The notes beneath the pieces were generated by a model. It was not told the DNA's origin. It was given only the letters and a program-made list of their open reading frames with translations, and made no database searches. DNA of 64,000 nucleotides from Massilia rubra (GTDB taxonomy: Bacteria > Pseudomonadota > Gammaproteobacteria > Burkholderiales > Burkholderiaceae_D): contig NZ_VUYU01000014.1 in the NCBI RefSeq assembly GCF_011682065.1, positions 1 to 64,000 on the forward strand, given 5' to 3'. The position numbers were made by a program, and so were the translations under genes. Position 1 is the stretch's first letter; each line of letters starts with the position of its first letter. Shown here piece by piece: positions 1 to 64,000 of this stretch.

Positions 1-179
<179 letters not shown>

Positions 180-205
180 ACATGTGATGTGTTCGGTGAC
201 GGAGG

Positions 206-266
206 TGTATCAGTTTTAAATCGCTGGCACTACGAAAACTGTATCAGTTTTAAATCGCCGTTGACA
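206..266. repeat. IS21-type right end with repeated terminal motif
   Basis: A 19-base motif (TGTATCAGTTTTAAATCGC) occurs at 206-224 and again at 240-258, 34 bases apart. The outer copy runs into CGTTGACA at 259-266. Read inward on the other strand the end begins TGTCAACGGCG, matching the TGT-starting ends and repeated transposase-binding sites known for IS21 elements. The element boundary is therefore placed at about 266. The left end is outside the window. Confidence 0.7.
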
Positions 267-344
267 TCTGTCACCATCCTGATCGTTATAGATCAGAATT
301 TGACAAGAAAAATCTGGCGAATACTTAGTTCATTGGACGACATG

Positions 345-1259
345 TCAAAGTCTGGTCATTACGAAACTGCCGCTGTGCATGGGAGCGTAATCTCTCTTGA
401 TCCAATGGCCGCGGATCGCCCCATCGGTATCAATATGACCGTCAAGGGCAAGACCACCATGCGACAATTGCGGGATAGTTTGAATATGAACTTCGTTGCC
501 ATTAAATACAGATCCCGACGCTTCTTTTAACTTATTGGCAAATCCATTGCCATCTGGAAATTCTGATGAGCTGGCTGCACTAGCAATGTTATTGCCGAAA
601 AACGGCCGCAGATCCACTTCGTACTCGCCTGATTCCTGTAAGGTGGAATTTTTAGGAACTTTTTCCCTGAATAGTCGAGTCCAAAAGCTGGTTGAAAAGT
701 GGATTGTCCCGTTGGCACTGTTGGAATTTGCCTGTACAGGCTTTCCCCGCATCAGTTGAAATGAAATTGCCCATTTTCCTTCTAGCCTGCAGCATGGCGG
801 TGCAGAACTCACCATCTCAAACATCACGGGCGTCGTCTTTCCGGCGACGACAGCCATATTCTGCTTGACGCTAATTAAATCATCGCGAGATGCGAAAACT
901 GTAACCATACCCGGCTCCAGGATATTGATTCTAAAATGTCCTGCTTCATCGGTAATGGACCCGAGAGAATTTGCCGCGACCATGACATTTTTCAACGGCC
1001 TCCCGGTTGACTTGTCGCGTACCTGTCCTTCTATATTTCCACGCGTGCGAGCGTGCTCCCTATCGCGTATAAGTTGTTGCTGCGCGACATAAGCATCCAT
1101 TTCTTTGCCCCTTGCGTCCACATCAATTGACTGAGTGGAATTTTGGCTTTTTGCGCTAGGAACCCACCATACCAAAGATAGTGCGATGGACACGGCCAAA
1201 CACTGGAGCAGACGCCTTTTTGCCGTTGACGCAACAGTTATGGGAGATGTCTTTTTCAT
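345..1259 (-). CDS. Secreted protein with carboxypeptidase-regulatory-like domain
   Basis: The 304-residue product begins with a signal peptide (KRR followed by a hydrophobic run, then SAKSQ near residue 39). Residues about 75-150 read as a carboxypeptidase-regulatory-like beta-sandwich: GQVRDKSTGRPLKNVMVAAN, then TDEAGHFRI and LEPGMVTVFAS. The remainder (about 155-304) matches no family I recognise; it contains a CC pair and ends in alternating short beta-like segments. Enzyme activity is not suggested; such domains usually act as adhesion or ligand modules on exported proteins. It sits between two insertion-sequence relics, so it may be cargo of an unstable region. Confidence 0.7.
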   Translation of the reverse strand: MKKTSPITVASTAKRRLLQCLAVSIALSLVWWVPSAKSQNSTQSIDVDARGKEMDAYVAQQQLIRDREHARTRGNIEGQVRDKSTGRPLKNVMVAANSLGSITDEAGHFRINILEPGMVTVFASRDDLISVKQNMAVVAGKTTPVMFEMVSSAPPCCRLEGKWAISFQLMRGKPVQANSNSANGTIHFSTSFWTRLFREKVPKNSTLQESGEYEVDLRPFFGNNIASAASSSEFPDGNGFANKLKEASGSVFNGNEVHIQTIPQLSHGGLALDGHIDTDGAIRGHWIKRDYAPMHSGSFVMTRL

Positions 1260-1376
1260 AATTTCATTTCATCGATGCAAGTAGTTGAGTGAGCCAGCAA
1301 ATTCACCAAGCTATAGAACTAACTAACGGGGACCTACCAGTTGAGCTGCAACGTGGCGCGCCAGTCCGAACCGCGG

Positions 1377-1585
1377 CTGGGCGAGGAGCCGCTTCGTCAA
1401 CCGCATCGGCAAGCGCGAAGAAGTTGACATGCTGCTCCATCACCTTGAACGCATCACCAAGCTTGTTCACCTTGGCTTCACGTTCGTGTTCGGTAAACAG
1501 GCTGGTCTTGATCATGAAATTAGGTCCTCAACAAGGAACAGCTATCATGCCACGGCTGGGTGGTTTTTTCGAAGCCCCCTACAGT
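1377..1585 (-). mobile_element. IS5-type transposase stump with one IS end
   Basis: An ORF starting at 1515 on the minus strand encodes MIKTSLFTEHEREAK and about 46 residues typical of the N-terminus of IS5-family transposases (TSLFT..ERE.K..KLGD, then VDEAAPRP). Similarity stops near 1377, where the reading frame runs into unrelated sequence. Upstream of the start, 1516-1585 is AT-rich and ends in a run (GGGTGGTTTTTTCGAAGCCCCC) that is plausibly the element's terminal repeat. The catalytic DDE part is absent, so the element is dead. Confidence 0.65.
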
Positions 1586-1723
1586 CAATCCAAGGAGCTT
1601 TTGGATGCACAAAACCAAGTGATTAATGAGGTAATGCGGGGGAAAATAAAATTCTGATAAGATATCGCGCGTGTCTGCTCAAACAACTGCAAAAAATCGA
1701 ATCTGGCATATTATGAGGGAAAA

Positions 1724-2119
1724 ATGGGGTATTTAACATTGTGCGGTAGTCTATTCTTACTGTCTATCTCTAGCATTGGGATAGATCTTTCAGACGAATT
1801 GGTACTGAGAAAGTCTGATCGGCGTGAAATTTGCGGGAGGGAATTGAGCGGGACCCTGTTAATCGATGTTCGAAATAAGTTGTCCATTGGCGAGGTTGCG
1901 ATCCATGATGGCAGGTATGTGGACGCGATAAAACACTTCAAAGACGGAATTTCGGCGTTGGGTCGCTTGTATCGCAGTGTGAATGTAATTGATGACAGTG
2001 GGATGAAATTCGCTCTAGGGAAAAGCAATGAGTTCGACAATGATCTGGAAGGAGCTGCGAACATTTTCCGAGGTGTGCTTGCATCACGAATCAGGATGTA
2101 TGAGAAAAAATTTAGATGA
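1724..2119 (+). CDS. Small exported hypothetical protein with TPR-like helix pair
   Basis: This 131-residue protein has a short hydrophobic N-terminus (residues 3-19) that could be a signal peptide. A segment at about 61-82, with DGRYVDAIKHFKDGISALGR, has the spacing of a single TPR-like helix pair. No catalytic motif is visible. The gene is less GC-rich than the rest of the window and lies between transposase debris and a decayed ORF, so it may be an acquired or leftover gene. Start at 1724 is chosen because it gives the full hydrophobic leader. Confidence 0.45.
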   Translation: MGYLTLCGSLFLLSISSIGIDLSDELVLRKSDRREICGRELSGTLLIDVRNKLSIGEVAIHDGRYVDAIKHFKDGISALGRLYRSVNVIDDSGMKFALGKSNEFDNDLEGAANIFRGVLASRIRMYEKKFR

Positions 2120-2535
2120 TGAGTGCAAATCCTGAAAAGTACAGTGCCAATTTATTGATGATAGTCGCATCACGTTTCCGGTAGAAAGATTGCGGACAAA
2201 TTCGAAAACGCGTTCATGCCGCATATTGAAAATATTGGCACTGTAGACGGACTGGATATTCAGCAACTATGAAAAGTGAAAATTTTCTGTTTTGTGATGA
2301 GCAATGTGAATTCAAAGATTGTCGGAACCATGTGATATAGTAAGAAATCTGAAGACGTTGACAGTCGTAACGTGCCTGGCGAATAGAATTTCAGTGATCG
2401 CCAGGCCGTTGTGGAATACCGGCATCACGGAGTTTGATCACGCTAACTGGTGGTGTTTCAGAGGGCATATAGTTGTTGATGACGTAGCGCTGCGGCTCCG
2501 GCTTTTGTTCGCCGCAGAGCGTCGTCACGGCCCAT

Positions 2536-2769
2536 ATGGCGGTCGCGGCGCAGATCGAACACGCGCATGTGAAGGCCAATGTCGAGGTGGCGGAGAAGAC
2601 ACAGCATACCCGTCACAGGGCGGATACCGACATCACATCGGAAGTGGCTGGCGGCAGATCGCGCTGAAAGCCGACGACGCCTTGCGATTAATGCGAAAAT
2701 ATCAATGTATGCGGCAGCGCCAGTCCACAAAACGTGACCGCTAGCGCCGTTACCCGTCCGGGAGACTGA
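2536..2769 (+). pseudogene. Frame-broken remnant resembling a hemagglutinin-type repeat protein
   Basis: Reading across at least two frame breaks (near 2652-2656 and 2696-2700) restores a run of the form IEHAHVKANVEVAEKTQHT, then GGQIALKADDALAINAK, then INVTA and a stop at 2767-2769. The alternating polar/hydrophobic pattern resembles beta-helical repeats of filamentous-hemagglutinin or contact-dependent toxins, or a VgrG-like C-terminal spike. No single frame covers it, so it is treated as a relic. It sits directly upstream of the type VI effector genes. Confidence 0.35.
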
Positions 2770-2841
2770 GATCACCGTCGCCATGATCGCCGCTGATGGT
2801 TACCTCCCAAAAAATGAATCTTGATGAAAGAACCGTGAATA

Positions 2842-3669
2842 ATGCCTTACCACGCTAATTACGCGACCCTTGAGCTGCCGGCGCAGCTCAAGAACAAGAC
2901 CATGCACATGTTCACCCTGAGCGACGATGGACCGAGCGAGTTCAGCGTGGCCATGTCGCAGGCGGATGCGCAAGGCAACGACTCGCTGATCAACTTCGCG
3001 CAACGTCTCGCCGCCGAACTGGAGCAGGCGTTGCCCGCATTTCGCCTGATCAGCACCATCGAGCGGACACTGGACGATACACCCGCCATCGAGCTTTCCT
3101 ACTGTTGGCACAGCGACGGCAACACGATGCACCAGCGCCAGGCGATCACAATGTTGCCGCGTACCGAAGCGGGAGACGTGCAGGCACTGCTGATCGCCGC
3201 AACCTGTCTCAAACCTTTCACTGACGAATGGAATGCCGCCTTCGATGGCATGTTGGGCAGCATCAAGTTGCGCCACAAGATGGCGCCCGTGATCGGTGAG
3301 GCCGCCAGTACCGTGCCAGCGCGCGCATCGACCGTGTTTGCGCTGTCCGAGCGCCGCCGTACCCTGCACGCGTTCGCCGACCATGACGAGGCCTGCCGCA
3401 AAACCGACGCGCACGAAGTGGAGCACGAGGCCTGGGCTTTCTTCGACGCCGCCGGCACGCCATTGCATCCCAATTTTGTGGCGTCCGATAACGGAACCTC
3501 GCGACGCAAGGCCGGCAGCTACGTGCTCGAAAAACGCCCCGAACGTGCCGCGCCAACCCTGCGCGCGCAGTTGTACCAGGCCTCGATGTTCGTGGCCGGG
3601 TCGGCAGCCGTGCGCCTGTCCAGCATCGCCGATGTTCAGGCCATGCTCGACCAGTCGGCGGAGGGTTAA
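2842..3669 (+). CDS. Type VI effector chaperone, Eag/DUF1795 (DcrB-like), with C-terminal extension
   Basis: Residues 1-145 match the DcrB/DUF1795 fold used by Eag chaperones, which bind and stabilise the membrane-inserting segment of PAAR-type type VI effectors (knowledge of the family). The product is 275 residues, roughly double a usual Eag protein. A second block (about 158-275; STVFALSERRRTLHAF, then FFDAAGTPLHP and KAGSYVLEKRPERAAP) is of unknown role. The gene ends 2 bases before the PAAR effector, so the two are almost certainly co-transcribed. A paralogue lies at 5710-6537, and the extension is conserved in it. Confidence 0.8.
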   Translation: MPYHANYATLELPAQLKNKTMHMFTLSDDGPSEFSVAMSQADAQGNDSLINFAQRLAAELEQALPAFRLISTIERTLDDTPAIELSYCWHSDGNTMHQRQAITMLPRTEAGDVQALLIAATCLKPFTDEWNAAFDGMLGSIKLRHKMAPVIGEAASTVPARASTVFALSERRRTLHAFADHDEACRKTDAHEVEHEAWAFFDAAGTPLHPNFVASDNGTSRRKAGSYVLEKRPERAAPTLRAQLYQASMFVAGSAAVRLSSIADVQAMLDQSAEG

Positions 3670-3671
3670 GC

Positions 3672-5048
3672 ATGCCTCAAGCAGCACGACTGGGTGATCC
3701 GATCGGTCACACGCCACCGGGCGACGGTCCGAAGGCAAGCGGCGGGGGCGACAAGACCGGCAAGATCATCGGACCTTGTTCCGGCAATGTCTTCACCAAC
3801 GGCATCAAGGCCGCGCGGGCGCACGTCGACGAGACGGTGTGCTCGAAACACAACCAGGCCCCGCCGCCAATTGCGACCGGCAGCCCGAAGGTCTTCATCA
3901 ACGGTTTGCCGGCGGCCAGGGTGAGCGACAAAATTGCCTGCGGCGCTTTCATTATCGAGGGCTCACCCAATGTGTTCATTGGCGGCGGTGGCGTGCAGAC
4001 CGATCCGATCATGCCAGAGGGCACTATTTCGCCAGAGGTGGAACTGGCGTTGACGGTGGCGCAGGCCGGGGCTGCCGCCATATTGAAAGTCCCGATCGGC
4101 AATCTGCTCGCTTTGATTCCGCGTAAGGCGTTAAGCGATACGCTCGCTTCCGGCTTGTCGAATCTGCCCCAGGCGTTAAAGCCGGATGCGCTGTATGCCA
4201 TCGGCGGGGGGTACGACCCACAGGATTTGCGCGAAGCGGGGTATCCGGAAGATGCCCGGTTCATTGAGCAGCCAACAGGCAAGGATGGGCGACTGATCGA
4301 AGGAACCGGTGCTGCGAAGAAGGACCGGCCTGACTACGACCCGAATGCCCTGAGTCGCCAGACATATCCTTTGGGTAGCGAGGCGGATGAAAAGCTGTCG
4401 AAGTTAATGGCGCAAGTCGATAAGAAGGTGCCTAAAAACAACTCGCCAGCATTGATAACGGAGATTCAGACCTCGCTCGGGATGGAAGGTAAAAAAGTCA
4501 CCGGTTTTCTCGATACCAATACTTATCGCGCTATGCGTGATTGGAAGGTCGACATTGAGGACAAACGAACACGTGGAATTGCAGATACGCTCATGACGCA
4601 ATCTATTCGTCCCGCACTGAAAGATGTGGGTCTGTCATCAACTTCGATGGAGAATTTGCTGTTGGGTACTGCGATTCATGAGAGCGGCGATTTTCAACAT
4701 AGAAAACAAGCGCCGGGGCCGGCATTGAGTCTGTTTCAGATTGAGCCGGATACCGCCAATTTCTATATGGAAAAGTTAAAAAAGAGCGATGCGGAAATGT
4801 ACAAGAAACTAAGTGCTATGGGCTCAGGAAATATGAAAGCCGATTTGGCCGGAAACGACAAGTTTGCAGCAGCGATGGCGGCAGTCATTTACGATGACCG
4901 ATTAGACAGTCGGAATATGAAGATGCCTGCCGGCGACGATGTCCGTGGATTGGGGGGCGTATGGAAAAAACTTTACAATACGTCGGCTGGAAAAGGAACT
5001 GTTGAACAGTACGTTTCCGAATGGAATGACGTGTTTAAGAAGAAATAA
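3672..5048 (+). CDS. Type VI secretion PAAR effector with lysozyme/transglycosylase-like C-terminus
   Basis: The 458-residue protein starts with a prePAAR motif (AARLGDPIGHTPP), followed by a PAAR domain to about residue 110 (SPKVFINGLPAARVSD, SPNVFIGG). A hydrophobic stretch at about 118-150 is a candidate membrane segment for the Eag chaperone to mask. Residues about 255-295 look like a peptidoglycan-binding module (EIQTSLGMEGKKVTGFLDTN). Residues about 315-458 look like a lysozyme-fold domain: TAIHESGDF carries the likely catalytic Glu, followed by GPALSLFQIEP, as in transglycosylase/muramidase families. The inferred role is delivery into competitors' periplasm to cut cell wall. Confidence 0.8.
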   Translation: MPQAARLGDPIGHTPPGDGPKASGGGDKTGKIIGPCSGNVFTNGIKAARAHVDETVCSKHNQAPPPIATGSPKVFINGLPAARVSDKIACGAFIIEGSPNVFIGGGGVQTDPIMPEGTISPEVELALTVAQAGAAAILKVPIGNLLALIPRKALSDTLASGLSNLPQALKPDALYAIGGGYDPQDLREAGYPEDARFIEQPTGKDGRLIEGTGAAKKDRPDYDPNALSRQTYPLGSEADEKLSKLMAQVDKKVPKNNSPALITEIQTSLGMEGKKVTGFLDTNTYRAMRDWKVDIEDKRTRGIADTLMTQSIRPALKDVGLSSTSMENLLLGTAIHESGDFQHRKQAPGPALSLFQIEPDTANFYMEKLKKSDAEMYKKLSAMGSGNMKADLAGNDKFAAAMAAVIYDDRLDSRNMKMPAGDDVRGLGGVWKKLYNTSAGKGTVEQYVSEWNDVFKKK

Positions 5049-5050
5049 CT

Positions 5051-5620
5051 GTGCATAAAATAATCGCTTTGCTGGCTGCCTTGGTAGCCGCTACTCCCGC
5101 ACTCGGTGCGAAGGACTTGGCTTTCCCTATTATTGAGAGCAAGAAGTTAGTTATTGACGGGAGTGAGTTTGAGCTCGGTTTGTACAGCGCAAATGATAAA
5201 TCGGCCACTAACTTCGTCTATGCTGTGTACAGGGATGGTTTTCTGCTTAAAATAGGCGCTTTGGATGGCGCGGCGCCGGCTATCGTTCCGGCTGGCAAAT
5301 TCCAATTGCCGCCGAGTCTTATCGGCATACAATTTATACAGGGCGGACACCAGCGCACGCTGAAGTATTTTTCTTTTCATAGCGATGAAGTCAAAGAGGT
5401 CGGCTCAATCGGCACCAACTCTGCATGCATATTTCAAAGGCCAGGAAAGAATGGCGTACTTGAATCTGTTGATGAGGACCGAGGAAACCTTACCCTGACG
5501 ACGTATAAGGTGGAGGCGGCCAAAATTCGAAAACTCGGATCAACCAAGGTATCGGCTTCGCAGACCGCCGTCGTCACCGATCTATGCGAAAAGCATAATT
5601 TGCTTCTCAGATCGCAATAG
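5051..5620 (+). CDS. Secreted candidate immunity protein for the PAAR effector
   Basis: The start is GTG at 5051, 3 bases after the effector stop. The 189-residue product has a clean signal peptide (HKIIALLAALVAATPALGA, cleavage near 20) and no membrane segment afterwards. A periplasmic protein immediately after a cell-wall-targeting type VI effector is the standard position of its immunity partner; that is the basis of the call, since no known immunity family is recognised. Two cysteines at about 126 and 179 could form a disulfide. The frame is less GC-rich than surrounding genes, as is common for effector-immunity pairs. Confidence 0.6.
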   Translation: MHKIIALLAALVAATPALGAKDLAFPIIESKKLVIDGSEFELGLYSANDKSATNFVYAVYRDGFLLKIGALDGAAPAIVPAGKFQLPPSLIGIQFIQGGHQRTLKYFSFHSDEVKEVGSIGTNSACIFQRPGKNGVLESVDEDRGNLTLTTYKVEAAKIRKLGSTKVSASQTAVVTDLCEKHNLLLRSQ

Positions 5621-5709
5621 CCATCGCGATTCCGCATCCTTTATCTGTGCGGGACCATGGAAAATTTATGCGCGGCGCAGTTACATCAAGATGAAAGCCC
5701 TATCAAAAC

Positions 5710-6537
5710 ATGCCATATCATGCCGATCACGCGATCTTCGAGCTTCCGGCGCAGCTCAAGGACAAGACCATGCACGTGTTCACGCTCGGCGATGAGGGGC
5801 CGAGCGAGTTCAGCGTGGTCATGTCGCACGCGGATGCGCAGGGCGACGATTCCCTGGTCAATTTCGCTAACCGCCTCGTGGGCGAACTGGGCAAGGCTTT
5901 GCCCGGCTTCCGCCTCATGAGCACCTTGGAGCTGAGCCTGGACAATACGCCAGCCATCGAGCTCGACTACCGCTGGCGTAGCGAAGGCATCATGATGCAC
6001 CAGCGCCAGGTGATGGCGATGATTCCCGGCGCCGAATCGGGCGCAGTGCAAGCCCTGCTGATCGCTGCAACCTGCCGCAGCGCCTTCACCGACGCATGGA
6101 ATGACGCCTTCGATGAGATGCTCGATAGCGTGAGGCTGCGCCACAACAATGCCTCCGGGGCCGGCGCGGCGCTCAAGGCGGCGGCGCCCCTCGCATCGAC
6201 CGTGTTTGCGCTGTCCGAGCGCCGCCGCACCCTGCACGCGTTTGCGGACCACGACGAAGCGTGCCGCAAGATCGATGCGCGCGAAGTGGAACAGGACGCC
6301 TGGAGATTCTTCGACGCCGCCGGCACGCCATTGCATCCTGATTTTGTGGTGCCCAATAGCGGCACGTTGTGGCGCAAGGCTGGCAGCTATGTGCTCGAGA
6401 GGCGCCCCGAGCGCGCCGCGCCATCGCTGCGCACGCAGCTGTACCAGGCGTCGATGTTTGTGGCGGGGTCGCCGCTGGTGCGCCTGTCCAGCATTGCCGA
6501 GGTCCAGGCCATGCTCGCGCAGTCGGCGTCGTGTTAA
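5710..6537 (+). CDS. Second Eag/DUF1795 chaperone paralogue, no effector attached
   Basis: This 275-residue protein is a close full-length copy of the product of 2842-3669. Both share PYHA...LELPAQLK-like N-termini and the long C-terminal block (STVFALSERRRTLHAFADHD is identical). The copy therefore kept the extra domain. No PAAR or VgrG gene follows it; instead a membrane-anchored protein starts 24 bases downstream. Either the effector was lost or this chaperone serves an effector elsewhere. Gene conversion or recent duplication is likely given the high identity at DNA level. Confidence 0.8.
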   Translation: MPYHADHAIFELPAQLKDKTMHVFTLGDEGPSEFSVVMSHADAQGDDSLVNFANRLVGELGKALPGFRLMSTLELSLDNTPAIELDYRWRSEGIMMHQRQVMAMIPGAESGAVQALLIAATCRSAFTDAWNDAFDEMLDSVRLRHNNASGAGAALKAAAPLASTVFALSERRRTLHAFADHDEACRKIDAREVEQDAWRFFDAAGTPLHPDFVVPNSGTLWRKAGSYVLERRPERAAPSLRTQLYQASMFVAGSPLVRLSSIAEVQAMLAQSASC

Positions 6538-6561
6538 TCCGTCCTCAATCGGGAAGGTAAT

Positions 6562-7050
6562 ATGCGCCGCTTTGTTTGTTTTCTCGCTCTTGGCATCTGC
6601 GCCGCCGGTATCTGGGTACTCAGGCCGTATCTATTCCTTCCCAGCGGGACCGCGACAATCAGTTGGTGGTATGCCGCTGACACGTTTCAGCAGTGTTCGC
6701 GCGATGTTCCTGATGAGCACAGCAACTACTGGATACCAACCGCCGAACACATCGCCGATCTGGAAATGCAGATGGCGGGAGTGATGTCCGAACGCGAGCG
6801 CGCCGGTTTGCAAATACCCAATCCCGGTCTGCGCTTCAACGGCCAGTACATCGGCTTTACCCGCAAGGGCGTACGCTATATCTACGGAAATTTCTTCCCC
6901 AGTTATGTATCTGAGGTTCGCTGGACGTCGGAATGGTCGCCTTTTGAAAAGCCCATCATTGTGTGCGACGGTGGACGCAATTTCTGGGGAATCGTCTATA
7001 ACCCGGCAACCACGGAAATAGAGCAGCCGCTATTCAATGGCGCCGGATAG
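6562..7050 (+). CDS. Membrane-anchored hypothetical protein, possible orphan immunity protein
   Basis: The 162-residue product has one N-terminal hydrophobic helix (about residues 4-27) and a soluble remainder rich in aromatic residues (SWWYAADTFQQCS, then FTRKGVRYIYGNFFPSYV). A good ribosome site (GGAAGG) precedes the ATG at 6562. It follows the second Eag gene in the position where the first set carries effector and immunity genes, which suggests an immunity role left behind after effector loss. No family is recognised and function is unproven. Confidence 0.55.
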   Translation: MRRFVCFLALGICAAGIWVLRPYLFLPSGTATISWWYAADTFQQCSRDVPDEHSNYWIPTAEHIADLEMQMAGVMSERERAGLQIPNPGLRFNGQYIGFTRKGVRYIYGNFFPSYVSEVRWTSEWSPFEKPIIVCDGGRNFWGIVYNPATTEIEQPLFNGAG

Positions 7051-7137
7051 AATCACGTTTTCATGTGGCGCGATCGCCGGCGTACGATATGATGCAAAGA
7101 CGTTGGCATTCAACTGTAGCCGGATTGTGGGAGGAGG

Positions 7138-7587
7138 GTGGAAACTGAACGTTCATCATATCGCGCATGCAAGATCACCCGCATGGCGGCCACGCTCCTG
7201 CTTTGCGCAGGTATTGTCGGCATCAGCGGGCAAGCCCATGCATTGCAGCCGATACCTAATTTCTTTATCCGCGTGAAAAACGCAACGGCCCATAAGATCG
7301 CCATTTGCAGCGCCGATCTCAAGGTGTGCGAAACCATCAATCCCAGTGGCTCCTACGTTGATGCCCGTGCCACCGCACTTCCCAAGGTGGCCGATCTTGG
7401 CCCCTGGATAGCGGACACCGTCGTAAAAACATGCAACCGGATTATCCCTGCGCAGACATTAATCAACGCGCCACGCATCGTCGAGGACTGGCGCTCACTC
7501 ACCATTCACCTGGTGATATCAACGGAAAGTACCGAGCGCGAGTGCGCTGCAACCGCGCGTAGCAATTCATACCCGGCGGTGCGTTGA
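7138..7587 (+). CDS. Small secreted hypothetical protein
   Basis: A GTG at 7138, overlapping a purine-rich GGGAGGAGG run, gives a 149-residue product whose first 35 residues form a plausible signal peptide (basic YRACKITR, hydrophobic core, cleavage near AHA). The in-frame ATG at 7183 would give a leader without a basic start, so GTG is preferred, although its spacing to the purine run is short. The mature part has four cysteines (about residues 58, 64, 101 and 138) that could form two disulfides. It is third in line after the orphan Eag gene; no family recognised. Confidence 0.45.
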   Translation: METERSSYRACKITRMAATLLLCAGIVGISGQAHALQPIPNFFIRVKNATAHKIAICSADLKVCETINPSGSYVDARATALPKVADLGPWIADTVVKTCNRIIPAQTLINAPRIVEDWRSLTIHLVISTESTERECAATARSNSYPAVR

Positions 7588-7729
7588 AATCGGCGGTTCC
7601 AATGGCCGGATGCGGGCTGGTCCCGGGCGCCTCAGCATTCGCTGGACACCGGCGCCGCGCGACCTTACACTCGCCGTTGTCACTCATGCATTTCCCGCGC
7701 GGGCAATAACCTCACCAAGAAAATCGATC

Positions 7730-8641
7730 ATGCCAATGTCATTTTTTGCGCAAATGCGCCTGTGCACCGGCATCGCGGCGCTGTTTTTGGTCGCGCCATC
7801 GCACGCGGCTACCGAATGCCCGCTCCTGAGTACAGCCGAGGTCGCAGCGGCTTTCGCCGATCCCGGCGCGCGCGTGGAATCGGCCGATCCGAGTGGCACC
7901 TGCGTCTGGAAACTGTCCGACGACACGACGCTCATTTCCTCGTTTTACAAACACCCCGGTCCCGCTGAAACGAAAGAAGCCTTCGATGCCTGGAAAGTGG
8001 GGTACACGGCGGACTTCCCCCGCGCGGGCCGTACGCCGCCGATTGGCAAGGGCGCGTATTTCGGCATGCGGCCGGCATCGCAACACCTCAGCGAGGCAGC
8101 CCTGCTGACGACGCAGGGCAACAGCATCCTGATACTGAGCTACATCCGCAACAGCGAGCAAACCGCGCCGGATAAATTGGCCGTGCCGATCCTCGCGCTG
8201 GGCAAGCAAGCCATCGCACGCTCCGGCAAAGCCGAGCAATCCTTCGGTCAATGCGAATGGTTCAGCGAAGCCGAAGCGCGCGGCTTTCTCGGAAAAGGAG
8301 CGCTGAAAATCCACCGTTCCGGTCCCAACTGGTGCGCCGCATCGGTCGAGGGCAGCCGCGCCTCGCTGGTGGTGCAGGTATCGGACCACGTCATCGATGA
8401 AAAACTGGGGCGCGACGCGCCGGGATCGGACATGTGCAAGGTCGTCCTGATGCCGCAATTCGGCGCCCGGGGCGTCGCTGAATATGCCTGCGTCAAACCC
8501 ATGAATCAGATGATGAAAATCGCGTTCAACGTCAATGACAAGCAGGTGGAAATCAGCGTGCAGCCGCTTGGGCGCGATGCCAACGAAGCCGATTTGAAAC
8601 CGCTGACCGCGATTGCGCAGCGCGCCTACGAGCGTTTCTGA
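7730..8641 (+). CDS. Secreted hypothetical protein with two repeated halves
   Basis: From ATG 7730 (or 7736) the product is about 303 residues with a signal peptide ending near PSHAA. The two halves look related: each opens with a Cys and an acidic-helix motif (TECPLLSTAEVAAAF near residue 25; FGQCEWFSEAEARGFLG near 170) followed by a W/C-containing strand (GTCVWKL; PNWCAAS). This suggests tandem copies of one domain of about 130 residues. No enzyme motif is seen. It closes the run of exported genes after the orphan chaperone. Confidence 0.6.
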   Translation: MPMSFFAQMRLCTGIAALFLVAPSHAATECPLLSTAEVAAAFADPGARVESADPSGTCVWKLSDDTTLISSFYKHPGPAETKEAFDAWKVGYTADFPRAGRTPPIGKGAYFGMRPASQHLSEAALLTTQGNSILILSYIRNSEQTAPDKLAVPILALGKQAIARSGKAEQSFGQCEWFSEAEARGFLGKGALKIHRSGPNWCAASVEGSRASLVVQVSDHVIDEKLGRDAPGSDMCKVVLMPQFGARGVAEYACVKPMNQMMKIAFNVNDKQVEISVQPLGRDANEADLKPLTAIAQRAYERF

Positions 8642-8831
8642 ACTTCTTTTCAAGACAAGCACCCATGCTCGACTGGCTTTTTACTTCACCCACAGTCTGT
8701 GGTGGCTGACCCTGCTGCATATCGGCTTGCCGCTGTTCGGCACCATCAGCGTCGTCACGGGCTGTCGCGCTGAAACTCCGGCCGGCGCCAATGGCTGACG
8801 CGATGCGCCGCCATTGACCCGCACCGCCGGC

Positions 8832-9356
8832 TTACACCGCGATGTTGCCTTCAATCGAATCGTCCAGGGTTTTGCCGATCACGGCGCCGACCAGCATTTT
8901 CACGCCGGCCACCGCTTTGCCGTGCTTGTTATCCCAGTAGTATCCCTGGCCGGGAGTGATCTTGATCGCCGTGATGCGCGGATCGTCCTCGCCCCCGGTG
9001 AACCAGGTTTTCAGGATGAAGTTCCACAGCTCCTTGATCTTGGCCTTGTCGCGCGTGATGGTGGCCACGCCGTCGAGCACCAGGAATTCGGAATTGCTCG
9101 AGCCCTGGAAATACAGTTTCACCGCCGGGTCGGCCGCGATCTCTTGATTCTTATGGCTGTCGTCGGCGCTGAGAAACCACAGATTGCCCTGTTCATCGAC
9201 CTGGCGCACGCTCATCGGCCTGGCGCTGCCTTCCTGCCGGGTGCAGAAGAAACAGGTTTGCGCGCTATCGACCAGGTCCTTCAGTTTTTCGAGCGCCGCG
9301 CCGCCGTCCAGATCCTTGTAATTATCTTCCGGCTGGTTCTTGTTAATCGAGTCCAT
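8832..9356 (-). CDS. Pyridoxamine-5'-phosphate-oxidase-fold general stress protein
   Basis: The 174-residue protein matches the general-stress-protein-26 branch of the split-barrel flavin-binding PNPOx fold: TCFFCTRQ, then RPMSVRQVDEQGNLWFLSA, VKLYFQGSSNSEFLVLDG and a C-terminal ITPGQGYYWDNKHGK. These proteins bind FMN/FAD or related cofactors and are linked to stress; the substrate is unknown. GGAGA stands 6 bases before the ATG. It is a single gene between unrelated neighbours. Confidence 0.8.
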   Translation of the reverse strand: MDSINKNQPEDNYKDLDGGAALEKLKDLVDSAQTCFFCTRQEGSARPMSVRQVDEQGNLWFLSADDSHKNQEIAADPAVKLYFQGSSNSEFLVLDGVATITRDKAKIKELWNFILKTWFTGGEDDPRITAIKITPGQGYYWDNKHGKAVAGVKMLVGAVIGKTLDDSIEGNIAV

Positions 9357-9504
9357 GAATGTCTCCGTGTGAATGTCAATACAATCGATGCTCCCGTCAT
9401 GGAGCAGGCAGGCCCCATGGTACGTAACAAGCGTGGCGCGCTATGTGGCGCACCTAACTGATCGGACATGACGGCGGGCCAAGGCGGGCGCGGTAAAATC
9501 AGGC

Positions 9505-10191
9505 ATGAAACCACTGAGCGACCAAAAGATCATCGATTCATGGATGAAGAACAGCGCGCCATGGACCGACGCCGTGCGCAGCGGCGCCATCGCCAGCCGC
9601 ACCCTCGCCACCAATCAGGCGATCGTCGACGCGGTGCGCCGCCGCGCGCCGGCGACCGGCATCGATATCGGCTGCGGCGAAGGCTGGCTGGTGCGCGCCC
9701 TCGATGGCGTTGCCATGACCGGCGTCGATGTGGTTCCCGCGCTCATCGAGCAGGCGCGCAGGGCGGGCGAGGGCGATTATCGCGTGCTCTCGTACCAGGA
9801 CATCGCGGCCGGCAAGCTCGCCATGCATGCCGATGTCGCTGTCTGCAACTTTTCCCTGCTTGGAAAGGAGTCGGTCGATGGCCTCGTGCGCGCGGCAACT
9901 TCCTTCCTCACTCCCGGCGGCGCGCTGATCGTCCAGACCATCCACCCGCTCGCCGCCGGGGCCGCGGCCGATTACCGCGACGGCTGGCGCGCGGGCAGCT
10001 GGGCCGGCTTCAGCGACGCGTTTTCCGATCCCGCGCCCTGGTACTTCCGCACCCTCGCGAGCTGGCTCAGCCTGTTCAGGGAAAGCGGGCTGACCCTGGT
10101 CGACCTGCGCGAGCCGGCCCATCCGGAAAGCGGCGTGCCTCTCTCGCTGATCCTGGTCGGCGAAAACAGGCGCCCGCCAGCGGCGTTATAG
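9505..10191 (+). CDS. Class I SAM-dependent methyltransferase
   Basis: The 228-residue protein carries a standard Rossmann motif I (TGIDIGCGEGWLVRAL, about residues 50-65), an acidic motif II (GVDVVPALIEQA) and a post-motif region (VAVCNFSLLGKE, TPGGALIVQTIHP), as in small-molecule or ubiquinone/menaquinone-type methyltransferases. The substrate cannot be read from the sequence. It stands alone, about 100 bases ahead of a small monooxygenase gene on the same strand. Confidence 0.8.
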   Translation: MKPLSDQKIIDSWMKNSAPWTDAVRSGAIASRTLATNQAIVDAVRRRAPATGIDIGCGEGWLVRALDGVAMTGVDVVPALIEQARRAGEGDYRVLSYQDIAAGKLAMHADVAVCNFSLLGKESVDGLVRAATSFLTPGGALIVQTIHPLAAGAAADYRDGWRAGSWAGFSDAFSDPAPWYFRTLASWLSLFRESGLTLVDLREPAHPESGVPLSLILVGENRRPPAAL

Positions 10192-10294
10192 AAAGACACT
10201 TATAATTCGGAAAGATTGCCGAAGTTTCAACTGTGCTCGCACATCGATAACCCGCCGTCCATCTGACCTTTTTAACGTATCCCACGGAGCACAC

Positions 10295-10597
10295 ATGCTG
10301 GTTTTTTCCGCAACATTCACCGCCAAACCGGGCGCCGCGCAGGCCGTGATCGACCTCGTCGCCACCCTGATCGAGCCCTCGCGCGCCGAGCCTGGTTGCA
10401 TCCGCTACGACTTCCTGCAATCGCCGTACACGCCCAACAAATTCGTCTTCTTCGAATTGTGGAAAAGCCAGGCCGATCTCGATGCCCACTTCCAGGAGCC
10501 GCATTTCCTGGCCTTCGCCGAGCGCCTGCCCGCGCTGACCGAGGGCAGCTTCGAAAAAGTCGCCTATGAAACGGATGGCCCGAAGCCAGCCGCCTGA
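10295..10597 (+). CDS. YgiN-like antibiotic-biosynthesis-type monooxygenase
   Basis: The 100-residue protein has the dimeric alpha/beta-barrel pattern of the ABM/YgiN family: VFSATFTAKPGAAQAVIDLV, then EPGCIRYDFLQSP and KFVFFELWKSQADLDAHFQEPHF split by short loops. Members act on quinols or reactive electrophiles without cofactor. A purine-rich site (CACGGAG) precedes the ATG. Confidence 0.8.
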   Translation: MLVFSATFTAKPGAAQAVIDLVATLIEPSRAEPGCIRYDFLQSPYTPNKFVFFELWKSQADLDAHFQEPHFLAFAERLPALTEGSFEKVAYETDGPKPAA

Positions 10598-10759
10598 ATC
10601 GGGCAAGCCTCCCACTCGCACGCCGGTGCGACACCGCAATCATCCGCGACTGGCGCGCGCTGAGCAGGGGGGGCTAGCGTCAAGTCCCATCCGGTCATTC
10701 CCTGATGCCAGCATGGATGAACCCGTTTCAATCGGTGGGACGGCAGCGCGCCGCGGCGC

Positions 10760-10784
10760 TTCTTGCGCCCGCGCGGCGCAAGAA
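10760..10784. other. Perfect 10-bp inverted repeat upstream of moaA
   Basis: TTCTTGCGCC and GGCGCAAGAA flank a 5-base loop. There is no T-run, so it is not a clear intrinsic terminator. It could end transcription from the monooxygenase gene by another route or be an operator for moaA. The 300 bases between the two genes otherwise show only a -10-like site. Confidence 0.5.
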
Positions 10785-10857
10785 ACCGCGCCCCCTAGTC
10801 CTTAATGACTAGCCCGCCTAGCCCGTCATGGGCACATTCAAACCGCTCCCGTCCCGC

Positions 10858-10863
10858 TACAAT
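10858..10863 (+). promoter_or_regulatory. Candidate -10 element for moaA
   Basis: TACAAT lies about 34 bases before the moaA ATG and would start transcription near 10870. A matching -35 is weak (CATTCA at 17 bases' spacing), so an activator may be needed. Confidence 0.35.
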
Positions 10864-10896
10864 CGGCCTGTCATCAATTATCAGGGGAGCAGGGCC

Positions 10897-11871
10897 ATGT
10901 TGCGCGACCGGTATGGGCGATCAATCGAATACCTGCGCCTGTCGGTGACCGACCGCTGCGACTTGCGCTGCAGCTATTGCATCCCCAAAGGCTTCAAGGG
11001 CTTCGAGGAGCCGGCGCACTGGCTCACCTTCGATGAAATCGAACGCCTGGTGGCCGCTTTCGCCCGCCTCGGCACGCGCCGCCTGCGCCTGACCGGCGGC
11101 GAGCCGCTGCTGCGCCGTCACCTGGCCGAACTGGCCGGACGCCTCTCCAGCCTGCCCGGCATCGACGACTTGTCGCTCTCGACCAACGCCACCCGCCTGG
11201 CGCACCACGCCGATGCCCTGCGCGCGGCCGGCGTTTCGCGTATCAACGTCAGCCTCGATTCGCTCGACCGCGCCTGCATGCAGCAGATCACCGGGCGCGA
11301 CAGCCTCGGCATGATCCTCGACGGCATCATGGCCGGCAAGGCGGCCGGCTTCGATCCGATCAAGATCAATATGGTGGCCCTGCGCGGCGTCAACGAGCAC
11401 CAGATCGACGCCATGGTCGCCTTTTGCATCGAGCACCAGTTCGTGCTGCGCCTGATCGAAGCGATGCCCATGGGCGCCACCGGGCGCGACGCCACCTGGC
11501 TCGACCTGGGGCCGATCGAACGCCACCTGCGCCGTCATTTCGGCCTGGTCCACCAGCCCGATACGCTCGGCGGCGGGCCGGCGCGCTACCTGGCCACGCC
11601 GGACGGACGCACCAGCGTCGGCTTCATCACGCCCATGTCGCAGCATTTTTGCGCCGACTGCAACCGCGTGCGCCTGTCGGTCGACGGCACCCTGTATCTG
11701 TGCCTTGGACAGGAAGACAAGGTCGAGCTGCGCCCCTTGTTGCGCGGCGGCGCCAGCGATGCCGAGCTGGAACAGGCGATCCGGGCCGCCATCGAACTCA
11801 AACCCGAAAAGCACGAATTCCGTGAGCAACCGGACAAAATCATCCGCTTCATGTCGCAAACCGGCGGATGA
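10897..11871 (+). CDS. moaA: GTP 3',8-cyclase MoaA
   Basis: This radical-SAM enzyme performs the first step of molybdenum cofactor synthesis, converting GTP to 3',8-cyclo-GTP. Residues 21-28 hold the radical-SAM cluster cysteines (CDLRCSYC). The C-terminal cluster has CADCNRVRL followed by CL, and the protein ends in the conserved Gly-Gly. The start at 10897 gives the usual MoaA N-terminus (DRYGRSIEYLRLSVTDRC) and has GGGGAG 8-9 bases upstream; an in-frame upstream ATG at 10828 adds 23 atypical residues. Its place before narX-narL fits a supply of cofactor for nitrate reductase. Confidence 0.95.
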   Translation: MLRDRYGRSIEYLRLSVTDRCDLRCSYCIPKGFKGFEEPAHWLTFDEIERLVAAFARLGTRRLRLTGGEPLLRRHLAELAGRLSSLPGIDDLSLSTNATRLAHHADALRAAGVSRINVSLDSLDRACMQQITGRDSLGMILDGIMAGKAAGFDPIKINMVALRGVNEHQIDAMVAFCIEHQFVLRLIEAMPMGATGRDATWLDLGPIERHLRRHFGLVHQPDTLGGGPARYLATPDGRTSVGFITPMSQHFCADCNRVRLSVDGTLYLCLGQEDKVELRPLLRGGASDAELEQAIRAAIELKPEKHEFREQPDKIIRFMSQTGG

Positions 11872-11935
11872 GCGGCAGCGCGGCGTTACCGATTAGCAAC
11901 GCGGCAGCGTATCATGGCGTCAGCAAGGAGAACGC

Positions 11936-13882
11936 ATGCCCCTGAATACCCAGATTCCCTCCCGTCAAAAACTATCCGCCAAGATTGTCGGCGCACTGCT
12001 CGGCTTCCTGGCGCTGGCCCTGTGCGCCATTGGCGTGACCCTGTACCTGTCCTGGCAGCTCGAAGGCAGCGCCGCCGCCATCAACGATACCGGCAGCTTG
12101 CGCATGAGCAGTTACCGGCTGGCGATCCTGCTGGCGCAACCGGACGCGGGCGACACTGCCGGCACGGCCCCGCGCCAGGCCGGCGCCGCCCGCCAGATGG
12201 CCCAGATCGACGCCACCCTGGCGCAATTGCGCCAGGGCGACCCGCAGCGCCCCTTGTTCCTGCCGCCGACCCGCGCCATCGTCGGCGAGTTCGTTCACAT
12301 CAACACCGACTGGCAGCGCGAGCTGCGTCCCGCCGCCAGTGCGCTGGCGGCCGGGCAGGGCGCCGACGCGGACGCGCTGCGGCGCTACCTTGTGCGCACC
12401 GACGTGTTCGTCGAGCGCGTCAACGCGCTGGTCCAGCTGATCGAGCGCGACAGCGAAACGCGCACCTTCTGGCTGCGCGCCTCGCAGTTGGCCCTGCTGG
12501 CCCTGGCCATGGTCGGCACCGTCAGCCTGATCTACCTCATGTTCAGCCTGATCATCGAACCGGTCACGCGCCTGCACGACGGCTTGCACCGCATGAAGGA
12601 CAAGGATTTCGAAGTGCGCCTGGCGGTCGACAGCGTCGATGAATTCGGCCAGCTGGCGCAAGGCTTCAACCAGATGGCCGACCGCCTGCAAGCGCTGTAC
12701 GGCAACCTGGAAAGCCTGGTGCACACCAAGACCGCCGCGCTGGAACACAACAACCGCGAGCTGGCCTTGCTGTACGACAGTGCCGCCTTCCTGCAGCGCC
12801 CGCAGCCGGTGGAACCCCTGTGCGAAGGCTTTTTGCAGCGCATCAGCGATTACTTCCAGGCCGACGGCGGCTCGGTGCGCGTGCTCGACGCCGGGCGCGA
12901 CAATCTGCACATGGTGGTCCACCACGGCTTGTCGAAGCGCCTGGTCGAGCGCGAACACTGCATCAAGGTCGGCGATTGCCTGTGCGGCGAAGCGGTCCAG
13001 AAAAAAGTCACGGTGATCCACGACTTGCGCAAGCTCGACAAGGGCTACGAACTCGAATGCCACCGCGAAGGCTTCGTCACGGTCTCGGTATTTCACATGT
13101 ATGCGCACCAGCAGCACCTGGGCTTTTTCAACCTGCATTTCCGCACGCCGCGCGAACTCGACGCGCGCGAAAAGGGTTTGCTTGAAACGCTGGGCCAGTT
13201 GCTCGGCACCGCCATCGAAAACCTGCGCCTGGGCGCGCGCGAACGCGAAATGGCGGTCTCCGAAGAGCGCAACCTGGTGGCCCAGGGCTTGCATGACAGC
13301 ATCGCCCAAGGGCTCAACTTCCTCAACCTGCAAGTCCAGATGCTCGACCAATCCGTGCGCGACGGCAAGCTGGACGACGTGGCCGAAATCATCCCGGCCC
13401 TGCGCGCCGGCGTGCAGGAAAGCTATGAAGACGTGCGCGAACTGCTGCACAACTTCCGCAGCCGCCTGGCCGAGGGCAACCTGATCGCCGCGCTGGAAAC
13501 CACGGTCGACAAATTCCGCCGCCAGACCGGCATCGTCGCCGAGCTGGTGGCCGACGTCGACGGCGCCCCCTTCCCGCGCGAGCAGCAATTGCAACTGCTG
13601 TTCATCGTGCAGGAGGCGCTGTCGAACGTGCGCAAGCATGCGGACGCGAGCCAGGTCACGGTGCGCCTGCAGGACAGTCACGATTTTTTACTGAGCATCG
13701 AAGACAACGGCGCCGGCTTCGATCCGGCCCTGCTCGAAGGTCGCGGCGACAGCCACGTCGGCATCCACATCATGCGCGAGCGCGCCCAGCGCATCGAAGC
13801 GACGCTGGCCGTCAGCTCGCAGCCCGGCGTCGGCACCACCATCGCCTTGACCCTGCCGCAGGCGCATCGCCGCGCCGCCTGA
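11936..13882 (+). CDS. narX: Nitrate/nitrite sensor histidine kinase NarX
   Basis: The 648-residue inner-membrane kinase has a first membrane helix (about 14-37) and a periplasmic sensor whose P-box-like stretch (NDTGSLRMSSYRLAILL) is the nitrate-binding hallmark of NarX/NarQ. A second helix (about 185-208), HAMP, GAF-like region (about 285-430), HisKA_3 dimerisation helix with the phospho-acceptor His in LHDSIAQGLNFL, and a C-terminal HATPase (EDNGAGFD, GDSHVGIHIMRERA) follow. AAGGAG precedes the ATG. It is the first gene of a two-gene operon with narL. Confidence 0.92.
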   Translation: MPLNTQIPSRQKLSAKIVGALLGFLALALCAIGVTLYLSWQLEGSAAAINDTGSLRMSSYRLAILLAQPDAGDTAGTAPRQAGAARQMAQIDATLAQLRQGDPQRPLFLPPTRAIVGEFVHINTDWQRELRPAASALAAGQGADADALRRYLVRTDVFVERVNALVQLIERDSETRTFWLRASQLALLALAMVGTVSLIYLMFSLIIEPVTRLHDGLHRMKDKDFEVRLAVDSVDEFGQLAQGFNQMADRLQALYGNLESLVHTKTAALEHNNRELALLYDSAAFLQRPQPVEPLCEGFLQRISDYFQADGGSVRVLDAGRDNLHMVVHHGLSKRLVEREHCIKVGDCLCGEAVQKKVTVIHDLRKLDKGYELECHREGFVTVSVFHMYAHQQHLGFFNLHFRTPRELDAREKGLLETLGQLLGTAIENLRLGAREREMAVSEERNLVAQGLHDSIAQGLNFLNLQVQMLDQSVRDGKLDDVAEIIPALRAGVQESYEDVRELLHNFRSRLAEGNLIAALETTVDKFRRQTGIVAELVADVDGAPFPREQQLQLLFIVQEALSNVRKHADASQVTVRLQDSHDFLLSIEDNGAGFDPALLEGRGDSHVGIHIMRERAQRIEATLAVSSQPGVGTTIALTLPQAHRRAA

Positions 13883-13901
13883 TTATCAAATGGAGAACCC
13901 C

Positions 13902-14561
13902 ATGGACACCCCCGACCAACCGATCCGCGTACTGCTGGTGGACGACCACAGCCTGTTTCGCAGCGGCATCCGCTCGCTGCTTCAGCGCCATGCCGAATTC
14001 GCCGTCGTCGGCGAGGCGGCCGATGGCGTCGAAGGCATCAAGCGCGCGCGCCAGTTGCAGCCCGACGTGGTGCTGCTGGACCTGAACATGCCCGGCATGT
14101 CCGGCGTCGAAACCTTGCAGCTGATGCAGCAGGATTGCCCGGACGCGGCGATCGTCATGCTCACCGTGTCGGAAGAGGCGCAAGACCTGGGCACGGCCCT
14201 GCGTGCCGGCGCCAGCGGTTACCTGATCAAGAATATCGATACCGACTACCTGCTGCGCGCGATCCGCCGCGCCGCCGCCGGCGAGACCGTGGTGGCCGAA
14301 GCGATGACCGGCAAGCTGGTGGCGCAGTTGCAAGCCGGCACGGCGGCCGAAGCGCCCGCGTCCGAGCTCGACAAGCTGACCCCGCGCGAGCGCGAAATCC
14401 TCGACAGCCTGGCGCGCGGCGAGAGCAACAAATGCATCGCCCGCAACCTCGACCTGGCCGAAAGCACGGTCAAGATCCACGTCCAGAACGTGCTCAAGAA
14501 ACTCAAGCTGGCCAGCCGCGTGCAGGCCGCCGTATTCGCCGTCGAACATCGCATGAAATAG
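13902..14561 (+). CDS. narL: Nitrate/nitrite response regulator NarL
   Basis: The 219-residue response regulator has a REC domain (VLLVDDHSLFRSGIRSLL; phospho-acceptor Asp in VVLLDLNMPGMSG) and a LuxR-type helix-turn-helix (LTPREREILDSLARGESNK, then STVKIHVQNVLKKLKL). The ATG at 13902 has GGAG 6 bases upstream; the ATG at 13890 lacks a site. It lies 19 bases after narX and would control anaerobic nitrate respiration genes. Confidence 0.93.
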   Translation: MDTPDQPIRVLLVDDHSLFRSGIRSLLQRHAEFAVVGEAADGVEGIKRARQLQPDVVLLDLNMPGMSGVETLQLMQQDCPDAAIVMLTVSEEAQDLGTALRAGASGYLIKNIDTDYLLRAIRRAAAGETVVAEAMTGKLVAQLQAGTAAEAPASELDKLTPREREILDSLARGESNKCIARNLDLAESTVKIHVQNVLKKLKLASRVQAAVFAVEHRMK

Positions 14562-14597
14562 GCGCGGCAGCCGGAGGCCGCGAACAGGCTGCCGCGC
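14562..14597. terminator. Strong hairpin immediately after narL
   Basis: GCGCGGCAGCC and GGCTGCCGCGC form a perfect 11-bp stem with a 14-base loop, starting at the base after the narL stop codon. No T-run follows. It lies between convergent narL and the small gene at 14655-14903, so a terminator or mRNA-stabilising hairpin is the likely role. Confidence 0.5.
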
Positions 14598-14654
14598 GGT
14601 ACGCCCGCGACACGCAGCCGGTCAAGCAGGCGCCGGCCTGACCGGAGCCCGGAT

Positions 14655-14903
14655 CTAGCCGCCGCCGCAGCCGCCGCAACATCCGCCGCTGGCCGGCGGC
14701 GCCACCGTAAAGCCGGCGGCGAACAAGGCATCGCGCAACTGTTCGGCCGAGGCGCGCGCCTCGTCGAAGCCGACCCGCGCGCGGCCGGTGGCCAGGGTCA
14801 GGTGCACGGTTTCGACGCCGGTCACAGCTTCGAGCGCCTGGGCGACGGCCAGCGCCACGGTCTGGTTCTGCATGGCGGGAATGGTCAGTAAGGCGGTTTG
14901 CAT
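14655..14903 (-). CDS. HMA-fold-like small protein lacking CxxC, with Cys-rich tail
   Basis: The 82-residue product has the length and strand/helix pattern of heavy-metal-associated (HMA) domains: a first strand, a helix (VALAVAQALEAVTGVETVHL), then ATGRARVGFDE, AEQLRDALFAAGFTV. The usual metal-binding MxCxxC loop is replaced by PAMQNQT, which has no cysteine. Instead the C-terminus is GGCCGGCGGG, a compact three-cysteine tail. Metal binding by the tail is an inference. It is divergent from nnrS and convergent with narL. Confidence 0.75.
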   Translation of the reverse strand: MQTALLTIPAMQNQTVALAVAQALEAVTGVETVHLTLATGRARVGFDEARASAEQLRDALFAAGFTVAPPASGGCCGGCGGG

Positions 14904-15087
14904 ACGTTCTCCAATGATTGACGTGGGTTGATGCGAACAGCCTAAAGCGCCGCTTGGCCGCCGTCCAGAAGCCCGTGCGATTTGTTCGAAAAGCATAACC
15001 TGCATCAAGAATGCCCCACTCAGGCGGCGCCATGCCCGATCCGCCCTCAAAACGCGCGCGATAGCCATTGCCCGGCGCGGCGCCTTT

Positions 15088-15110
15088 AAGTAGTATATTG
15101 AATATATCTT
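15088..15110. promoter_or_regulatory. NsrR-like nitric oxide operator upstream of nnrS
   Basis: The 23 bases have the 11-1-11 inverted-repeat layout of NsrR sites. The right half ends in AATATATCTT, close to the consensus AAATRCATCTT, and the left half begins AAGTAGTATAT against AAGATGYATTT. About 17 of 22 arm positions agree when compared by eye. The core TATATTGAATATA is a perfect palindrome around one base. It stands 15 bases before the nnrS ATG, where repressor binding would block transcription. NnrS is a known NsrR-regulon member in proteobacteria. Confidence 0.6.
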
Positions 15111-15125
15111 TAAAGGATGGATGAA

Positions 15126-16325
15126 ATGAGTCTGCTGACAATCGACGAGCCGGCCGCGCCGGTCCACCACGCGCCGTGGAGCGCGCAGCACCCCGTGTGG
15201 GCGCTTGGCTTCCGGCCTTTTTACATCCTGACGGCGGCCTTCGCGGCGCTCGCCGTGCCCTTGTGGCTGGCGCAATACCTGGGCTGGCTGAATTGGACGC
15301 ACGTCGGCCTCGGCTGGCATGCGCACGAGATGGTGTACGGCATGGCGATCGCCGTGATTATCGGCTTCCTGTTCACGGCCGGGCGCGCCTGGACCAATCT
15401 GCCGACCCCGCGCGGCGTCCACCTGGCCGCGTTGGCCGGCGTGTGGCTGGCCGGACGCGGCGCCATGCTGGCCGCGCCGCCGCTGGCCGCCGCCGTGGTC
15501 GACCTGCTGTTCCTGCCGCTGGCCGCCTGGCCCCTGTACCGCGTGCTCAAGCAATCGGGCAACAAGCGCAACCTGTTCCTGGTGTTCCTGCTCGGTTTGC
15601 TGACCCTGGCCAACGCGCTGTTCCATGGCGCCACCTTGGGCTGGGTCGCCATGTCGCCCCTGACGCCCGTGCATGCCGCGATCCTGGTGATCGTGCTCAT
15701 CGAAGCGGTGATCGGCGGCAGGGTCATTCCCATGTTCACCACCAATGGAGCGCCCGGCAGCAAGCCAGTGGTGCGGCCGCGCTACGACAAGGTGGCGCTG
15801 GGGCTGACGGTGGCCGCCAGCGCGGCCTACGTGCTGCCGCTGCCGGGCGCGATCGCCGCCGCCCTGATGATGGCGGCCGCCTGCGCTGTGCTGCTGCGCC
15901 TGGTTGGCTGGCAGCCGCAGCGCACCTTGCACGTGCCGCTGCTGTGGATTCTGCACCTCGGCTACGCCTGGATTGCGCTCGGCTTTGCGCTGTTGTCGCT
16001 GGCCGCGCTTGGCTTCGGGACGGCCAGCGCCGGCTTCCACGCGCTGGCGGTCGGCTCGATGGCAGGGCTGATCATCGGCATGATGACCCGCACCACGCTT
16101 GGCCACACGGGCCGCATGCTCAAGGCCGGGCGCTACGAGCCCGCCATGTACCTGCTGATCCAGGCCGGCGCCGTGCTGCGCGTGCTGGCGCAGTTCATTC
16201 CCTTTGCGTGGCGCGATGGCGCGCTGCTGGCGTCGGGCCTGTGCTGGAGCCTGTCGTTCCTGCTGTTTTTGCTGGTGTACACGCCGTATCTGTGGCGCGC
16301 CCGCATCGATGGGCGCGAGGGCTGA
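15126..16325 (+). CDS. nnrS: NnrS family haem-copper membrane protein
   Basis: The 399-residue protein is nearly all membrane helices (about 12) and contains NnrS signatures: LGFRPFYILTA, then LGWHAHEMVYGMAIAVIIGF, GGRVIPMFTTNGAP and GMMTRTTLGHTGR. NnrS proteins are linked to nitric oxide stress tolerance, protecting metal centres and iron-sulfur enzymes. The second ATG (15126) is preferred because AAAGGA lies 8 bases upstream. Neighbours narX-narL and the NsrR-like site give a coherent nitrogen-oxide locus. Confidence 0.9.
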   Translation: MSLLTIDEPAAPVHHAPWSAQHPVWALGFRPFYILTAAFAALAVPLWLAQYLGWLNWTHVGLGWHAHEMVYGMAIAVIIGFLFTAGRAWTNLPTPRGVHLAALAGVWLAGRGAMLAAPPLAAAVVDLLFLPLAAWPLYRVLKQSGNKRNLFLVFLLGLLTLANALFHGATLGWVAMSPLTPVHAAILVIVLIEAVIGGRVIPMFTTNGAPGSKPVVRPRYDKVALGLTVAASAAYVLPLPGAIAAALMMAAACAVLLRLVGWQPQRTLHVPLLWILHLGYAWIALGFALLSLAALGFGTASAGFHALAVGSMAGLIIGMMTRTTLGHTGRMLKAGRYEPAMYLLIQAGAVLRVLAQFIPFAWRDGALLASGLCWSLSFLLFLLVYTPYLWRARIDGREG

Positions 16326-16376
16326 GGCGAGATGGTAGGATAGCGTCCGTGGCACGCTTAGGGCATTCCGGCAGCT

Positions 16377-16454
16377 CCACTGCATCGTTCCCTCAGCCCC
16401 ACTGCGTCGTTCCCGCAGTCCCGCTACGTCGTTCCCGCCTGCGCGCGAACGACG
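16377..16454. repeat. Three short direct repeats ending in a REP-like hairpin
   Basis: A unit around TCGTTCCC recurs about every 22 bases (near 16377, 16399 and 16422). The last copy forms a perfect hairpin CGTCGTTC / GAACGACG (16427-16434 and 16447-16454). There is no T-run. It lies just past the nnrS stop and looks like a REP-type intergenic repeat. Confidence 0.5.
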
Positions 16455-16496
16455 GTGGTGGTCTACATCTCAACCAACTGAAGTGATCAAGAAAAA

Positions 16497-16742
16497 ATGA
16501 CAACCGTATTTGCGATGCCCGTGTTCGATGCTACGGTCATCTTTGAAGGAAATGAATTGTTCAAGGGAAAAGGTTCGGCCAGCATGTGGGCCGAAAAACT
16601 CGCCGCCGAGATTGGCGGCGAGGTTGGTGTGCAGAAAATCGGCACCGGCTGGGTCATCACCGGCCGCGTCGATGGCGACGACTGCCAGTGGGGCATCCAC
16701 GGGCAGCGCCTCAAGCGCGTGGTTAGTGCGCCTGCGCAATAG
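16497..16742 (+). CDS. Small hypothetical protein
   Basis: The 81-residue product (MTTVFAMPVFDATVIFEGNE start) has an alternating strand pattern with one central helix (ASMWAEKLAAEIGGEVGVQK). Codon third positions are strongly GC in this frame, unlike the overlapping minus-strand frame, so the plus strand is chosen. Its 3' end overlaps the end of the convergent L,D-transpeptidase gene by 20 bases. No family recognised. Confidence 0.55.
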   Translation: MTTVFAMPVFDATVIFEGNELFKGKGSASMWAEKLAAEIGGEVGVQKIGTGWVITGRVDGDDCQWGIHGQRLKRVVSAPAQ

Positions 16743-18432
16743 CGTCGCTACGGACCTTTAACAGCTTCTCCAGCGCCGGATCGCGTTTGTACACGTCTTC
16801 CGGAAACAAGGCCAGCCCTTCGCGGTCTGTCACGGCCGTCGAATAGAACAGCACAACCGGAATCGGCGTCTTGATGCCGACGGTTTTCATCGGCGCCGGC
16901 TTCATCAGCGCGTCGATCGCGGCCGGGGTCATCTGCGGCTGGTCGCCGAACACGAACTTGGCCAGCCCCAGCGGGTTTTCGACCCGGATGCAACCGTGGC
17001 TCAGGTCGCGCCGGCCGCGCTTGAACAAGCCTTGCGCCGAGGTCGAGTGCAGATAGATATTATCCGAGTTCGGCATGGCGAATTTCACCGCGCCAAGCGC
17101 ATTGCGCGGCCCCGGCCGCTGGCGCACGCGGTACTGGCCGGCGCGCAGTCCGTCCAGCACGTCGGCGTCGACCGTCGACACCGGCGCGCCGCCGCCGAGC
17201 GGCACCAATTCCATTTCGTTCTTGCTCAGGTAGCCCGGATCGCGCGCCAGCTTGGGAATGATTTCGCCTTTTTCGATACTGCGCGGCACGTTCCAGTACG
17301 GATTGAATTCCACGTAGCGCATCGAGCCGACGAACAGCGGGGTCGGCGTTTTGGCCGACGCGCCGACGATCACGCGCATTTCGATCAGCGGGTTCTTGGC
17401 GCCCGGACCCAGTTCCAGCGCCCACAGGCGGAACGAGGGCAGGTTGACGGCGATCAGGCGCCCGTCCGGAAAGTCGGGCAGCCAGCGCAGCCGCTCCAGG
17501 CCCAGTTCGAGCTGGCGCACGCGCTTCGTCAGCGGCACGTTCAGCGCCGCCAGGGTGCCGGCCCCGATCACGCCATCGTCATTGAGCGCGTGGCGCGACT
17601 GGAAGCGCTTGACGCCTTCGGCCAGCGCCTCGGTGTAGATACCGGCCTTGGCGGGCGGCTCGGCCGCTGCGCTGGCGCTCAGGTCGCCCAACTGGACCAG
17701 GCGCGCGCGCAGGGTCGCCACGCCGGCGTACGGCGCGCCCGGTTCGAGCTTCTTGACGCCGTCGGGCAGGGCCGGTAGCGCCGCGAACGGCTGCTCGGCC
17801 AGCTTGCGGTAGGTTGCCAGGGTCGCCATCACGCGCCGGTACAGCGGAATGCGCGGTTCGGACGCGGCCACCGCCTGGTCCAGCCGCTGGCTCAGCAGCG
17901 CGGCGCGCAGTTGCTCGACCGGATCGGTCTTGGTCAGGCGCGGATCGGGCAGGGTGGTGTGGTATTCGGACTTGACCCGGCCCACGCGCAGGTCGGCCAG
18001 GTAATGCAGCATGGCTTGGGTCATGCCGGCGTCGAAGCGGGCGCTGGTGCGCTGGGCCGGATCGGCCAGCTGGCGCGCCAAGCCATCGACGTTGTACTCG
18101 GCCGGCGCGAGGCCATGCACGCCGGCGTTTTGCAGCAGCGAGAGGGCGGCGCTGGCCTGCTTGTAGCCGCGGTCCTGCCACGCCGGCGCGTAGGCGCGCG
18201 CGACGTAGAAGCGGGCCAGCCAGTCGCGTTCGTCATATGGGCGCGAACCGCGCGTCGGCACCGCCGCCGCGCTGATCGCCAAGGTGCGCAGCTCGGCCGC
18301 GATGCCCGCCGCCGGGGCGCCGAGCGCCGCGACCGCGGCCGGCGCGGCCGCGCTGGCCGCACCTTGGGGAAGCCAGACCACAAGCGCCAGCGCAATGGCG
18401 CTAAGACGGAAGCTTCGTTTGCCGACGATCAT
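16723..18432 (-). CDS. YcbB-type murein L,D-transpeptidase
   Basis: The 569-residue exported protein has a signal peptide (SAIALALVVWLPQGAASAA) and a long N-terminal scaffold. A peptidoglycan-binding repeat follows (EALAEGVKRFQSRHALNDDG, then VIGAGTLAALN near residue 285), and a YkuD catalytic domain with IYLHSTS and SHGCIRVENP (catalytic Cys near residue 480). These enzymes make 3-3 cross-links in the cell wall from the periplasm. Length and domain order agree with E. coli LdtD (YcbB), so it is likely intact. Confidence 0.9.
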   Translation of the reverse strand: MIVGKRSFRLSAIALALVVWLPQGAASAAAPAAVAALGAPAAGIAAELRTLAISAAAVPTRGSRPYDERDWLARFYVARAYAPAWQDRGYKQASAALSLLQNAGVHGLAPAEYNVDGLARQLADPAQRTSARFDAGMTQAMLHYLADLRVGRVKSEYHTTLPDPRLTKTDPVEQLRAALLSQRLDQAVAASEPRIPLYRRVMATLATYRKLAEQPFAALPALPDGVKKLEPGAPYAGVATLRARLVQLGDLSASAAAEPPAKAGIYTEALAEGVKRFQSRHALNDDGVIGAGTLAALNVPLTKRVRQLELGLERLRWLPDFPDGRLIAVNLPSFRLWALELGPGAKNPLIEMRVIVGASAKTPTPLFVGSMRYVEFNPYWNVPRSIEKGEIIPKLARDPGYLSKNEMELVPLGGGAPVSTVDADVLDGLRAGQYRVRQRPGPRNALGAVKFAMPNSDNIYLHSTSAQGLFKRGRRDLSHGCIRVENPLGLAKFVFGDQPQMTPAAIDALMKPAPMKTVGIKTPIPVVLFYSTAVTDREGLALFPEDVYKRDPALEKLLKVRSDAIAQAH

Positions 18433-18752
18433 TTAAGTTTCCAGACAGTAAAAATCTGACCATCTTAAACGAAGCGCTCGGGAATAACATGACGGTTGTC
18501 AAAAAAGTTATAAAAATGGTAGCGCCAGCGCAACAACCTGTCGTTGAACGCCAGCGTCGGACGGTATTCGGCGCTAACGCCACGGCGTGTGCGGCCCGAG
18601 ATAGCGGGCTGACGTCCATTTTGCCACGGCCGCCGTGTCGGCTGGCGGTGCGATGGTGAAGGCATCGTGATTGCGGGTAAAACATTATCGCAACGGCATT
18701 TAGTTGTCGTCCAGACTTCTTCCGGGACGGGTGCTGGGATGCTGACGGCCTC
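18433..18752. other. Intergenic stretch, no supported gene
   Basis: These 320 bases between two minus-strand genes hold the promoter region of the L,D-transpeptidase, with AT-rich sequence around 18470-18525. A minus-strand frame (18465-18665) encodes a 66-residue basic peptide, but composition and lack of a ribosome site do not support it. Confidence 0.4.
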
Positions 18753-19301
18753 TCAGGGACCGCACAGGAAAAAACGCGGTCGCTCAACAACGCGCGTCTC
18801 GGCAAGCAAGACCTCGCCTTTGAGGTCAGGCAGAGCCTGTTTGCGGGCGCGCTCGAACGCTGCCAAGTCGCGCCGCAGCACGACGTGGTTCTCGCGGGTG
18901 TAGACGAAGTCGCCAATGTAGACGACTTTTCCAGGCGGAGCGATGAATGCCGTCGGTGTATTGTCCATTGAGGGCATGCCCGTTTTATAGGTGTAACTTC
19001 CCGCAGGGACGTTGAACGCGACATAGCGCACCGCAGCCGGCACCGAGGGAATACTGGCCTCGGTGCGGTTATAGAACCAGCAGCCGCCGGCGGTGACCTG
19101 GTCCGCGAGATTGTATTCGTCGAGCTGCACGCCCATTTCCTGGGCGTCCCAGACTCCCTCCACACCCATCCCATAGACCACGACAGCGCGCCATGGGCTG
19201 GGTGTTCCGCCGGTCGGAAGGGGGCGGGTGGAGTTCATCAGGCAGCCGCTGAGCAGCAGACAGGCTGCAAGCGGCGTCAACAGAATTTGGAAAGCGTGCA
19301 T
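18753..19301 (-). CDS. Hypothetical lipoprotein
   Basis: Starting at 19301 (AAGG 5 bases upstream) the 182-residue product has a lipoprotein signal with lipobox LLSGC at about residues 15-19. The mature part is a small beta-rich domain (PWRAVVVYGMGVEGVWDAQE, then VRYVAFNVPAGSYTYKTGMP, then APPGKVVYIGDFVY). The final segments resemble DUF2846-type lipoproteins that display a signal as a value-carrying beta domain; that match is tentative. A further in-frame ATG upstream (19346) gives an unlikely leader. Confidence 0.6.
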   Translation of the reverse strand: MHAFQILLTPLAACLLLSGCLMNSTRPLPTGGTPSPWRAVVVYGMGVEGVWDAQEMGVQLDEYNLADQVTAGGCWFYNRTEASIPSVPAAVRYVAFNVPAGSYTYKTGMPSMDNTPTAFIAPPGKVVYIGDFVYTRENHVVLRRDLAAFERARKQALPDLKGEVLLAETRVVERPRFFLCGP

Positions 19302-19552
19302 CGGAGCCTTGGAAGGTGTGCCTGGAAAAAGGATCATTATATTCATTCAAATGAATAACGGTTCGCCGCCACCTGGTCAGCTCGTTCACTCGCTGCAAGC
19401 GGTCCTTCCACAAAAAACGTCAATGCGTGAGCCTGGCAATTTTTTGTAGGGTGGAATGTAGAACTGCTTGAAGTGTTCAACTCGGCAGAATCATTCGAAA
19501 AAAGCCGCCGATCCATAGTGCGCAAATTCATTGATCGCATTCGAAGAGTACT

Positions 19553-19996
19553 TCAGCCGGTCCATGAAGTCGCTTGCTTCCGTTGTAACCTCGAGCGCGG
19601 CAGTACACCTTCGCCCGGATGGGTGCCTCCATCACAAACGTTCAGTACAAGCAAGCGCCGATCGGCTCGCTCAAGCCTGCACTCGAGCAGGTCATCCATC
19701 GCGATGGTCTTTCCCTGGCCCAGGACTAGTTGCGCATTTTTCGGCGAAAAATGGTCGTATTCTCCGTGAGAAGTCATCCACAAAACTTCGTAGGCAGGAT
19801 CGCTGTAGACGTCGGTAAATGACCTGAGGTTCTCGGCGCTTTCTCCAGCGAAGACGTCGACTAGCCTGCCATGATTCTCAAAAATTCCACGAACTAGCTT
19901 CACCTCGTAATCCTGTCCCATCACACCGCCAGCGACCCACACCGCGACTTTTCGTATTGGCGCGTCGGGAAAAGGCTTCTGGAACGAGGCGCTTAC
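19553..19996 (-). pseudogene. CHAT-type caspase-like protease fragment
   Basis: The frame is open from 19996 with an ATG at 19942. It encodes a stretch typical of CHAT peptidases: strand KVAVWVAGGVMGQD, helix ESAENLRSFTDVYSD, the catalytic-His motif VLWMTSHGEYDHFSP, and the catalytic-Cys motif RRLLVLNVCDGG. Both the N-terminal partner domain and everything after the Cys strand are missing; the last 15 residues look frame-shifted. It is therefore a stump of a larger protease of the kind used in conflict or programmed-death systems. Confidence 0.6.
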
Positions 19997-20312
19997 CTAG
20001 TCAGGTGAACGCTTCGCCTCCAAAGCGTGCCGCCCAAAGCGCTGCATGTCGGTCATGAAAGCGTCACATTATGTCGAGACCGCCGCGTTTATCGACTGGC
20101 AAGGTATCAAATGGTTTGCCAGAGCGAGGCGACGCGTCGCGTCGCTCTCGCTGTTTCAAGAAAAACCAGATCCGTGGAAAATAATATGCTAATTGCATAT
20201 GCGTTACAAATTGATGACAATTTTCCGCTTGATATCGTTGTCCACCTGGACTAATCGATTGGCACCGGCCTCATATTTTCTTCGTCGTCACCAAGCTTTT
20301 ATATTTCCCTGC
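19997..20312. other. Intergenic stretch, AT-rich border of the biosynthetic operon
   Basis: No convincing gene is present. A plus-strand frame (20027-20254) shows no ribosome site and no recognisable product. GC content falls markedly from about 20160 onwards, which continues into the first gene of the operon and suggests a transferred segment. Confidence 0.4.
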
Positions 20313-20341
20313 TTGACTTTCAATATTGCCTTATATAGAAT
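20313..20341 (+). promoter_or_regulatory. Sigma-70-type promoter of the LuxCE/PaaK operon
   Basis: TTGACT (20313-20318), a 17-base spacer and TAGAAT (20336-20341) form a good housekeeping promoter. It would start transcription near 20348 and leave an untranslated leader of about 70 bases before the GNAT gene. Confidence 0.55.
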
Positions 20342-20420
20342 TCGGCGCCATGATTAACTTGCACGCCGATAAAACGGCGCCATTCCAATAAGATAATACA
20401 CTTTCAAAAAAAATAATATT

Positions 20421-21581
20421 ATGAAAAAAGATATTACCTTAAGAAAAGCCATTCCACGAGATGCCGCTCAGATCGCCGACCTCTACCAGAGCGTCTACCA
20501 AGGTGATTACAGTGATCCAATGATGTCGGAGACGGCGCGACTGCGCGCTGCGCTCGGGCGGGATGACTATTACTGGATTGTGGCGTCCATCGATGACCGA
20601 ATTGTTGGTTCCGTTGTCTATCAGCACACGCTCACTGGGTTTGCCAAAGTCTTTGGCGCAGTCATTGAAAATGACTGTCGCGGACAGAATTTGACGGAAC
20701 GGATGATGGAATTCGGCTATGCGCAATTGCGCGCCATCGCACATGTCGAAGTCGTCTACGCCACAACCAGAACGGTTTCTTCGGCACCGCAAAAATTGAC
20801 GGCGAATCTGGGCTACCGAAAACTGGGAATTTTCCCAAATGTTCACAAGACGAGTGGGTATGAAACGCATTGCCTTACTGCATTATTTACGAAAAGCGCG
20901 TTCGATTCGCGCTTTACCGATTTTGCCCTGCATCCACGCCTGCGTCCCCTTTTTGAAATAGTCCGGCGCGAATGCGGCTTGCCCGCGATTCCCAACGATT
21001 GGATTCCCCATACCAGCGCCGAAAATTTCTCGCGCGCACGCTCCGCGCTGGAACTCGAATTGATCCATGCACCGCGCCTGACCAAGCGCCGTTTTGACGA
21101 GAGCAAGAACACGCTGGTGGCGCAAGACCACCATACTTTTTTCCCGTTTCAAGAACCCAATCTGCTGATCAGCTCGGCCGATCAGGACGTGGAGGTTTTC
21201 TGTTATTTTTCAGAGACGGACAAACATTGCGTGTTGATCGGCATTCACGATCTGTGCAATGCAGGATTCGCCGATATCGTGGAAAAGGCATCGGTAATCT
21301 TGCAAGACCTGGGTGTGCGCTATATCGAATTCATTATTCGCGCCGATGAGTCGGAGAAAATAGAAATCGCAATGCAAGCCGGTTTCATTCCCTGCGCCTA
21401 TTTCCCCGCCATGCATTTGATTGGCGCGCAGCGCTATGATTTCGTCATATTCAGCCGATCTTATGAAATACTGAATTTCAGAAATATCCGCCTGGAAGGC
21501 GTTAATCGCGAATATTTGAACCAGTATCTGCAACTCTGGAAAAAAAATTCGCTGGAGCCGGAACCGGCGTGTGCAGCGTGA
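20421..21581 (+). CDS. GNAT family N-acetyltransferase with C-terminal extension
   Basis: Residues about 5-150 form a GNAT domain: TLRKAIPRDAAQIADLYQSV, then IVGSVVYQH, the acetyl-CoA-binding region VIENDCRGQNLTERMMEFGY, and TANLGYRKLGIFP. The remaining 230 residues have no clear motif but include a second GNAT-like half (IVEKASVILQDLGVRYIEFI, AMQAGFIPCAYFP), suggesting a didomain transferase. It heads the five-gene operon and probably acylates the pathway product or an amine precursor; the substrate is unknown. The ATG has no strong ribosome site. Confidence 0.75.
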   Translation: MKKDITLRKAIPRDAAQIADLYQSVYQGDYSDPMMSETARLRAALGRDDYYWIVASIDDRIVGSVVYQHTLTGFAKVFGAVIENDCRGQNLTERMMEFGYAQLRAIAHVEVVYATTRTVSSAPQKLTANLGYRKLGIFPNVHKTSGYETHCLTALFTKSAFDSRFTDFALHPRLRPLFEIVRRECGLPAIPNDWIPHTSAENFSRARSALELELIHAPRLTKRRFDESKNTLVAQDHHTFFPFQEPNLLISSADQDVEVFCYFSETDKHCVLIGIHDLCNAGFADIVEKASVILQDLGVRYIEFIIRADESEKIEIAMQAGFIPCAYFPAMHLIGAQRYDFVIFSRSYEILNFRNIRLEGVNREYLNQYLQLWKKNSLEPEPACAA

Positions 21582-21591
21582 CAGGATTATC

Positions 21592-22806
21592 ATGAAATTT
21601 TCAATGGCAGTATTCAAGGACCAGAATTCATCCCGGCTTTTCGTCGGGCAATTCATTTCACAAATCTGCGACAAGATGATGACCCTCGGCCTGGTCTGGG
21701 TTATTTCGCAGGAGCAATCCATACAAATGATACCGTGGTTCCTGGCGATAGGCGCGCTTCCCCATCTGTTGCTGGCCAGCAGTGGGGGCAAGCTGGTGCA
21801 AAAAATCGGCGTCCTGAGGACACTGATACACACCGACGTATTAAGGGGCATCATCTTCTTGCTGGTCGGACTGTTGTGGCTCGCCTATTTCGAGCACCAT
21901 TCGCTGACCACGCTATTTATCCTGACGTTTGTTTCAAATTTGCTTGGCGCGCTGTTCAATATCGCTGTCTTTACGCTGCCCGGGCTCATGCCAAAAAAGG
22001 AATTGGTCCCACAGTTGACCGCCATGGTCGATTCCTGCTTTTCCCTGGGGACGGTAGTTGGGCCAGCGATTTCCGCCCTGCTCTATCCTTGGCTTGGTTT
22101 GTCGGGCCTGCTTGTATTGAATGGGCTTAGCTATTTGCTTGCGGCAGGGCTGGAAGGGGGAATCCGGCTCGACCCTGCTGATCCGGAAACGGTCGAATCG
22201 GAGCCGGCGAATGCCGACATGGCGCCAGCGATACCCGGGCGGTCGATGTTTGCCGATCCCTTGATACGCTTCATGTTGTCGGCATTTTTCCTGATGAATC
22301 TTGCGCTGACACCCTTGATGGCCTTGCTCCCCTTGTTTGTCCAGACCCGATTCGCCGGCAATCTTGCCATGCTGGCCGCCTTCGAGGTGTCGATCGGCAT
22401 GGGGATGGTGGCGGGAAGTTTGTTGCTTTCGGTCGCGGAATTTCCGCTCAAAAGGGGCAAGCGGGCGATCGTCGGCTTGAGCGCCGTGTCCCTGCTCTAC
22501 CTTTTCTTTGGCTTGAACCACAATCCCGTATTGGCTTGCCTGGCACTGGCTGGCTTGGGGCTGGCACTGGCCGTCGTCAATGTGTCGCTATTGACGCTGT
22601 TTCAATCGCGGCCCGCGCCAGCCGATGTCCCCGTGGTCATGAGCTGGGTCAATACGATCAGTATTGGCGCCTTGCCGATATCGATGTTGATGGTGGGAAG
22701 CTTGATTGAAAAAATCGATTTGACAAAAATGACGATATGTCTCGCGCTCGGGTTGTTGACGATATCACTGGCCACCGCATTTTATCGGGAATTTAGGGAA
22801 ATATGA
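21592..22806 (+). CDS. MFS exporter of the EntS-like group
   Basis: The 404-residue protein has about 12 membrane helices and the layout of MFS_3/EntS-type exporters (SSRLFVGQFISQICDKMMTL start; GGKLVQKIGVLRTLIHTDVL between helices 2 and 3). ATG 21592 is chosen because it gives the family's usual short cytoplasmic start; the frame is open 7 codons further. It starts 10 bases after the GNAT gene and its stop overlaps the next start by 4 bases. The likely role is export of the operon's product. Confidence 0.8.
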   Translation: MKFSMAVFKDQNSSRLFVGQFISQICDKMMTLGLVWVISQEQSIQMIPWFLAIGALPHLLLASSGGKLVQKIGVLRTLIHTDVLRGIIFLLVGLLWLAYFEHHSLTTLFILTFVSNLLGALFNIAVFTLPGLMPKKELVPQLTAMVDSCFSLGTVVGPAISALLYPWLGLSGLLVLNGLSYLLAAGLEGGIRLDPADPETVESEPANADMAPAIPGRSMFADPLIRFMLSAFFLMNLALTPLMALLPLFVQTRFAGNLAMLAAFEVSIGMGMVAGSLLLSVAEFPLKRGKRAIVGLSAVSLLYLFFGLNHNPVLACLALAGLGLALAVVNVSLLTLFQSRPAPADVPVVMSWVNTISIGALPISMLMVGSLIEKIDLTKMTICLALGLLTISLATAFYREFREI

Positions 22807-23963
22807 ATATCAAGACTATGCACGCGGTCCAGGGCGTTTGCGAACAACGCCATCCCTTCGCTTCCTCCGCCGCGCAGGAATCGATGTTTGTCGATGCCAT
22901 GAAGGAAAATATCAACTGGCACCAGGAGCAATCGCCATTTTATCGGAAATTGCTGGAAATGAAACAATTTGATGCCGCCACGCTGACGTCGATCGATGAC
23001 CTGGCGAGCATCCCCTTTATTCCGGCGACGTTTTTCAAGTCGCACGAACTTCTTTCGGTTGCGCGCGATGACATCAAGCTGCACCTGACTTCTTCCGGAA
23101 CGACCGGTCAAAAGTCGCAAGTCTCGTTTGATGCCTGGTCATTGAGCGCCGGGCAAAAGATGATCGACGCGGTCTTCGAGCACTTTGGCTGGAACACGCC
23201 GGATGTCAAGACCAACTATCTGCTGTATTCGTATGAAACCGCACCGGATTCGCAACTGGGAACGGCCCACACCGACAATTTCCTGTGCAAGTATGCACCC
23301 GTTGCATCGGCATTTTATGCTTTGCGCAGGACCGGCGCGCCAACAACGGCGACGGGCGGCGCGTCGCACGAGTTCGATGTTTTTGGTTGCATCGAAAAGC
23401 TGCAACACTACGCCGCAGAAGGTCTTCCAGTACGCATTTTCGGTTTCCCGGCATTTCTGTTTTTTACACTGAAGCGGATGCGCGAGCTGGGCTTGCCGCC
23501 GCTCAAACTCTCCGCCGATTCGCTGGTATTCCTCGGTGGTGGATGGAAAGGCAATGCCGACCAGGCGATCGCCAAACACGATCTGTACGCCCGCATTCAC
23601 GAGCAGCTTGGCATTCCCGACCTGCGTATCCGCGACAGCTTCGGCTCGGTCGAGCATGCCGTCCCGTACGCGGAGTGCGCACACCACCAATTTCATGTTC
23701 CCGTCTGGTCGCAGGTGATCATCCGCGATGTGCGTACCCTGGAACCAAGGAAATTCGGTGAAGCGGGCTTTCTGCAATTTCTCACGCCCTACATCACCTC
23801 AGTGCCTGCCCAGAGTGTCTTGATGGGCGACATGGCGACACTGTATCCCGGCGAATCCTGTGCTTGCGGAAATGAGCGGCCGTATTTCGTCATTCACGGA
23901 CGGGCTGGAACAAGTAAAAACAAAAGCTGCGCCATTGCGGCGGCTGAACTGTTGAGGCGGTAA
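22803..23963 (+). CDS. LuxE-like acyl-protein synthetase
   Basis: The 386-residue protein resembles the LuxE subunit of fatty acid reductase, which activates a carboxylic acid as acyl-AMP and passes the acyl group through a Cys. It shows the adenylate motif LTSSGTTGQKSQVSFD, the core IFGFPAFLFFTLKRM and LGGGWKG, and a near-C-terminal KNKSCAIAAAELL whose Cys matches the acyl-carrying Cys of LuxE in position. Length agrees with LuxE (about 370-380). It overlaps the MFS gene and precedes the LuxC fusion by 2 bases, so the two probably work as an acid-to-aldehyde reductase. Confidence 0.85.
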   Translation: MNIKTMHAVQGVCEQRHPFASSAAQESMFVDAMKENINWHQEQSPFYRKLLEMKQFDAATLTSIDDLASIPFIPATFFKSHELLSVARDDIKLHLTSSGTTGQKSQVSFDAWSLSAGQKMIDAVFEHFGWNTPDVKTNYLLYSYETAPDSQLGTAHTDNFLCKYAPVASAFYALRRTGAPTTATGGASHEFDVFGCIEKLQHYAAEGLPVRIFGFPAFLFFTLKRMRELGLPPLKLSADSLVFLGGGWKGNADQAIAKHDLYARIHEQLGIPDLRIRDSFGSVEHAVPYAECAHHQFHVPVWSQVIIRDVRTLEPRKFGEAGFLQFLTPYITSVPAQSVLMGDMATLYPGESCACGNERPYFVIHGRAGTSKNKSCAIAAAELLRR

Positions 23964-23965
23964 TC

Positions 23966-26497
23966 ATGGAAAATATGAACAAGCAACACCTCTGGCAAGG
24001 CGAGTGGATCGGCGATCAAGAACTGGCCAGCAGGATCGGCGATATGCAATCGTTGGTGGCCCGGCAAATGGCGTGCGAACTCGATATCGAGACGGTGCTG
24101 GCGGCCGGGGATTTACTCGGGAAAAATATCAGGGAAAAATCGGCTATTTTTACCGAATTGAAGAACTGCTTGTCTGGCACAGATCAATTTACGTCGGACG
24201 AAATCGGTCTGGCCTTGCTTGAAATAGCCGATGTCTTGCGCCGTGAGAATCTGGAAAAGAAGCTCATCCGTGAACTCGGTTCCAGCAATCCCTTGCTCGC
24301 TTGCCGCACCCAATTCGACGATGCGATCTTCGAAGCTTGGGCGCCGTTGGGTTTCCTGGTCCACATTTCACCGCAAAATGCCTTCACGGTCGGGCCGATG
24401 AGCGTGCTCGAAGGATTGCTTTCTGGAAATTTTAACTTTCTCAAGACGAGTCCGCAAGAGAGTTCCTTCCCCCAGATCTTGTTACATGCCTTGGGCAAGT
24501 GCGATCCGAGCGGCCAGCTTGAGAAATTCATCATCGTGGCGAACATTTCGTCGAAGCGAAAAGATCTGTTGGAGCCGGTATTTGCCGGGGCCGATGGCAT
24601 TGCCGCCTGGGGCGGTGAGGAGTCGATTCAATCGATACGCGCCATGGCCCCTGCCAGCGTGCGCATCGTCGAGTGGGGACACAAGATATCGTTGGCATAT
24701 CTTTCCATGGAAGCTGCCCAGGATCCCCATACGCTGAAACAACTCGCCATGGAATGCTGCCTGATGGAACAGCAAGCCTGTTCCAGTCCGCAATGTGTCT
24801 ATCTCGACACGTCGGACTGGAATGAATTGCAGCGGTTTGGCGAGCGGCTTGCCGATGCCTTGACGCTGGTGGCGCACGAACTGCCACGCCAGTTGCCCGA
24901 TACCGCCAGTGCCGGCGAAATTGCTTTGGTCAGCGAGTGTCACAGGCTCGAATCGTGCCTCGGCAATGCTCGCCTCATCGAAGCACCAGATGGCGGGTGG
25001 CGCATTTACATCGACGACCATGCGGCGCTGGCGGCATCGCCGCTGTACCGCAGCATCTGGGTCAAGCCCTTGCCGCGCACCGACATCATCCGCGTCTTGC
25101 GGCCCATGCGCAACTATCTGCAAACAGTGGCGATCTGTTGCAAACTCTCGGAAATGCACCCGCTGTCGCGCGCTTTTTTGCGTGCGGGTGCGATCCGTAT
25201 CCGGCGTATTGGCGAAATGACGGGAGGATACCCCGGCGAGCCGCATGACGGTGTCTATGCGTTGCAACGCTATTGCCGCAGAGTGAGCTTGCAGTTGGCC
25301 CATGAAGCGCAGGGGATTTCCAATTTCGATGAGTTGAGAAAATTCCCTCCGCTGCAGTGGGACCCCGTTCCGGCCATTTCCGCCAAGGAGCAGTTCCAGT
25401 CGGTGCCGGCCGATCCTTCCCAAGCCCATCTTTTCTTCAAGTCGGGCGGTAGCACGGGCGAACCAAAACTGTCGACGTTCAGCTACCAGCAATACCATGA
25501 GCATATCCGGCTCGGTGCCGAGGGTTTGTACGCGGCGGGCTTTGATCCGCTCGGCGACCGGGCGATGAATCTGTTCTTTGGCGGGGGACTCTACGGTGGC
25601 TTCATCAGCTTTTTTTCGGCACTCGAACAGCTGGGCGCCATCCAGTTCCCCATGGCGGCCCATGGCGATACCCGCATGGTCGCCCAGGAAATCGTCAAGA
25701 ACAAGGTGAATGTCCTGCTCGGCATGCCATCGTATATTCTGCAGCTGTTTGAAAAGGAAGCTGACATTCTCTCCGCCTATCGGGGAGTCAAGAAGATCTA
25801 TTATGGCGGAGAACATTTCAGTCCCGCCCAGCGAAATTATCTGCACGCGTCCTTCCAGGTCGATGTGATACGCTCGGCCGCCTATGGCAGCGTCGATATC
25901 GGTCCGATCGGGTTCCAGTGCGAACATAGCGATGGCGGCGTCCACCATCTTCAGCAACAGCTTCAATACCTCGAAATATTGAAAATGGATGAAGATCGAG
26001 CGGTGCAAGGCGAGGAAGTCGGCCGATTGGTTTTCACGCCGCGCATGTTGTCGGTCAATAAGCCATTGCGCTACGAAATCGGCGATGTCGGCCACTGGAT
26101 CGCCGATCCGGATGGCATTTGCGCCTGCGGCAGGGCCGCGCCGCGCTTTCGACTGCTGGGACGGACGGGGGATATTTGCCGGATTGGTTCCACTTTCCTC
26201 AATTATCAGGAATTCATCCGTATCCTGGCGACGCATTTCGCCTATGCGGGCGAAGCGCAGCTGATCCTGGCGCAAGCCGAGATCAAGGAAAAGGTCATCT
26301 TGGTGATTTCCGATTCGGAGCGCTTGCCAGCGCTGCGTTGCCGAGAGATTTTCCTGGAAAACTACCTGGATTTGCAGGAAGCCGTGCTGACCGATGAAAC
26401 GCTGCTGTTTGAAGTGCAAGCGGTGGGAATCGATGAATTCCACCGGACTGCGGGAAGCGGAAAATTGATTCGTGTGCTGGACCGGAGAGCGCGTTGA
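23966..26497 (+). CDS. LuxC-like acyl reductase fused to PaaK-like adenylating domain
   Basis: The 843-residue protein joins two enzymes. Residues about 50-430 match LuxC acyl-CoA reductase: ISPQNAFTVGPMSVLEGLLS, then EWGHKISLAYLS and EQQACSSPQCVYLD with the expected acyl-accepting Cys. Residues about 455-800 match phenylacetate-CoA-ligase-like adenylating enzymes: LFFKSGGSTGEPKLSTFS (AMP loop), IYYGGEHFSP, YGSVDIGPIGFQC, YEIGDVGHW and FRLLGRTGD. This single-chain combination is not a normal lux arrangement. One chain could activate one acid and reduce another, or feed its own acyl adenylate to the reductase. Confidence 0.85.
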   Translation: MENMNKQHLWQGEWIGDQELASRIGDMQSLVARQMACELDIETVLAAGDLLGKNIREKSAIFTELKNCLSGTDQFTSDEIGLALLEIADVLRRENLEKKLIRELGSSNPLLACRTQFDDAIFEAWAPLGFLVHISPQNAFTVGPMSVLEGLLSGNFNFLKTSPQESSFPQILLHALGKCDPSGQLEKFIIVANISSKRKDLLEPVFAGADGIAAWGGEESIQSIRAMAPASVRIVEWGHKISLAYLSMEAAQDPHTLKQLAMECCLMEQQACSSPQCVYLDTSDWNELQRFGERLADALTLVAHELPRQLPDTASAGEIALVSECHRLESCLGNARLIEAPDGGWRIYIDDHAALAASPLYRSIWVKPLPRTDIIRVLRPMRNYLQTVAICCKLSEMHPLSRAFLRAGAIRIRRIGEMTGGYPGEPHDGVYALQRYCRRVSLQLAHEAQGISNFDELRKFPPLQWDPVPAISAKEQFQSVPADPSQAHLFFKSGGSTGEPKLSTFSYQQYHEHIRLGAEGLYAAGFDPLGDRAMNLFFGGGLYGGFISFFSALEQLGAIQFPMAAHGDTRMVAQEIVKNKVNVLLGMPSYILQLFEKEADILSAYRGVKKIYYGGEHFSPAQRNYLHASFQVDVIRSAAYGSVDIGPIGFQCEHSDGGVHHLQQQLQYLEILKMDEDRAVQGEEVGRLVFTPRMLSVNKPLRYEIGDVGHWIADPDGICACGRAAPRFRLLGRTGDICRIGSTFLNYQEFIRILATHFAYAGEAQLILAQAEIKEKVILVISDSERLPALRCREIFLENYLDLQEAVLTDETLLFEVQAVGIDEFHRTAGSGKLIRVLDRRAR

Positions 26498-27774
26498 TGA
26501 GCATGGAAATTAGCCGGGAAATACTTCCCTCACTGATCGCGTTTGCCCGGAAAAATTCGCCATTTTATGGCGATCTTTACCGCGCATTGCCGGAAACGAT
26601 ACACGCGATCGAACAGTTGCCCGTGTTGAGCCAGCAAGCGTTTTGGGAAGCCAACCGTCTGGAGGGTGGGCAATTGCTGACGGGGGCGATGCACGATGGC
26701 ATCGTCTTGAAGAGTGGCGGAACCACCGGCAACCCCAAGTTCTCGGTGTTCAGCCGGACTGACTGGAATGTGTTTGTCACAGCCTTTTCCCGCGGACTGG
26801 CGCTGGGAGGTCTGCAGGATGGCGACCGGGTCGCCAATCTGTTTTATGTCGGCGAGTTGTATGGATCGTTCTTGTTTACCCACAAGGCGCTCGAAGAGTG
26901 CCCCAAGCGGGTCATGCAACTCCCGATTGCGGGCGCCACGACACCCGAGGATGTCTATCGCATTATCACGGAATTGAAGGCCACGGTCTTGGCCGGCGTG
27001 CCGACCACAATGATGAGTCTGGTAGATCACATTGACAAGGTGGGGGGTGATCCAGCCGCGTCGACGGTCAGATTGATCCTGTTTGCCGGCGAAGCCATGT
27101 ATCCCGATCAGCGCGCCAGGTTGGAAGCATGCTTTCCAGGCGTCGAGATCCGCTCCATCGGTTATGCGAGCACGGATGCCGGATTGCTGGGATTCGCCGA
27201 TCTGTCATGCGGCCCCAATGAATTTCGCTGCTACGATGATGATGCGCTGTTCGAAATTATCGATGAAGAAACGGGCTCGCCCATCGTCGCGCCGGGCATC
27301 GAAGGGCTGGCCGTGGTCACGGCCCTGCGGCGCCATTTGATGCCGATCCTGCGCTATCCGGTCGGTGACAGGGCCAGGTGGGTCGATGCCCATGGTACGG
27401 CGCATCGCAAGTTTCTGTTACGGGGGCGTTCCGATGAATCGGCCAGGGTCGGCCCGGTCACGCTGTATCCGGAAGATGTCAGGTCGGTACTGGCGTCGTT
27501 TCCGGCTTGCCAGGGCGCCTGCGATTTTCAATTGCTGACCATCCATCGTGACGGAAAAGATGGGTTGATACTGCGGATCGGCAATCGCAATGCCGATCCG
27601 GCGCTCAGCGCGCAGATCATCGCTGCGATCTACGAGCATCGCCCCATGTATGGTCAATTGCTTGCGCAAGGCAAGATCCTGCCCATCGACATAGAATGGG
27701 TGGATGCGACGGCGCTGGAAATCAATCCCCGCTCGGGAAAGCTCAAGCGCGTGATCGATCGTCGCTTTGCCTGA
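26497..27774 (+). CDS. PaaK-like adenylate-forming enzyme
   Basis: The start is ATG 26497, whose A overlaps the upstream TGA; GGAGAG is 7 bases upstream. The 425-residue product has the adenylate loop LKSGGTTGNPKFSVFSRTD, then ILFAGEAMYPDQRARLEA, YASTDAGLLGFAD, LRYPVGDRARWVD and the hinge LLRGRSDESARVG. The C-terminal Lys region (NPRSGKLKRVIDRR) is present. It is similar to the C-terminal domain of the preceding protein. Substrate is unknown; the family activates aryl or small carboxylic acids. Confidence 0.85.
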   Translation: MSMEISREILPSLIAFARKNSPFYGDLYRALPETIHAIEQLPVLSQQAFWEANRLEGGQLLTGAMHDGIVLKSGGTTGNPKFSVFSRTDWNVFVTAFSRGLALGGLQDGDRVANLFYVGELYGSFLFTHKALEECPKRVMQLPIAGATTPEDVYRIITELKATVLAGVPTTMMSLVDHIDKVGGDPAASTVRLILFAGEAMYPDQRARLEACFPGVEIRSIGYASTDAGLLGFADLSCGPNEFRCYDDDALFEIIDEETGSPIVAPGIEGLAVVTALRRHLMPILRYPVGDRARWVDAHGTAHRKFLLRGRSDESARVGPVTLYPEDVRSVLASFPACQGACDFQLLTIHRDGKDGLILRIGNRNADPALSAQIIAAIYEHRPMYGQLLAQGKILPIDIEWVDATALEINPRSGKLKRVIDRRFA

Positions 27775-27921
27775 GTTCACGTAGAGCTTGGCGCGGCAAT
27801 AGCGTATGCTGGCCGGAGGCTTCTATTTCATTCGACTTTCGCGCGCGAAAGTGAATCGCCATCGATGGCGGCGAAGACGCGCCTGGCATGCTCAGCGAAA
27901 AACTATCTGCCGCGCAGACTC

Positions 27922-29097
27922 CTAGTACCCGATTTCCTTCAGATAATCCGCGCGCGCGGCCTGCGCCGTATCGGCGAAGTCCGAGAACACGCCATCGACG
28001 CCGAGCGCATAGAACTGCTTGTATTCGAGCTTGGGATCGCCCTTGTAATCGAGCGGCAGGCGGCGTTTTTCGTTACGGAAGGTGTAAGGATGGACCAGCA
28101 GGCCGGCCTTGTGCGCGTCCGCCACCAGGGTCGTCGGCGCGGTGGTGGTGCTGTCGGCCTCGTTGACCTTGCCGTCGCCGTTGGCGTCGACCAGTTTGCC
28201 GTCGGCGCCAAGGCTGCCCCTGGAACTGACGATATAGCGCTTCCACGGGCCGATGGCGTCGGCGTAGGTCTTGATCTCGGCCAGTCCGGCCGGCGTGACC
28301 ATGGCGCTGAACAGGCGCTTGTCGCCCGCCACGGCCCAGTCGTACGGACGGTCGAACGGCGCGGCGTAGGTGAGGGCGCCGGTTTTCAGGTCGACATCGT
28401 CGGCGTCGATCAGTTGCACCATGCGCACGGTCGAGCCCTTGCCGCGCATGTACTTCAGGCTGCCCGGCTCGAAGGATTGCACGAACACCGGCGCGCTGCG
28501 GCTGTTCCAGCCGGCGGCGGTGAGCAGGGCCAGCAGCTTGTCTTCGAGCGGCAGGCCGGCTTCGCGGTGGAAGGTCGGGTTTTTAGTCTCGGGATACAGG
28601 ATGATGTTGCGGCCGCTCTTTTTGATCATGTCGACGATTTCCTGGATCGTCGCGATCTTGTAGCGCCCGTTGAACTGCTGCGGCCGCTCGGCGTCGGTGG
28701 AAATGCCGCCCAGGGTCTTGATTTCGGCCAGGGTGAAGTCGCCCGCGAACCAGCCTTCCTCGACCAGGCCGTCCACGCTCATCTTGCGCTTGCGGCTGGC
28801 GAACTCCGGATGCGAGGCGACGTCGGTGCTGTAAATCAGGTTGGGATCGTGGCGCGCGATCAGCACGCCGTCCTTGGTCGAGACCACGTCCGGCTCGATC
28901 GCGTCGGCGCCTTGCTCGATGGCCATGGCGTAGGCTTCCACGGTTTCTTCCGGCAGGTAGCCGCCGGCGCCGCGGTGCGCCACCACCAGCGGCGCCTTGC
29001 CGTCGAGGGTGTTGAGGACCACCGGATCGTTGCTGTTGCATGCGCCGAGCGCGATTGTTGCGGCGCAGATCACTGCCAGATTCCTTTTGATTGCCAT
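27922..29097 (-). CDS. Glycerophosphodiester phosphodiesterase lipoprotein
   Basis: The 391-residue protein has a lipoprotein signal (lipobox LGAC at about 17-20) and the GDPD TIM-barrel motifs: VAHRGAGGYLPEETVEAY, EPDVVSTKDGVLIARHDP (metal-binding E and D, catalytic H), and FVQSFEPGSL near residue 200. These enzymes release glycerol-3-phosphate from lipid-derived diesters outside the cytoplasm. A loop near residue 300 contains DANGDGKVNEAD, an EF-hand-like calcium site seen in GlpQ relatives. Confidence 0.88.
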   Translation of the reverse strand: MAIKRNLAVICAATIALGACNSNDPVVLNTLDGKAPLVVAHRGAGGYLPEETVEAYAMAIEQGADAIEPDVVSTKDGVLIARHDPNLIYSTDVASHPEFASRKRKMSVDGLVEEGWFAGDFTLAEIKTLGGISTDAERPQQFNGRYKIATIQEIVDMIKKSGRNIILYPETKNPTFHREAGLPLEDKLLALLTAAGWNSRSAPVFVQSFEPGSLKYMRGKGSTVRMVQLIDADDVDLKTGALTYAAPFDRPYDWAVAGDKRLFSAMVTPAGLAEIKTYADAIGPWKRYIVSSRGSLGADGKLVDANGDGKVNEADSTTTAPTTLVADAHKAGLLVHPYTFRNEKRRLPLDYKGDPKLEYKQFYALGVDGVFSDFADTAQAARADYLKEIGY

Positions 29098-29194
29098 TGC
29101 ATAGCCTCCAAGTTTAAACGCGGAATTCTAGGTGGTGAAAATGACAAGCTGATGACGAAGAAACGCCGATGCATTGACAAGGCGGCGGCCCGTC

Positions 29195-29506
29195 TCATCC
29201 AAAGCGATTACGCGGGAGCAGGGCGTGGCGCGGGCAGCGCGTGATCATCCAGCCGTCGTGCATTTTCTCCTCGCCGGGTTTGCCGCAGATTTCGCAGATC
29301 TCGGCGCTGAGCCACTCGATGTCGTGAAGGTACGATTCGAACGCCTCGTCGTAGGGCGTGCAGCGCACAACCAAACGTGCCCATTTTTGGAACACCTCGT
29401 CGATCACGATCCCCGGCGGCACCTTGTCGAAAACCTCGTCGACCAGGGGCAGCCAGCCTGCGCCGCATGTTTGTTCAATCCACTGCTTCGCTTCCGCCCG
29501 GTCCAT
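29195..29506 (-). CDS. Small hypothetical protein with zinc-ribbon-like cysteines
   Basis: From ATG 29506 the product is 103 residues. Its C-terminal third has CEICGKPGEEKMHDGWMITR followed by CPRH, a Cys4/His spacing compatible with one zinc site. The N-terminal part (AKQWIEQTCGAGWLPLVDEV, then PPGIVIDEVFQKWARLVVRC) is helical. No function is recognised; it is a lone gene. Confidence 0.6.
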   Translation of the reverse strand: MDRAEAKQWIEQTCGAGWLPLVDEVFDKVPPGIVIDEVFQKWARLVVRCTPYDEAFESYLHDIEWLSAEICEICGKPGEEKMHDGWMITRCPRHALLPRNRFG

Positions 29507-29880
29507 ACATGTTGCCCTTGAAGTGACAATCGGACAGTGTAGCCGATCTTGCAAGCCACCCCTGGTGTCAGGTCTCTTAAGCAAACACCATAAGGACAGC
29601 GGTTTTCATATCTGCCAGTTATATAAGGTGCTTGCTTCGGCGCGATTTTCGGCGGCCCGCCGATTACTACGCTGACATTCGGACACGGCCTGAGCCATTG
29701 TAGACAGCCCGCCGGCAGCTTCCTTGTCGCTGTTCAAGGTGAAACCGCGCCCTGACCGTTGTAAGCGAGCTCTTCCAATCGCAAATGACGTGCGTCGATG
29801 CCAGGCACAGGCTATGATCAGTCTGCATTCCAGCACTCATCCAGCCGGGCGGCACCCGGCCTCGACCAGGGCGGACCCTT
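29507..29880. other. Intergenic stretch upstream of the RiPP dehydrogenase
   Basis: These 374 bases hold no supported gene. A -10-like TATGAT at 29813-29818 and a short GC hairpin (CCGGG/CCCGG near 29845) precede the dehydrogenase start at 29881; no good -35 is seen. Confidence 0.35.
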
Positions 29881-31041
29881 ATGAAGATACGGCGTTGTGC
29901 AGTACTGTTCATCGAACCGCGCGAAGACCTTGGTATCGACTGGGCCGCTTTGTTTTCCGGTGCGGGAGCGCTCAGCGCCTCGCTGCGCTGGGTGGCGCTG
30001 GCGCCGCACCTGGACCGCGAAACCACCATTGACGCGGCCCAGGTGGCCGCCCTCGGCGCCATCGGCCAGACCGCCTGGACCGAGCGCGCCGATGCCGAGC
30101 GCCAGCTTGGCGCCGCCATGGTCGAGAGCCTGCTCGCACTCGGTCTCCTGCTCGACGACGGCGCCGGCGATGGCAGTAGCAACATCGCCGCGCGCGAACG
30201 CGATACCGTGCTGCGCGAGCAGCACTGGCGCCCGCTGTCGGCCGCCGCCCACATGTTCAGCCGCTGGGACGGCATGGAGGTCGACAAGGGCATGCACTTC
30301 CCCAGTTTCGAGGAACTGGTCCAGTCTTACGGGGCGCCGCCCGAGCCGGCCATCGAACGCGGCGATAGCGAGCACGCCATCGCGCTGCCCGCCGCGCAGA
30401 GCGGCCCGCTGGACGCCCAGCTGCTGCGGCGCTACACCGGCCGCAATTACGATCCCGACGCGCCGCTGCCGCCCGAGGTGCTGGCGCGCCTGCTGCAACG
30501 CACCTTCGGCGTCCAGCTCCAGAGCATGCTGGCGCAGGAGGCGCTGGTATTCAAAAAAACCAGTCCCTCCGCCGGCAGCCTGCATCCGACCGAGGCCTAT
30601 GTGCTGGTGCGGCGCGTGCCGGGCGTCGCGCCCGGCCTGTACCACTACCACCCGCTCAAGCACGCGCTGGAACCGATGGCGGCGCTCGAACCGGCCGCCG
30701 CGAGCGAGCTGGCGCGCCAGTTCGTGGCCGACCAGCACTGGTTTGTCGACGCCCCGGTGATGGTGGTGATGGCGGCGCGGGTGGCGCGCAACTTCTGGAA
30801 GTACCGCAACCACGCCAAGGCCTACCGCGCGCTCATGCTCGACGCCGGCCATCTGTCGCAAACGTTTTATCTGCTGGCCACCGAAGCGGGCATGCCGGGC
30901 TTCGTGACGGCGGCGGTGAACGAGAAGGTGATCGAACGCGCGTTCGGGCTCGATCCCTTGTCCGATGCGGTGGTTGCCGTGTGCGGCTGCGGTGTCGCAG
31001 CCGCCGGGCAGACCACGCTGGAATTACGCTATGAAGAGTGA
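29881..31041 (+). CDS. SagB-type peptide maturation dehydrogenase
   Basis: The 386-residue protein has an N-terminal helper region (1-140) and a nitroreductase-fold FMN domain (about 170-380): RRYTGRNYDPDAPLPPEVLA, KKTSPSAGSLHPTEAYVLVR, GLYHYHPLKHALE, and YRALMLDAGHLSQTFYLLA. This matches the SagB/ThcOx family, members of which oxidise azolines to azoles in ribosomally made peptides. The subfamily with this N-terminal part is usually annotated as putative peptide maturation dehydrogenase. It is convergent with, and 24 bases from, an NHLP-like precursor gene. No YcaO cyclase is visible nearby. Confidence 0.8.
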   Translation: MKIRRCAVLFIEPREDLGIDWAALFSGAGALSASLRWVALAPHLDRETTIDAAQVAALGAIGQTAWTERADAERQLGAAMVESLLALGLLLDDGAGDGSSNIAARERDTVLREQHWRPLSAAAHMFSRWDGMEVDKGMHFPSFEELVQSYGAPPEPAIERGDSEHAIALPAAQSGPLDAQLLRRYTGRNYDPDAPLPPEVLARLLQRTFGVQLQSMLAQEALVFKKTSPSAGSLHPTEAYVLVRRVPGVAPGLYHYHPLKHALEPMAALEPAAASELARQFVADQHWFVDAPVMVVMAARVARNFWKYRNHAKAYRALMLDAGHLSQTFYLLATEAGMPGFVTAAVNEKVIERAFGLDPLSDAVVAVCGCGVAAAGQTTLELRYEE

Positions 31042-31065
31042 GACATGACGTCGGACCGACGCCGC

Positions 31066-31320
31066 TTACGCGCTGGCGCCTAAAAAGAAAGGAATCGCGC
31101 CGGCGGCGCTGTCAAGCTTGGACATGAAAGCCATGCGGTCGATCGCGATGGCATCCTTGCCCGCAAGGCAACGTTGCGATGGAATCTGCCCCGGCGGGAG
31201 CGCAATCCCAAGGCTGCCCAGGGCCGCCACCGGGTCCCCCAGCAGGCGCGCGCGGAAGACGTCGTCGCTGGACAATTTACGCAGCAGGGAGTCGAGATCG
31301 CTATGCAGGTGGGTAGTCAT
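31066..31320 (-). CDS. NHLP-type RiPP precursor peptide candidate
   Basis: The 84-residue product from ATG 31320 has a nitrile-hydratase-like leader (LDSLLRKLSSDDVFRARLLG, then DPVAALGSLGIALPP), the pattern of NHLP leaders on modified peptides. The likely core is the C-terminal 35 residues ending FMSKLDSAAGAIPFFLGASA. It has one Cys and several Ser, but no Cys-rich core. AAAAGG precedes the ATG at about 10 bases. The adjacent SagB-like gene supports the call. Convergent rather than operonic arrangement is unusual. Confidence 0.7.
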   Translation of the reverse strand: MTTHLHSDLDSLLRKLSSDDVFRARLLGDPVAALGSLGIALPPGQIPSQRCLAGKDAIAIDRMAFMSKLDSAAGAIPFFLGASA

Positions 31321-31422
31321 GATGGGGAACCTTTTCGTGTAGGAGAATGATGAATCACGTAAGAGAAGCACCCAGTCATCGTAGGACAATTATTGATCAG
31401 TATCAAGGTTTAGTGAGCATAG

Positions 31423-36435
<5,013 letters not shown>

Positions 36436-36835
36436 CGGCGGTCCGTCGCGGGTGAACGGAGGCGGCGCCCGAAGGCGCGCGCGTGGCGACGGACTGATGT
36501 GGCGTGGATGTTCAAGTCGGGACGCGCTCCTGTCGGTGAAAATCGGATGCCGCAGCGTCCCCCGTGATGGGCCGCCTTTCCTGAAAGCATACGCACTTGT
36601 CCGGATACTGTCTATTCAGCGCACTCTTGCCGTATTCCTTTGGCAATGTTGCGCCCGCGTTTAGCGCCCAAGGTGTTGCGATAATCCAAAACGATGCCGG
36701 AACGGCAAGCCGCGCGCGACGCGGCAGACGAAATTGCTTAAAACTATTGCTGGAAAAAACTTCGTAACAAATCCGAACCTTGCGGATTGAGCAGCCTCAA
36801 ACCAAGCCATTCACGCTTTTGGAAGAGGACTTCGC
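36436..36835. other. Divergent intergenic region
   Basis: These 400 bases separate the hybrid kinase and the beta-helix lipoprotein and must hold both promoters. The right half is AT-richer (36600-36790) but no clear -35/-10 pair stands out. GAAGAGGA lies 4-11 bases before the lipoprotein ATG. Confidence 0.4.
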
Positions 36836-38209
36836 ATGAGTAAGATTACCTTGATCAATTTGGAGCAATGCGCCGTGACACTGGCCTTCAGTAGTTTCGC
36901 GTTGTTACTGGGTGCCTGCGGCGGCGGCGGGGACGCCGCTGGCGCGCCCGCGCAGGCGCAAACGGCTCCCGCGGCCACGGTCCCGCAGCAGGCCAGGCCG
37001 CCCGACCCCGTCCCCGCCGCCGCCGGCCAGGCCGCCCCCGCCGATGCCGATGATGCCGACGGCCCCGATGCGGCGCAGCTGCCCGACGTTGCGCCGGAAT
37101 CGTTCGCCATGGCCGGCTACGGGGCGGGCGGCGCCGACGACGAGCAGGCAAGCCTCGCCGCCAGGCCTGGCAGCGCGCTGTACGTCTCGCCGCAAGGCGC
37201 CGACGACAATCCCGGCAGCGCCACGCGGCCGTTCCGCACCCTGGCGCGGGCCGCGCGCGCGGTAGCCCCGGGCACGACCGTGTACGTGGCTCCGGGCGCC
37301 TACAGCGGCGGCGTCCAGACCACCGTCAGCGGCCGCGCCGACGCGCGCATCGCCTTCGTCTCCACCCGGCGCTGGGGCGCCCGGATCGTGCCGCCGGCCC
37401 GCTCGGACAGCACCAGCGCCTGGGACAACCGCGGCGACTACGTCGACATCGTCGGCTTCGAGATCGACGGCGGCGCGCATCGCGGCGGCGAGCGCTGGAC
37501 CAGCGGCATCTACAACGGCGGCTCCCACGACACCATCCGCAGCAACCATGTACACCACGTCGCGCGCGAAGGCGGCTGCAGCAGCGCCGGCGGCGCCGCC
37601 ATCGGCGTGGACGGCTACTACGGCGGCGTGCAGTCGCACGCGATCGCCAACCTGGTGCACGACATCGGGCCGGCTGGCTGCCGCTTCGTGCAGGGCATCT
37701 ACGTGAGCACCACCGGCAGCGTGAAGAACAACGTGGTGTACCGGGTGGCCGAGGCGGGCATCCATTTGTGGCACGACGCGCGCGAGGTGATCGTCTCCAA
37801 CAACACCGTGACCAGTTCGAACACCGGCATCGTCGTCGGCGGCGGCGATTTTTATCACACGTCCGGCCCGAACGACCGCACGGCGGTGTACAACAACATC
37901 GTCTACGATAACAAGATGGGCATATCGGAGCAGGGCCGCACGGGCCGCAACAACAGCTACCGGAATAACCTGGTCTACAAAAACAGCGACTACGACTGGC
38001 GCCTGAAAAACGGCCTGACGCACAGCGGCACGGTCAGTTCGGCGCCGCTGTTCGTGGGCGACACCAGCGTGGAGTTGCCAAACTTTAGCCTGAGCGCCAG
38101 TTCGCCGGCGATCGGGCGGGCCACGCCGCAGCATGCCGCCGCCACCGACTTCAATGGCCGTCCGCGCAATGTGTTTTCGGGATACGACATCGGCGCGTAC
38201 CAACACTGA
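36836..38209 (+). CDS. Right-handed parallel beta-helix lipoprotein
   Basis: The 457-residue protein has a lipoprotein signal (FALLLGAC) followed by a low-complexity Ala/Pro/Asp linker (about 28-115). A DUF1565-type beta-helix then runs from about 118 to the end (LYVSPQGADDNPGSATRPFR, then IRSNHVHHVAREGG, IVSNNTVTSSNTGIVVGGG, VYNNIVYDNKMGIS). Such folds often bind or cut polysaccharides (lyase or epimerase); active residues cannot be assigned. The C-terminal block (FSLSASSPAIGRATP, then DIGAYQH) is typical of cell-surface beta-helix proteins. Confidence 0.8.
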   Translation: MSKITLINLEQCAVTLAFSSFALLLGACGGGGDAAGAPAQAQTAPAATVPQQARPPDPVPAAAGQAAPADADDADGPDAAQLPDVAPESFAMAGYGAGGADDEQASLAARPGSALYVSPQGADDNPGSATRPFRTLARAARAVAPGTTVYVAPGAYSGGVQTTVSGRADARIAFVSTRRWGARIVPPARSDSTSAWDNRGDYVDIVGFEIDGGAHRGGERWTSGIYNGGSHDTIRSNHVHHVAREGGCSSAGGAAIGVDGYYGGVQSHAIANLVHDIGPAGCRFVQGIYVSTTGSVKNNVVYRVAEAGIHLWHDAREVIVSNNTVTSSNTGIVVGGGDFYHTSGPNDRTAVYNNIVYDNKMGISEQGRTGRNNSYRNNLVYKNSDYDWRLKNGLTHSGTVSSAPLFVGDTSVELPNFSLSASSPAIGRATPQHAAATDFNGRPRNVFSGYDIGAYQH

Positions 38210-38266
38210 GCGCGAATCCTGAGCGCGCGGCGCCGGCGGTGCGTGCGCCGCGCGTTCATATTCTTC

Positions 38267-38296
38267 TTTACATCTGCGTAAAAGCCGGGTTAGACT
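38267..38296 (+). promoter_or_regulatory. Possible promoter of the RNA repair operon
   Basis: TTTACA (38267-38272), an 18-base spacer and TAGACT (38291-38296) form a modest sigma-70-like promoter. It leaves a leader of about 200 bases before the ligase ATG, which could carry regulation. Confidence 0.35.
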
Positions 38297-38438
38297 CTGC
38301 GCCTTCGCAATACAACCCACTACTGAATCGAGAACCTGCCGTGCCTGACCACAGCCAACCTATCTGCTGACGATATCGGATTGACCTGCCGCGAGTGCGC
38401 TTTCACCAAGCCACCGGTACGCTGTGCATGCCGCTTTC

Positions 38439-38458
38439 CCACGACCTTGCCGTCGTGG
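38439..38458. other. 7-bp inverted repeat in the leader of the RNA ligase gene
   Basis: CCACGAC and GTCGTGG flank a 6-base loop, 49 bases before the ligase ATG. It could be an operator or a leader hairpin. No T-run follows. Confidence 0.4.
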
Positions 38459-38506
38459 CGTAGTTCTCCTTTGTCGTCAGCTCCCATCTACAACATGGAG
38501 CACATC

Positions 38507-39391
38507 ATGACGAACTTCGTTCACAATCTGGAATTACATAAATACCCGTCCACGCGCCACCTGGAAGGCTCGCAGCTGCAACAGGGCGACGACGGTTTCG
38601 ACAAACCGAACAAGCGCAACGATCCGCGCGCGGCCTACGCCTCGCTGGCCGGCCGTTACATCGTGGTCGAAGAAAAACTCGACGGCGCGAATGCGGGCCT
38701 GAGCTTTTCCGAAGGCGCCGAACTGCTGCTGCAAAGCCGTGGCCATTACCTGGCCGGCGGTGGGCGCGAGCGCCAGTTCAGCATCTTCAAGCGCTGGGCC
38801 GCCGCCCACGAAAGCGCATTGATCGAACGCCTGGGCGACCGCCATGTGATGTACGGCGAGTGGATGGGCAAGAAGCACAGCGTCTTCTACAACCACTTGC
38901 CGCATCTGTTCTGCGAGTTCGACATCTACGACCGCGATAAACAGGTGTTCCTGTCCACCGCCGCGCGCGCAGCCCTGCTGGGCGAGGCGCCGGTGCTGCC
39001 GGTGCCGGTGCTGTACGCGGGCATCGCACCGCCACGGCTGGCCGACCTGACAGCGTTGATCCGCTTTTCGCTGGCCAAGACCGAGCGCTGGCGCCACGAC
39101 TTCGAAGCGACGGTCGAACGCGAAGGCCTGGACCTGGCCAAATGCTGGACCCAGGCCGACAAGTCCGACCTGGCCGAGGGCCTGTACATCAAGGTCGAAG
39201 AAGACGGCGTGGTCGCGGCGCGCTACAAATGGGTGCGCAGCGACTTCGTGCAGGCCATCCTGGACTCGAAGATGCACCACTCGCAGCAGCCCTACGTGCC
39301 GAACCAGCTGGCGCCCGGGGTCGATATCTACGCACCGCGCCTGAGCACGACATGGGAAGACCTGGGCCTGGTCACCGAAGGAGCCAAATGA
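38507..39391 (+). CDS. Rnl2-type ATP-dependent RNA ligase
   Basis: The 294-residue protein carries nucleotidyltransferase motifs in order: motif I EEKLDGANAGLSF (Lys that takes AMP, near residue 60), motif III HVMYGEWMG, motif IIIa HLFCEFDIYD, motif IV EGLYIKVEEDG and motif V ARYKWVRSDF. This is the T4 Rnl2/RNA_ligase family, which seals 3'-OH/5'-PO4 RNA breaks. ATG 38507 has GGAG 7 bases upstream. Its stop overlaps the HD-Pnk start (ATGA), so sealing and end-healing enzymes are translationally coupled. Confidence 0.88.
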   Translation: MTNFVHNLELHKYPSTRHLEGSQLQQGDDGFDKPNKRNDPRAAYASLAGRYIVVEEKLDGANAGLSFSEGAELLLQSRGHYLAGGGRERQFSIFKRWAAAHESALIERLGDRHVMYGEWMGKKHSVFYNHLPHLFCEFDIYDRDKQVFLSTAARAALLGEAPVLPVPVLYAGIAPPRLADLTALIRFSLAKTERWRHDFEATVEREGLDLAKCWTQADKSDLAEGLYIKVEEDGVVAARYKWVRSDFVQAILDSKMHHSQQPYVPNQLAPGVDIYAPRLSTTWEDLGLVTEGAK

Positions 39392-40533
39392 TGGACAAAC
39401 TGACTTACAAAGCCATGGCCGCGCACGTGCCGGCGCCCGGCCAGGCGCCCGACTGGGCCTGGTTCCTGCACGCGATCCCCGAGCTGGCCTTGCTGGCATC
39501 GACGCCGCAGGACCCGTATTACCATGCCGAAGGCGACGTCTGGATTCACACGCGCATGGTGGTCGAGGCCCTGATGCGCGGTGGCGACTACATCGACGGC
39601 AGCGCCGAGGAACGCTTCATCCTGTTCTATGCGGCGCTGCTGCACGATATCGCCAAGCCGGCCACCACGGTGATCGATCCGGAGAGCGGGCGCATCGGCC
39701 AGCCGGGCCACTCGAAACGCGGCGCCATCGATGCGCGCATCCTGTGCTGGCATGCGGGAGTGCCGTTTGCGCTGCGCGAGCACATTTGCCGCATCATCAC
39801 CGTGCACCAGTTGCCGTTTTTTGCGCTCGGCGGGAACAAGAACGGCCAGTCGGCCGAATTCCTGATCCGCAAGCTGTCGCACGAACTGGACCTGCGCCTG
39901 CTGTCGGCGATGGCGCAGGCCGACATGGAAGGGCGCTGGTACGAGAAAAAGGACGACTGCCTGGTCGATATCGCGCTGTTTCGCGAGATGGCGCGCGACG
40001 AAGGCTGCTACGGCACGCCGAAGGCGTTCGCCGATGCCCACACGCGCCTGTCGTACATGCGCGGGGCCGGCATTGCGCCCGATTTCGTGCATCACCAGAA
40101 CCCCGGCTCGCGCGTGACGGTCATGTCTGGCTTGCCGGCGTCGGGCAAGAACCATTGGGTGGCGGCCAACCGGGCGCGTTTGCCGGTGGTGTCGATCGAC
40201 GACGCGCGCGAAGAACTGGGGCTGCGCCACGGGGCCAACGAAGGCGCGGTGGCGCATCGCGCGGTCGATTTCGCCAAGGAGATGCTGCGCGAAAAAGCGC
40301 CGTTCGTCTGGAACACCACGCATTTGAGCGCGCAGATGCGCAAGAAGACGCTCGACCTGCTGTATGCCTACGACGCCGAGGTCGAACTGGTGTACCTGGA
40401 GCAGCCGCCGCAGGTCATCTTCAAGCGCAATAACCAGCGCGACACCAGCCTGCCGAACAAGGCGATCGAGCGCATGCTGTTCAAGTGGGAGGTGCCGCTG
40501 CCGACCGAGGCGCATGCGGTAAGTTACTTATGA
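39388..40533 (+). CDS. HD-Pnk: HD-domain phosphoesterase fused to polynucleotide 5'-kinase
   Basis: The 381-residue protein has an N-terminal HD domain (WIHTRMVVEAL, then YAALLHDIAKPATTV and the later H of GQPGHSKRGA) and a C-terminal P-loop kinase (VTVMSGLPASGKNHWVAAN near residue 250; VVSIDDAREEL; FVWNTTHLSAQMRKKTLDLL). This architecture is that of HD-Pnk from Runella, shown by others to remove 2',3'-cyclic phosphate/3'-phosphate and phosphorylate 5'-OH ends. Those are exactly the ends left by RNA endonucleases and needed by the upstream ligase. Starts at 39388 or 39391 are equivalent. Confidence 0.88.
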   Translation: MMDKLTYKAMAAHVPAPGQAPDWAWFLHAIPELALLASTPQDPYYHAEGDVWIHTRMVVEALMRGGDYIDGSAEERFILFYAALLHDIAKPATTVIDPESGRIGQPGHSKRGAIDARILCWHAGVPFALREHICRIITVHQLPFFALGGNKNGQSAEFLIRKLSHELDLRLLSAMAQADMEGRWYEKKDDCLVDIALFREMARDEGCYGTPKAFADAHTRLSYMRGAGIAPDFVHHQNPGSRVTVMSGLPASGKNHWVAANRARLPVVSIDDAREELGLRHGANEGAVAHRAVDFAKEMLREKAPFVWNTTHLSAQMRKKTLDLLYAYDAEVELVYLEQPPQVIFKRNNQRDTSLPNKAIERMLFKWEVPLPTEAHAVSYL

Positions 40534-40979
40534 CGGAGCTATCGACGCTGCCGATCAAGATGAGGAACCAGCCACCCAGGCATGGCTGGATGGGTGTGAC
40601 CCTGACGCTGGGGGCGCAGGTGGTGGAGATCGACGCGTCGGACGTGCCGAACAATCCGGTCGCCGACCTGCTCGACGCGCTTGACCTGGCCGCGCATGGA
40701 CTGCCGTCGCGGGTATGGTGGCACCTGGAGCCGGACGGCTACTTCATGTACTTCATCCCGGATGGGGATCAGGTCCATTTCAGGATCGACTTCGCCCCCG
40801 ACAGCGAAGCTGCGCGGGCGCACACGGTCGCACAGGGGACGGGCAGCCGCGCGCATGTGCTGTTGCCGTTCTGGCGCTTTGTGCGCAATTTCCAGGCGGG
40901 CGCGTACACGGAGCCGCACTGGCCCCCCACCGATTTTTCCCGCATCGATGTCGTCGAGGCCAGGATCAAGCAGGCTTGA
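40530..40979 (+). CDS. Third gene of the RNA repair operon, unknown
   Basis: The ATG at 40530 overlaps the HD-Pnk stop (ATGA). The 149-residue product (start MTELSTLPIKMRN) has strands such as WMGVTLTLGAQVVEIDASDV and YFMYFIPDGDQVHFRIDF, suggesting a compact beta-rich fold; no family recognised. Its stop is at 40977-40979, and the convergent 790-codon gene's stop begins at the next base. Tight coupling implies a role with the ligase and HD-Pnk, for example substrate recognition. Confidence 0.7.
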   Translation: MTELSTLPIKMRNQPPRHGWMGVTLTLGAQVVEIDASDVPNNPVADLLDALDLAAHGLPSRVWWHLEPDGYFMYFIPDGDQVHFRIDFAPDSEAARAHTVAQGTGSRAHVLLPFWRFVRNFQAGAYTEPHWPPTDFSRIDVVEARIKQA

Positions 40980-43352
40980 TTACGCCACCGCCATCCAGTG
41001 CGGCCCTTTCGCGTACGCCAGCAATCTGCGCGCACCGCTGGCCAGGCTGGCGGGATCGTCCAGCGACCGGCCGGCCGCCGCCAGTTCCAGTCCGGCCAGC
41101 GCGGGGGCGAGGCGCTGGCGCAGGCGCGGCGACTCCTGCGCCAGGTGCGAATGCGCCCACGCGATAAAGTCGGCGTGCGTGGCGGCCGCTGTCATCGACA
41201 GGAAAAACACCATCTGGCGCCATGCGTACGCGGCGTTCCTGATCGCGCGCGGGTCGCCCGGCCAGGCGTTCAGCGCATTGTGCTGGTTCCGGCAAATCCA
41301 CGTAAAGCATTGCTGGGCCATGCGCTCGTAGTGCGCTTGCAGTTCACCATCGAGATCGAGCCTGGCGACCAGCGCGGCCAGGTTGTGCGTGGTGAGGATC
41401 TGCTGCTGCTCGATGACCATGGCATTGTTGATGACGGTTCCGAAGCCGCTGCGGACACCGGCGCGCGCTTCGCACAGGCCGGTCAGGCCGTCAGCGTTGG
41501 CCCGCGTTGCGGCGCTGCCGTCGCGGCGTTGCGCCAGCTCGCGCAACTGCGCGCGCACTGCGGCGTCGATGCCGTAATAGTGGCAGTACAGGCTGTCGTC
41601 GAGCATGGCGCTCGCGTGCGCCGCCACGTTGGCGAACTTGTGCCCGAACGTGCCCATGAAAATATCGGCGGCCAGTTCCTCCACCAGCGGCAAGTCCAGC
41701 CCCGCATTGTCGGCCAGGGTGTTCAGTTCCTGTATCAGCGGGTTGGGGATGGCGGTCTGCGGGAACGAGGTCAGTGCCAGCAGCGCGAGTTCGTCGAGCG
41801 TGCGGCGCGCCAGCGTACGCGGCGCCACGTCTTGCTGGCGCTGTGCGTTGACGGCGGCAACCCACGGCAATTCACCTATCCGCACCTGGCTTTGCAGGTT
41901 TTGCAGCAGCAGCGAACGGCGGCGCCGGAAAGCCTGGTACAAGGCGCCGTACAACTGCTTGAGCGACGGTTCCGCGAGCGCCGCGCCATTGATGGCGGCG
42001 CTCAGTTGCGGCAGCACGCCGGCCAGCACTTCGGCGGACCCGATGACGCCGCGTTCGACCAGCACGGGTACGCTCTCGATGCTGCATCGGTCGAGCTTGG
42101 CCAGCAAGACGGCGGGGATCGGCGCGCCGGCATCTTCGCCCAGGCTGGCCGCTTCGGCGACGGTGACCGGTACGCCCAGCGGCGCCGGGTCGTCCAGGCC
42201 GCCGTCCTGCGCAACGGCACGCAGGCGCTCGGCCAGTACGCCGGCGAGCAGGTGATACGGCGCCGCCGCAACTTGCCTGGCCTGTGCGCTACGCAGCGCC
42301 GCCAGTTGCGCCGATCCGGGCAAGCCTCGTTTGCTGATGTAGCGGCCCAGGATCAGGCGGATGCGGCCGACATCGCGCCCGCTCAGCGCGGCCGGTTCGG
42401 TCACGCACAGGTGCAGGTAGCCGCACAGCTCGGCCAAGCTGTCGTCCTTGCGCGCTGCGACGGCGTTTGCTTGCCATTCGCGCAGCAGCGCTTCGCCGCG
42501 TTCGCGCCAACCGGCAGGGTAGAGGCGGCACGGCCAGCCGCCGGCGATGCGGAATTTCCCGCTTGCCGGATCGCGCCATGCGCCGTCGGCGCCGATATCG
42601 ATGGACGGTGGCGCGCCTTCGACGCTGTCGAGGAACAGCCGCAGCACGCGGTCGTACAGCGGCAGGCGCAGGCGCACGGCGGCGCGCTGCGCCAGGATGC
42701 GCTGGTTGCCGTCGCCCTGGCGTTTTTGCAGGGCGCTCACCGCGGCGCTCACAGGCGCCAGGAAAACGCGTTCGCCGAAGCGGCGCGGCTGCGCAGCCGG
42801 CACCGGATAGAAGCGCAGCCGGTCGAACCACGGCGCGATCGCGTCAAGCACCTCGCGCGCCTGCTCAAGCTTGCCGTGCCGCGTGAGCCAGGCGACCACC
42901 AGCAGCGCGCCTTCTTCCGGGACGTTGATCTCGTAGCAGCCCGAGTCGAGCAGGGCATACAGGCTCGCCAGTCCTTCGTCGGTCAGCAGGCGCGCGTTGA
43001 GCCAGCGGCGCGCGGCGGGAGCTGGCGCCATGCCGGCCGCGGCAAGCGTGGCCAGTTCATGGCCCTGCAGGGGGCCGCCGGCCTTGAAGTCGCCTGTCGC
43101 AAAGCCGCCCTTGACGACGTCGGGCGTCACCCAGGCCGGCGCGCCGTCGAGCGGCGTGCGCGAGCCGATCGCGATCGCTCCCGTGAACATCCCAACCATG
43201 ACCTGTTCCCATTGCCGCGCCTTGGTCGCGCCGTTGGCGCGCACGTGCGGGTCGGGATGGTCGCTGACGGCGCGCAAGGCGGCAGCCAGTTGCAAAGTAG
43301 CATAGCCGGGCGCAATGCGGATCCGGCCGGCGCCGGAATCGTCGTTATCCAC
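40980..43352 (-). CDS. 790-residue helical protein of unknown function next to tRNAs
   Basis: The start is GTG at 43352, 24 bases after the CCA end of the tRNA at 43377-43451. The product is mostly helical with many Leu/Ala-rich repeats (for example LRLPLYDRVLRLFLDSVEG, then AAAPYHLLAGVLAERLRAVA), compatible with an ARM/HEAT-like scaffold, and shows no nuclease, kinase or ligase motif I recognise. No signal peptide or membrane helix. It ends flush against the RNA repair operon and lies in line with the tRNAs, domain-IV protein and EF-G on the same strand, which implies a shared role. Confidence 0.75.
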   Translation of the reverse strand: MDNDDSGAGRIRIAPGYATLQLAAALRAVSDHPDPHVRANGATKARQWEQVMVGMFTGAIAIGSRTPLDGAPAWVTPDVVKGGFATGDFKAGGPLQGHELATLAAAGMAPAPAARRWLNARLLTDEGLASLYALLDSGCYEINVPEEGALLVVAWLTRHGKLEQAREVLDAIAPWFDRLRFYPVPAAQPRRFGERVFLAPVSAAVSALQKRQGDGNQRILAQRAAVRLRLPLYDRVLRLFLDSVEGAPPSIDIGADGAWRDPASGKFRIAGGWPCRLYPAGWRERGEALLREWQANAVAARKDDSLAELCGYLHLCVTEPAALSGRDVGRIRLILGRYISKRGLPGSAQLAALRSAQARQVAAAPYHLLAGVLAERLRAVAQDGGLDDPAPLGVPVTVAEAASLGEDAGAPIPAVLLAKLDRCSIESVPVLVERGVIGSAEVLAGVLPQLSAAINGAALAEPSLKQLYGALYQAFRRRRSLLLQNLQSQVRIGELPWVAAVNAQRQQDVAPRTLARRTLDELALLALTSFPQTAIPNPLIQELNTLADNAGLDLPLVEELAADIFMGTFGHKFANVAAHASAMLDDSLYCHYYGIDAAVRAQLRELAQRRDGSAATRANADGLTGLCEARAGVRSGFGTVINNAMVIEQQQILTTHNLAALVARLDLDGELQAHYERMAQQCFTWICRNQHNALNAWPGDPRAIRNAAYAWRQMVFFLSMTAAATHADFIAWAHSHLAQESPRLRQRLAPALAGLELAAAGRSLDDPASLASGARRLLAYAKGPHWMAVA

Positions 43353-43376
43353 GTGGTATCCGATGAAATAAAGTGT

Positions 43377-43451
43377 TGGGTCCGGAAGCTGGAATCGAAC
43401 CAGCGCCTACTCAGACCGGAGCCAAGTGCTCTGCCATTGAGCTATTCCGGA
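43377..43451 (-). tRNA. tRNA with anticodon CCG (Arg codon CGG), non-standard identity
   Basis: A full cloverleaf is drawn by eye: acceptor TCCGGAA/TTCCGGA, D stem GCTC/GAGC with a 7-base loop, anticodon stem CTTGG/CTGAG (two G-U pairs) with loop CTCCGGT, T arm GCTGG TTCGATT CCAGC, and an encoded CCA. The anticodon at 43417-43419 reads CCG. The discriminator base is C73 and the first pair is U1-A72, unlike usual Arg tRNAs. The acceptor identity is therefore uncertain. The gene lies 24 bases before the 790-codon gene. Confidence 0.8.
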
Positions 43452-43480
43452 ATTGTTTTTGCATGGACGCGGCGCCCAGC

Positions 43481-43540
43481 AGCATTGAGTAGAATCAATG
43501 CTCAGGCGATAACCTTAACATTATCGGTAACATAGTTCAA
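43481..43540 (-). promoter_or_regulatory. Promoter-like site and hairpin upstream of the CCG tRNA
   Basis: On the minus strand TTGAAC (43540-43535), a 17-base spacer and TAAGGT (43517-43512) form a plausible promoter. Just downstream a perfect 8-bp inverted repeat AGCATTGA/TCAATGCT (43502-43481) with a 6-base loop precedes the tRNA by 29 bases. The hairpin could be an operator or processing signal. The same set is present at the other copy. Confidence 0.45.
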
Positions 43541-43559
43541 TCTAATTTGACACACCGCC

Positions 43560-43760
43560 TTACGCATCGCCCAAAGCAAGCGGCATATACAGTCCTGCGG
43601 CGCGCAGCGCCTCGCGGTGCACGTGGTCTGGAGCTGCACGCTGCGTCCACCGTTGCCGCGCCTTGATCGCGCCGTTGGCGCGCAAGGCAGCCGCCAGTTG
43701 CAAAGTAGCATAGCCGGGCGCAATGCGGATCCGGCCGGCGCCGGAATCGTCGTTATCCAC
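43560..43760 (-). pseudogene. Fused relic: start of the 790-residue gene joined to the domain-IV gene tail
   Basis: The 66-codon frame begins exactly like the 790-residue protein (GTG DNDDSGAGRIRIAPGYATL) and ends like the domain-IV protein (REALRAAGLY, then PLALGDA and stop). It is the by-product of the tandem duplication, since the joint of the two units leaves one truncated copy of each gene. Whether it is translated is unknown; it is most likely a relic separating the two tRNAs. Confidence 0.75.
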
Positions 43761-43784
43761 GTGGTATCCGATGAAATGAAGTCT

Positions 43785-43859
43785 TGGGTCCGGAAGCTGG
43801 AATCGAACCAGCGCCCACTCAGGTAAGAGCCAAGTGCTCTGCCATTGAGCTATTCCGGA
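43785..43859 (-). tRNA. tRNA with anticodon CTT (Lys codon AAG), non-standard identity
   Basis: It is the same body as the tRNA at 43377-43451 (identical acceptor stem, D arm, T arm, anticodon stem, C73 and encoded CCA). The anticodon loop is CTCTTAC, giving anticodon CTT at 43825-43827; one further change lies in the variable loop. Standard Lys tRNAs carry A73 and a different acceptor stem, so charging with lysine is doubtful. The gene lies between the domain-IV gene and the fused relic. Confidence 0.8.
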
Positions 43860-43888
43860 ATTGTTTTTGCATGGACGCGGCGCCCAGC

Positions 43889-43948
43889 AGCATTGAGTAG
43901 AATCAATGCTCAGGCGATAACCTTAACAGTATCGGTAACATAGTTCAA
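43889..43948 (-). promoter_or_regulatory. Promoter-like site and hairpin upstream of the CTT tRNA
   Basis: This duplicates the arrangement at 43481-43540: TTGAAC (43948-43943), 17-base spacer, TAAGGT (43925-43920), then the AGCATTGA/TCAATGCT hairpin (43910-43889). It overlaps the space just after the domain-IV gene stop. Conservation in both copies supports function. Confidence 0.45.
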
Positions 43949-43967
43949 TCTAATTTGACACACCGCC

Positions 43968-44390
43968 TTACGCATCGCCCAAAGCAAGCGGCGTATACAG
44001 TCCCGCCGCACGCAGCGCCTCGCGCATGGCCATGACGGTGGCCATTTGGTAGCAACTCACTTTGGAATCGGTTTCGTGATAAGCGCCGTTCACCACCCGG
44101 ATGCGGCAGCCGCTCAGATAGTCGCCGTCGAACGCTTCCTCCGCCATGACATACTTGATACTGCTGATCACGGCGTCAATGAAGCGGATGGGAATTTGCG
44201 CATCCGTCACTTCCCAACTGAGCGTGCAAGGCGAATACCACGATGTGGCCGGTTCGAGAATCAGTTCGATCACGCCGCAACGGCCGGGCGGCCCTTGCTG
44301 GCGGATGTACACCCCTTTGCCGGTACATGAGGCAGGGAGCGTGACGCCACGTCCACTACCGGTCACTAAGGCTATTTCCATCATCATCAT
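43968..44390 (-). CDS. Stand-alone EF-G domain IV-like protein
   Basis: The 140-residue product lines up with domain IV of EF-G: IRQQGPPGRCGVIELILEP (as in the GGxGQYG..V strand), IPIRFIDAVISSIKYVM (as in IPAV.KGI), LSGCRIRVVNGAYHETDS (as in VTLHDGSYHDVDSS) and a final helix MATVMAMREALRAAG. The tip His and Asp are kept. In EF-G this domain mimics a tRNA anticodon arm and enters the A site. No GTPase part is present. Four ATGs follow GGGGAG directly; the fourth (44381) is best spaced. It lies 71 bases after the EF-G paralogue. Confidence 0.75.
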   Translation of the reverse strand: MMMMEIALVTGSGRGVTLPASCTGKGVYIRQQGPPGRCGVIELILEPATSWYSPCTLSWEVTDAQIPIRFIDAVISSIKYVMAEEAFDGDYLSGCRIRVVNGAYHETDSKVSCYQMATVMAMREALRAAGLYTPLALGDA

Positions 44391-44411
44391 CTCCCCAAAT
44401 TGGACAAGCCG

Positions 44412-44440
44412 AAAAAGGGCCGGAAATCGCTTTCCGGCCC
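44412..44440 (-). terminator. Intrinsic terminator between EF-G and the domain-IV gene
   Basis: On the minus strand GGGCCGGAAA and TTTCCGGCCC form a perfect 10-bp stem with a 4-base loop, followed by five T. It begins 22 bases after the EF-G stop codon and stops only 22 bases before the first ATG of the domain-IV gene. The downstream gene would need read-through or its own promoter. Confidence 0.8.
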
Positions 44441-44461
44441 CGGACTTACTTTACAACATGA

Positions 44462-46504
44462 TTACGCAGCCATCGCCTCGGTGCGGGGCTGCATGCACGG
44501 CGCGTGCCTTGCATACACCGCGCTGGCAAACGCACGTCCTTGCGAGAGCGAGCGCAAACTGGTCGTGTGACCGAACAGCCTGGCCAGTGGCACGTCGGCA
44601 ACGACTTCCACCCGGCCGGTCTGCTCTTCGATGCCGAGCACCTTGCCGCCACGGCGCTGCAGGTCGCCGATGACATCGCCCGCATTGACTGCCGGCGCAT
44701 CGACGCTGACCGTCATGACCGGTTCCAGCATCAGCGGATGCGCTCGCTTGAGCCCGGCCAGCGTGCCTTCCTTGGCCGCGACCATGAACGCCATGTCGTT
44801 GCTGTCGACCGTGTGGTAGTCGCCATCGAGCAGGGTCACCTTGACGCCCGTCACCGGGTAGCCGAGAGGACCTTGCGCCAGCGCATGCCGCACACCTTTT
44901 TCGATGGCGGGAATGAAGTTCGCAGGCACCACACCGCCCTTGATCGCATTCTCGAAGGCAAACACGCCCTTGAATGGCTCCACCCGCAACACGACCCGCG
45001 CATACTGTCCGCTGCCGCCGTTTTGCTTCGACACTTTGCCTTCCAGTTCCACCGCCGGCCCGGCGATGGTTTCGCGGTAGGCAACCTGGGGCGCACCGAC
45101 CGTTACTTCCACGCCGGTTTCGCGGCGCACACGTTCCAGCACCACGTCCAGGTGCAGCTCGCCCATGCCCCACAGCACTGTTTCACCGCTGAGCGGATCG
45201 CTTTCCAGGCGCAAGGACGGATCCTCGCGGCGGAAGCGGTCGAGCGCGGCCAGCATCTTGCCACGGTCGCCACCCTTGCCGGGCTCGATCGCCAGCGCCA
45301 CCACCGGTTCGCCGGCGTGGATGGTTTCGAGCACCAGCGGCGTCGCCCTGGTCGAGAGCGTGTGCCCGGTCAGCGCCTCTTTCAGGCCGGCGATGGCGAT
45401 GATGCTGCCAGCCTCGGCCTGGGCCACGGCGGTGCGGCGGTCCGCATGGATCACATACAGGCGACCGATGCGCACGCTCGCGCCGAGCGAGGCGTTCCAC
45501 ACCACGTCGCCTTCGCGCAGGGTGCCGCCGTACAAGCGCACATACGACAGCGAACCGTGCTCGTCGTGCACCACCTTGAACACCAGCGCCGCCAATGGAT
45601 CGGCGTCGCCGGTGCCGACGGTGACCTTGGCATCGTCCAGGCGCGCCACGGGAGCGGCGCGCTCGTCGGGCGAGGGCAGCCAGTCGACGACAGCGTCGAG
45701 CAGCGGCTCGATGCCGGCGTTGCGGTAGGCCGAACCGGCCAGCACCGGCAGCGCGCGCCGTGCCAGGGTCATGGCGCGCAGACCGGCCCGCACATCCGCC
45801 GGCGACAGGGTGTCATCGGCCAGGAAGGCGAGCGTGAGCGCGTCGCTGGCGTCGGCCGCCACCGCCGCCGCGTGGGCGTAGGCTGCCGCCGCCTGTGCTT
45901 GCAGCCGCACGGGCAGGGGTGTTGCGCTCATCAGGCCGGCCGCATCCCATGCCAGGAAACGCTGGCCGAGCACGTCGATGACGCCTTCGAAGGCGTCGCC
46001 GGCGCCGACCGGAATGGTCAGGGGCACGGCCAGCGCGTTCAGGCGCGCGCCGATCTGGGCGACCACGCGGCCGAAATCGGCGCCGGCGCGGTCCATCTTG
46101 TTGATGAACACGATGGTCGGCACGCCGTGCTTTTGCGCCTGGCGCCAGACGGTTTCGGTCTGGGGCTGGATGCCGGCCACGCCGCACAGCACCGTCACGG
46201 CGCCGTCGAGCACGCGCAGCGAACGTTCGACTTCGATGGCGAAGTCGATGTGGCCCGGCGTGTCGATCAGGGTGAAGGCGTGCTTGTTCCAGAAGGCGCG
46301 GGTGGCGGCGGCGCCGATGGTGATGCCGCGTTCTTTTTCCAGGTCCATGCTGTCCATGGTGGCGGTGCCCTCATGGACTTCGCCGGCGCGGTGGATCTCG
46401 CCGGTTTTGAGGAGGATGCGTTCGGACAGGGTGGTTTTGCCAGCGTCGATGTGGGCAATGATACCGAAGTTGCGCGTGTTGGCGCGAAGGACTGTCGCAG
46501 TCAT
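44462..46504 (-). CDS. Divergent EF-G paralogue
   Basis: The 680-residue protein has the five-domain EF-G layout: G1 [10 protein letters not shown]2 [12 protein letters not shown]3 DTPGHIDF, G4 NKMD and G5 GSAYRN; domain III ([17 protein letters not shown]); domain IV ([35 protein letters not shown], tip His kept); and domain V ([20 protein letters not shown]). It is shorter and more diverged than the main EF-G and is not in a str operon. ATG 46504 gives the family N-terminus; an upstream ATG (46570) has a better site (AGGGTGG) and adds 22 residues. Confidence 0.88.
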
Positions 46505-46584
46505 GATGGTGCTTTCTAAACATAGCGGGCGGTCGTAGATTGTCTGTGAGACAAGCGCCGCGGGAGCCATGCGACCACCCTTGT

Positions 46585-46623
46585 TCAGTGATCCCGCGCG
46601 CGTTCTTCGTCGGCTGACTTCAT
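46585..46623 (-). CDS. Twelve-codon ORF in the EF-G leader
   Basis: TTAGGAG stands 10 bases before an ATG at 46623 that opens a 12-codon frame ([12 protein letters not shown]) ending at TGA 46585, located after the leader terminator and before EF-G. It has the best ribosome site in the leader. It may be a control peptide or the damaged remains of a longer start. Confidence 0.35.
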
Positions 46624-46668
46624 GATATATATACTCCTAAGCAACTATTGAGTGGGGAAAAGCGACAC

Positions 46669-46701
46669 TGCAAAAACAAAAAAGGCCCGGAGTGGGCCTT
46701 T
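46669..46701 (-). terminator. Intrinsic terminator in the EF-G 5' leader (attenuator)
   Basis: On the minus strand AAAGGCCC, a 5-base loop, GGGCCTTT and a TTTGTTTTTG tract form a textbook terminator. No minus-strand gene lies upstream, so it is positioned inside the transcript leading to EF-G, about 165-200 bases before the start codon. A GGGCC stretch in the leader ORF could pair with its 5' arm to prevent it forming. Confidence 0.8.
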
Positions 46702-46737
46702 GTGATGGGTGCTCGTTACGAGCGAATCAAGGGCGCA

Positions 46738-46812
46738 CTATCGCGGCCCGGGACGTTGTGGCAACGTGCCGGGAAGGGCGAAGGTAAAAAAGAGGATGTC
46801 CATTGAGTTCAT
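46738..46812 (-). CDS. Leader peptide ORF, possibly leaderless
   Basis: A 24-codon frame (MNSMDILFFTFALPGTLPQR start, TAG at 46740-46738) begins about 8 bases after the -10 element of the upstream promoter, so its ATG would lie at or near +1. It has no ribosome site. Its last part forms a long imperfect hairpin (CCCGG.ACGTTG / CAACGT.CCGGG). A stalled or skipped ribosome here could set the fate of the downstream terminator. Confidence 0.45.
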   Translation of the reverse strand: MNSMDILFFTFALPGTLPQRPGPR

Positions 46813-46819
46813 GGCCGCA

Positions 46820-46848
46820 AGCTTAGGGTGGTATTTGTCACATGTCAA
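46820..46848 (-). promoter_or_regulatory. Promoter of the EF-G/tRNA array
   Basis: On the minus strand TTGACA (46848-46843), a 17-base spacer and TAAGCT (46825-46820) form a good -35 with a fair -10. Transcription would start at about 46812-46814. Confidence 0.6.
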
Positions 46849-47053
46849 GTGCTTATTTTGTTGTGGATTCGGCACGCAGGCAAGGCTTCCAGACGCATAG
46901 CCGCATCTATTTTGCGTAAAACATTGAATTTAGCCAACATTTTCGCGAGTACTGGTGTGAAAATACCGCTCTGTTGCACAAACACTATTTCGACTGGCGC
47001 GCAGCGGGCGTGCGAGTTTCCGACTACACAGCAAAAAGAGCAGGAAATTGACT

Positions 47054-48238
47054 ATGAACACCCTCACCAGCCGCTGCGCGAGCGGCCTGATCGCCCTGGT
47101 ATTGCTTTCCGCCTGCGCGACGCAGGAATCCGGCACCGCCGATGCGGCGGCGGGCGGCAGCGGCGCGGCGCCCGGCAGCCTGGTCGCCAACGGCAAACTG
47201 ACCACGGAAGGCGAGGCGCGGCGCGAACGCGCATTCAAGGCGTATCAGGCGGGCAACAAGGCGCTGGCGTATTCCGAGTGGCTGGGGATCGCCGAGCAAG
47301 GCTACGCCGAGTCGCAGTTCAACATCAGCGTGATGGAGAGCGACGGCGACACCGGCGCGGCAAATATGAGCAAGGCGCTGGCCTGGTTGCACAAGGCGGC
47401 CGACGGCAATTATCCCGAAGCCCAGTTCCAGTTCGCCCAGCGCTACAACAAGGGCGAAGGTGTGACCAAGGATGTGCCCAAGGCCCTGGTGTACTGGCGC
47501 AAATGCGCGCTGCTGGGCGAGAAACGCTGTGCCTTCAACGCCGGCGTGGCGCTGGCGGGAGGCCTGGGCGTAGCGCGCGATGAGGCGGCGGCAAGGACCT
47601 TGTTTGCCGAAGCCGGCAGCGGCACGGGGGCGCTGCCGGCCGCCCAGTCCGAGCTGGGCAAGATGTATCTGCAGGATAACAAGGAGCGCGACTTCGTCAA
47701 GGCGCGCCAGTGGCTCGAGCAGGCGGCGGCCGGCAACGATGCCGAGGCCCAGTACAACCTGGCCCTGATCTACAGCAATGGGTATGGCGTGAAGGCCGAC
47801 AAACGCAAAGCGCTGGCGCTGTACCAGCGCGCCGCCAAGCAGGGCGAGCCGATGTCCTTGAACAACCTCGGGGCCGCCTATCGTTTCGGCGAGGGCGTGC
47901 CGAAGGACCAGAAGAAGGCGCTTGCCATGTTCAAGCAGGCGCATGACGCCGGCAACATGCAGGCCACGGTGAACCTGGCCGACATGAGCTTCAAAGGCTG
48001 GGGCGTCCGCGCCAACAAGACGGCGGCGGCCGACCTGTACAAGCTGGCCGCCGATGCCGGGCATCCGGCGGGGCGCTGCCGCTACGCGCAGGCGCTGCGC
48101 CATGGCGACGGCGTCACGCGCAATCCGGGCCAGGCCAACCGCCTGCAGGAGGCGGCGAACAATGCCAGTGCGCCGTGCGACAGCGACGCGCCGCTCGGCG
48201 AGTATCTGGTCAACCGGCGGGTCAAGGTTCGCCCTTGA
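47054..48238 (+). CDS. Sel1-repeat lipoprotein
   Basis: The 394-residue product has a lipoprotein signal (lipobox LLSAC, Cys near residue 20) and at least eight Sel1-like helical repeats of about 36 residues (for example AEAQYNLALIYSNGYGVKAD and KRKALALYQRAAKQGEPMSL). Sel1 repeats mediate protein contacts, often in envelope stress or cell-wall pathways. ATG 47054 has AGGA about 8 bases upstream. A paralogue follows in tandem. Confidence 0.85.
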   Translation: MNTLTSRCASGLIALVLLSACATQESGTADAAAGGSGAAPGSLVANGKLTTEGEARRERAFKAYQAGNKALAYSEWLGIAEQGYAESQFNISVMESDGDTGAANMSKALAWLHKAADGNYPEAQFQFAQRYNKGEGVTKDVPKALVYWRKCALLGEKRCAFNAGVALAGGLGVARDEAAARTLFAEAGSGTGALPAAQSELGKMYLQDNKERDFVKARQWLEQAAAGNDAEAQYNLALIYSNGYGVKADKRKALALYQRAAKQGEPMSLNNLGAAYRFGEGVPKDQKKALAMFKQAHDAGNMQATVNLADMSFKGWGVRANKTAAADLYKLAADAGHPAGRCRYAQALRHGDGVTRNPGQANRLQEAANNASAPCDSDAPLGEYLVNRRVKVRP

Positions 48239-48390
48239 ACCGGATTGGCAGGCTTTAACGGCGCCGGCGGACCGCTCTCAGGCTTGCTTCGCATCAAGCA
48301 TGCATTCGGGCAACTATGCCAATATGCCGATCTGTTGCACCAACAGGGCGCGCCGCGCCCATGGTCATTACGGATAGAGGGAAGCTGATA

Positions 48391-49575
48391 ATGAATACGA
48401 TCTCGCGCCGCTATGCCGGCGCCCTGACTTGCCTGGTCTTGTTGTACGGGTGCGCCACGCGGGAGGCCGGCATTACCGGTGCGAGTGGCGCAAGCGGCGC
48501 CGCGCCGGGCAGCCTGTATGCGAATGGCAAGCTGACCGCCATGGGCGAAGCGCGCCTCGCTCATGCGGCAAAGGCCTATTCTGAAGGAAACGAAGCGCAG
48601 GCCTACGCCGAATTCCTGGTATTGGCCGAGCAGGGTCATGGAGAATCGCAATACAACCTCGGCGTGATGGACGGCGACGGCGTCGCTGACGGCGCGCCCG
48701 ACATTCCGAAGGCAATTGCGTGGCTGCAAAAAGCCGACGGCGCCGGCTATCCGGGCGCCCTGTTTCAACTGGGCGTGCACTATTACAAGGGCGTCGGCGT
48801 CGCCAGGGACGTGCCGAAGGCCGTGGCCTACTGGCGCAAGTGCGCCGCCCGGGGTGACAATGACTGCGCATTCAATGCCGCAGCCGTGCTCGCCGCAGGC
48901 AAGGGCATGCCGGTGGACCGCGCGAGCGCCATGACCCTGTTTGCCCAGGCGGGCAGGGGGCCGGAGGCAAGAGTCGCTGCGCAGTCGGAACTGGCCAGGA
49001 TGTACATAGCCGATGGCAAGCACAGCGACCACGTCAAGGCAATCGAGTGGTTCGAAGCGGCGGCCGCCAACAACGATGCGCAATCACAGCATCAGCTTGC
49101 ACGTTTTTACATCGAAGGCGTGATCGTCAAGGCCGACCAGCGGCGCGCGCTGTCGATGTACCAGCGCGCCGCCGCGCAGGGCTACGCGCCGTCGTTGAAC
49201 AATCTGGCGATCCTGTACCGCTACGGCGATGGCGTGGCGCGGGACCAGGCGCGCGCTGTCAAGATGTTCCAGCAGGCACACGAGGCGGGCATGCTGGAAG
49301 CGACGGTCAACCTGGGCGACGTGACCTTCATGGGCTGGGGCACGCGCGCCGACAAGACGGCGGGGGTGCGCCTGTACCAGATCGCCGCCGATACCGGTCA
49401 CCCGGCCGGGCGTTGCCGCTACGCGCAGGCGCTGCGTCATGGGGATGGCGTGGCGCGCAACGTCGCCCTCGCCAAGCGCCTGAAGGAAGCGGCCGGGAAT
49501 GCCGGCTATCCCTGCCACAGTGACGAGCCGCTCGGCAAGTCCTTGTTCAACACCCGCGGCAAAGGCCGCAGCTAA
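48391..49575 (+). CDS. Sel1-repeat lipoprotein, tandem paralogue
   Basis: The 394-residue product is a diverged copy of the upstream gene: same length, lipobox LLYGC, same repeat count and the same ending (RCRYALRHGD-like repeat, then NTRGKGRS). GAGGGAAG precedes ATG 48391. The separate upstream region carries a motif (TGTTGCACCAACA) shared with the first copy, which suggests each copy keeps its own similar promoter. Confidence 0.85.
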   Translation: MNTISRRYAGALTCLVLLYGCATREAGITGASGASGAAPGSLYANGKLTAMGEARLAHAAKAYSEGNEAQAYAEFLVLAEQGHGESQYNLGVMDGDGVADGAPDIPKAIAWLQKADGAGYPGALFQLGVHYYKGVGVARDVPKAVAYWRKCAARGDNDCAFNAAAVLAAGKGMPVDRASAMTLFAQAGRGPEARVAAQSELARMYIADGKHSDHVKAIEWFEAAAANNDAQSQHQLARFYIEGVIVKADQRRALSMYQRAAAQGYAPSLNNLAILYRYGDGVARDQARAVKMFQQAHEAGMLEATVNLGDVTFMGWGTRADKTAGVRLYQIAADTGHPAGRCRYAQALRHGDGVARNVALAKRLKEAAGNAGYPCHSDEPLGKSLFNTRGKGRS

Positions 49576-49615
49576 GGCCGTCACGAGGCCGGCTGGTGGT
49601 GCATATGCAATCCGG

Positions 49616-49644
49616 TTGCGTTTGGGGCCGGCTTGGGCTATGAT
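49616..49644 (+). promoter_or_regulatory. Promoter of the MerC-like gene
   Basis: TTGCGT (49616-49621), a 17-base spacer and TATGAT (49639-49644) form a good sigma-70 promoter, with transcription starting near 49651. Confidence 0.55.
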
Positions 49645-49651
49645 CTTGTTT

Positions 49652-49666
49652 TGCAACACAGTTGCA
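49652..49666. promoter_or_regulatory. Palindromic operator candidate at the MerC-like promoter
   Basis: TGCAACACAGTTGCA is a perfect 6-3-6 inverted repeat at the predicted transcription start. Such placement favours repression. A metal sensor such as Zur would suit the gene, but the sequence does not closely match the Zur consensus. Confidence 0.4.
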
Positions 49667-49693
49667 CCAAGCAGCGCAAGGCTGGTCAGTTCG

Positions 49694-50101
49694 ATGATAA
49701 AACGCGTAATTGGAGTGGCGGACTACGCCGGGATGACGGCGGCCGCATTGTGCCTGCTGCACTGCCTCGGGCCGCCGCTGTTGCTGGCCGCCTTTCCCCT
49801 GGTCAACTGGTTCCCGCATGACGACGGGCTGCACGCATGGCTGCTCATCGTCGTTGCGCTGCCGGCGCTGGTGGCCCTGGTGGCCGGTTTTCGCCAGCAC
49901 CGGCGCGCGCTGGTGCTGGCCCTGGGCGCCTGCGGCTTCGCCTGTTGCTGCGCGGCGGTGCTGGTGGCCGGCCCGCGTTACGGGCACGGCGCCGAAGCCG
50001 TCGTGACCAGCATCGGCGGCTTGTTCATCTTTGCCGCCCACCTCAAGAACCGCGCGTTTTGCGCCAGTTGCGTGATCGGCAAGAAGGCGCGCTGCTGCTG
50101 A
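49694..50101 (+). CDS. MerC-like membrane protein
   Basis: The 135-residue protein has four hydrophobic helices and MerC features: an early Cys-His motif (AALCLLHCLGPPLLLAAFPL) and a later cysteine set (GFACCCAAVL, then FCASCVIGKKARCC). MerC proteins import mercury; homologues without a mer operon are often zinc-regulated. ATG 49694 begins the family-type N-terminus (KRVIGVADYAGM). Confidence 0.8.
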   Translation: MIKRVIGVADYAGMTAAALCLLHCLGPPLLLAAFPLVNWFPHDDGLHAWLLIVVALPALVALVAGFRQHRRALVLALGACGFACCCAAVLVAGPRYGHGAEAVVTSIGGLFIFAAHLKNRAFCASCVIGKKARCC

Positions 50102-50149
50102 GCACGTCGTCGGGCTTTCAGACAAGTTGACACAAGGAGTACCGTTCGG

Positions 50150-50533
50150 ATGGTGCGTGACAGACGTTGGATTGCTGCGGGATGCGTGATCGTGATTGCA
50201 TGCGGGATGGCGACACGCCGCTATCCCTCGGTGCTGTCGCATTATTTCGGCAATTACCCCGGAGATGCGCTGTGGGCCTTGCTGGTGTTTTTGCTGTGGG
50301 CGTTCTGTTTGCCGCGCGCAAGAACCGGAACCCTCGTCATGCTGGCGCTGTGCACGGCCTTTGCCATCGAGTTTTCGCAGTTGTACCAAGCCCCGTGGAT
50401 CAGGCATTTGCGCGCTACCAAGGCGGGTTATCTGGTGCTCGGCAGCGGCTTCGACTGGCGTGATCTGGTGGCCTATACCGTCGGCATCGGCATCGGTGGA
50501 TTGTTCGATAGGGCCCGCGGCGCACTTACTTAG
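50150..50533 (+). CDS. DUF2809 membrane protein
   Basis: The 127-residue protein has four membrane helices and the DUF2809 pattern (GDALWALLVFLLWAFCLP, then IEFSQLYQAPWIRHLRAT and the end FDWRDLVAYTVGIGIG). Role unknown. AAGGAG precedes the ATG. Confidence 0.75.
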   Translation: MVRDRRWIAAGCVIVIACGMATRRYPSVLSHYFGNYPGDALWALLVFLLWAFCLPRARTGTLVMLALCTAFAIEFSQLYQAPWIRHLRATKAGYLVLGSGFDWRDLVAYTVGIGIGGLFDRARGALT

Positions 50534-50613
50534 GATCGCATGCGCGTGGAGAACTTGTGAATCAAAACCTGCTAACAAAGGACAAGCACGGCCCTGGCGT
50601 ACCGGGCCGTATT

Positions 50614-51519
50614 ATGGCAATGCGATATCTCTTTCTATTCCTGATTGCCTGGACTACCGGCTTCGGTGGGGCGCAGGCCAACCCAATCCCCTCCGCATTT
50701 GATCGATTTGCGCAGGTTGAGCGTGCCGCAGTGAGGTCGGGCGTGTCCAGCACAGCAAGTGGGCGGACAATAGCGGATGCCTATTTGCGTCTCTTGCCTG
50801 AGCGATATCGGCGAAAACTGCTTGGGTCGCGTAATCGGAAATCGTTGCAGCAATTATTCAACGCGGCCGATATTGCGGAGTTCTATACGGGCGATCCTCG
50901 ATTCGCCAACCATATGCGCGACGCATTCGACGCTCTTGCGCGCATCGGTGAGCATAAAAATAGCGATTCCCAAAAAATGTATGAAGCATATATTTCGACG
51001 GAGCAATTTTCTCAAGCAGCAAGTTTTATCCAAAAGTATCCATCCTCCCACCTTGCAATGCCCCCTACGGTGCTCGGCGAAACCGTACGGAAATCAGGTG
51101 AAAAATTATGGCATGTTGACTTCGATACAGCCGAAATCAGACAAGTTCCTTTCGTATTTCCCAAAGGACTTTTCGTGATCGTGCTGTCCGCGACGCGCTG
51201 CCACTTTACTCACAATGCGGTATCCGATATCGAAGCCGATCCTGAACTTCAACAATTGTTGGCGGGAAGGACATTGTGGTTATCACGCGTGGATCGCGGC
51301 TTCGATCTGTCACAAATCCAATCATGGAACCAACAGCATCCAGCGTTTACGATGTCGTTGGCTTCTGATCTTTCAAGCTGGAAGCAAATTGCATTCTGGG
51401 AGACTCCCACTTTCTATTTTTTCAAGGATGGTGTGTTGGTCGACAGGATGAGCGGATGGCCGACGAAAGGCCGCAAGCAAGAACTATCCCGTCTGATCAA
51501 AGTACATTCTGAAAATTGA
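50614..51519 (+). CDS. Secreted protein with thioredoxin-like C-terminus
   Basis: The 301-residue product has a signal peptide (YLFLFLIAWTTGFGGAQA). The second half resembles a thioredoxin-type fold: KGLFVIVLSATRCHFTHNAV with a lone Cys at the redox position, later SWKQIAFWETPTFYFFKDGV with the cis-Pro-like strand. It lacks a CxxC pair, so disulfide exchange is unlikely. A GTG at 50557 would add 19 residues. The N-terminal half (LRLLPERYRRKLLGSRNRKS) is helical. Confidence 0.55.
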   Translation: MAMRYLFLFLIAWTTGFGGAQANPIPSAFDRFAQVERAAVRSGVSSTASGRTIADAYLRLLPERYRRKLLGSRNRKSLQQLFNAADIAEFYTGDPRFANHMRDAFDALARIGEHKNSDSQKMYEAYISTEQFSQAASFIQKYPSSHLAMPPTVLGETVRKSGEKLWHVDFDTAEIRQVPFVFPKGLFVIVLSATRCHFTHNAVSDIEADPELQQLLAGRTLWLSRVDRGFDLSQIQSWNQQHPAFTMSLASDLSSWKQIAFWETPTFYFFKDGVLVDRMSGWPTKGRKQELSRLIKVHSEN

Positions 51520-51600
51520 TGTTGAAAACCGAAGGATGTGCTTTCATGCCGAGTTGATTGGCGCGGGATGGCGATGCCCTGTTGCCAGCAGGGCAACGCG

Positions 51601-52740
51601 CTAAGCGGCACTTGCGCCACGCCGTCCTTGGCCAGCCTCCTTGCGGTTCGCCGGCGCTTCCTGCAAACGCTGCTGCAGAAACGCCACCACGGCCGCTTCT
51701 TCCGGCTGCAACTCGTGCAACTCCTCCACCAGTTCGCGCCGGGTGCTCTCGCGCATCGCTTCGAGAACGGTGCCGTCCAGATACGCTTCCAGGATCGCCG
51801 GATGCACATAGCACTTGCGGCAGATCGACGGCGTGTTGCCCAGCTTTTCCGCCACCGACTCGATCGCCCGCACGATGTTCTTCTTGGCCTGCGCCTCCGA
51901 ATCGAACTTTTCGAATTCCTGCAGCGCCAGCGCGGCCAGCACCGTACCCGACCAGGTGCGGAAATCCTTGGCGGTGTATTCCTCACCGGTGATCTCGCGC
52001 AGGTAATCGTTCACATCCGACGAATCGACCGTGTGCGCAGTGCCGTCATCGTCCTCGTAATGAAACAGTTCCTGCCCCGGCAGGTCGCGGATGCGGGCGA
52101 TGATGCGCGCCAGGCGTTTATCTTCCACCTTGACGTTATGGAACACGCCGCTCTTGCCCCGGAAACGGAATTCGACCGCCTTGCCGTCGATGCGCACATG
52201 ACGGTCGCGCAAGGTAGTGAGCCCGAACGACTTGTTGGTGCGCGCATATTCTTCGTTACCGATCCGCATCATGGTCGCTTCCAGCAGATACACGATGGTG
52301 GCGAGCACCTTTTCGCGCGGCAGGCCAGGACGCTTGAGGTCGGCGTCAACGGTGCGGCGGATGGCGGGCAGGGCCTTGCCGAAGCTGATCATGCGCTCAT
52401 ACTTGACCTCGTCGCGCAGCTTGCGCCACTTCGCGTGGTAGCGGTACTGCTTGCGCTTTTTGGCGTCGCGCCCGGTGGCTTGCAGGTGGCCGTTGGCCAG
52501 CTTGCAGATCCACACATCGGTCCAGGCCGGCGGAATGGCGAGCGCGCGGATCCGCGCCAGCGTATCGTCATCGGTCACCGGATCGCCGCCGGCGTCGAGG
52601 TAGATAAAGTTCTTGCCGTGCGCCTGGCGCGTGATGCCGGGCGCGTTGTCGCTGACATAACGCAGTCCGGCGGACTTGGCGGCGGCGAGCACCTCGCCGG
52701 ATGGCGCCGGGCTCGCGGCGCTGGGTTCGTCTCTTTTCAT
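51601..52740 (-). CDS. DNA topoisomerase IB
   Basis: The 379-residue protein is a bacterial/poxvirus-type topoisomerase IB. Seen are the N-terminal YLDAGGDPVTDDDTLARIRA and PPAWTDVWICKLANGHLQA, catalytic-region motifs (ATMMRIGNEEYARTNKSFGL, FRFRGKSGV) and the C-terminal Tyr motif CRKCYVHPAILEAYLDG. It relaxes supercoils through a 3'-phosphotyrosine link. ATG 52740 is the family start; the frame continues 39 codons further without support. Confidence 0.92.
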   Translation of the reverse strand: MKRDEPSAASPAPSGEVLAAAKSAGLRYVSDNAPGITRQAHGKNFIYLDAGGDPVTDDDTLARIRALAIPPAWTDVWICKLANGHLQATGRDAKKRKQYRYHAKWRKLRDEVKYERMISFGKALPAIRRTVDADLKRPGLPREKVLATIVYLLEATMMRIGNEEYARTNKSFGLTTLRDRHVRIDGKAVEFRFRGKSGVFHNVKVEDKRLARIIARIRDLPGQELFHYEDDDGTAHTVDSSDVNDYLREITGEEYTAKDFRTWSGTVLAALALQEFEKFDSEAQAKKNIVRAIESVAEKLGNTPSICRKCYVHPAILEAYLDGTVLEAMRESTRRELVEELHELQPEEAAVVAFLQQRLQEAPANRKEAGQGRRGASAA

Positions 52741-52981
52741 CGTTGACTCGGTCGTAGTGGAAACATGCCGAACTCCTGTCGGCAGCATGCCAAATACTAC
52801 ACGCGGCCGCGCCGGAGACGCGCTTCGCTTGACGCGCGCCGACGCCGGCGCAGCCAAGCTGGCGGCGCCCGGCCCAACGCGTCGTCGTCAACGCCAGTCA
52901 CCAGCGGGCAGGGCGGCACAGGGCGCCGCCAGGTCGCGCCGTGTGCTACATTGCCTCCCCACCTTTTCGTAACGTGTTTGC

Positions 52982-53773
52982 ATGCGTGTAGGCGACCTTG
53001 ACCTGAATGTCCGCTCGGCGGGCAGCGGCGCCCCTTTCCTCTGGGCGCACGGCATGAGCTCGTCGATGCAAGCGGAAGACGCGCTCGACCTGCTCCAGTG
53101 GCGCCATTTTCCCGCCTCCCTGCGGCTGGTGCGCTACGACGCGCGCGGCCACGGCGGCAGCCCGGCAGGCGCGCCGGCAACCTGGCGCGAGCTCGGGCAA
53201 GACATGCTGGCCCTGGCCGACGCCATCGGCGAACACCGCTTCATCGCCGGCGGCTGGTCGATGGGCTGTGCCGGCGCGCTGCACGCGGCCCTGCAACAGC
53301 CCGCGCGCGTCAATGGCCTGGTGCTGTTCCTGCCGCCCACCTTGTGGGAGGCGCGCGTCGCCCAGGCCGCGCTGTACCGGCGCGCCATCGCCCTGGCGCA
53401 CACGGCGGGCGCGGCGCGTTTCGCCAGGTTGGTCGCCAGCCAGGGCGCCGGGCTGCCGTCCTGGCTGCTCGAGGCCGCGCCGCACCTGGCCGCGCGGCGC
53501 GCTCCCATCCCGGACCCGGCGGCCATGCTGGCGCAGTACGAAGGGGCGGCCTTGTCCGACCTGCCGCCGCGCGCGGCCCTGGCCGCCCTGTCCGCCACCC
53601 CGGCGCTGATCATCGGATGGGCGGGCGACGCGGCCCATCCGCTGGCCTCGGCCGAGGAACTGCACCGCCTGCTTCCCGGGTCAAGCTTGTTCATTGCACA
53701 AAATTACCAGGGCGTGCTGGGCATTCCCGCGCGCGTGCGCGACTTCGTCCAGGTGTGCGCCGTCGATCGCTGA
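52982..53773 (+). CDS. Alpha/beta hydrolase
   Basis: The 263-residue protein shows the alpha/beta hydrolase order: oxyanion-region PFLWAHGMSSS, DARGHGGSP, and nucleophile elbow AGGWSMGCAGAL (Ser near residue 93), with an acidic Asp near ALIIGWAGDAAHPL. The usual final His motif is unclear (QNYQGVLG region), so catalysis may be altered. Substrate unknown. Confidence 0.75.
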   Translation: MRVGDLDLNVRSAGSGAPFLWAHGMSSSMQAEDALDLLQWRHFPASLRLVRYDARGHGGSPAGAPATWRELGQDMLALADAIGEHRFIAGGWSMGCAGALHAALQQPARVNGLVLFLPPTLWEARVAQAALYRRAIALAHTAGAARFARLVASQGAGLPSWLLEAAPHLAARRAPIPDPAAMLAQYEGAALSDLPPRAALAALSATPALIIGWAGDAAHPLASAEELHRLLPGSSLFIAQNYQGVLGIPARVRDFVQVCAVDR

Positions 53774-53827
53774 TGCTTGCCGATTGCGTCAGCACAACAC
53801 CCATCACCGAAACTGTTGTTGTTGCGC

Positions 53828-53850
53828 CCCATGGTGATATTTTCCATGGG
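53828..53850. promoter_or_regulatory. Inverted repeat upstream of the diguanylate cyclase
   Basis: CCCATGG and CCATGGG (7-bp arms, 9-base AT-rich centre) lie about 157 bases before the cyclase start. A TTGTTG/TATTTT pair overlaps, so the repeat may be an operator. Confidence 0.3.
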
Positions 53851-54006
53851 AAATAATGTACACTCAAAAGCATCGGTACCCCAGCGCCACACCCCGCGCC
53901 GGCAGTGCCCGGGGTGGCGCGCGCAGTCGTGGCGGCTACCCGATTTCCCCGGCCCAGCCCCGCCGATTCGTCGTCCACACCAACTCGTCCGACAATCGCC
54001 AAGCTC

Positions 54007-56727
54007 ATGTTCAACCGTCCCCGCTGGCTTCCTGGTCCCGTATCGCTGAAGGCGCGTTTTTCGCTGGCCGTGGGCATGCTGATCGTCCTGACCGCGACGG
54101 TGCTGACGGTCGCGACGGTGCTGATCGTGCAGCGCGGCATCGAAACGGTGGTCGGCGAGCGCGAAACGTCGCTGATCGGCCAGCTCGCGCGCGACCTCGA
54201 CAACAAATTCATGATCCGCCAGCAAGCCCTGGTGCGCCTGGCGCACGACCTGGAGCAGCGCCCGCACGCGTCCGCCGCTTTCCAGGACAAGCTCGAGCAA
54301 TATCACAGCATGGATGGCTTTTTCACCAATATGTCGGTGCTCGACGCCCAGGGCGAGCATGTGGCCAACATGGATTATCCGCATATGCGCGGCCAGGGCA
54401 ACTTTTCCACACGCGACTATTTTCTCGACACCATCCGCAGCGACGGCCCGATCATCTCGCGCCCCCTGCGCAGCCAGCTCAGCGGTCGCCCGGTGGTCAT
54501 CATGACCGCGCCCATCCACGACAAGAATGGCCAGATCAGCCACATCCTGATCGGCGCCATCGACCTGGCCAAGAATAGCTTCATCAAGGAACTGTCGATC
54601 GGGCAGGTCGGCAAGACCGGTTACTTCTATATCCTGAGCCGCGAAGGCGAGTTCGTCTCGCACCCGGACGAGCGCCGCATCCTGCAGCGCAGCGGCGATG
54701 GCGGCAAGCGCGCGGCCTCGGTCGAGCAGGCCCTGGGCGGCTTCGAGGGCACGCTGCGCGCGAAGGCCGAGAACGGCGCCGAGGCGCTGCTCTCGTACAA
54801 GCGCCTGGCCAGCACCGGCTGGCTGCTGTGCGGCGTGTACCCGACCGCCGAAGCGTTCGCCTTTGCCGGCACGATCGGCTGGAACGCGGCCATCGTGGCC
54901 GCCTTGCTGCTGCTGGTGATGGGGCCGCTGGCCTGGCTGCTGATCGGGCGCCAGTTACAGCCGCTCAAGCACCTGGGCCGGCAAATGGCGGCCGGGCGCG
55001 CTGCGCAGGCGCCCGGCGCGCCCTACGCGGACGATGAAATAGGCGAGCTGCGGCGCGCTTTCGACACCCTCATGGCCGAGCGCGACCAGGCCGAACGCGC
55101 CGTCGCCGACAGCGAGCGCAACCTGCGCATGGTGGCCGACAACGTGCCGGCGTTGGTTGGCTATGTCGACAAACACGAGCGCTTTGTCTTCGGCAACGAG
55201 CGCTACAGCGCCTATTTCGGCGTCTCGGCGCGCCAGTTGTCCGGCAAGAACGTGCGCGACGTGGTCGGCGAAGATATCTACAAGGTCAGCAAGCCTTACC
55301 TGGACGCCGCCCTGAGCGGGCGCGCGGTGCGCTTCGAGCGCCAGGTGCGGCGCCACGGCGTGATCCAGTGGGACCGGGTCGCCTACAATCCCGATATCGA
55401 CGCGCACGGCGTGGTGCAGGGCTACTTCGTGCTGGTCGACGACATCACCGAGCTCAAGGCAACCCAGCAAGTGCTGGCGGCCAGCGAAAAGCGCATCCGC
55501 ACCATTGCCGACAACATGCCGGCGCTGATCGGCTATGTCGACACCGAATACCGCTACGCCTTCTGCAACCGCGCCTACAGCACCATCACCGAGATCGCCC
55601 CGGAGCAGATCGTCGGACGCACCGTCAGCGAGGTGTTCGGCCCCAAGGTGTTCGCGGCGGTGGCGGCGCAGATGGCGGCGGCGCTGGCCGGCCGGCGCGT
55701 CTCGTTCGAGCGGCCCGCCGCCGAGCTCAAGGGCAACCGCTACCTGCAAACCGAGTACATTCCCGACATCGGGCACGATGGCAAGGTCGCCGGTTTCTAC
55801 ACGATGGTGATGGATATCACCGAGCGCAAGGCGGCCGAGCTGGCCCTGGCCGCGCAGCAGCGCCTGCTGCACACGGTGACCGACAACCTGCCGGCGCTGG
55901 TCAACTTCATGGACCGGGAAGGGCGCTTCGGCTTCGTGAACCGCCATCACGAAAGCTGGTTCGGGGTGCCGCTGGCGCGCATCCACGGCAGCCTGGTGAG
56001 CAGCCTGTTCAGCGAAGCGGAAGCCGAGATCCACCAGCGCGCCTTCGACGAAGCGATCACCGGGCGCACCGTCAAGTTCGACTTTGCCCGCATGCAGGGC
56101 GGCGACAAGCGCCACTACCACGCCACCTACATCCCGCAGGTCGATTGCGCCGGCCACGCGGTCGGCGTCACCGGCCTGGTCAACGACGTCACCGACGCCA
56201 AGCGGCTCGAAGAGCAATTGAGCGCGCTGGCCCGCTTCGACGCGCTTACCGGCTTACCGAACCGCACCCAGCTGACCGAGCGCATCGGCCGCGCCCAGAC
56301 CCGCAGCGCCCGCAACGGCAACGTGATGGCCGTGATGTACCTCGACCTCGACAAATTCAAGTCGATCAACGACAGCTTCGGCCACAGTGGCGGCGACCTC
56401 GTGCTGATCGAGTTCGGCCGCCGCCTCACCGCCTGCGTGCGCCAGAGCGACACGGTGGGCCGCCTGGCCGGCGACGAATTCGTGATCCTGCTCGAAGGCT
56501 TGCAAACCGTGGCCGAATGCGCCGTGGTGGCGCGCAAGATCATCAAGGTCATGGAAAAACCCTTCGATATCGACGGCGTGGCGCGCATCGTCAGCACCAG
56601 CATCGGCGTGGCCACCGCCGAAAACGGCCTGGCCGGGGTCGACACCTTGCTCAAGCATGCCGACGACGCCCTGTACCGCGCCAAGGATTCCGGACGCAAC
56701 CGCTACGCCATGACGTCGGTCAAGTAA
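54007..56727 (+). CDS. Membrane diguanylate cyclase: dCache, HAMP-like, three PAS, GGDEF
   Basis: The 906-residue protein has a membrane helix (about 15-37), a periplasmic dCache sensor (about 40-285; GQGNFSTRDYFLDTIRSDG), a second helix (about 290-312), a HAMP-like linker and three PAS domains (each opening DNVPALVGYVD / DNMPALIGYVD / DNLPALVNFMD). The GGDEF domain follows (RFDALTGLPNRTQL, then DLDKFKSINDSFGHSGGDLV). The signature is AGDEF, which is generally active, and RQSD just upstream fits the product-inhibition I-site. ATG 54007 starts the family-type N-terminus; upstream in-frame codons look untranslated. Confidence 0.9.
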   Translation: MFNRPRWLPGPVSLKARFSLAVGMLIVLTATVLTVATVLIVQRGIETVVGERETSLIGQLARDLDNKFMIRQQALVRLAHDLEQRPHASAAFQDKLEQYHSMDGFFTNMSVLDAQGEHVANMDYPHMRGQGNFSTRDYFLDTIRSDGPIISRPLRSQLSGRPVVIMTAPIHDKNGQISHILIGAIDLAKNSFIKELSIGQVGKTGYFYILSREGEFVSHPDERRILQRSGDGGKRAASVEQALGGFEGTLRAKAENGAEALLSYKRLASTGWLLCGVYPTAEAFAFAGTIGWNAAIVAALLLLVMGPLAWLLIGRQLQPLKHLGRQMAAGRAAQAPGAPYADDEIGELRRAFDTLMAERDQAERAVADSERNLRMVADNVPALVGYVDKHERFVFGNERYSAYFGVSARQLSGKNVRDVVGEDIYKVSKPYLDAALSGRAVRFERQVRRHGVIQWDRVAYNPDIDAHGVVQGYFVLVDDITELKATQQVLAASEKRIRTIADNMPALIGYVDTEYRYAFCNRAYSTITEIAPEQIVGRTVSEVFGPKVFAAVAAQMAAALAGRRVSFERPAAELKGNRYLQTEYIPDIGHDGKVAGFYTMVMDITERKAAELALAAQQRLLHTVTDNLPALVNFMDREGRFGFVNRHHESWFGVPLARIHGSLVSSLFSEAEAEIHQRAFDEAITGRTVKFDFARMQGGDKRHYHATYIPQVDCAGHAVGVTGLVNDVTDAKRLEEQLSALARFDALTGLPNRTQLTERIGRAQTRSARNGNVMAVMYLDLDKFKSINDSFGHSGGDLVLIEFGRRLTACVRQSDTVGRLAGDEFVILLEGLQTVAECAVVARKIIKVMEKPFDIDGVARIVSTSIGVATAENGLAGVDTLLKHADDALYRAKDSGRNRYAMTSVK

Positions 56728-56840
56728 ATGCCGCCCGTGCGCCATAGCGATTATCCAACCGGAATGATTTCTGATGTTTTCTGCAAGAAATTGGATATTC
56801 AGGCATGCTGCGATCCTGATCACCGGTTTCCAGGCTCCAC

Positions 56841-57431
56841 ATGAATTACCTCGCTCATATTTACCTGGCCCGCTACAGCGACGAGGCCATGCTCGGCGCC
56901 TTGCTGGGCGACTTTGTCAAACCCAGCGCGGACGGGCAGTTCAGCGCTGTCACGCAAGCCGAAATCCTGATTCACCGCAAGGTCGATACCTTTACCGACA
57001 GTCACCCTGTGGTGTTGGCCGCCAAAAGCCTGTTCGACGGGCCGGGCCGGCGCTATTCCGGCATTTTGCTCGACGTGTTCTACGACCATGTGCTGGCGGT
57101 GCGCTGGGCGCGCTATTCCGGGGTGCCGCTGGCCGACTTTATCGCCGGCTTTTATGGGGTATTGACCCGGCAGGCCGCCGTGCTGCCGCCCAAGCTGGCC
57201 GAACTGGCGCCCTACATGATCGAACAGGACTGGCTCGGCTCATACCAAAGCTATGCCGGTGTCGATCGGGCGGTGCGGCGCATTTCAACGCGCCTGTCGA
57301 AAAACGGCGATGTGATGCGCGCGGCGCTGGACGACCTGGAACGGCATGCCGCCACGATTGCCGACGGTTTTGACGTGTTCTTCCCCGAATTAATCACTTT
57401 TGTAGAAAGCCAACGCAATGAAAGACAATAA
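56841..57431 (+). CDS. acpH: Acyl carrier protein phosphodiesterase
   Basis: The 196-residue protein matches AcpH, which removes phosphopantetheine from acyl carrier protein: MNYLAHIYLAR, LGALLGDFVKP, IHRKVDTFTDSHPVV, and GILLDVFYDHVLAVRW with HD-like His/Asp residues. Its 3' end overlaps the next ORF by 14 bases. Confidence 0.88.
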   Translation: MNYLAHIYLARYSDEAMLGALLGDFVKPSADGQFSAVTQAEILIHRKVDTFTDSHPVVLAAKSLFDGPGRRYSGILLDVFYDHVLAVRWARYSGVPLADFIAGFYGVLTRQAAVLPPKLAELAPYMIEQDWLGSYQSYAGVDRAVRRISTRLSKNGDVMRAALDDLERHAATIADGFDVFFPELITFVESQRNERQ

Positions 57432-57978
57432 ACACTACGTGGCGATTTGCCGGTTTTATGGGGATAAACGCGCCGAGCGCTCGGGCGTGCCGCTGATTGC
57501 GCATATCGACGAAGGCCTGGCGCTGCTCGATGAAATCGGCGCGCCGGAACGGGCCAGGGAAGCGTTTTGCCTGCATCCGCTGCTTCAGGACGACGCTGCG
57601 CTGCTTGGCGCGCTGGCGCCGGACTCGCTGTTCGCGCTCGCCCGGCCCGACCCGCTGGTGGTGCTGCTGGCGATGGAATACCGGCGCGTGGCCAACGACT
57701 ATCTGGCGCACCATTGCGAGAGCGCGGACGATGCGATCGCCTTGAGTTGCGTGGACGAGGTGAATCAGATGCTGATCGCCGATAAAGTCCAGAACCGCAA
57801 GGATTTCGAGCGGTTTCACCTCGGCACGCACCACAACAGCGCCACCTTGCAGCTGTATTTCGCCAACTGGCTGCACCGGCTCGGCGTGTCCGAAGAGCGC
57901 TACGCGCAATTATGCGGGTGCGTGCCGGACTCTGTGGCGAGCGCGCCTATTTCGGCCGTGGCGGCGGCACTGGGTTAA
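57418..57978 (+). CDS. Hypothetical protein, HD-like
   Basis: The 186-residue product overlaps acpH by 14 bases, implying coupled translation. It has a pattern like degenerate HD-superfamily proteins (SGVPLIAHIDEGLALLDEIG, then EAFCLHPLLQDDAALL). A direct enzymatic role cannot be assigned. Its end overlaps the convergent NTF2-like gene by 32 bases. Confidence 0.65.
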   Translation: MKDNKHYVAICRFYGDKRAERSGVPLIAHIDEGLALLDEIGAPERAREAFCLHPLLQDDAALLGALAPDSLFALARPDPLVVLLAMEYRRVANDYLAHHCESADDAIALSCVDEVNQMLIADKVQNRKDFERFHLGTHHNSATLQLYFANWLHRLGVSEERYAQLCGCVPDSVASAPISAVAAALG

Positions 57979-58480
57979 ATTCCATCGACCAGATCACCGA
58001 ATTGATTTTCCAGCCGGCGTCGGTGCGCACCAGGTGCCAGGCTTCCTGGCCCCAGTTCTGCTTGTAGCCGTCGCGCACGTAGCTGTAGTCGAACCAGACC
58101 TGGGCGATATCGCCGTTCGAGTCGATCCGCAGCTTATCGACGGTTTCTTCGATCCGCTGCTCGCTTTCGACGATATGATCGATGAATTCGGTCGCGCTGC
58201 CGGTGCCGGACACCTTCTTGAAGCCCGGTTTGGACTGGTCCTTGCGCATCGCGTCGATCATGTTGACGCTGTTATCGGTGGTGACGCCGATCCAGGCAAT
58301 CGTGGGCGAATACAGCAGGCCCATGAAAGCCGGTTTGTCCTTCTTGATGACGGCCACGCGAAACGTTTCGACCACGTTTTCCAGCGCCGCGATATCGGCC
58401 TTGGGCGTGGTGGCGGTGGCGGTAGCGGCGAATGCCGGCGTGGACGAGAAAACCAGTGCTGCGATGATCCAGTGTTTCAT
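57947..58480 (-). CDS. Secreted NTF2-like (nuclear transport factor 2 family) protein
   Basis: The 177-residue protein has a signal peptide (WIIAALVFSSTPAFA) and a SnoaL/NTF2-type cone fold (ALENVVETFRVAVIKKDKPA, then IAQVWFDYSYVRDGYKQNWG and AWHLVRTDAGWKINSVIWS). It may bind a small ligand. AAAGGG precedes ATG 58480. Confidence 0.75.
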   Translation of the reverse strand: MKHWIIAALVFSSTPAFAATATATTPKADIAALENVVETFRVAVIKKDKPAFMGLLYSPTIAWIGVTTDNSVNMIDAMRKDQSKPGFKKVSGTGSATEFIDHIVESEQRIEETVDKLRIDSNGDIAQVWFDYSYVRDGYKQNWGQEAWHLVRTDAGWKINSVIWSMEFNPVPPPRPK

Positions 58481-58574
58481 GAAACCCTTTGCGTTGAAGT
58501 TGTCACGGTGGATGCGCAATGTAGCATGAAATTTGCCGGCAAGATTGGTTTTTTGATATGAATCTGCGGCCCCC

Positions 58575-59762
58575 TCATTTCAGCCGCAGGCGGCGCGAAA
58601 AATTGAGCGCCACCGCCAGCAAGCCGAGCGCGCCGCCCACCAGCAGCGCCGCCGTCCCCACGTGCGCCAGCAGCAGCCCGGCCACCCCCACGCCGGTGGC
58701 CTGGCCCATGAAAAAGCACGATGCGAAGGCCGACACGGCCGCGCCGCGCCGCTCGGGCGCCATCTGGGTCGCATGCGTCTGCAAGGTGTTGTGCAGCATG
58801 TAAAAACCGAGGCCCGCGCACAAGGTGGCGGGCATCGCCAGCCACCACACGGGCGCGAGGCCGACGGCTGCCAGCGACAGCGCCAGCACCAGGCCACCCC
58901 AGCGCGACAGGCCGGCTTCGCCGAGGCGCGCGAGCATCGCTTTCGAGCCCATCGCAAAGGCAAAGCCGCCGAAGCCGAACAACATGACCACGGCCCCGGC
59001 CAGGGCCAGCGAAATGCCGTGCCGCTGGTGCAGGTGGCTGGCGATGAACGCAAACGGCCCGTACAGCAAACCGCCTTCCAGGAAGGCGCTCAGCAGCACC
59101 AGCCTGGCCCAGGGCAGGGCGGCGATCCGGCCGAACCCGGCGAGCATGTGGCGCACGGCGTTGCCGGCGATCGGGCGCACGGTTTTGGCATGCGGCGGCA
59201 GGCGCCGGTTCAGCGCCAGTAAACCCAGCCCGACCAGCAGGAAGATTGCCGCCGCCAGCAGGAAGGGCAGGCGCCACTGCCGGGCGTCGGCCGCGAAGCC
59301 GCCCACCAGCACGCCGGCCGAGACGCCCAGGATTTGCCCGATCAAAAAGCGCGCCAGCACCGGCTGCCGGTGCTCGTAGTCGATTACGTCGCCGATCCAG
59401 GCCATCGACAGGGGAATGATGGCCGCGGCCGTGGCGCCGGCCAGCAGGCGCATCGCCAGCAGCGCCGGCAGGCTGGTGGCGGCGGCGCACAGCAGGGCGG
59501 TGCCGGAACTGGCCAGCGTGGCCAGCGCGATCACCAGGTATTTACCGTAGCGGTCGCCGAGCGGGCCGAAACCCAGCTGCGCGAGGCCGTAGGCGATCGA
59601 AAACACCGTGATCACCAGCGACGCCTCGCCCAGCGGCACCCCGAACTGGCGCGACAACAGCGGCAGCAGCGGGTCGGCGGCGCGCATCGAGATACCGCTG
59701 GCGAAGGCGGCCAGCGACAGCAGCGGTACGGCGCTGGCGGGAATGGGGGAGGCTTGCGTCAT
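58575..59762 (-). CDS. MFS transporter
   Basis: The 395-residue protein has 12 predicted helices and MFS motif A (GFGPLGDRYGKYLVI) between helices 2 and 3, with the second-half repeat near GFGGFAFAMGSKAMLARLG. It looks like a drug/sugar efflux type (AraJ/YceL-like) but substrate is unknown. It is a single gene. Confidence 0.82.
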   Translation of the reverse strand: MTQASPIPASAVPLLSLAAFASGISMRAADPLLPLLSRQFGVPLGEASLVITVFSIAYGLAQLGFGPLGDRYGKYLVIALATLASSGTALLCAAATSLPALLAMRLLAGATAAAIIPLSMAWIGDVIDYEHRQPVLARFLIGQILGVSAGVLVGGFAADARQWRLPFLLAAAIFLLVGLGLLALNRRLPPHAKTVRPIAGNAVRHMLAGFGRIAALPWARLVLLSAFLEGGLLYGPFAFIASHLHQRHGISLALAGAVVMLFGFGGFAFAMGSKAMLARLGEAGLSRWGGLVLALSLAAVGLAPVWWLAMPATLCAGLGFYMLHNTLQTHATQMAPERRGAAVSAFASCFFMGQATGVGVAGLLLAHVGTAALLVGGALGLLAVALNFSRRLRLK

Positions 59763-59878
59763 CGGTGTGACAAGTCTGTTTCAAACGTGCAATTATCCGC
59801 GCAATCGGGCGCGCTTGCATCGCGGTGCGGCCTGGCGCTAGACTGCTATTCACGATGACTGCGCCGGTGGAGGAGATG

Positions 59879-60277
59879 ATGCGTTTGCAGGGAGGATGTT
59901 ATTGCGGCGCGGTGCGCTACGAAACGTCGGAACGGATGTTCCATCAAACCGTTTGCCACTGTCCGAGCTGCCGTCGCCTCAGCGGCGCGCCGCATGTGGC
60001 CTGGTTCAGCGTGGCGCGCGCCGATTACCGCGTCACGACCGGCACGCCGGCGCAGTTTCAATCGAGCCCGGCCGTCACGCGCAGCTTTTGCGCCGCCTGC
60101 GGCACGCAGCTGACCTACGCCCGCAACGACACGCCGGACCAGATCGACGTCACCACTTGCAGCCTGGACGAGCCCGAAGCGGTGGCGCCGCGCGACCATA
60201 CTTTTACCGCGTATCGGCTGGACTGGGACCGCATCGGCGACGGCATGCCGCAATACCCGCGCCTGCGCGAAGAATAG
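59879..60277 (+). CDS. GFA-family zinc protein
   Basis: The 132-residue protein has the GFA (glutathione-dependent formaldehyde-activating-like) cysteine pattern: GGCYCGAVRYE, CHCPSCRRLSGAP, and SFCAACGTQLTY. ATG 59879 gives GGAGG about 6 bases upstream. These proteins bind zinc; the actual reaction is usually unknown. Confidence 0.82.
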   Translation: MRLQGGCYCGAVRYETSERMFHQTVCHCPSCRRLSGAPHVAWFSVARADYRVTTGTPAQFQSSPAVTRSFCAACGTQLTYARNDTPDQIDVTTCSLDEPEAVAPRDHTFTAYRLDWDRIGDGMPQYPRLREE

Positions 60278-60292
60278 GCTGAAACGACTCGC

Positions 60293-61030
60293 CTAAAACG
60301 AATAGACCAGGGTCAGCGAGGTCTGGGTATCGGTGTTCTTCTTGTCTGCAGGCACGTTGGTATCGTTGCGGGCGCTAAAGGCCGCCTTCATCTGCATGGT
60401 GCCGTTGATCTTGGTGCTCAGGGCCGCCTCGGCGATCGAGTGGACATTCGAGGTGCCGCGCTCGACGCTGACCACTTGAGAGAACTGTGCGCTCTGGCTG
60501 ACCTGCCAGCGCATGGCAGCCGCGCCGCGCACCGTGAAGCCGCTTTCCGGCTCGCCGGTGGCGCGTTCGCCGCTGAAGTAGCCCGGGCCGATTTCGACAT
60601 CGACGCTGGCCGCGGGCGAACTGTACCAGCGCGTGCTGCGCCCGACCGCCATGGTGGTGTAGTTGGTGTAAGCGCCGAATTTGTCGCCCACGTGGGCCGC
60701 CAGCACGAACAGTTTTTCGTTGTCCTTGACCAGTTTGTAGGCTGCCTTGGCCGAGAGCGAATAGCGTTCGGCCGAGCGGGTCGAACTGCGCTTACCCTCG
60801 CTGTCGTTGACTTCGTCTTCCTTGAAGTGGCCGGCCACGATGTACTGGTTGCTCCAGTCATCGAGTTCCTGACGTGCGTCGATCTTGCCAGAAACGGAGG
60901 TGCCGGCGGTGTTGCCGGAGGTGCTGATGGCGCCCAGTTCGGCGGAGGTGTGCCAGCTGTCGTCGATGCGGTCGCTGGCAAGGGCAGGGGCGCAGGCCAC
61001 GGCCAGTGCGATGAGCGGTAGGAGTTTCAT
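60293..61030 (-). CDS. DUF481 outer-membrane beta-barrel protein (YdiY-like)
   Basis: The 245-residue protein has a signal peptide (PLIALAVACAPALA) and the DUF481 barrel pattern (SAELGAISTSGNTAGTSVSG, ending SLTLVYSF with terminal Phe). Such proteins insert in the outer membrane; role unknown. It is convergent with the GFA gene. Confidence 0.82.
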   Translation of the reverse strand: MKLLPLIALAVACAPALASDRIDDSWHTSAELGAISTSGNTAGTSVSGKIDARQELDDWSNQYIVAGHFKEDEVNDSEGKRSSTRSAERYSLSAKAAYKLVKDNEKLFVLAAHVGDKFGAYTNYTTMAVGRSTRWYSSPAASVDVEIGPGYFSGERATGEPESGFTVRGAAAMRWQVSQSAQFSQVVSVERGTSNVHSIAEAALSTKINGTMQMKAAFSARNDTNVPADKKNTDTQTSLTLVYSF

Positions 61031-61133
61031 GAGCTTGGTGCGGGTGAAAGATTGCCCGCATTGTAACCGAGCTCAGCTTTGTCCGCCCGCCCACCGGGAC
61101 CGGCGCCCCCGCTTGCTCGCGCCGCCGGAGCGC

Positions 61134-61580
61134 TTACTGCAAGCTGGCGATGCGTTGCGAACGCGCGCTCTGGGCGGCGCTGTCTTGCAGCATCAGGCTG
61201 TGGCGGGCCGCCTTGAGCGTGGCCACGTCGCGCGCCAGCGCGCCCGCGGCAAACTTGCGCACGCCCGGCAGTTCGCGCTTGGTCCATGCCGCCGCGCTGT
61301 TGTAGCGCTCGATCGTGGGCGCGCTCACCGCTGCGGGCGTGTCCGCCGCTTCGTCGCTGACGAGCGCCATGTCATTGTCCTCTTCCGCCTCGGGCGCGGC
61401 CGGCCCGGCGCTGCCCGCCACCACCGCCACGGTCTGCTCCGCCGCCGGACAGCGTGCGTCGGTCAGGGTCACCTTGCCGCCGCTGTCGATGCATTTGACG
61501 ATCTCGGCGTCGGCAAAAACGGCTGACGACAACATCAGGCCGGCGAAGAACATGCTGCGGGTGAGGGCTCGGTGAATCAT
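61134..61580 (-). CDS. Secreted DUF4124-type protein
   Basis: The 148-residue protein has a signal peptide (MFFAGLMLSSAVFADA) and a DUF4124-like start (EIVKCIDSGGKVTLTDARCP), followed by an acidic linker and helical tail. AGGAG is 7 bases before ATG 61580. Envelope location likely; role unknown. Confidence 0.7.
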   Translation of the reverse strand: MIHRALTRSMFFAGLMLSSAVFADAEIVKCIDSGGKVTLTDARCPAAEQTVAVVAGSAGPAAPEAEEDNDMALVSDEAADTPAAVSAPTIERYNSAAAWTKRELPGVRKFAAGALARDVATLKAARHSLMLQDSAAQSARSQRIASLQ

Positions 61581-61807
61581 GGTAGTGCTCCTGTTTGCGA
61601 ATGAGTCCATTTTGCGCAGTTCGTCGATCCCTATCTGTTCGTTACCACACGCTGTTGTTTTTGCATTGAACTTTCACCGATGAAATTTTTATTCTGACGC
61701 AAACCGTTGCGCACGGTTGGGTGCGGCGACAAGGAGCCTGATAAGGAAAGTAGAATGTTTTGTATAAGCGGACTCAGCTACCGCACTCATTACAGGCGGC
61801 AATTCGC

Positions 61808-64000
61808 ATGCATATTCGCGCTTACCTGTTCCTGATGGCCGCTGGCATCCTGGTGCCGGTGATCGTGTTCGCCAGCCTGGCCCTGGCCATGCTGCAAAAC
61901 GCCGAGCGCGACGCGGCCCTGCGCGGGCTGCGGGAAACCGCGAACAGCATCGCCTTGCTGGTCGACCGCGAGCTCTACAGCGCCGAAGCGGGCTTGCGCG
62001 TCCTCGGTGGCTCGCCCTCGCTGGCCGAAGGCGACCTGAAAGCGTTTTATGCCCAGGCGCGGCGCGCCAACCGTGGCAGCACCGGCTGGACCGTCCTGCT
62101 CGATGCGCAGGGGCAGCAACTGATCAATACCTTCCTTCCCTACGGCAGCGAGCTGCCCAAGCCGCACGCTGGCGGCCTGGTGCGGCAAGTGATCGCCACC
62201 CAGAAAACCTATGTGTCCGACGTGATTCCCGGCCCGGTGGTCAAGGGACTGGTCACCACGGTGACCGTGCCGGTGCCGATCGACGATGGCAAGCGCTATG
62301 TGCTGACGGTGGCGTTTTCGACCGACCATTTCACGCGCCTGATCGCCAGCGTGGATGTGCCGCCGGGCTGGGTGGTGGGCATTATCGACAGCAAGGGGCG
62401 CTTCATCGCGCGCAGCCAGAATCCGGGCGCGCTGATCGGCAAGCAGGCGCGCCCGGAACTGGTGGCGGCGGCGGCCCGGGCGCACAGCGGGCAAATCCGC
62501 CACAACACCGTGGAAGGCACCGAATCCTACGACGTCTTCACCCATTCCACCCTGTCCGGCTGGACCCTGGCCGTGGCCGCGCCGGTCGCACTGATCGAGC
62601 GCTCGGCGCGGCACGCCTCGTTTGTCGCCGCCATGGGGATGCTCGCGGCCATGCTGTGCGCGGTGGCGCTGGCCGTGTATTTCGGGCGCCAGCAGGTGCG
62701 CTCGATCGCGCGCGCGGTCAAGGCCGCCACCGACCTCGGCGCCGGCGTCTCGCCCAAGCCGGTCCGTTCGCGGGTGGTGGAAATGAACGAACTGCACGCG
62801 GCGCTGCACGCGGCCGGCGAGCAGATGCTGCAGGCGCAGGCCTACCGGCGCCATGCCGAGGCCGACCGCCAGGCCTTGCTCGACGGCGAAAAGAAAGCGC
62901 GCCAGATGGCCGAGCAGCAAAACAGCGCCAAGGACCAGTTCCTGGCCATGCTCGGCCACGAACTGCGCAATCCGCTGGCGCCGATCAGCACCGCCGCCCA
63001 GTTGCTGCGCCTGCAACCGGGCGACGCGCGCCGGGTGCGCTACGCCAGCGACGTGATTTCGCGCCAGGTCGAGCACATGAACAGCTTGCTGGGCGACATG
63101 CTCGACGTCTCGCGCGTGACGCGCGGGCTGGTCACCCTGAGCCTGGAGGAGATCGAGCTCGACGCCGTCATCGACCGCGCCCTGGAGCAGACCCACAGCC
63201 TGGTCGAATCCGCGCACCACCGGGTCGAGGTCACGTTGCCGCCGACCCCGATCCGTATGCGCGGCGACAAGACGCGCCTGGTGCAGATCTTCGCCAACTT
63301 GCTCAACAATGCCGCCAAGTACACCCCGCCCAACGGCCGCATCGGGATCGAGGCGCGCCTGGAAGGCGAGCACGTGGTGGTGGTGGTCAGCGATACCGGC
63401 GAAGGGCTCGCGCCCGAGCTGGCGCCGCGCGTGTTCGACCTGTTTTCGCAGGGCGAGCGCAAGCCGGACCGCGCCCAGGGCGGGCTCGGCCTGGGGCTGG
63501 CCCTGGTGCGCAGCCTGGTCGAGCTGCACGGCGGCACGGTGACGGCGGCCAGTCCCGGGCCGGGGCAGGGCAGCAGCTTCACCGTGACCCTGCCGTGCCA
63601 GCCGACAGCGCTGCCTGCGGCGAGCCCCAAGCGCCGCCGCGGCGACGCGCGCGGCCCCTCGCTGCGCGTGATGATCGTGGACGACAATGTCGACGGCGCG
63701 ATCAGCCTGTCGCTGTTCCTGGAGGCCGCCGGCGGGCACAATGTGTGCACCTATTACGACGCCAGCGCCGCGCTGGCCTGGGCCGAGTCGGAAGCGCCGG
63801 ACGCCTTCATCCTCGACATCGGCCTGCCCGACATCACCGGCTACGAACTGGCGCGGCGCCTGCGGGCCATGCCGCGCTTTCGCGATTGCCTGTTCATCGC
63901 CCTGACCGGGTATGGCCAGCCGCAGGACCAGCAACTGGCGCGCGACGCCGGTTTCGACCATCATCTGGCCAAGCCGGCCGATCCGCAGTACGTGCTGGAA
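61808..64000 (+). CDS. Hybrid histidine kinase with periplasmic Cache domain (partial)
   Basis: The frame is open to the window edge (731 codons) and the 3' end is missing. It has a helix (about 5-27), a Cache-like sensor (about 35-270), a second helix (about 275-297), HisKA ([20 protein letters not shown]), HATPase ([35 protein letters not shown]) and a REC domain ([20 protein letters not shown]; phospho-acceptor in [15 protein letters not shown]). An output or Hpt may lie beyond the window. Confidence 0.9.

Follow-up and report, generated by a model that had tools for sequence, protein, structure and literature searches.

The window, the whole 64,000-nucleotide stretch of Massilia rubra DNA analysed here, carries two convergent sets of genes between positions 38507 and 46848. 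On the plus strand, the left flank is formed by an Rnl2-like ATP-dependent RNA ligase (38507..39391; Pfam RNA_ligase, 3.6e-33) and an HD-Pnk protein, which combines an HD domain with a P-loop kinase-like AAA_33 domain (from 39388 or 39391 to 40533). They are followed by a 149-aa protein without a family match (40530..40979). The three genes are chained by ATGA overlaps, and the stop codon of the last (40977-40979) directly abuts that of a 790-aa open reading frame on the minus strand (40980-40982). This frame (40980..43352), named p790, encodes a conserved protein and begins with a GTG codon 28 nt past the acceptor stem of a tRNA-like gene. Two such genes were identified on the minus strand by both ARAGORN and Rfam (Rfam scores of 56.8 and 61 bits): copy 2 (43377..43451; loop CUCCGGU, anticodon CCG), which immediately precedes p790, and copy 1 (43785..43859; loop CUCUUAC, anticodon CUU). 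Both have C73 followed by CCA, a 7-nt loop, a purine at position 37 and TTCGA. A stretch of 28 nt immediately before the tRNA-like gene (43460..43487, minus strand) hardly varies among six genomes of the genus, and neither does the tRNA-like body itself. This stretch is a possible promoter or operator. The minus strand also holds a stand-alone EF-G domain IV protein of 140 aa (EFG-IV; 43968..44390; Pfam EFG_IV, 3.8e-10) and an EF-G paralogue (44462..46570; TIGR00484, 755 bits), which forms the right flank of the insertion slot. The genes and coordinates of the original prediction were all recovered, and its ATGA overlaps, abutting stop codons and odd C73 tRNAs proved accurate.

The two tRNA-like genes lie inside a 348-bp tandem duplication on the minus strand (copy 1, 43677..44024; copy 2, 43269..43616), each copy spanning the 3′ end of the EFG-IV gene, a spacer, the tRNA-like gene and the 5′ end of the p790 gene. 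The copies are 96% identical, and 4 of their 14 mismatches are contiguous and fall in the anticodon loop; by a rough estimate, the chance of four contiguous mismatches is about 6e-4 anywhere and 2e-6 in the loop. An open reading frame between the two tRNA-like genes (43560..43760, minus strand) joins the start of the p790 gene to the end of the EFG-IV gene, fusing the p790 N-terminus to the EFG-IV C-terminus, and is probably a remnant of the duplication rather than a real gene. Pairing of the loop with the start region of p790 was dismissed by eye, as the same gene start follows both copies while their loops differ.

The linkage between p790 and the tRNA-like RNA extends far beyond the window. 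A tRNA-like RNA is found just upstream of p790, on the same strand, at all 51 testable loci, 49 of them recognised by our parser (score of at least 21.5) and two (L028 and L030) by ARAGORN, with the remaining locus of the 52 (L017) cut off. One further locus, G1169, has its p790 gene in pieces and is not counted among the 52; its tRNA-like RNA was seen separately. Among 936 control stretches, 108 could be parsed somehow and none reached a score of 20.5. The bodies fall into two conserved structural types, A and B, the latter mostly from Actinobacteria. The 57 tRNA-like genes represent 52 distinct sequences, of which 48 were aligned and, together with near copies, gave 50 rows, with L028 and L030 left out. 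In this alignment 99.7% of cells are paired and 14 of 21 pairs have changed on both sides, a test that leans towards structure since the parser itself had selected for pairing. None of 500 shuffles was as high for pairing, both-side changes or the covariation score, 64 of 500 were as high for the count of further pair types, and slid versions of the fold were only 29-45% paired. Sequence comparison shows that the core is a two-part unit in which one to three tandem copies of a tRNA-like RNA lead one gene for a protein of about 700-800 aa.

The flanking genes behave differently. The original prediction had joined the ligase, HD-Pnk, EF-G paralogue, EFG-IV, tRNAs and p790 into one candidate translation-damage system whose parts would cooperate. 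With the 149-aa protein set aside, all these parts do occur together in four of the six p790 genomes of the genus. Furthermore, strong HD-Pnk matches in the window's own family are found in 6/7 p790 genomes and 14/183 others (Fisher 4e-6), an association in which five of the six positive genomes belong to one genus-level clade with one common insertion site, and which assumes that both searches sampled the same 190 genomes. The 149-aa protein likewise adjoins p790 in 4/6 genomes of the genus, and EFG-IV is a fragment in G170 and was not found in G111. Against the joint system, not one of 45 loci outside the genus has any such neighbour: no homologue of the ligase, HD-Pnk, the 149-aa protein, EFG-IV or EF-G was detected there by tblastn (1e-3; flanks varying between a few hundred bases and 10 kb per side), and the ligase/HD-Pnk pair and the EF-G paralogue adjoin the tRNA-like/p790 unit in the window's genus only. 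In G138 both flanks are there with nothing of the middle, leaving an EF-G paralogue without p790. p790 is missing from G138, G094, G009 and ten genomes of genus g6, all of which have HD-Pnk, and in G072 the two lie on different contigs; G067 carries p790 and is absent from the 46 genomes with an HD-Pnk match. Stand-alone EFG-IV proteins without p790 are present in G177 and G018, with a more distant one in G005, and the ligase is found elsewhere without p790. Neither the 149-aa protein nor EFG-IV has a plasmid match. The original prediction had named halves found apart in most genomes as its refutation, and this is largely what is seen; the joint system was rejected as very improbable. EFG-IV is a neighbour in part of the genus, outside the core unit, and we infer that the RNA-repair and EF-G genes are bystanders at the window locus. 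What survives of the earlier reading is the conserved unit of odd tRNAs and 790-aa protein, for which no name was found.

The p790 protein has no match at E≤0.1 in Pfam, NCBIfam, PADLOC or PHROGs, a 20-member profile finds nothing at E≤1 among PDB sequences, and no catalytic or RNA-binding domain is recognisable. PADLOC-DB models match none of seven proteins tested, three of which are p790 family members. One member has a weak RNase D score of 0.017. The family is patchily distributed over scattered bacteria of six phyla, among them culturable carriers such as Pseudoduganella violaceinigra and Nocardiopsis potens. In even samples with the centre genome counted in, it occurs in 8/195 genomes of the window's own family, 6/17 of its genus, 1/321 of its class (the window's own genome) and 4/396 of the actinobacterial phylum sample; groups picked for a known member gave 7/43, 6/68 and 16/150, the last including the broken gene of G1169. 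Six actinobacterial plasmid records carry copies. A viral origin was rejected, as none of 81 pattern matches in viral contigs was confirmed and none was found in phages. The unit sits beside unrelated genes: among mechanically called neighbours outside the genus, 93 of 265 of which were scanned, metabolism, transport and regulation account for most of the 25 commonest Pfam families (of 151). These 25 include one nuclease domain (YhcG_C) and, in two, an AbiEii-like AAA family, and give no defence-island signal. Such patchy spread among unrelated neighbourhoods would be expected if ordinary tRNA genes merely served as integration sites of a mobile gene, the linkage being incidental. This is the least probable explanation, hardly credible given that the body has been kept across phyla and covaries as a separate family (in a comparison among tRNA-likes), that it occurs in arrays, and that the start codon is held 2-4 nt past the acceptor stem at 21 of 24 type B loci. 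The tRNA-like/p790 unit looks like an undescribed RNA-protein system.

The fastest-changing stretch of the RNA contains the anticodon, which tRNAs are expected to keep. The 46 seven-nt loops contain 19 anticodons; C32 and U33 are invariant, position 34 is a pyrimidine in 45/46, and positions 35-37 are among the most variable in both types. On the p790 tree, the string 34-38 has changed at least 36 times and 34-36 at least 28 times, against 17 for 44-48, 17 for 1-7, 11 for 27-31, 5 for 49-53, 2 for 54-56 and 0 for 32-33, where close relatives that are not independent (several Achromobacter, L009/L022, L075/L076 and the genus members) make the binomial estimates and change counts rough. Single positions 26 and 59 (14 changes each) change as often as 34 (15) and 36 (12); what sets the loop apart is its change as a whole stretch and among close relatives, not at each position. 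By these sequence counts, positions 34-38 are the fastest-changing stretch, and close relatives as well as tandem copies differ there. Loops in the six genus genomes are CUCCGGU, CUCUUAC, CUUGAGA and CUUCUAA, and each of the arrays of two or three copies (5/51 loci) has at least two different loops. It is strange that the anticodon loop should be the fastest-changing part of a cloverleaf whose body is recognisable across six phyla, and this points to an arms race that registers at the anticodon. An anticodon that changes on a largely kept body suggests that the RNA serves as bait or for recognition, not as an ordinary component of translation; with p790 conserved beside it, the loop would seem to face something else than p790. 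In this respect the suggested link to anticodon damage fits the data, although the joint repair and EF-G system in which it had been framed does not.

The RNAs could instead be aminoacylated and serve in translation, to read NNR codons or to bring about adaptive mistranslation. ARAGORN scores many of them as tRNAs, Rfam scores both window copies, CCA is encoded after position 73 in 8/24 type A sequences, and Y34 would limit reading to NNR codons. We consider this improbable, since similar bodies carry anticodons for eleven amino acids (Arg, Lys, Ser, Leu, Trp, Pro, Gly, Thr, Glu, Ala and Gln) plus amber. Position 37 is a purine in ordinary tRNAs; here it is a pyrimidine in 8/46 loops. Loops of 6 nt occur in 6/52 sequences, one anticodon is CUA, and the TTCRA T-loop motif is missing in 28/52 distinct tRNA-likes (type B), all of which make the family poorly suited to decoding. 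As a whole, it does not share the canonical features of decoding tRNAs (7-nt loop, purine 37, TTCRA and one identity per body).

The arrangement in front of p790 suggests how the unit may be expressed. At 15/24 type B loci a TANNNT hexamer lies 9-25 nt upstream of the tRNA-like gene (shuffle mean 1.8, maximum 6); at type A loci the signal is not significant (9/25; shuffled mean 5.4, maximum 13). From these promoter-like hexamers we infer that the tRNA-like RNA and p790 probably share a joint transcript. None of the 24 type B loci has a strong Shine-Dalgarno sequence. The close start codon, the lack of a strong Shine-Dalgarno and the abutting hexamer would all suit a cis-regulatory tRNA mimic, either an autoregulatory operator or a switch that makes p790 mRNA translatable only with an intact, matured tRNA-like. 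Such regulation alone is a doubtful explanation, as it leaves unexplained the loop changes between close relatives and the arrays with different loops, and it could coexist with a bait function. About equally doubtful is a type III toxin-antitoxin-like unit, in which p790 would be toxic, for instance through an action on tRNA or translation, and would be inhibited by the upstream tRNA-like RNA until that RNA is lost or cleaved. The place of the RNA immediately before a single protein gene, with which it probably shares a transcript, agrees with this, as do the patchy spread, the plasmid copies in six actinobacterial records and the lack of a conserved third gene. However, p790 is far larger than the usual type III endoribonuclease toxins, belongs to no recognised nuclease family, its one weak RNase D score aside, and its conservation does not follow the changing loop.

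The best explanation, with a probability of about 0.38, is that p790 holds a tRNA mimic as bait for anticodon-directed ribonucleases. A promoter abutting the tRNA-like would drive the joint transcript, from which RNase P/Z processing would free the tRNA-like and leave p790 with a nearly leaderless mRNA, in Actinobacteria at least. The protein would then grip the conserved body (binding is assumed here) with the anticodon loop left exposed, as a bait fitted to the toxins or abortive-infection effectors of this kind that threaten the lineage. The complex may either soak up the ribonucleases as a decoy or sense cleavage and trigger a p790 response, and the bait would be retuned by changing or stacking anticodons. 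Against the bait model, a simple bait does not predict the near-absolute Y34, CUA (amber) matches no ordinary host tRNA, the commonest neighbour families give no defence-island signal, the promoter signal of type A is not significant, and p790 was found neither in phages nor in viral contigs. More speculatively, the unit may represent a new class of RNA-protein recognition system. Five interchangeable loop bases on a tRNA-shaped RNA would act as a programmable address, whether bait or guide; point changes and tandem duplications would diversify this address much as a receptor repertoire is diversified, and tRNA maturation would itself free a leaderless effector mRNA. If the bait model is true, genomic anticodons become a readable log of the tRNA-targeting toxins met by a lineage, and there is a testable function for a large uncharacterised protein family. 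Placing the start codon against the acceptor stem would be a new way of coupling RNA maturation to translation.

In a literature search of mostly titles and abstract openings, with few subscription papers covered, nothing was recognised as the tRNA-like/p790 unit. The Ro60/Rsr-Y RNA system (rsr-yrlBA-rtcBA operon) is similar in that a single locus yields both a protein and a noncoding RNA of tRNA-like character. A passage in Hughes et al. (PMC7790460) raises the possibility that the tRNA-like domain of YrlA competitively inhibits an anticodon nuclease. The present RNA differs in being a full cloverleaf with a changing anticodon. Kinship of p790 with TROVE proteins was rejected: 20 members have no Pfam TROVE (PF05731) match at E≤5, the window's own genome has none, and rtc genes are absent from the 25 commonest neighbour families. 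TROVE occurs in 3/274 genomes of the class, two above the cut-off, too few for a profile. In 2016, Burroughs and Aravind reportedly described a "novel tRNA-like molecule" with SPFH/Band-7 modules, which likewise ties a tRNA-like RNA to one prokaryotic protein family; the two may possibly be the same RNA. Band_7 was found neither in the eight window proteins tested, nor in p790, nor among the 25 commonest of 151 families (93 neighbours). An Rnl2-type ligase and HD-Pnk make up an RNA-repair pair, which the left-hand genes of the window resemble as a neighbour outside the conserved unit. In type III systems of the ToxIN family, too, an RNA element sits immediately before a lone protein gene. There the antitoxin consists of pseudoknots repeated in tandem, and a small endoribonuclease is the toxin; here the RNA has a tRNA fold and the protein is about 790 aa, with no Pfam, NCBIfam or PADLOC model of the ToxN/AbiQ/CptN/TenpN type matching it. 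Finally, tRNA-mimicking mRNA leaders share a tRNA-like element in the 5′ leader. That of E. coli thrS is an autoregulatory operator resembling the anticodon arm of a single cognate tRNA, whereas the RNA upstream of p790 is a complete cloverleaf whose anticodon varies between close relatives.

All genes named in the original prediction are present where it placed them. ATGA overlaps join the genes of the ligase, HD-Pnk, and a 149-aa protein (40530-40979, +), and the trio stops flush against the minus-strand ORF of 790 residues (40980-43352), whose product we name p790 together with its relatives. Upstream of this ORF lie two tRNA-shaped RNAs (tRNA-likes, 43377-43451 and 43785-43859). Both have U1-A72 in the acceptor stem and carry CCA after C73; their anticodon loops are unlike. 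A 348-bp tandem duplication carries one tRNA-like per copy and also took in the end of the gene of a stand-alone EF-G domain IV protein (EFG-IV, 43968-44390, -) and the 5' end of the p790 gene. The copies differ by 14 mismatches, four of which are contiguous and correspond to loop positions 35-38; if the 14 were random, such a run would have a probability of about 2e-6 at the loop site and about 6e-4 anywhere.

Searches with the 790-aa protein identified near full-length relatives of 31-45% identity. These come from six actinobacterial plasmid records and from genomes of Acidobacteria, Rhodocyclaceae, Pseudoduganella, Achromobacter, Lysobacteraceae, Verrucomicrobia, Planctomycetes, Chloroflexi (Anaerolineae), and Nocardiopsis. 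p790 is a single locus in 19 of 19 records searched, one plasmid carrying an extra stray fragment, and its conservation spans the whole length and includes, among other motifs, ADIFMG and IEQ-Q-LT. Neither the window protein nor the profile matched Pfam, NCBIfam, PHROGs, PADLOC, or PDB sequences, and 20 members scanned at E<=5 gave nothing beyond single-member matches, including TetR_C (0.067), HEAT (0.13), and RNase D (0.017). One p790 match (L067, genome G657) is reported with one internal TGA, which may reflect decay, error, or an alignment effect. p790 is broken into pieces in genome G1169 (L091-L094), and ARAGORN still finds the upstream tRNA-like (UGG) there.

The tRNA-like accompanies p790 at every locus that could be scored. 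ARAGORN identified an upstream tRNA at 14 of the 21 p790 loci first found, and its looser mode together with inspection by eye revealed a tRNA-like at six more; L017, with its upstream region cut off, stands outside the tRNA-like count. A cloverleaf parser, run on 450 nt of upstream sequence for 52 p790 genes (loci from further genome samples included), gave scores of at least 21.5 for 49, to which ARAGORN adds L028 and L030. Among 936 control stretches from like loci, 108 had some parse and none reached 20.5. Apart from p790 itself, clustering of the ORFs around the 21 loci yielded groups that span 3-4 loci, mostly of Achromobacter, and no Pfam family exceeded four neighbours outside the window's genus (93 of 265 called neighbours scanned). 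Besides the tRNA-like, p790 is without a widely conserved neighbour.

p790 is present in 6 of 17 genomes of the genus, with largely syntenic flanks: histidine kinase, beta-helix protein, ligase, HD-Pnk, a slot, EF-G, and Sel1 genes. All six slots contain the tRNA-like and p790. Four contain EFG-IV, which is present twice in G148, and four the 149-aa gene (not found in G181 and G192); G170 has an EFG-IV fragment, and no EFG-IV was found in the G111 slot. In G111, HD-Pnk and the 149-aa gene are approximately 10 kb apart, with other sequence in between, and the 149-aa gene there (L036 8320-8769) is still flush against p790. Within the genus, the 149-aa protein may belong with p790. The same flanks recur in G138, where a different ORF of 620 aa (L039 12192-14054) occupies the slot and ARAGORN found no tRNA. 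The C-terminal HAE...PCxxC motif of this ORF resembles, by eye, that of a nucleotide deaminase.

The original prediction joined ligase, HD-Pnk, EF-G, EFG-IV, tRNAs, and p790 in one system, a rival to the bait reading developed below. In the sampled genomes of the organism's own family, a strong HD-Pnk match does occur in 6 of 7 with p790 versus 14 of 183 others (Fisher 4e-6), but five of those six belong to the window's genus. Some p790-free genomes also have HD-Pnk, and some genomes with p790 lack HD-Pnk among the matches listed. The joint system does not hold beyond the genus, where none of 45 p790 loci encodes a ligase, HD-Pnk, 149-aa, EFG-IV, or EF-G homologue. We conclude that the ligase/HD-Pnk pair and EF-G are long-standing neighbours flanking an insertion slot. 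Stand-alone EFG-IV proteins also occur in p790-free genomes (L095 540-932, L096 6164-6574, L097 5920-6282). In L095 and L097 they lie among small ORFs that by eye resemble immunity-gene arrays, and the domain may therefore function as an immunity protein or a decoy for EF-G.

After identical copies were dropped, 52 tRNA-likes remained, in two types. Type A (n=24) comprises RNAs from Proteobacteria, Acidobacteria, Verrucomicrobia, and Chloroflexi, plus that of G755 from the actinobacterial sample; its T-loop is the ordinary TTCRA, and 22 of 24 have U1-A72. Type B (n=28; Actinobacteria and one planctomycete) has C1-G72; GGCRG replaces TTCRA in 26 of 28, and most D-loops lack the usual GG. The cloverleaf alignment has 50 rows; 99.7% of its cells are paired and 14 of 21 pairs have changed on both sides. 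Shuffles never reach the observed pairing, both-side changes, or covariation score; the count of further pair types was equalled in 64 of 500.

A -10-like hexamer precedes the type B tRNA-like by 9-25 nt at 15 of 24 loci, whereas shuffles average 1.8 and reach at most 6. The type A hexamer (9 of 25), most evident by eye in Achromobacter, is not significant, as shuffles give a mean of 5.4 and a maximum of 13. Between the acceptor stem and the p790 start codon, 21 of 24 type B loci have a gap of 2-4 nt and the remaining three have gaps of 12, 14, and 23 nt; type A gaps range from 3 to 32 nt. None of 24 type B p790 genes shows strong Shine-Dalgarno pairing, compared with 5 of 25 in type A and 84 of 264 mechanically called neighbours. 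From these sequence features, p790 appears to have the tRNA-like as its 5' leader; in type B, maturation of that RNA would yield an almost leaderless p790 message. Cis-regulation by the tRNA-like is one rival of the bait reading.

The most variable stretch lies within positions 34-38 in both types; some single positions elsewhere, especially 59 and also 44, 45, and 48 in type A, are similarly variable. As minima on a tree of 52 p790 proteins, the string 34-38 changed at least 36 times and the anticodon at least 28 times, compared with 17 for 44-48, 17 for 1-7, 11 for 27-31, 5 for 49-53, 2 for 54-56, and 0 for 32-33; single positions gave 18 (35), 15 (34), 14 (26 and 59), and 12 (36 and 37). 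Arrays at five loci (the window, L079/L103, L003, L086/L110, and L069/L100) each contain at least two different loops. The 46 seven-nt loops, with invariable C32 and U33, display 19 anticodons, and 45 have C or U at position 34. Ordinary tRNA sets are expected to have a pyrimidine there at 60-70%, and the excess has a binomial probability of 2e-9 to 2e-6 with rows treated as independent. Met, Ile, and Val anticodons, some of them pyrimidine-34, are absent from the 46, a sample too small to judge. Position 37 is a pyrimidine in 8 of 46, six further tRNA-likes have 6-nt loops, and one anticodon is CUA. Recoding is another rival account; loops so unfit argue against decoding.

Since the loop differs between sister species and p790 is conserved across phyla, p790 is unlikely to read it, and the loop therefore probably points outward, toward a partner that changes. 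Anticodon-directed ribonucleases, which are used in toxin and phage conflicts and read anticodon loops, would be the obvious class. They lead us to a tentative reading, with a probability of roughly 0.38, in which p790 would hold the tRNA-like with its anticodon loop exposed as a bait or sensor. The pyrimidine-34 rule is left unexplained by the bait reading, and a type III-like toxin-antitoxin pairing of the RNA with p790 competes with it. A full-text literature search found no account of the tRNA-like/p790 unit. The abstract of a 2016 survey of RNA-repair systems reportedly mentions a tRNA-like molecule with SPFH proteins; with the reservation that this molecule may be the same RNA, we regard the tRNA-like/p790 unit as a new kind.
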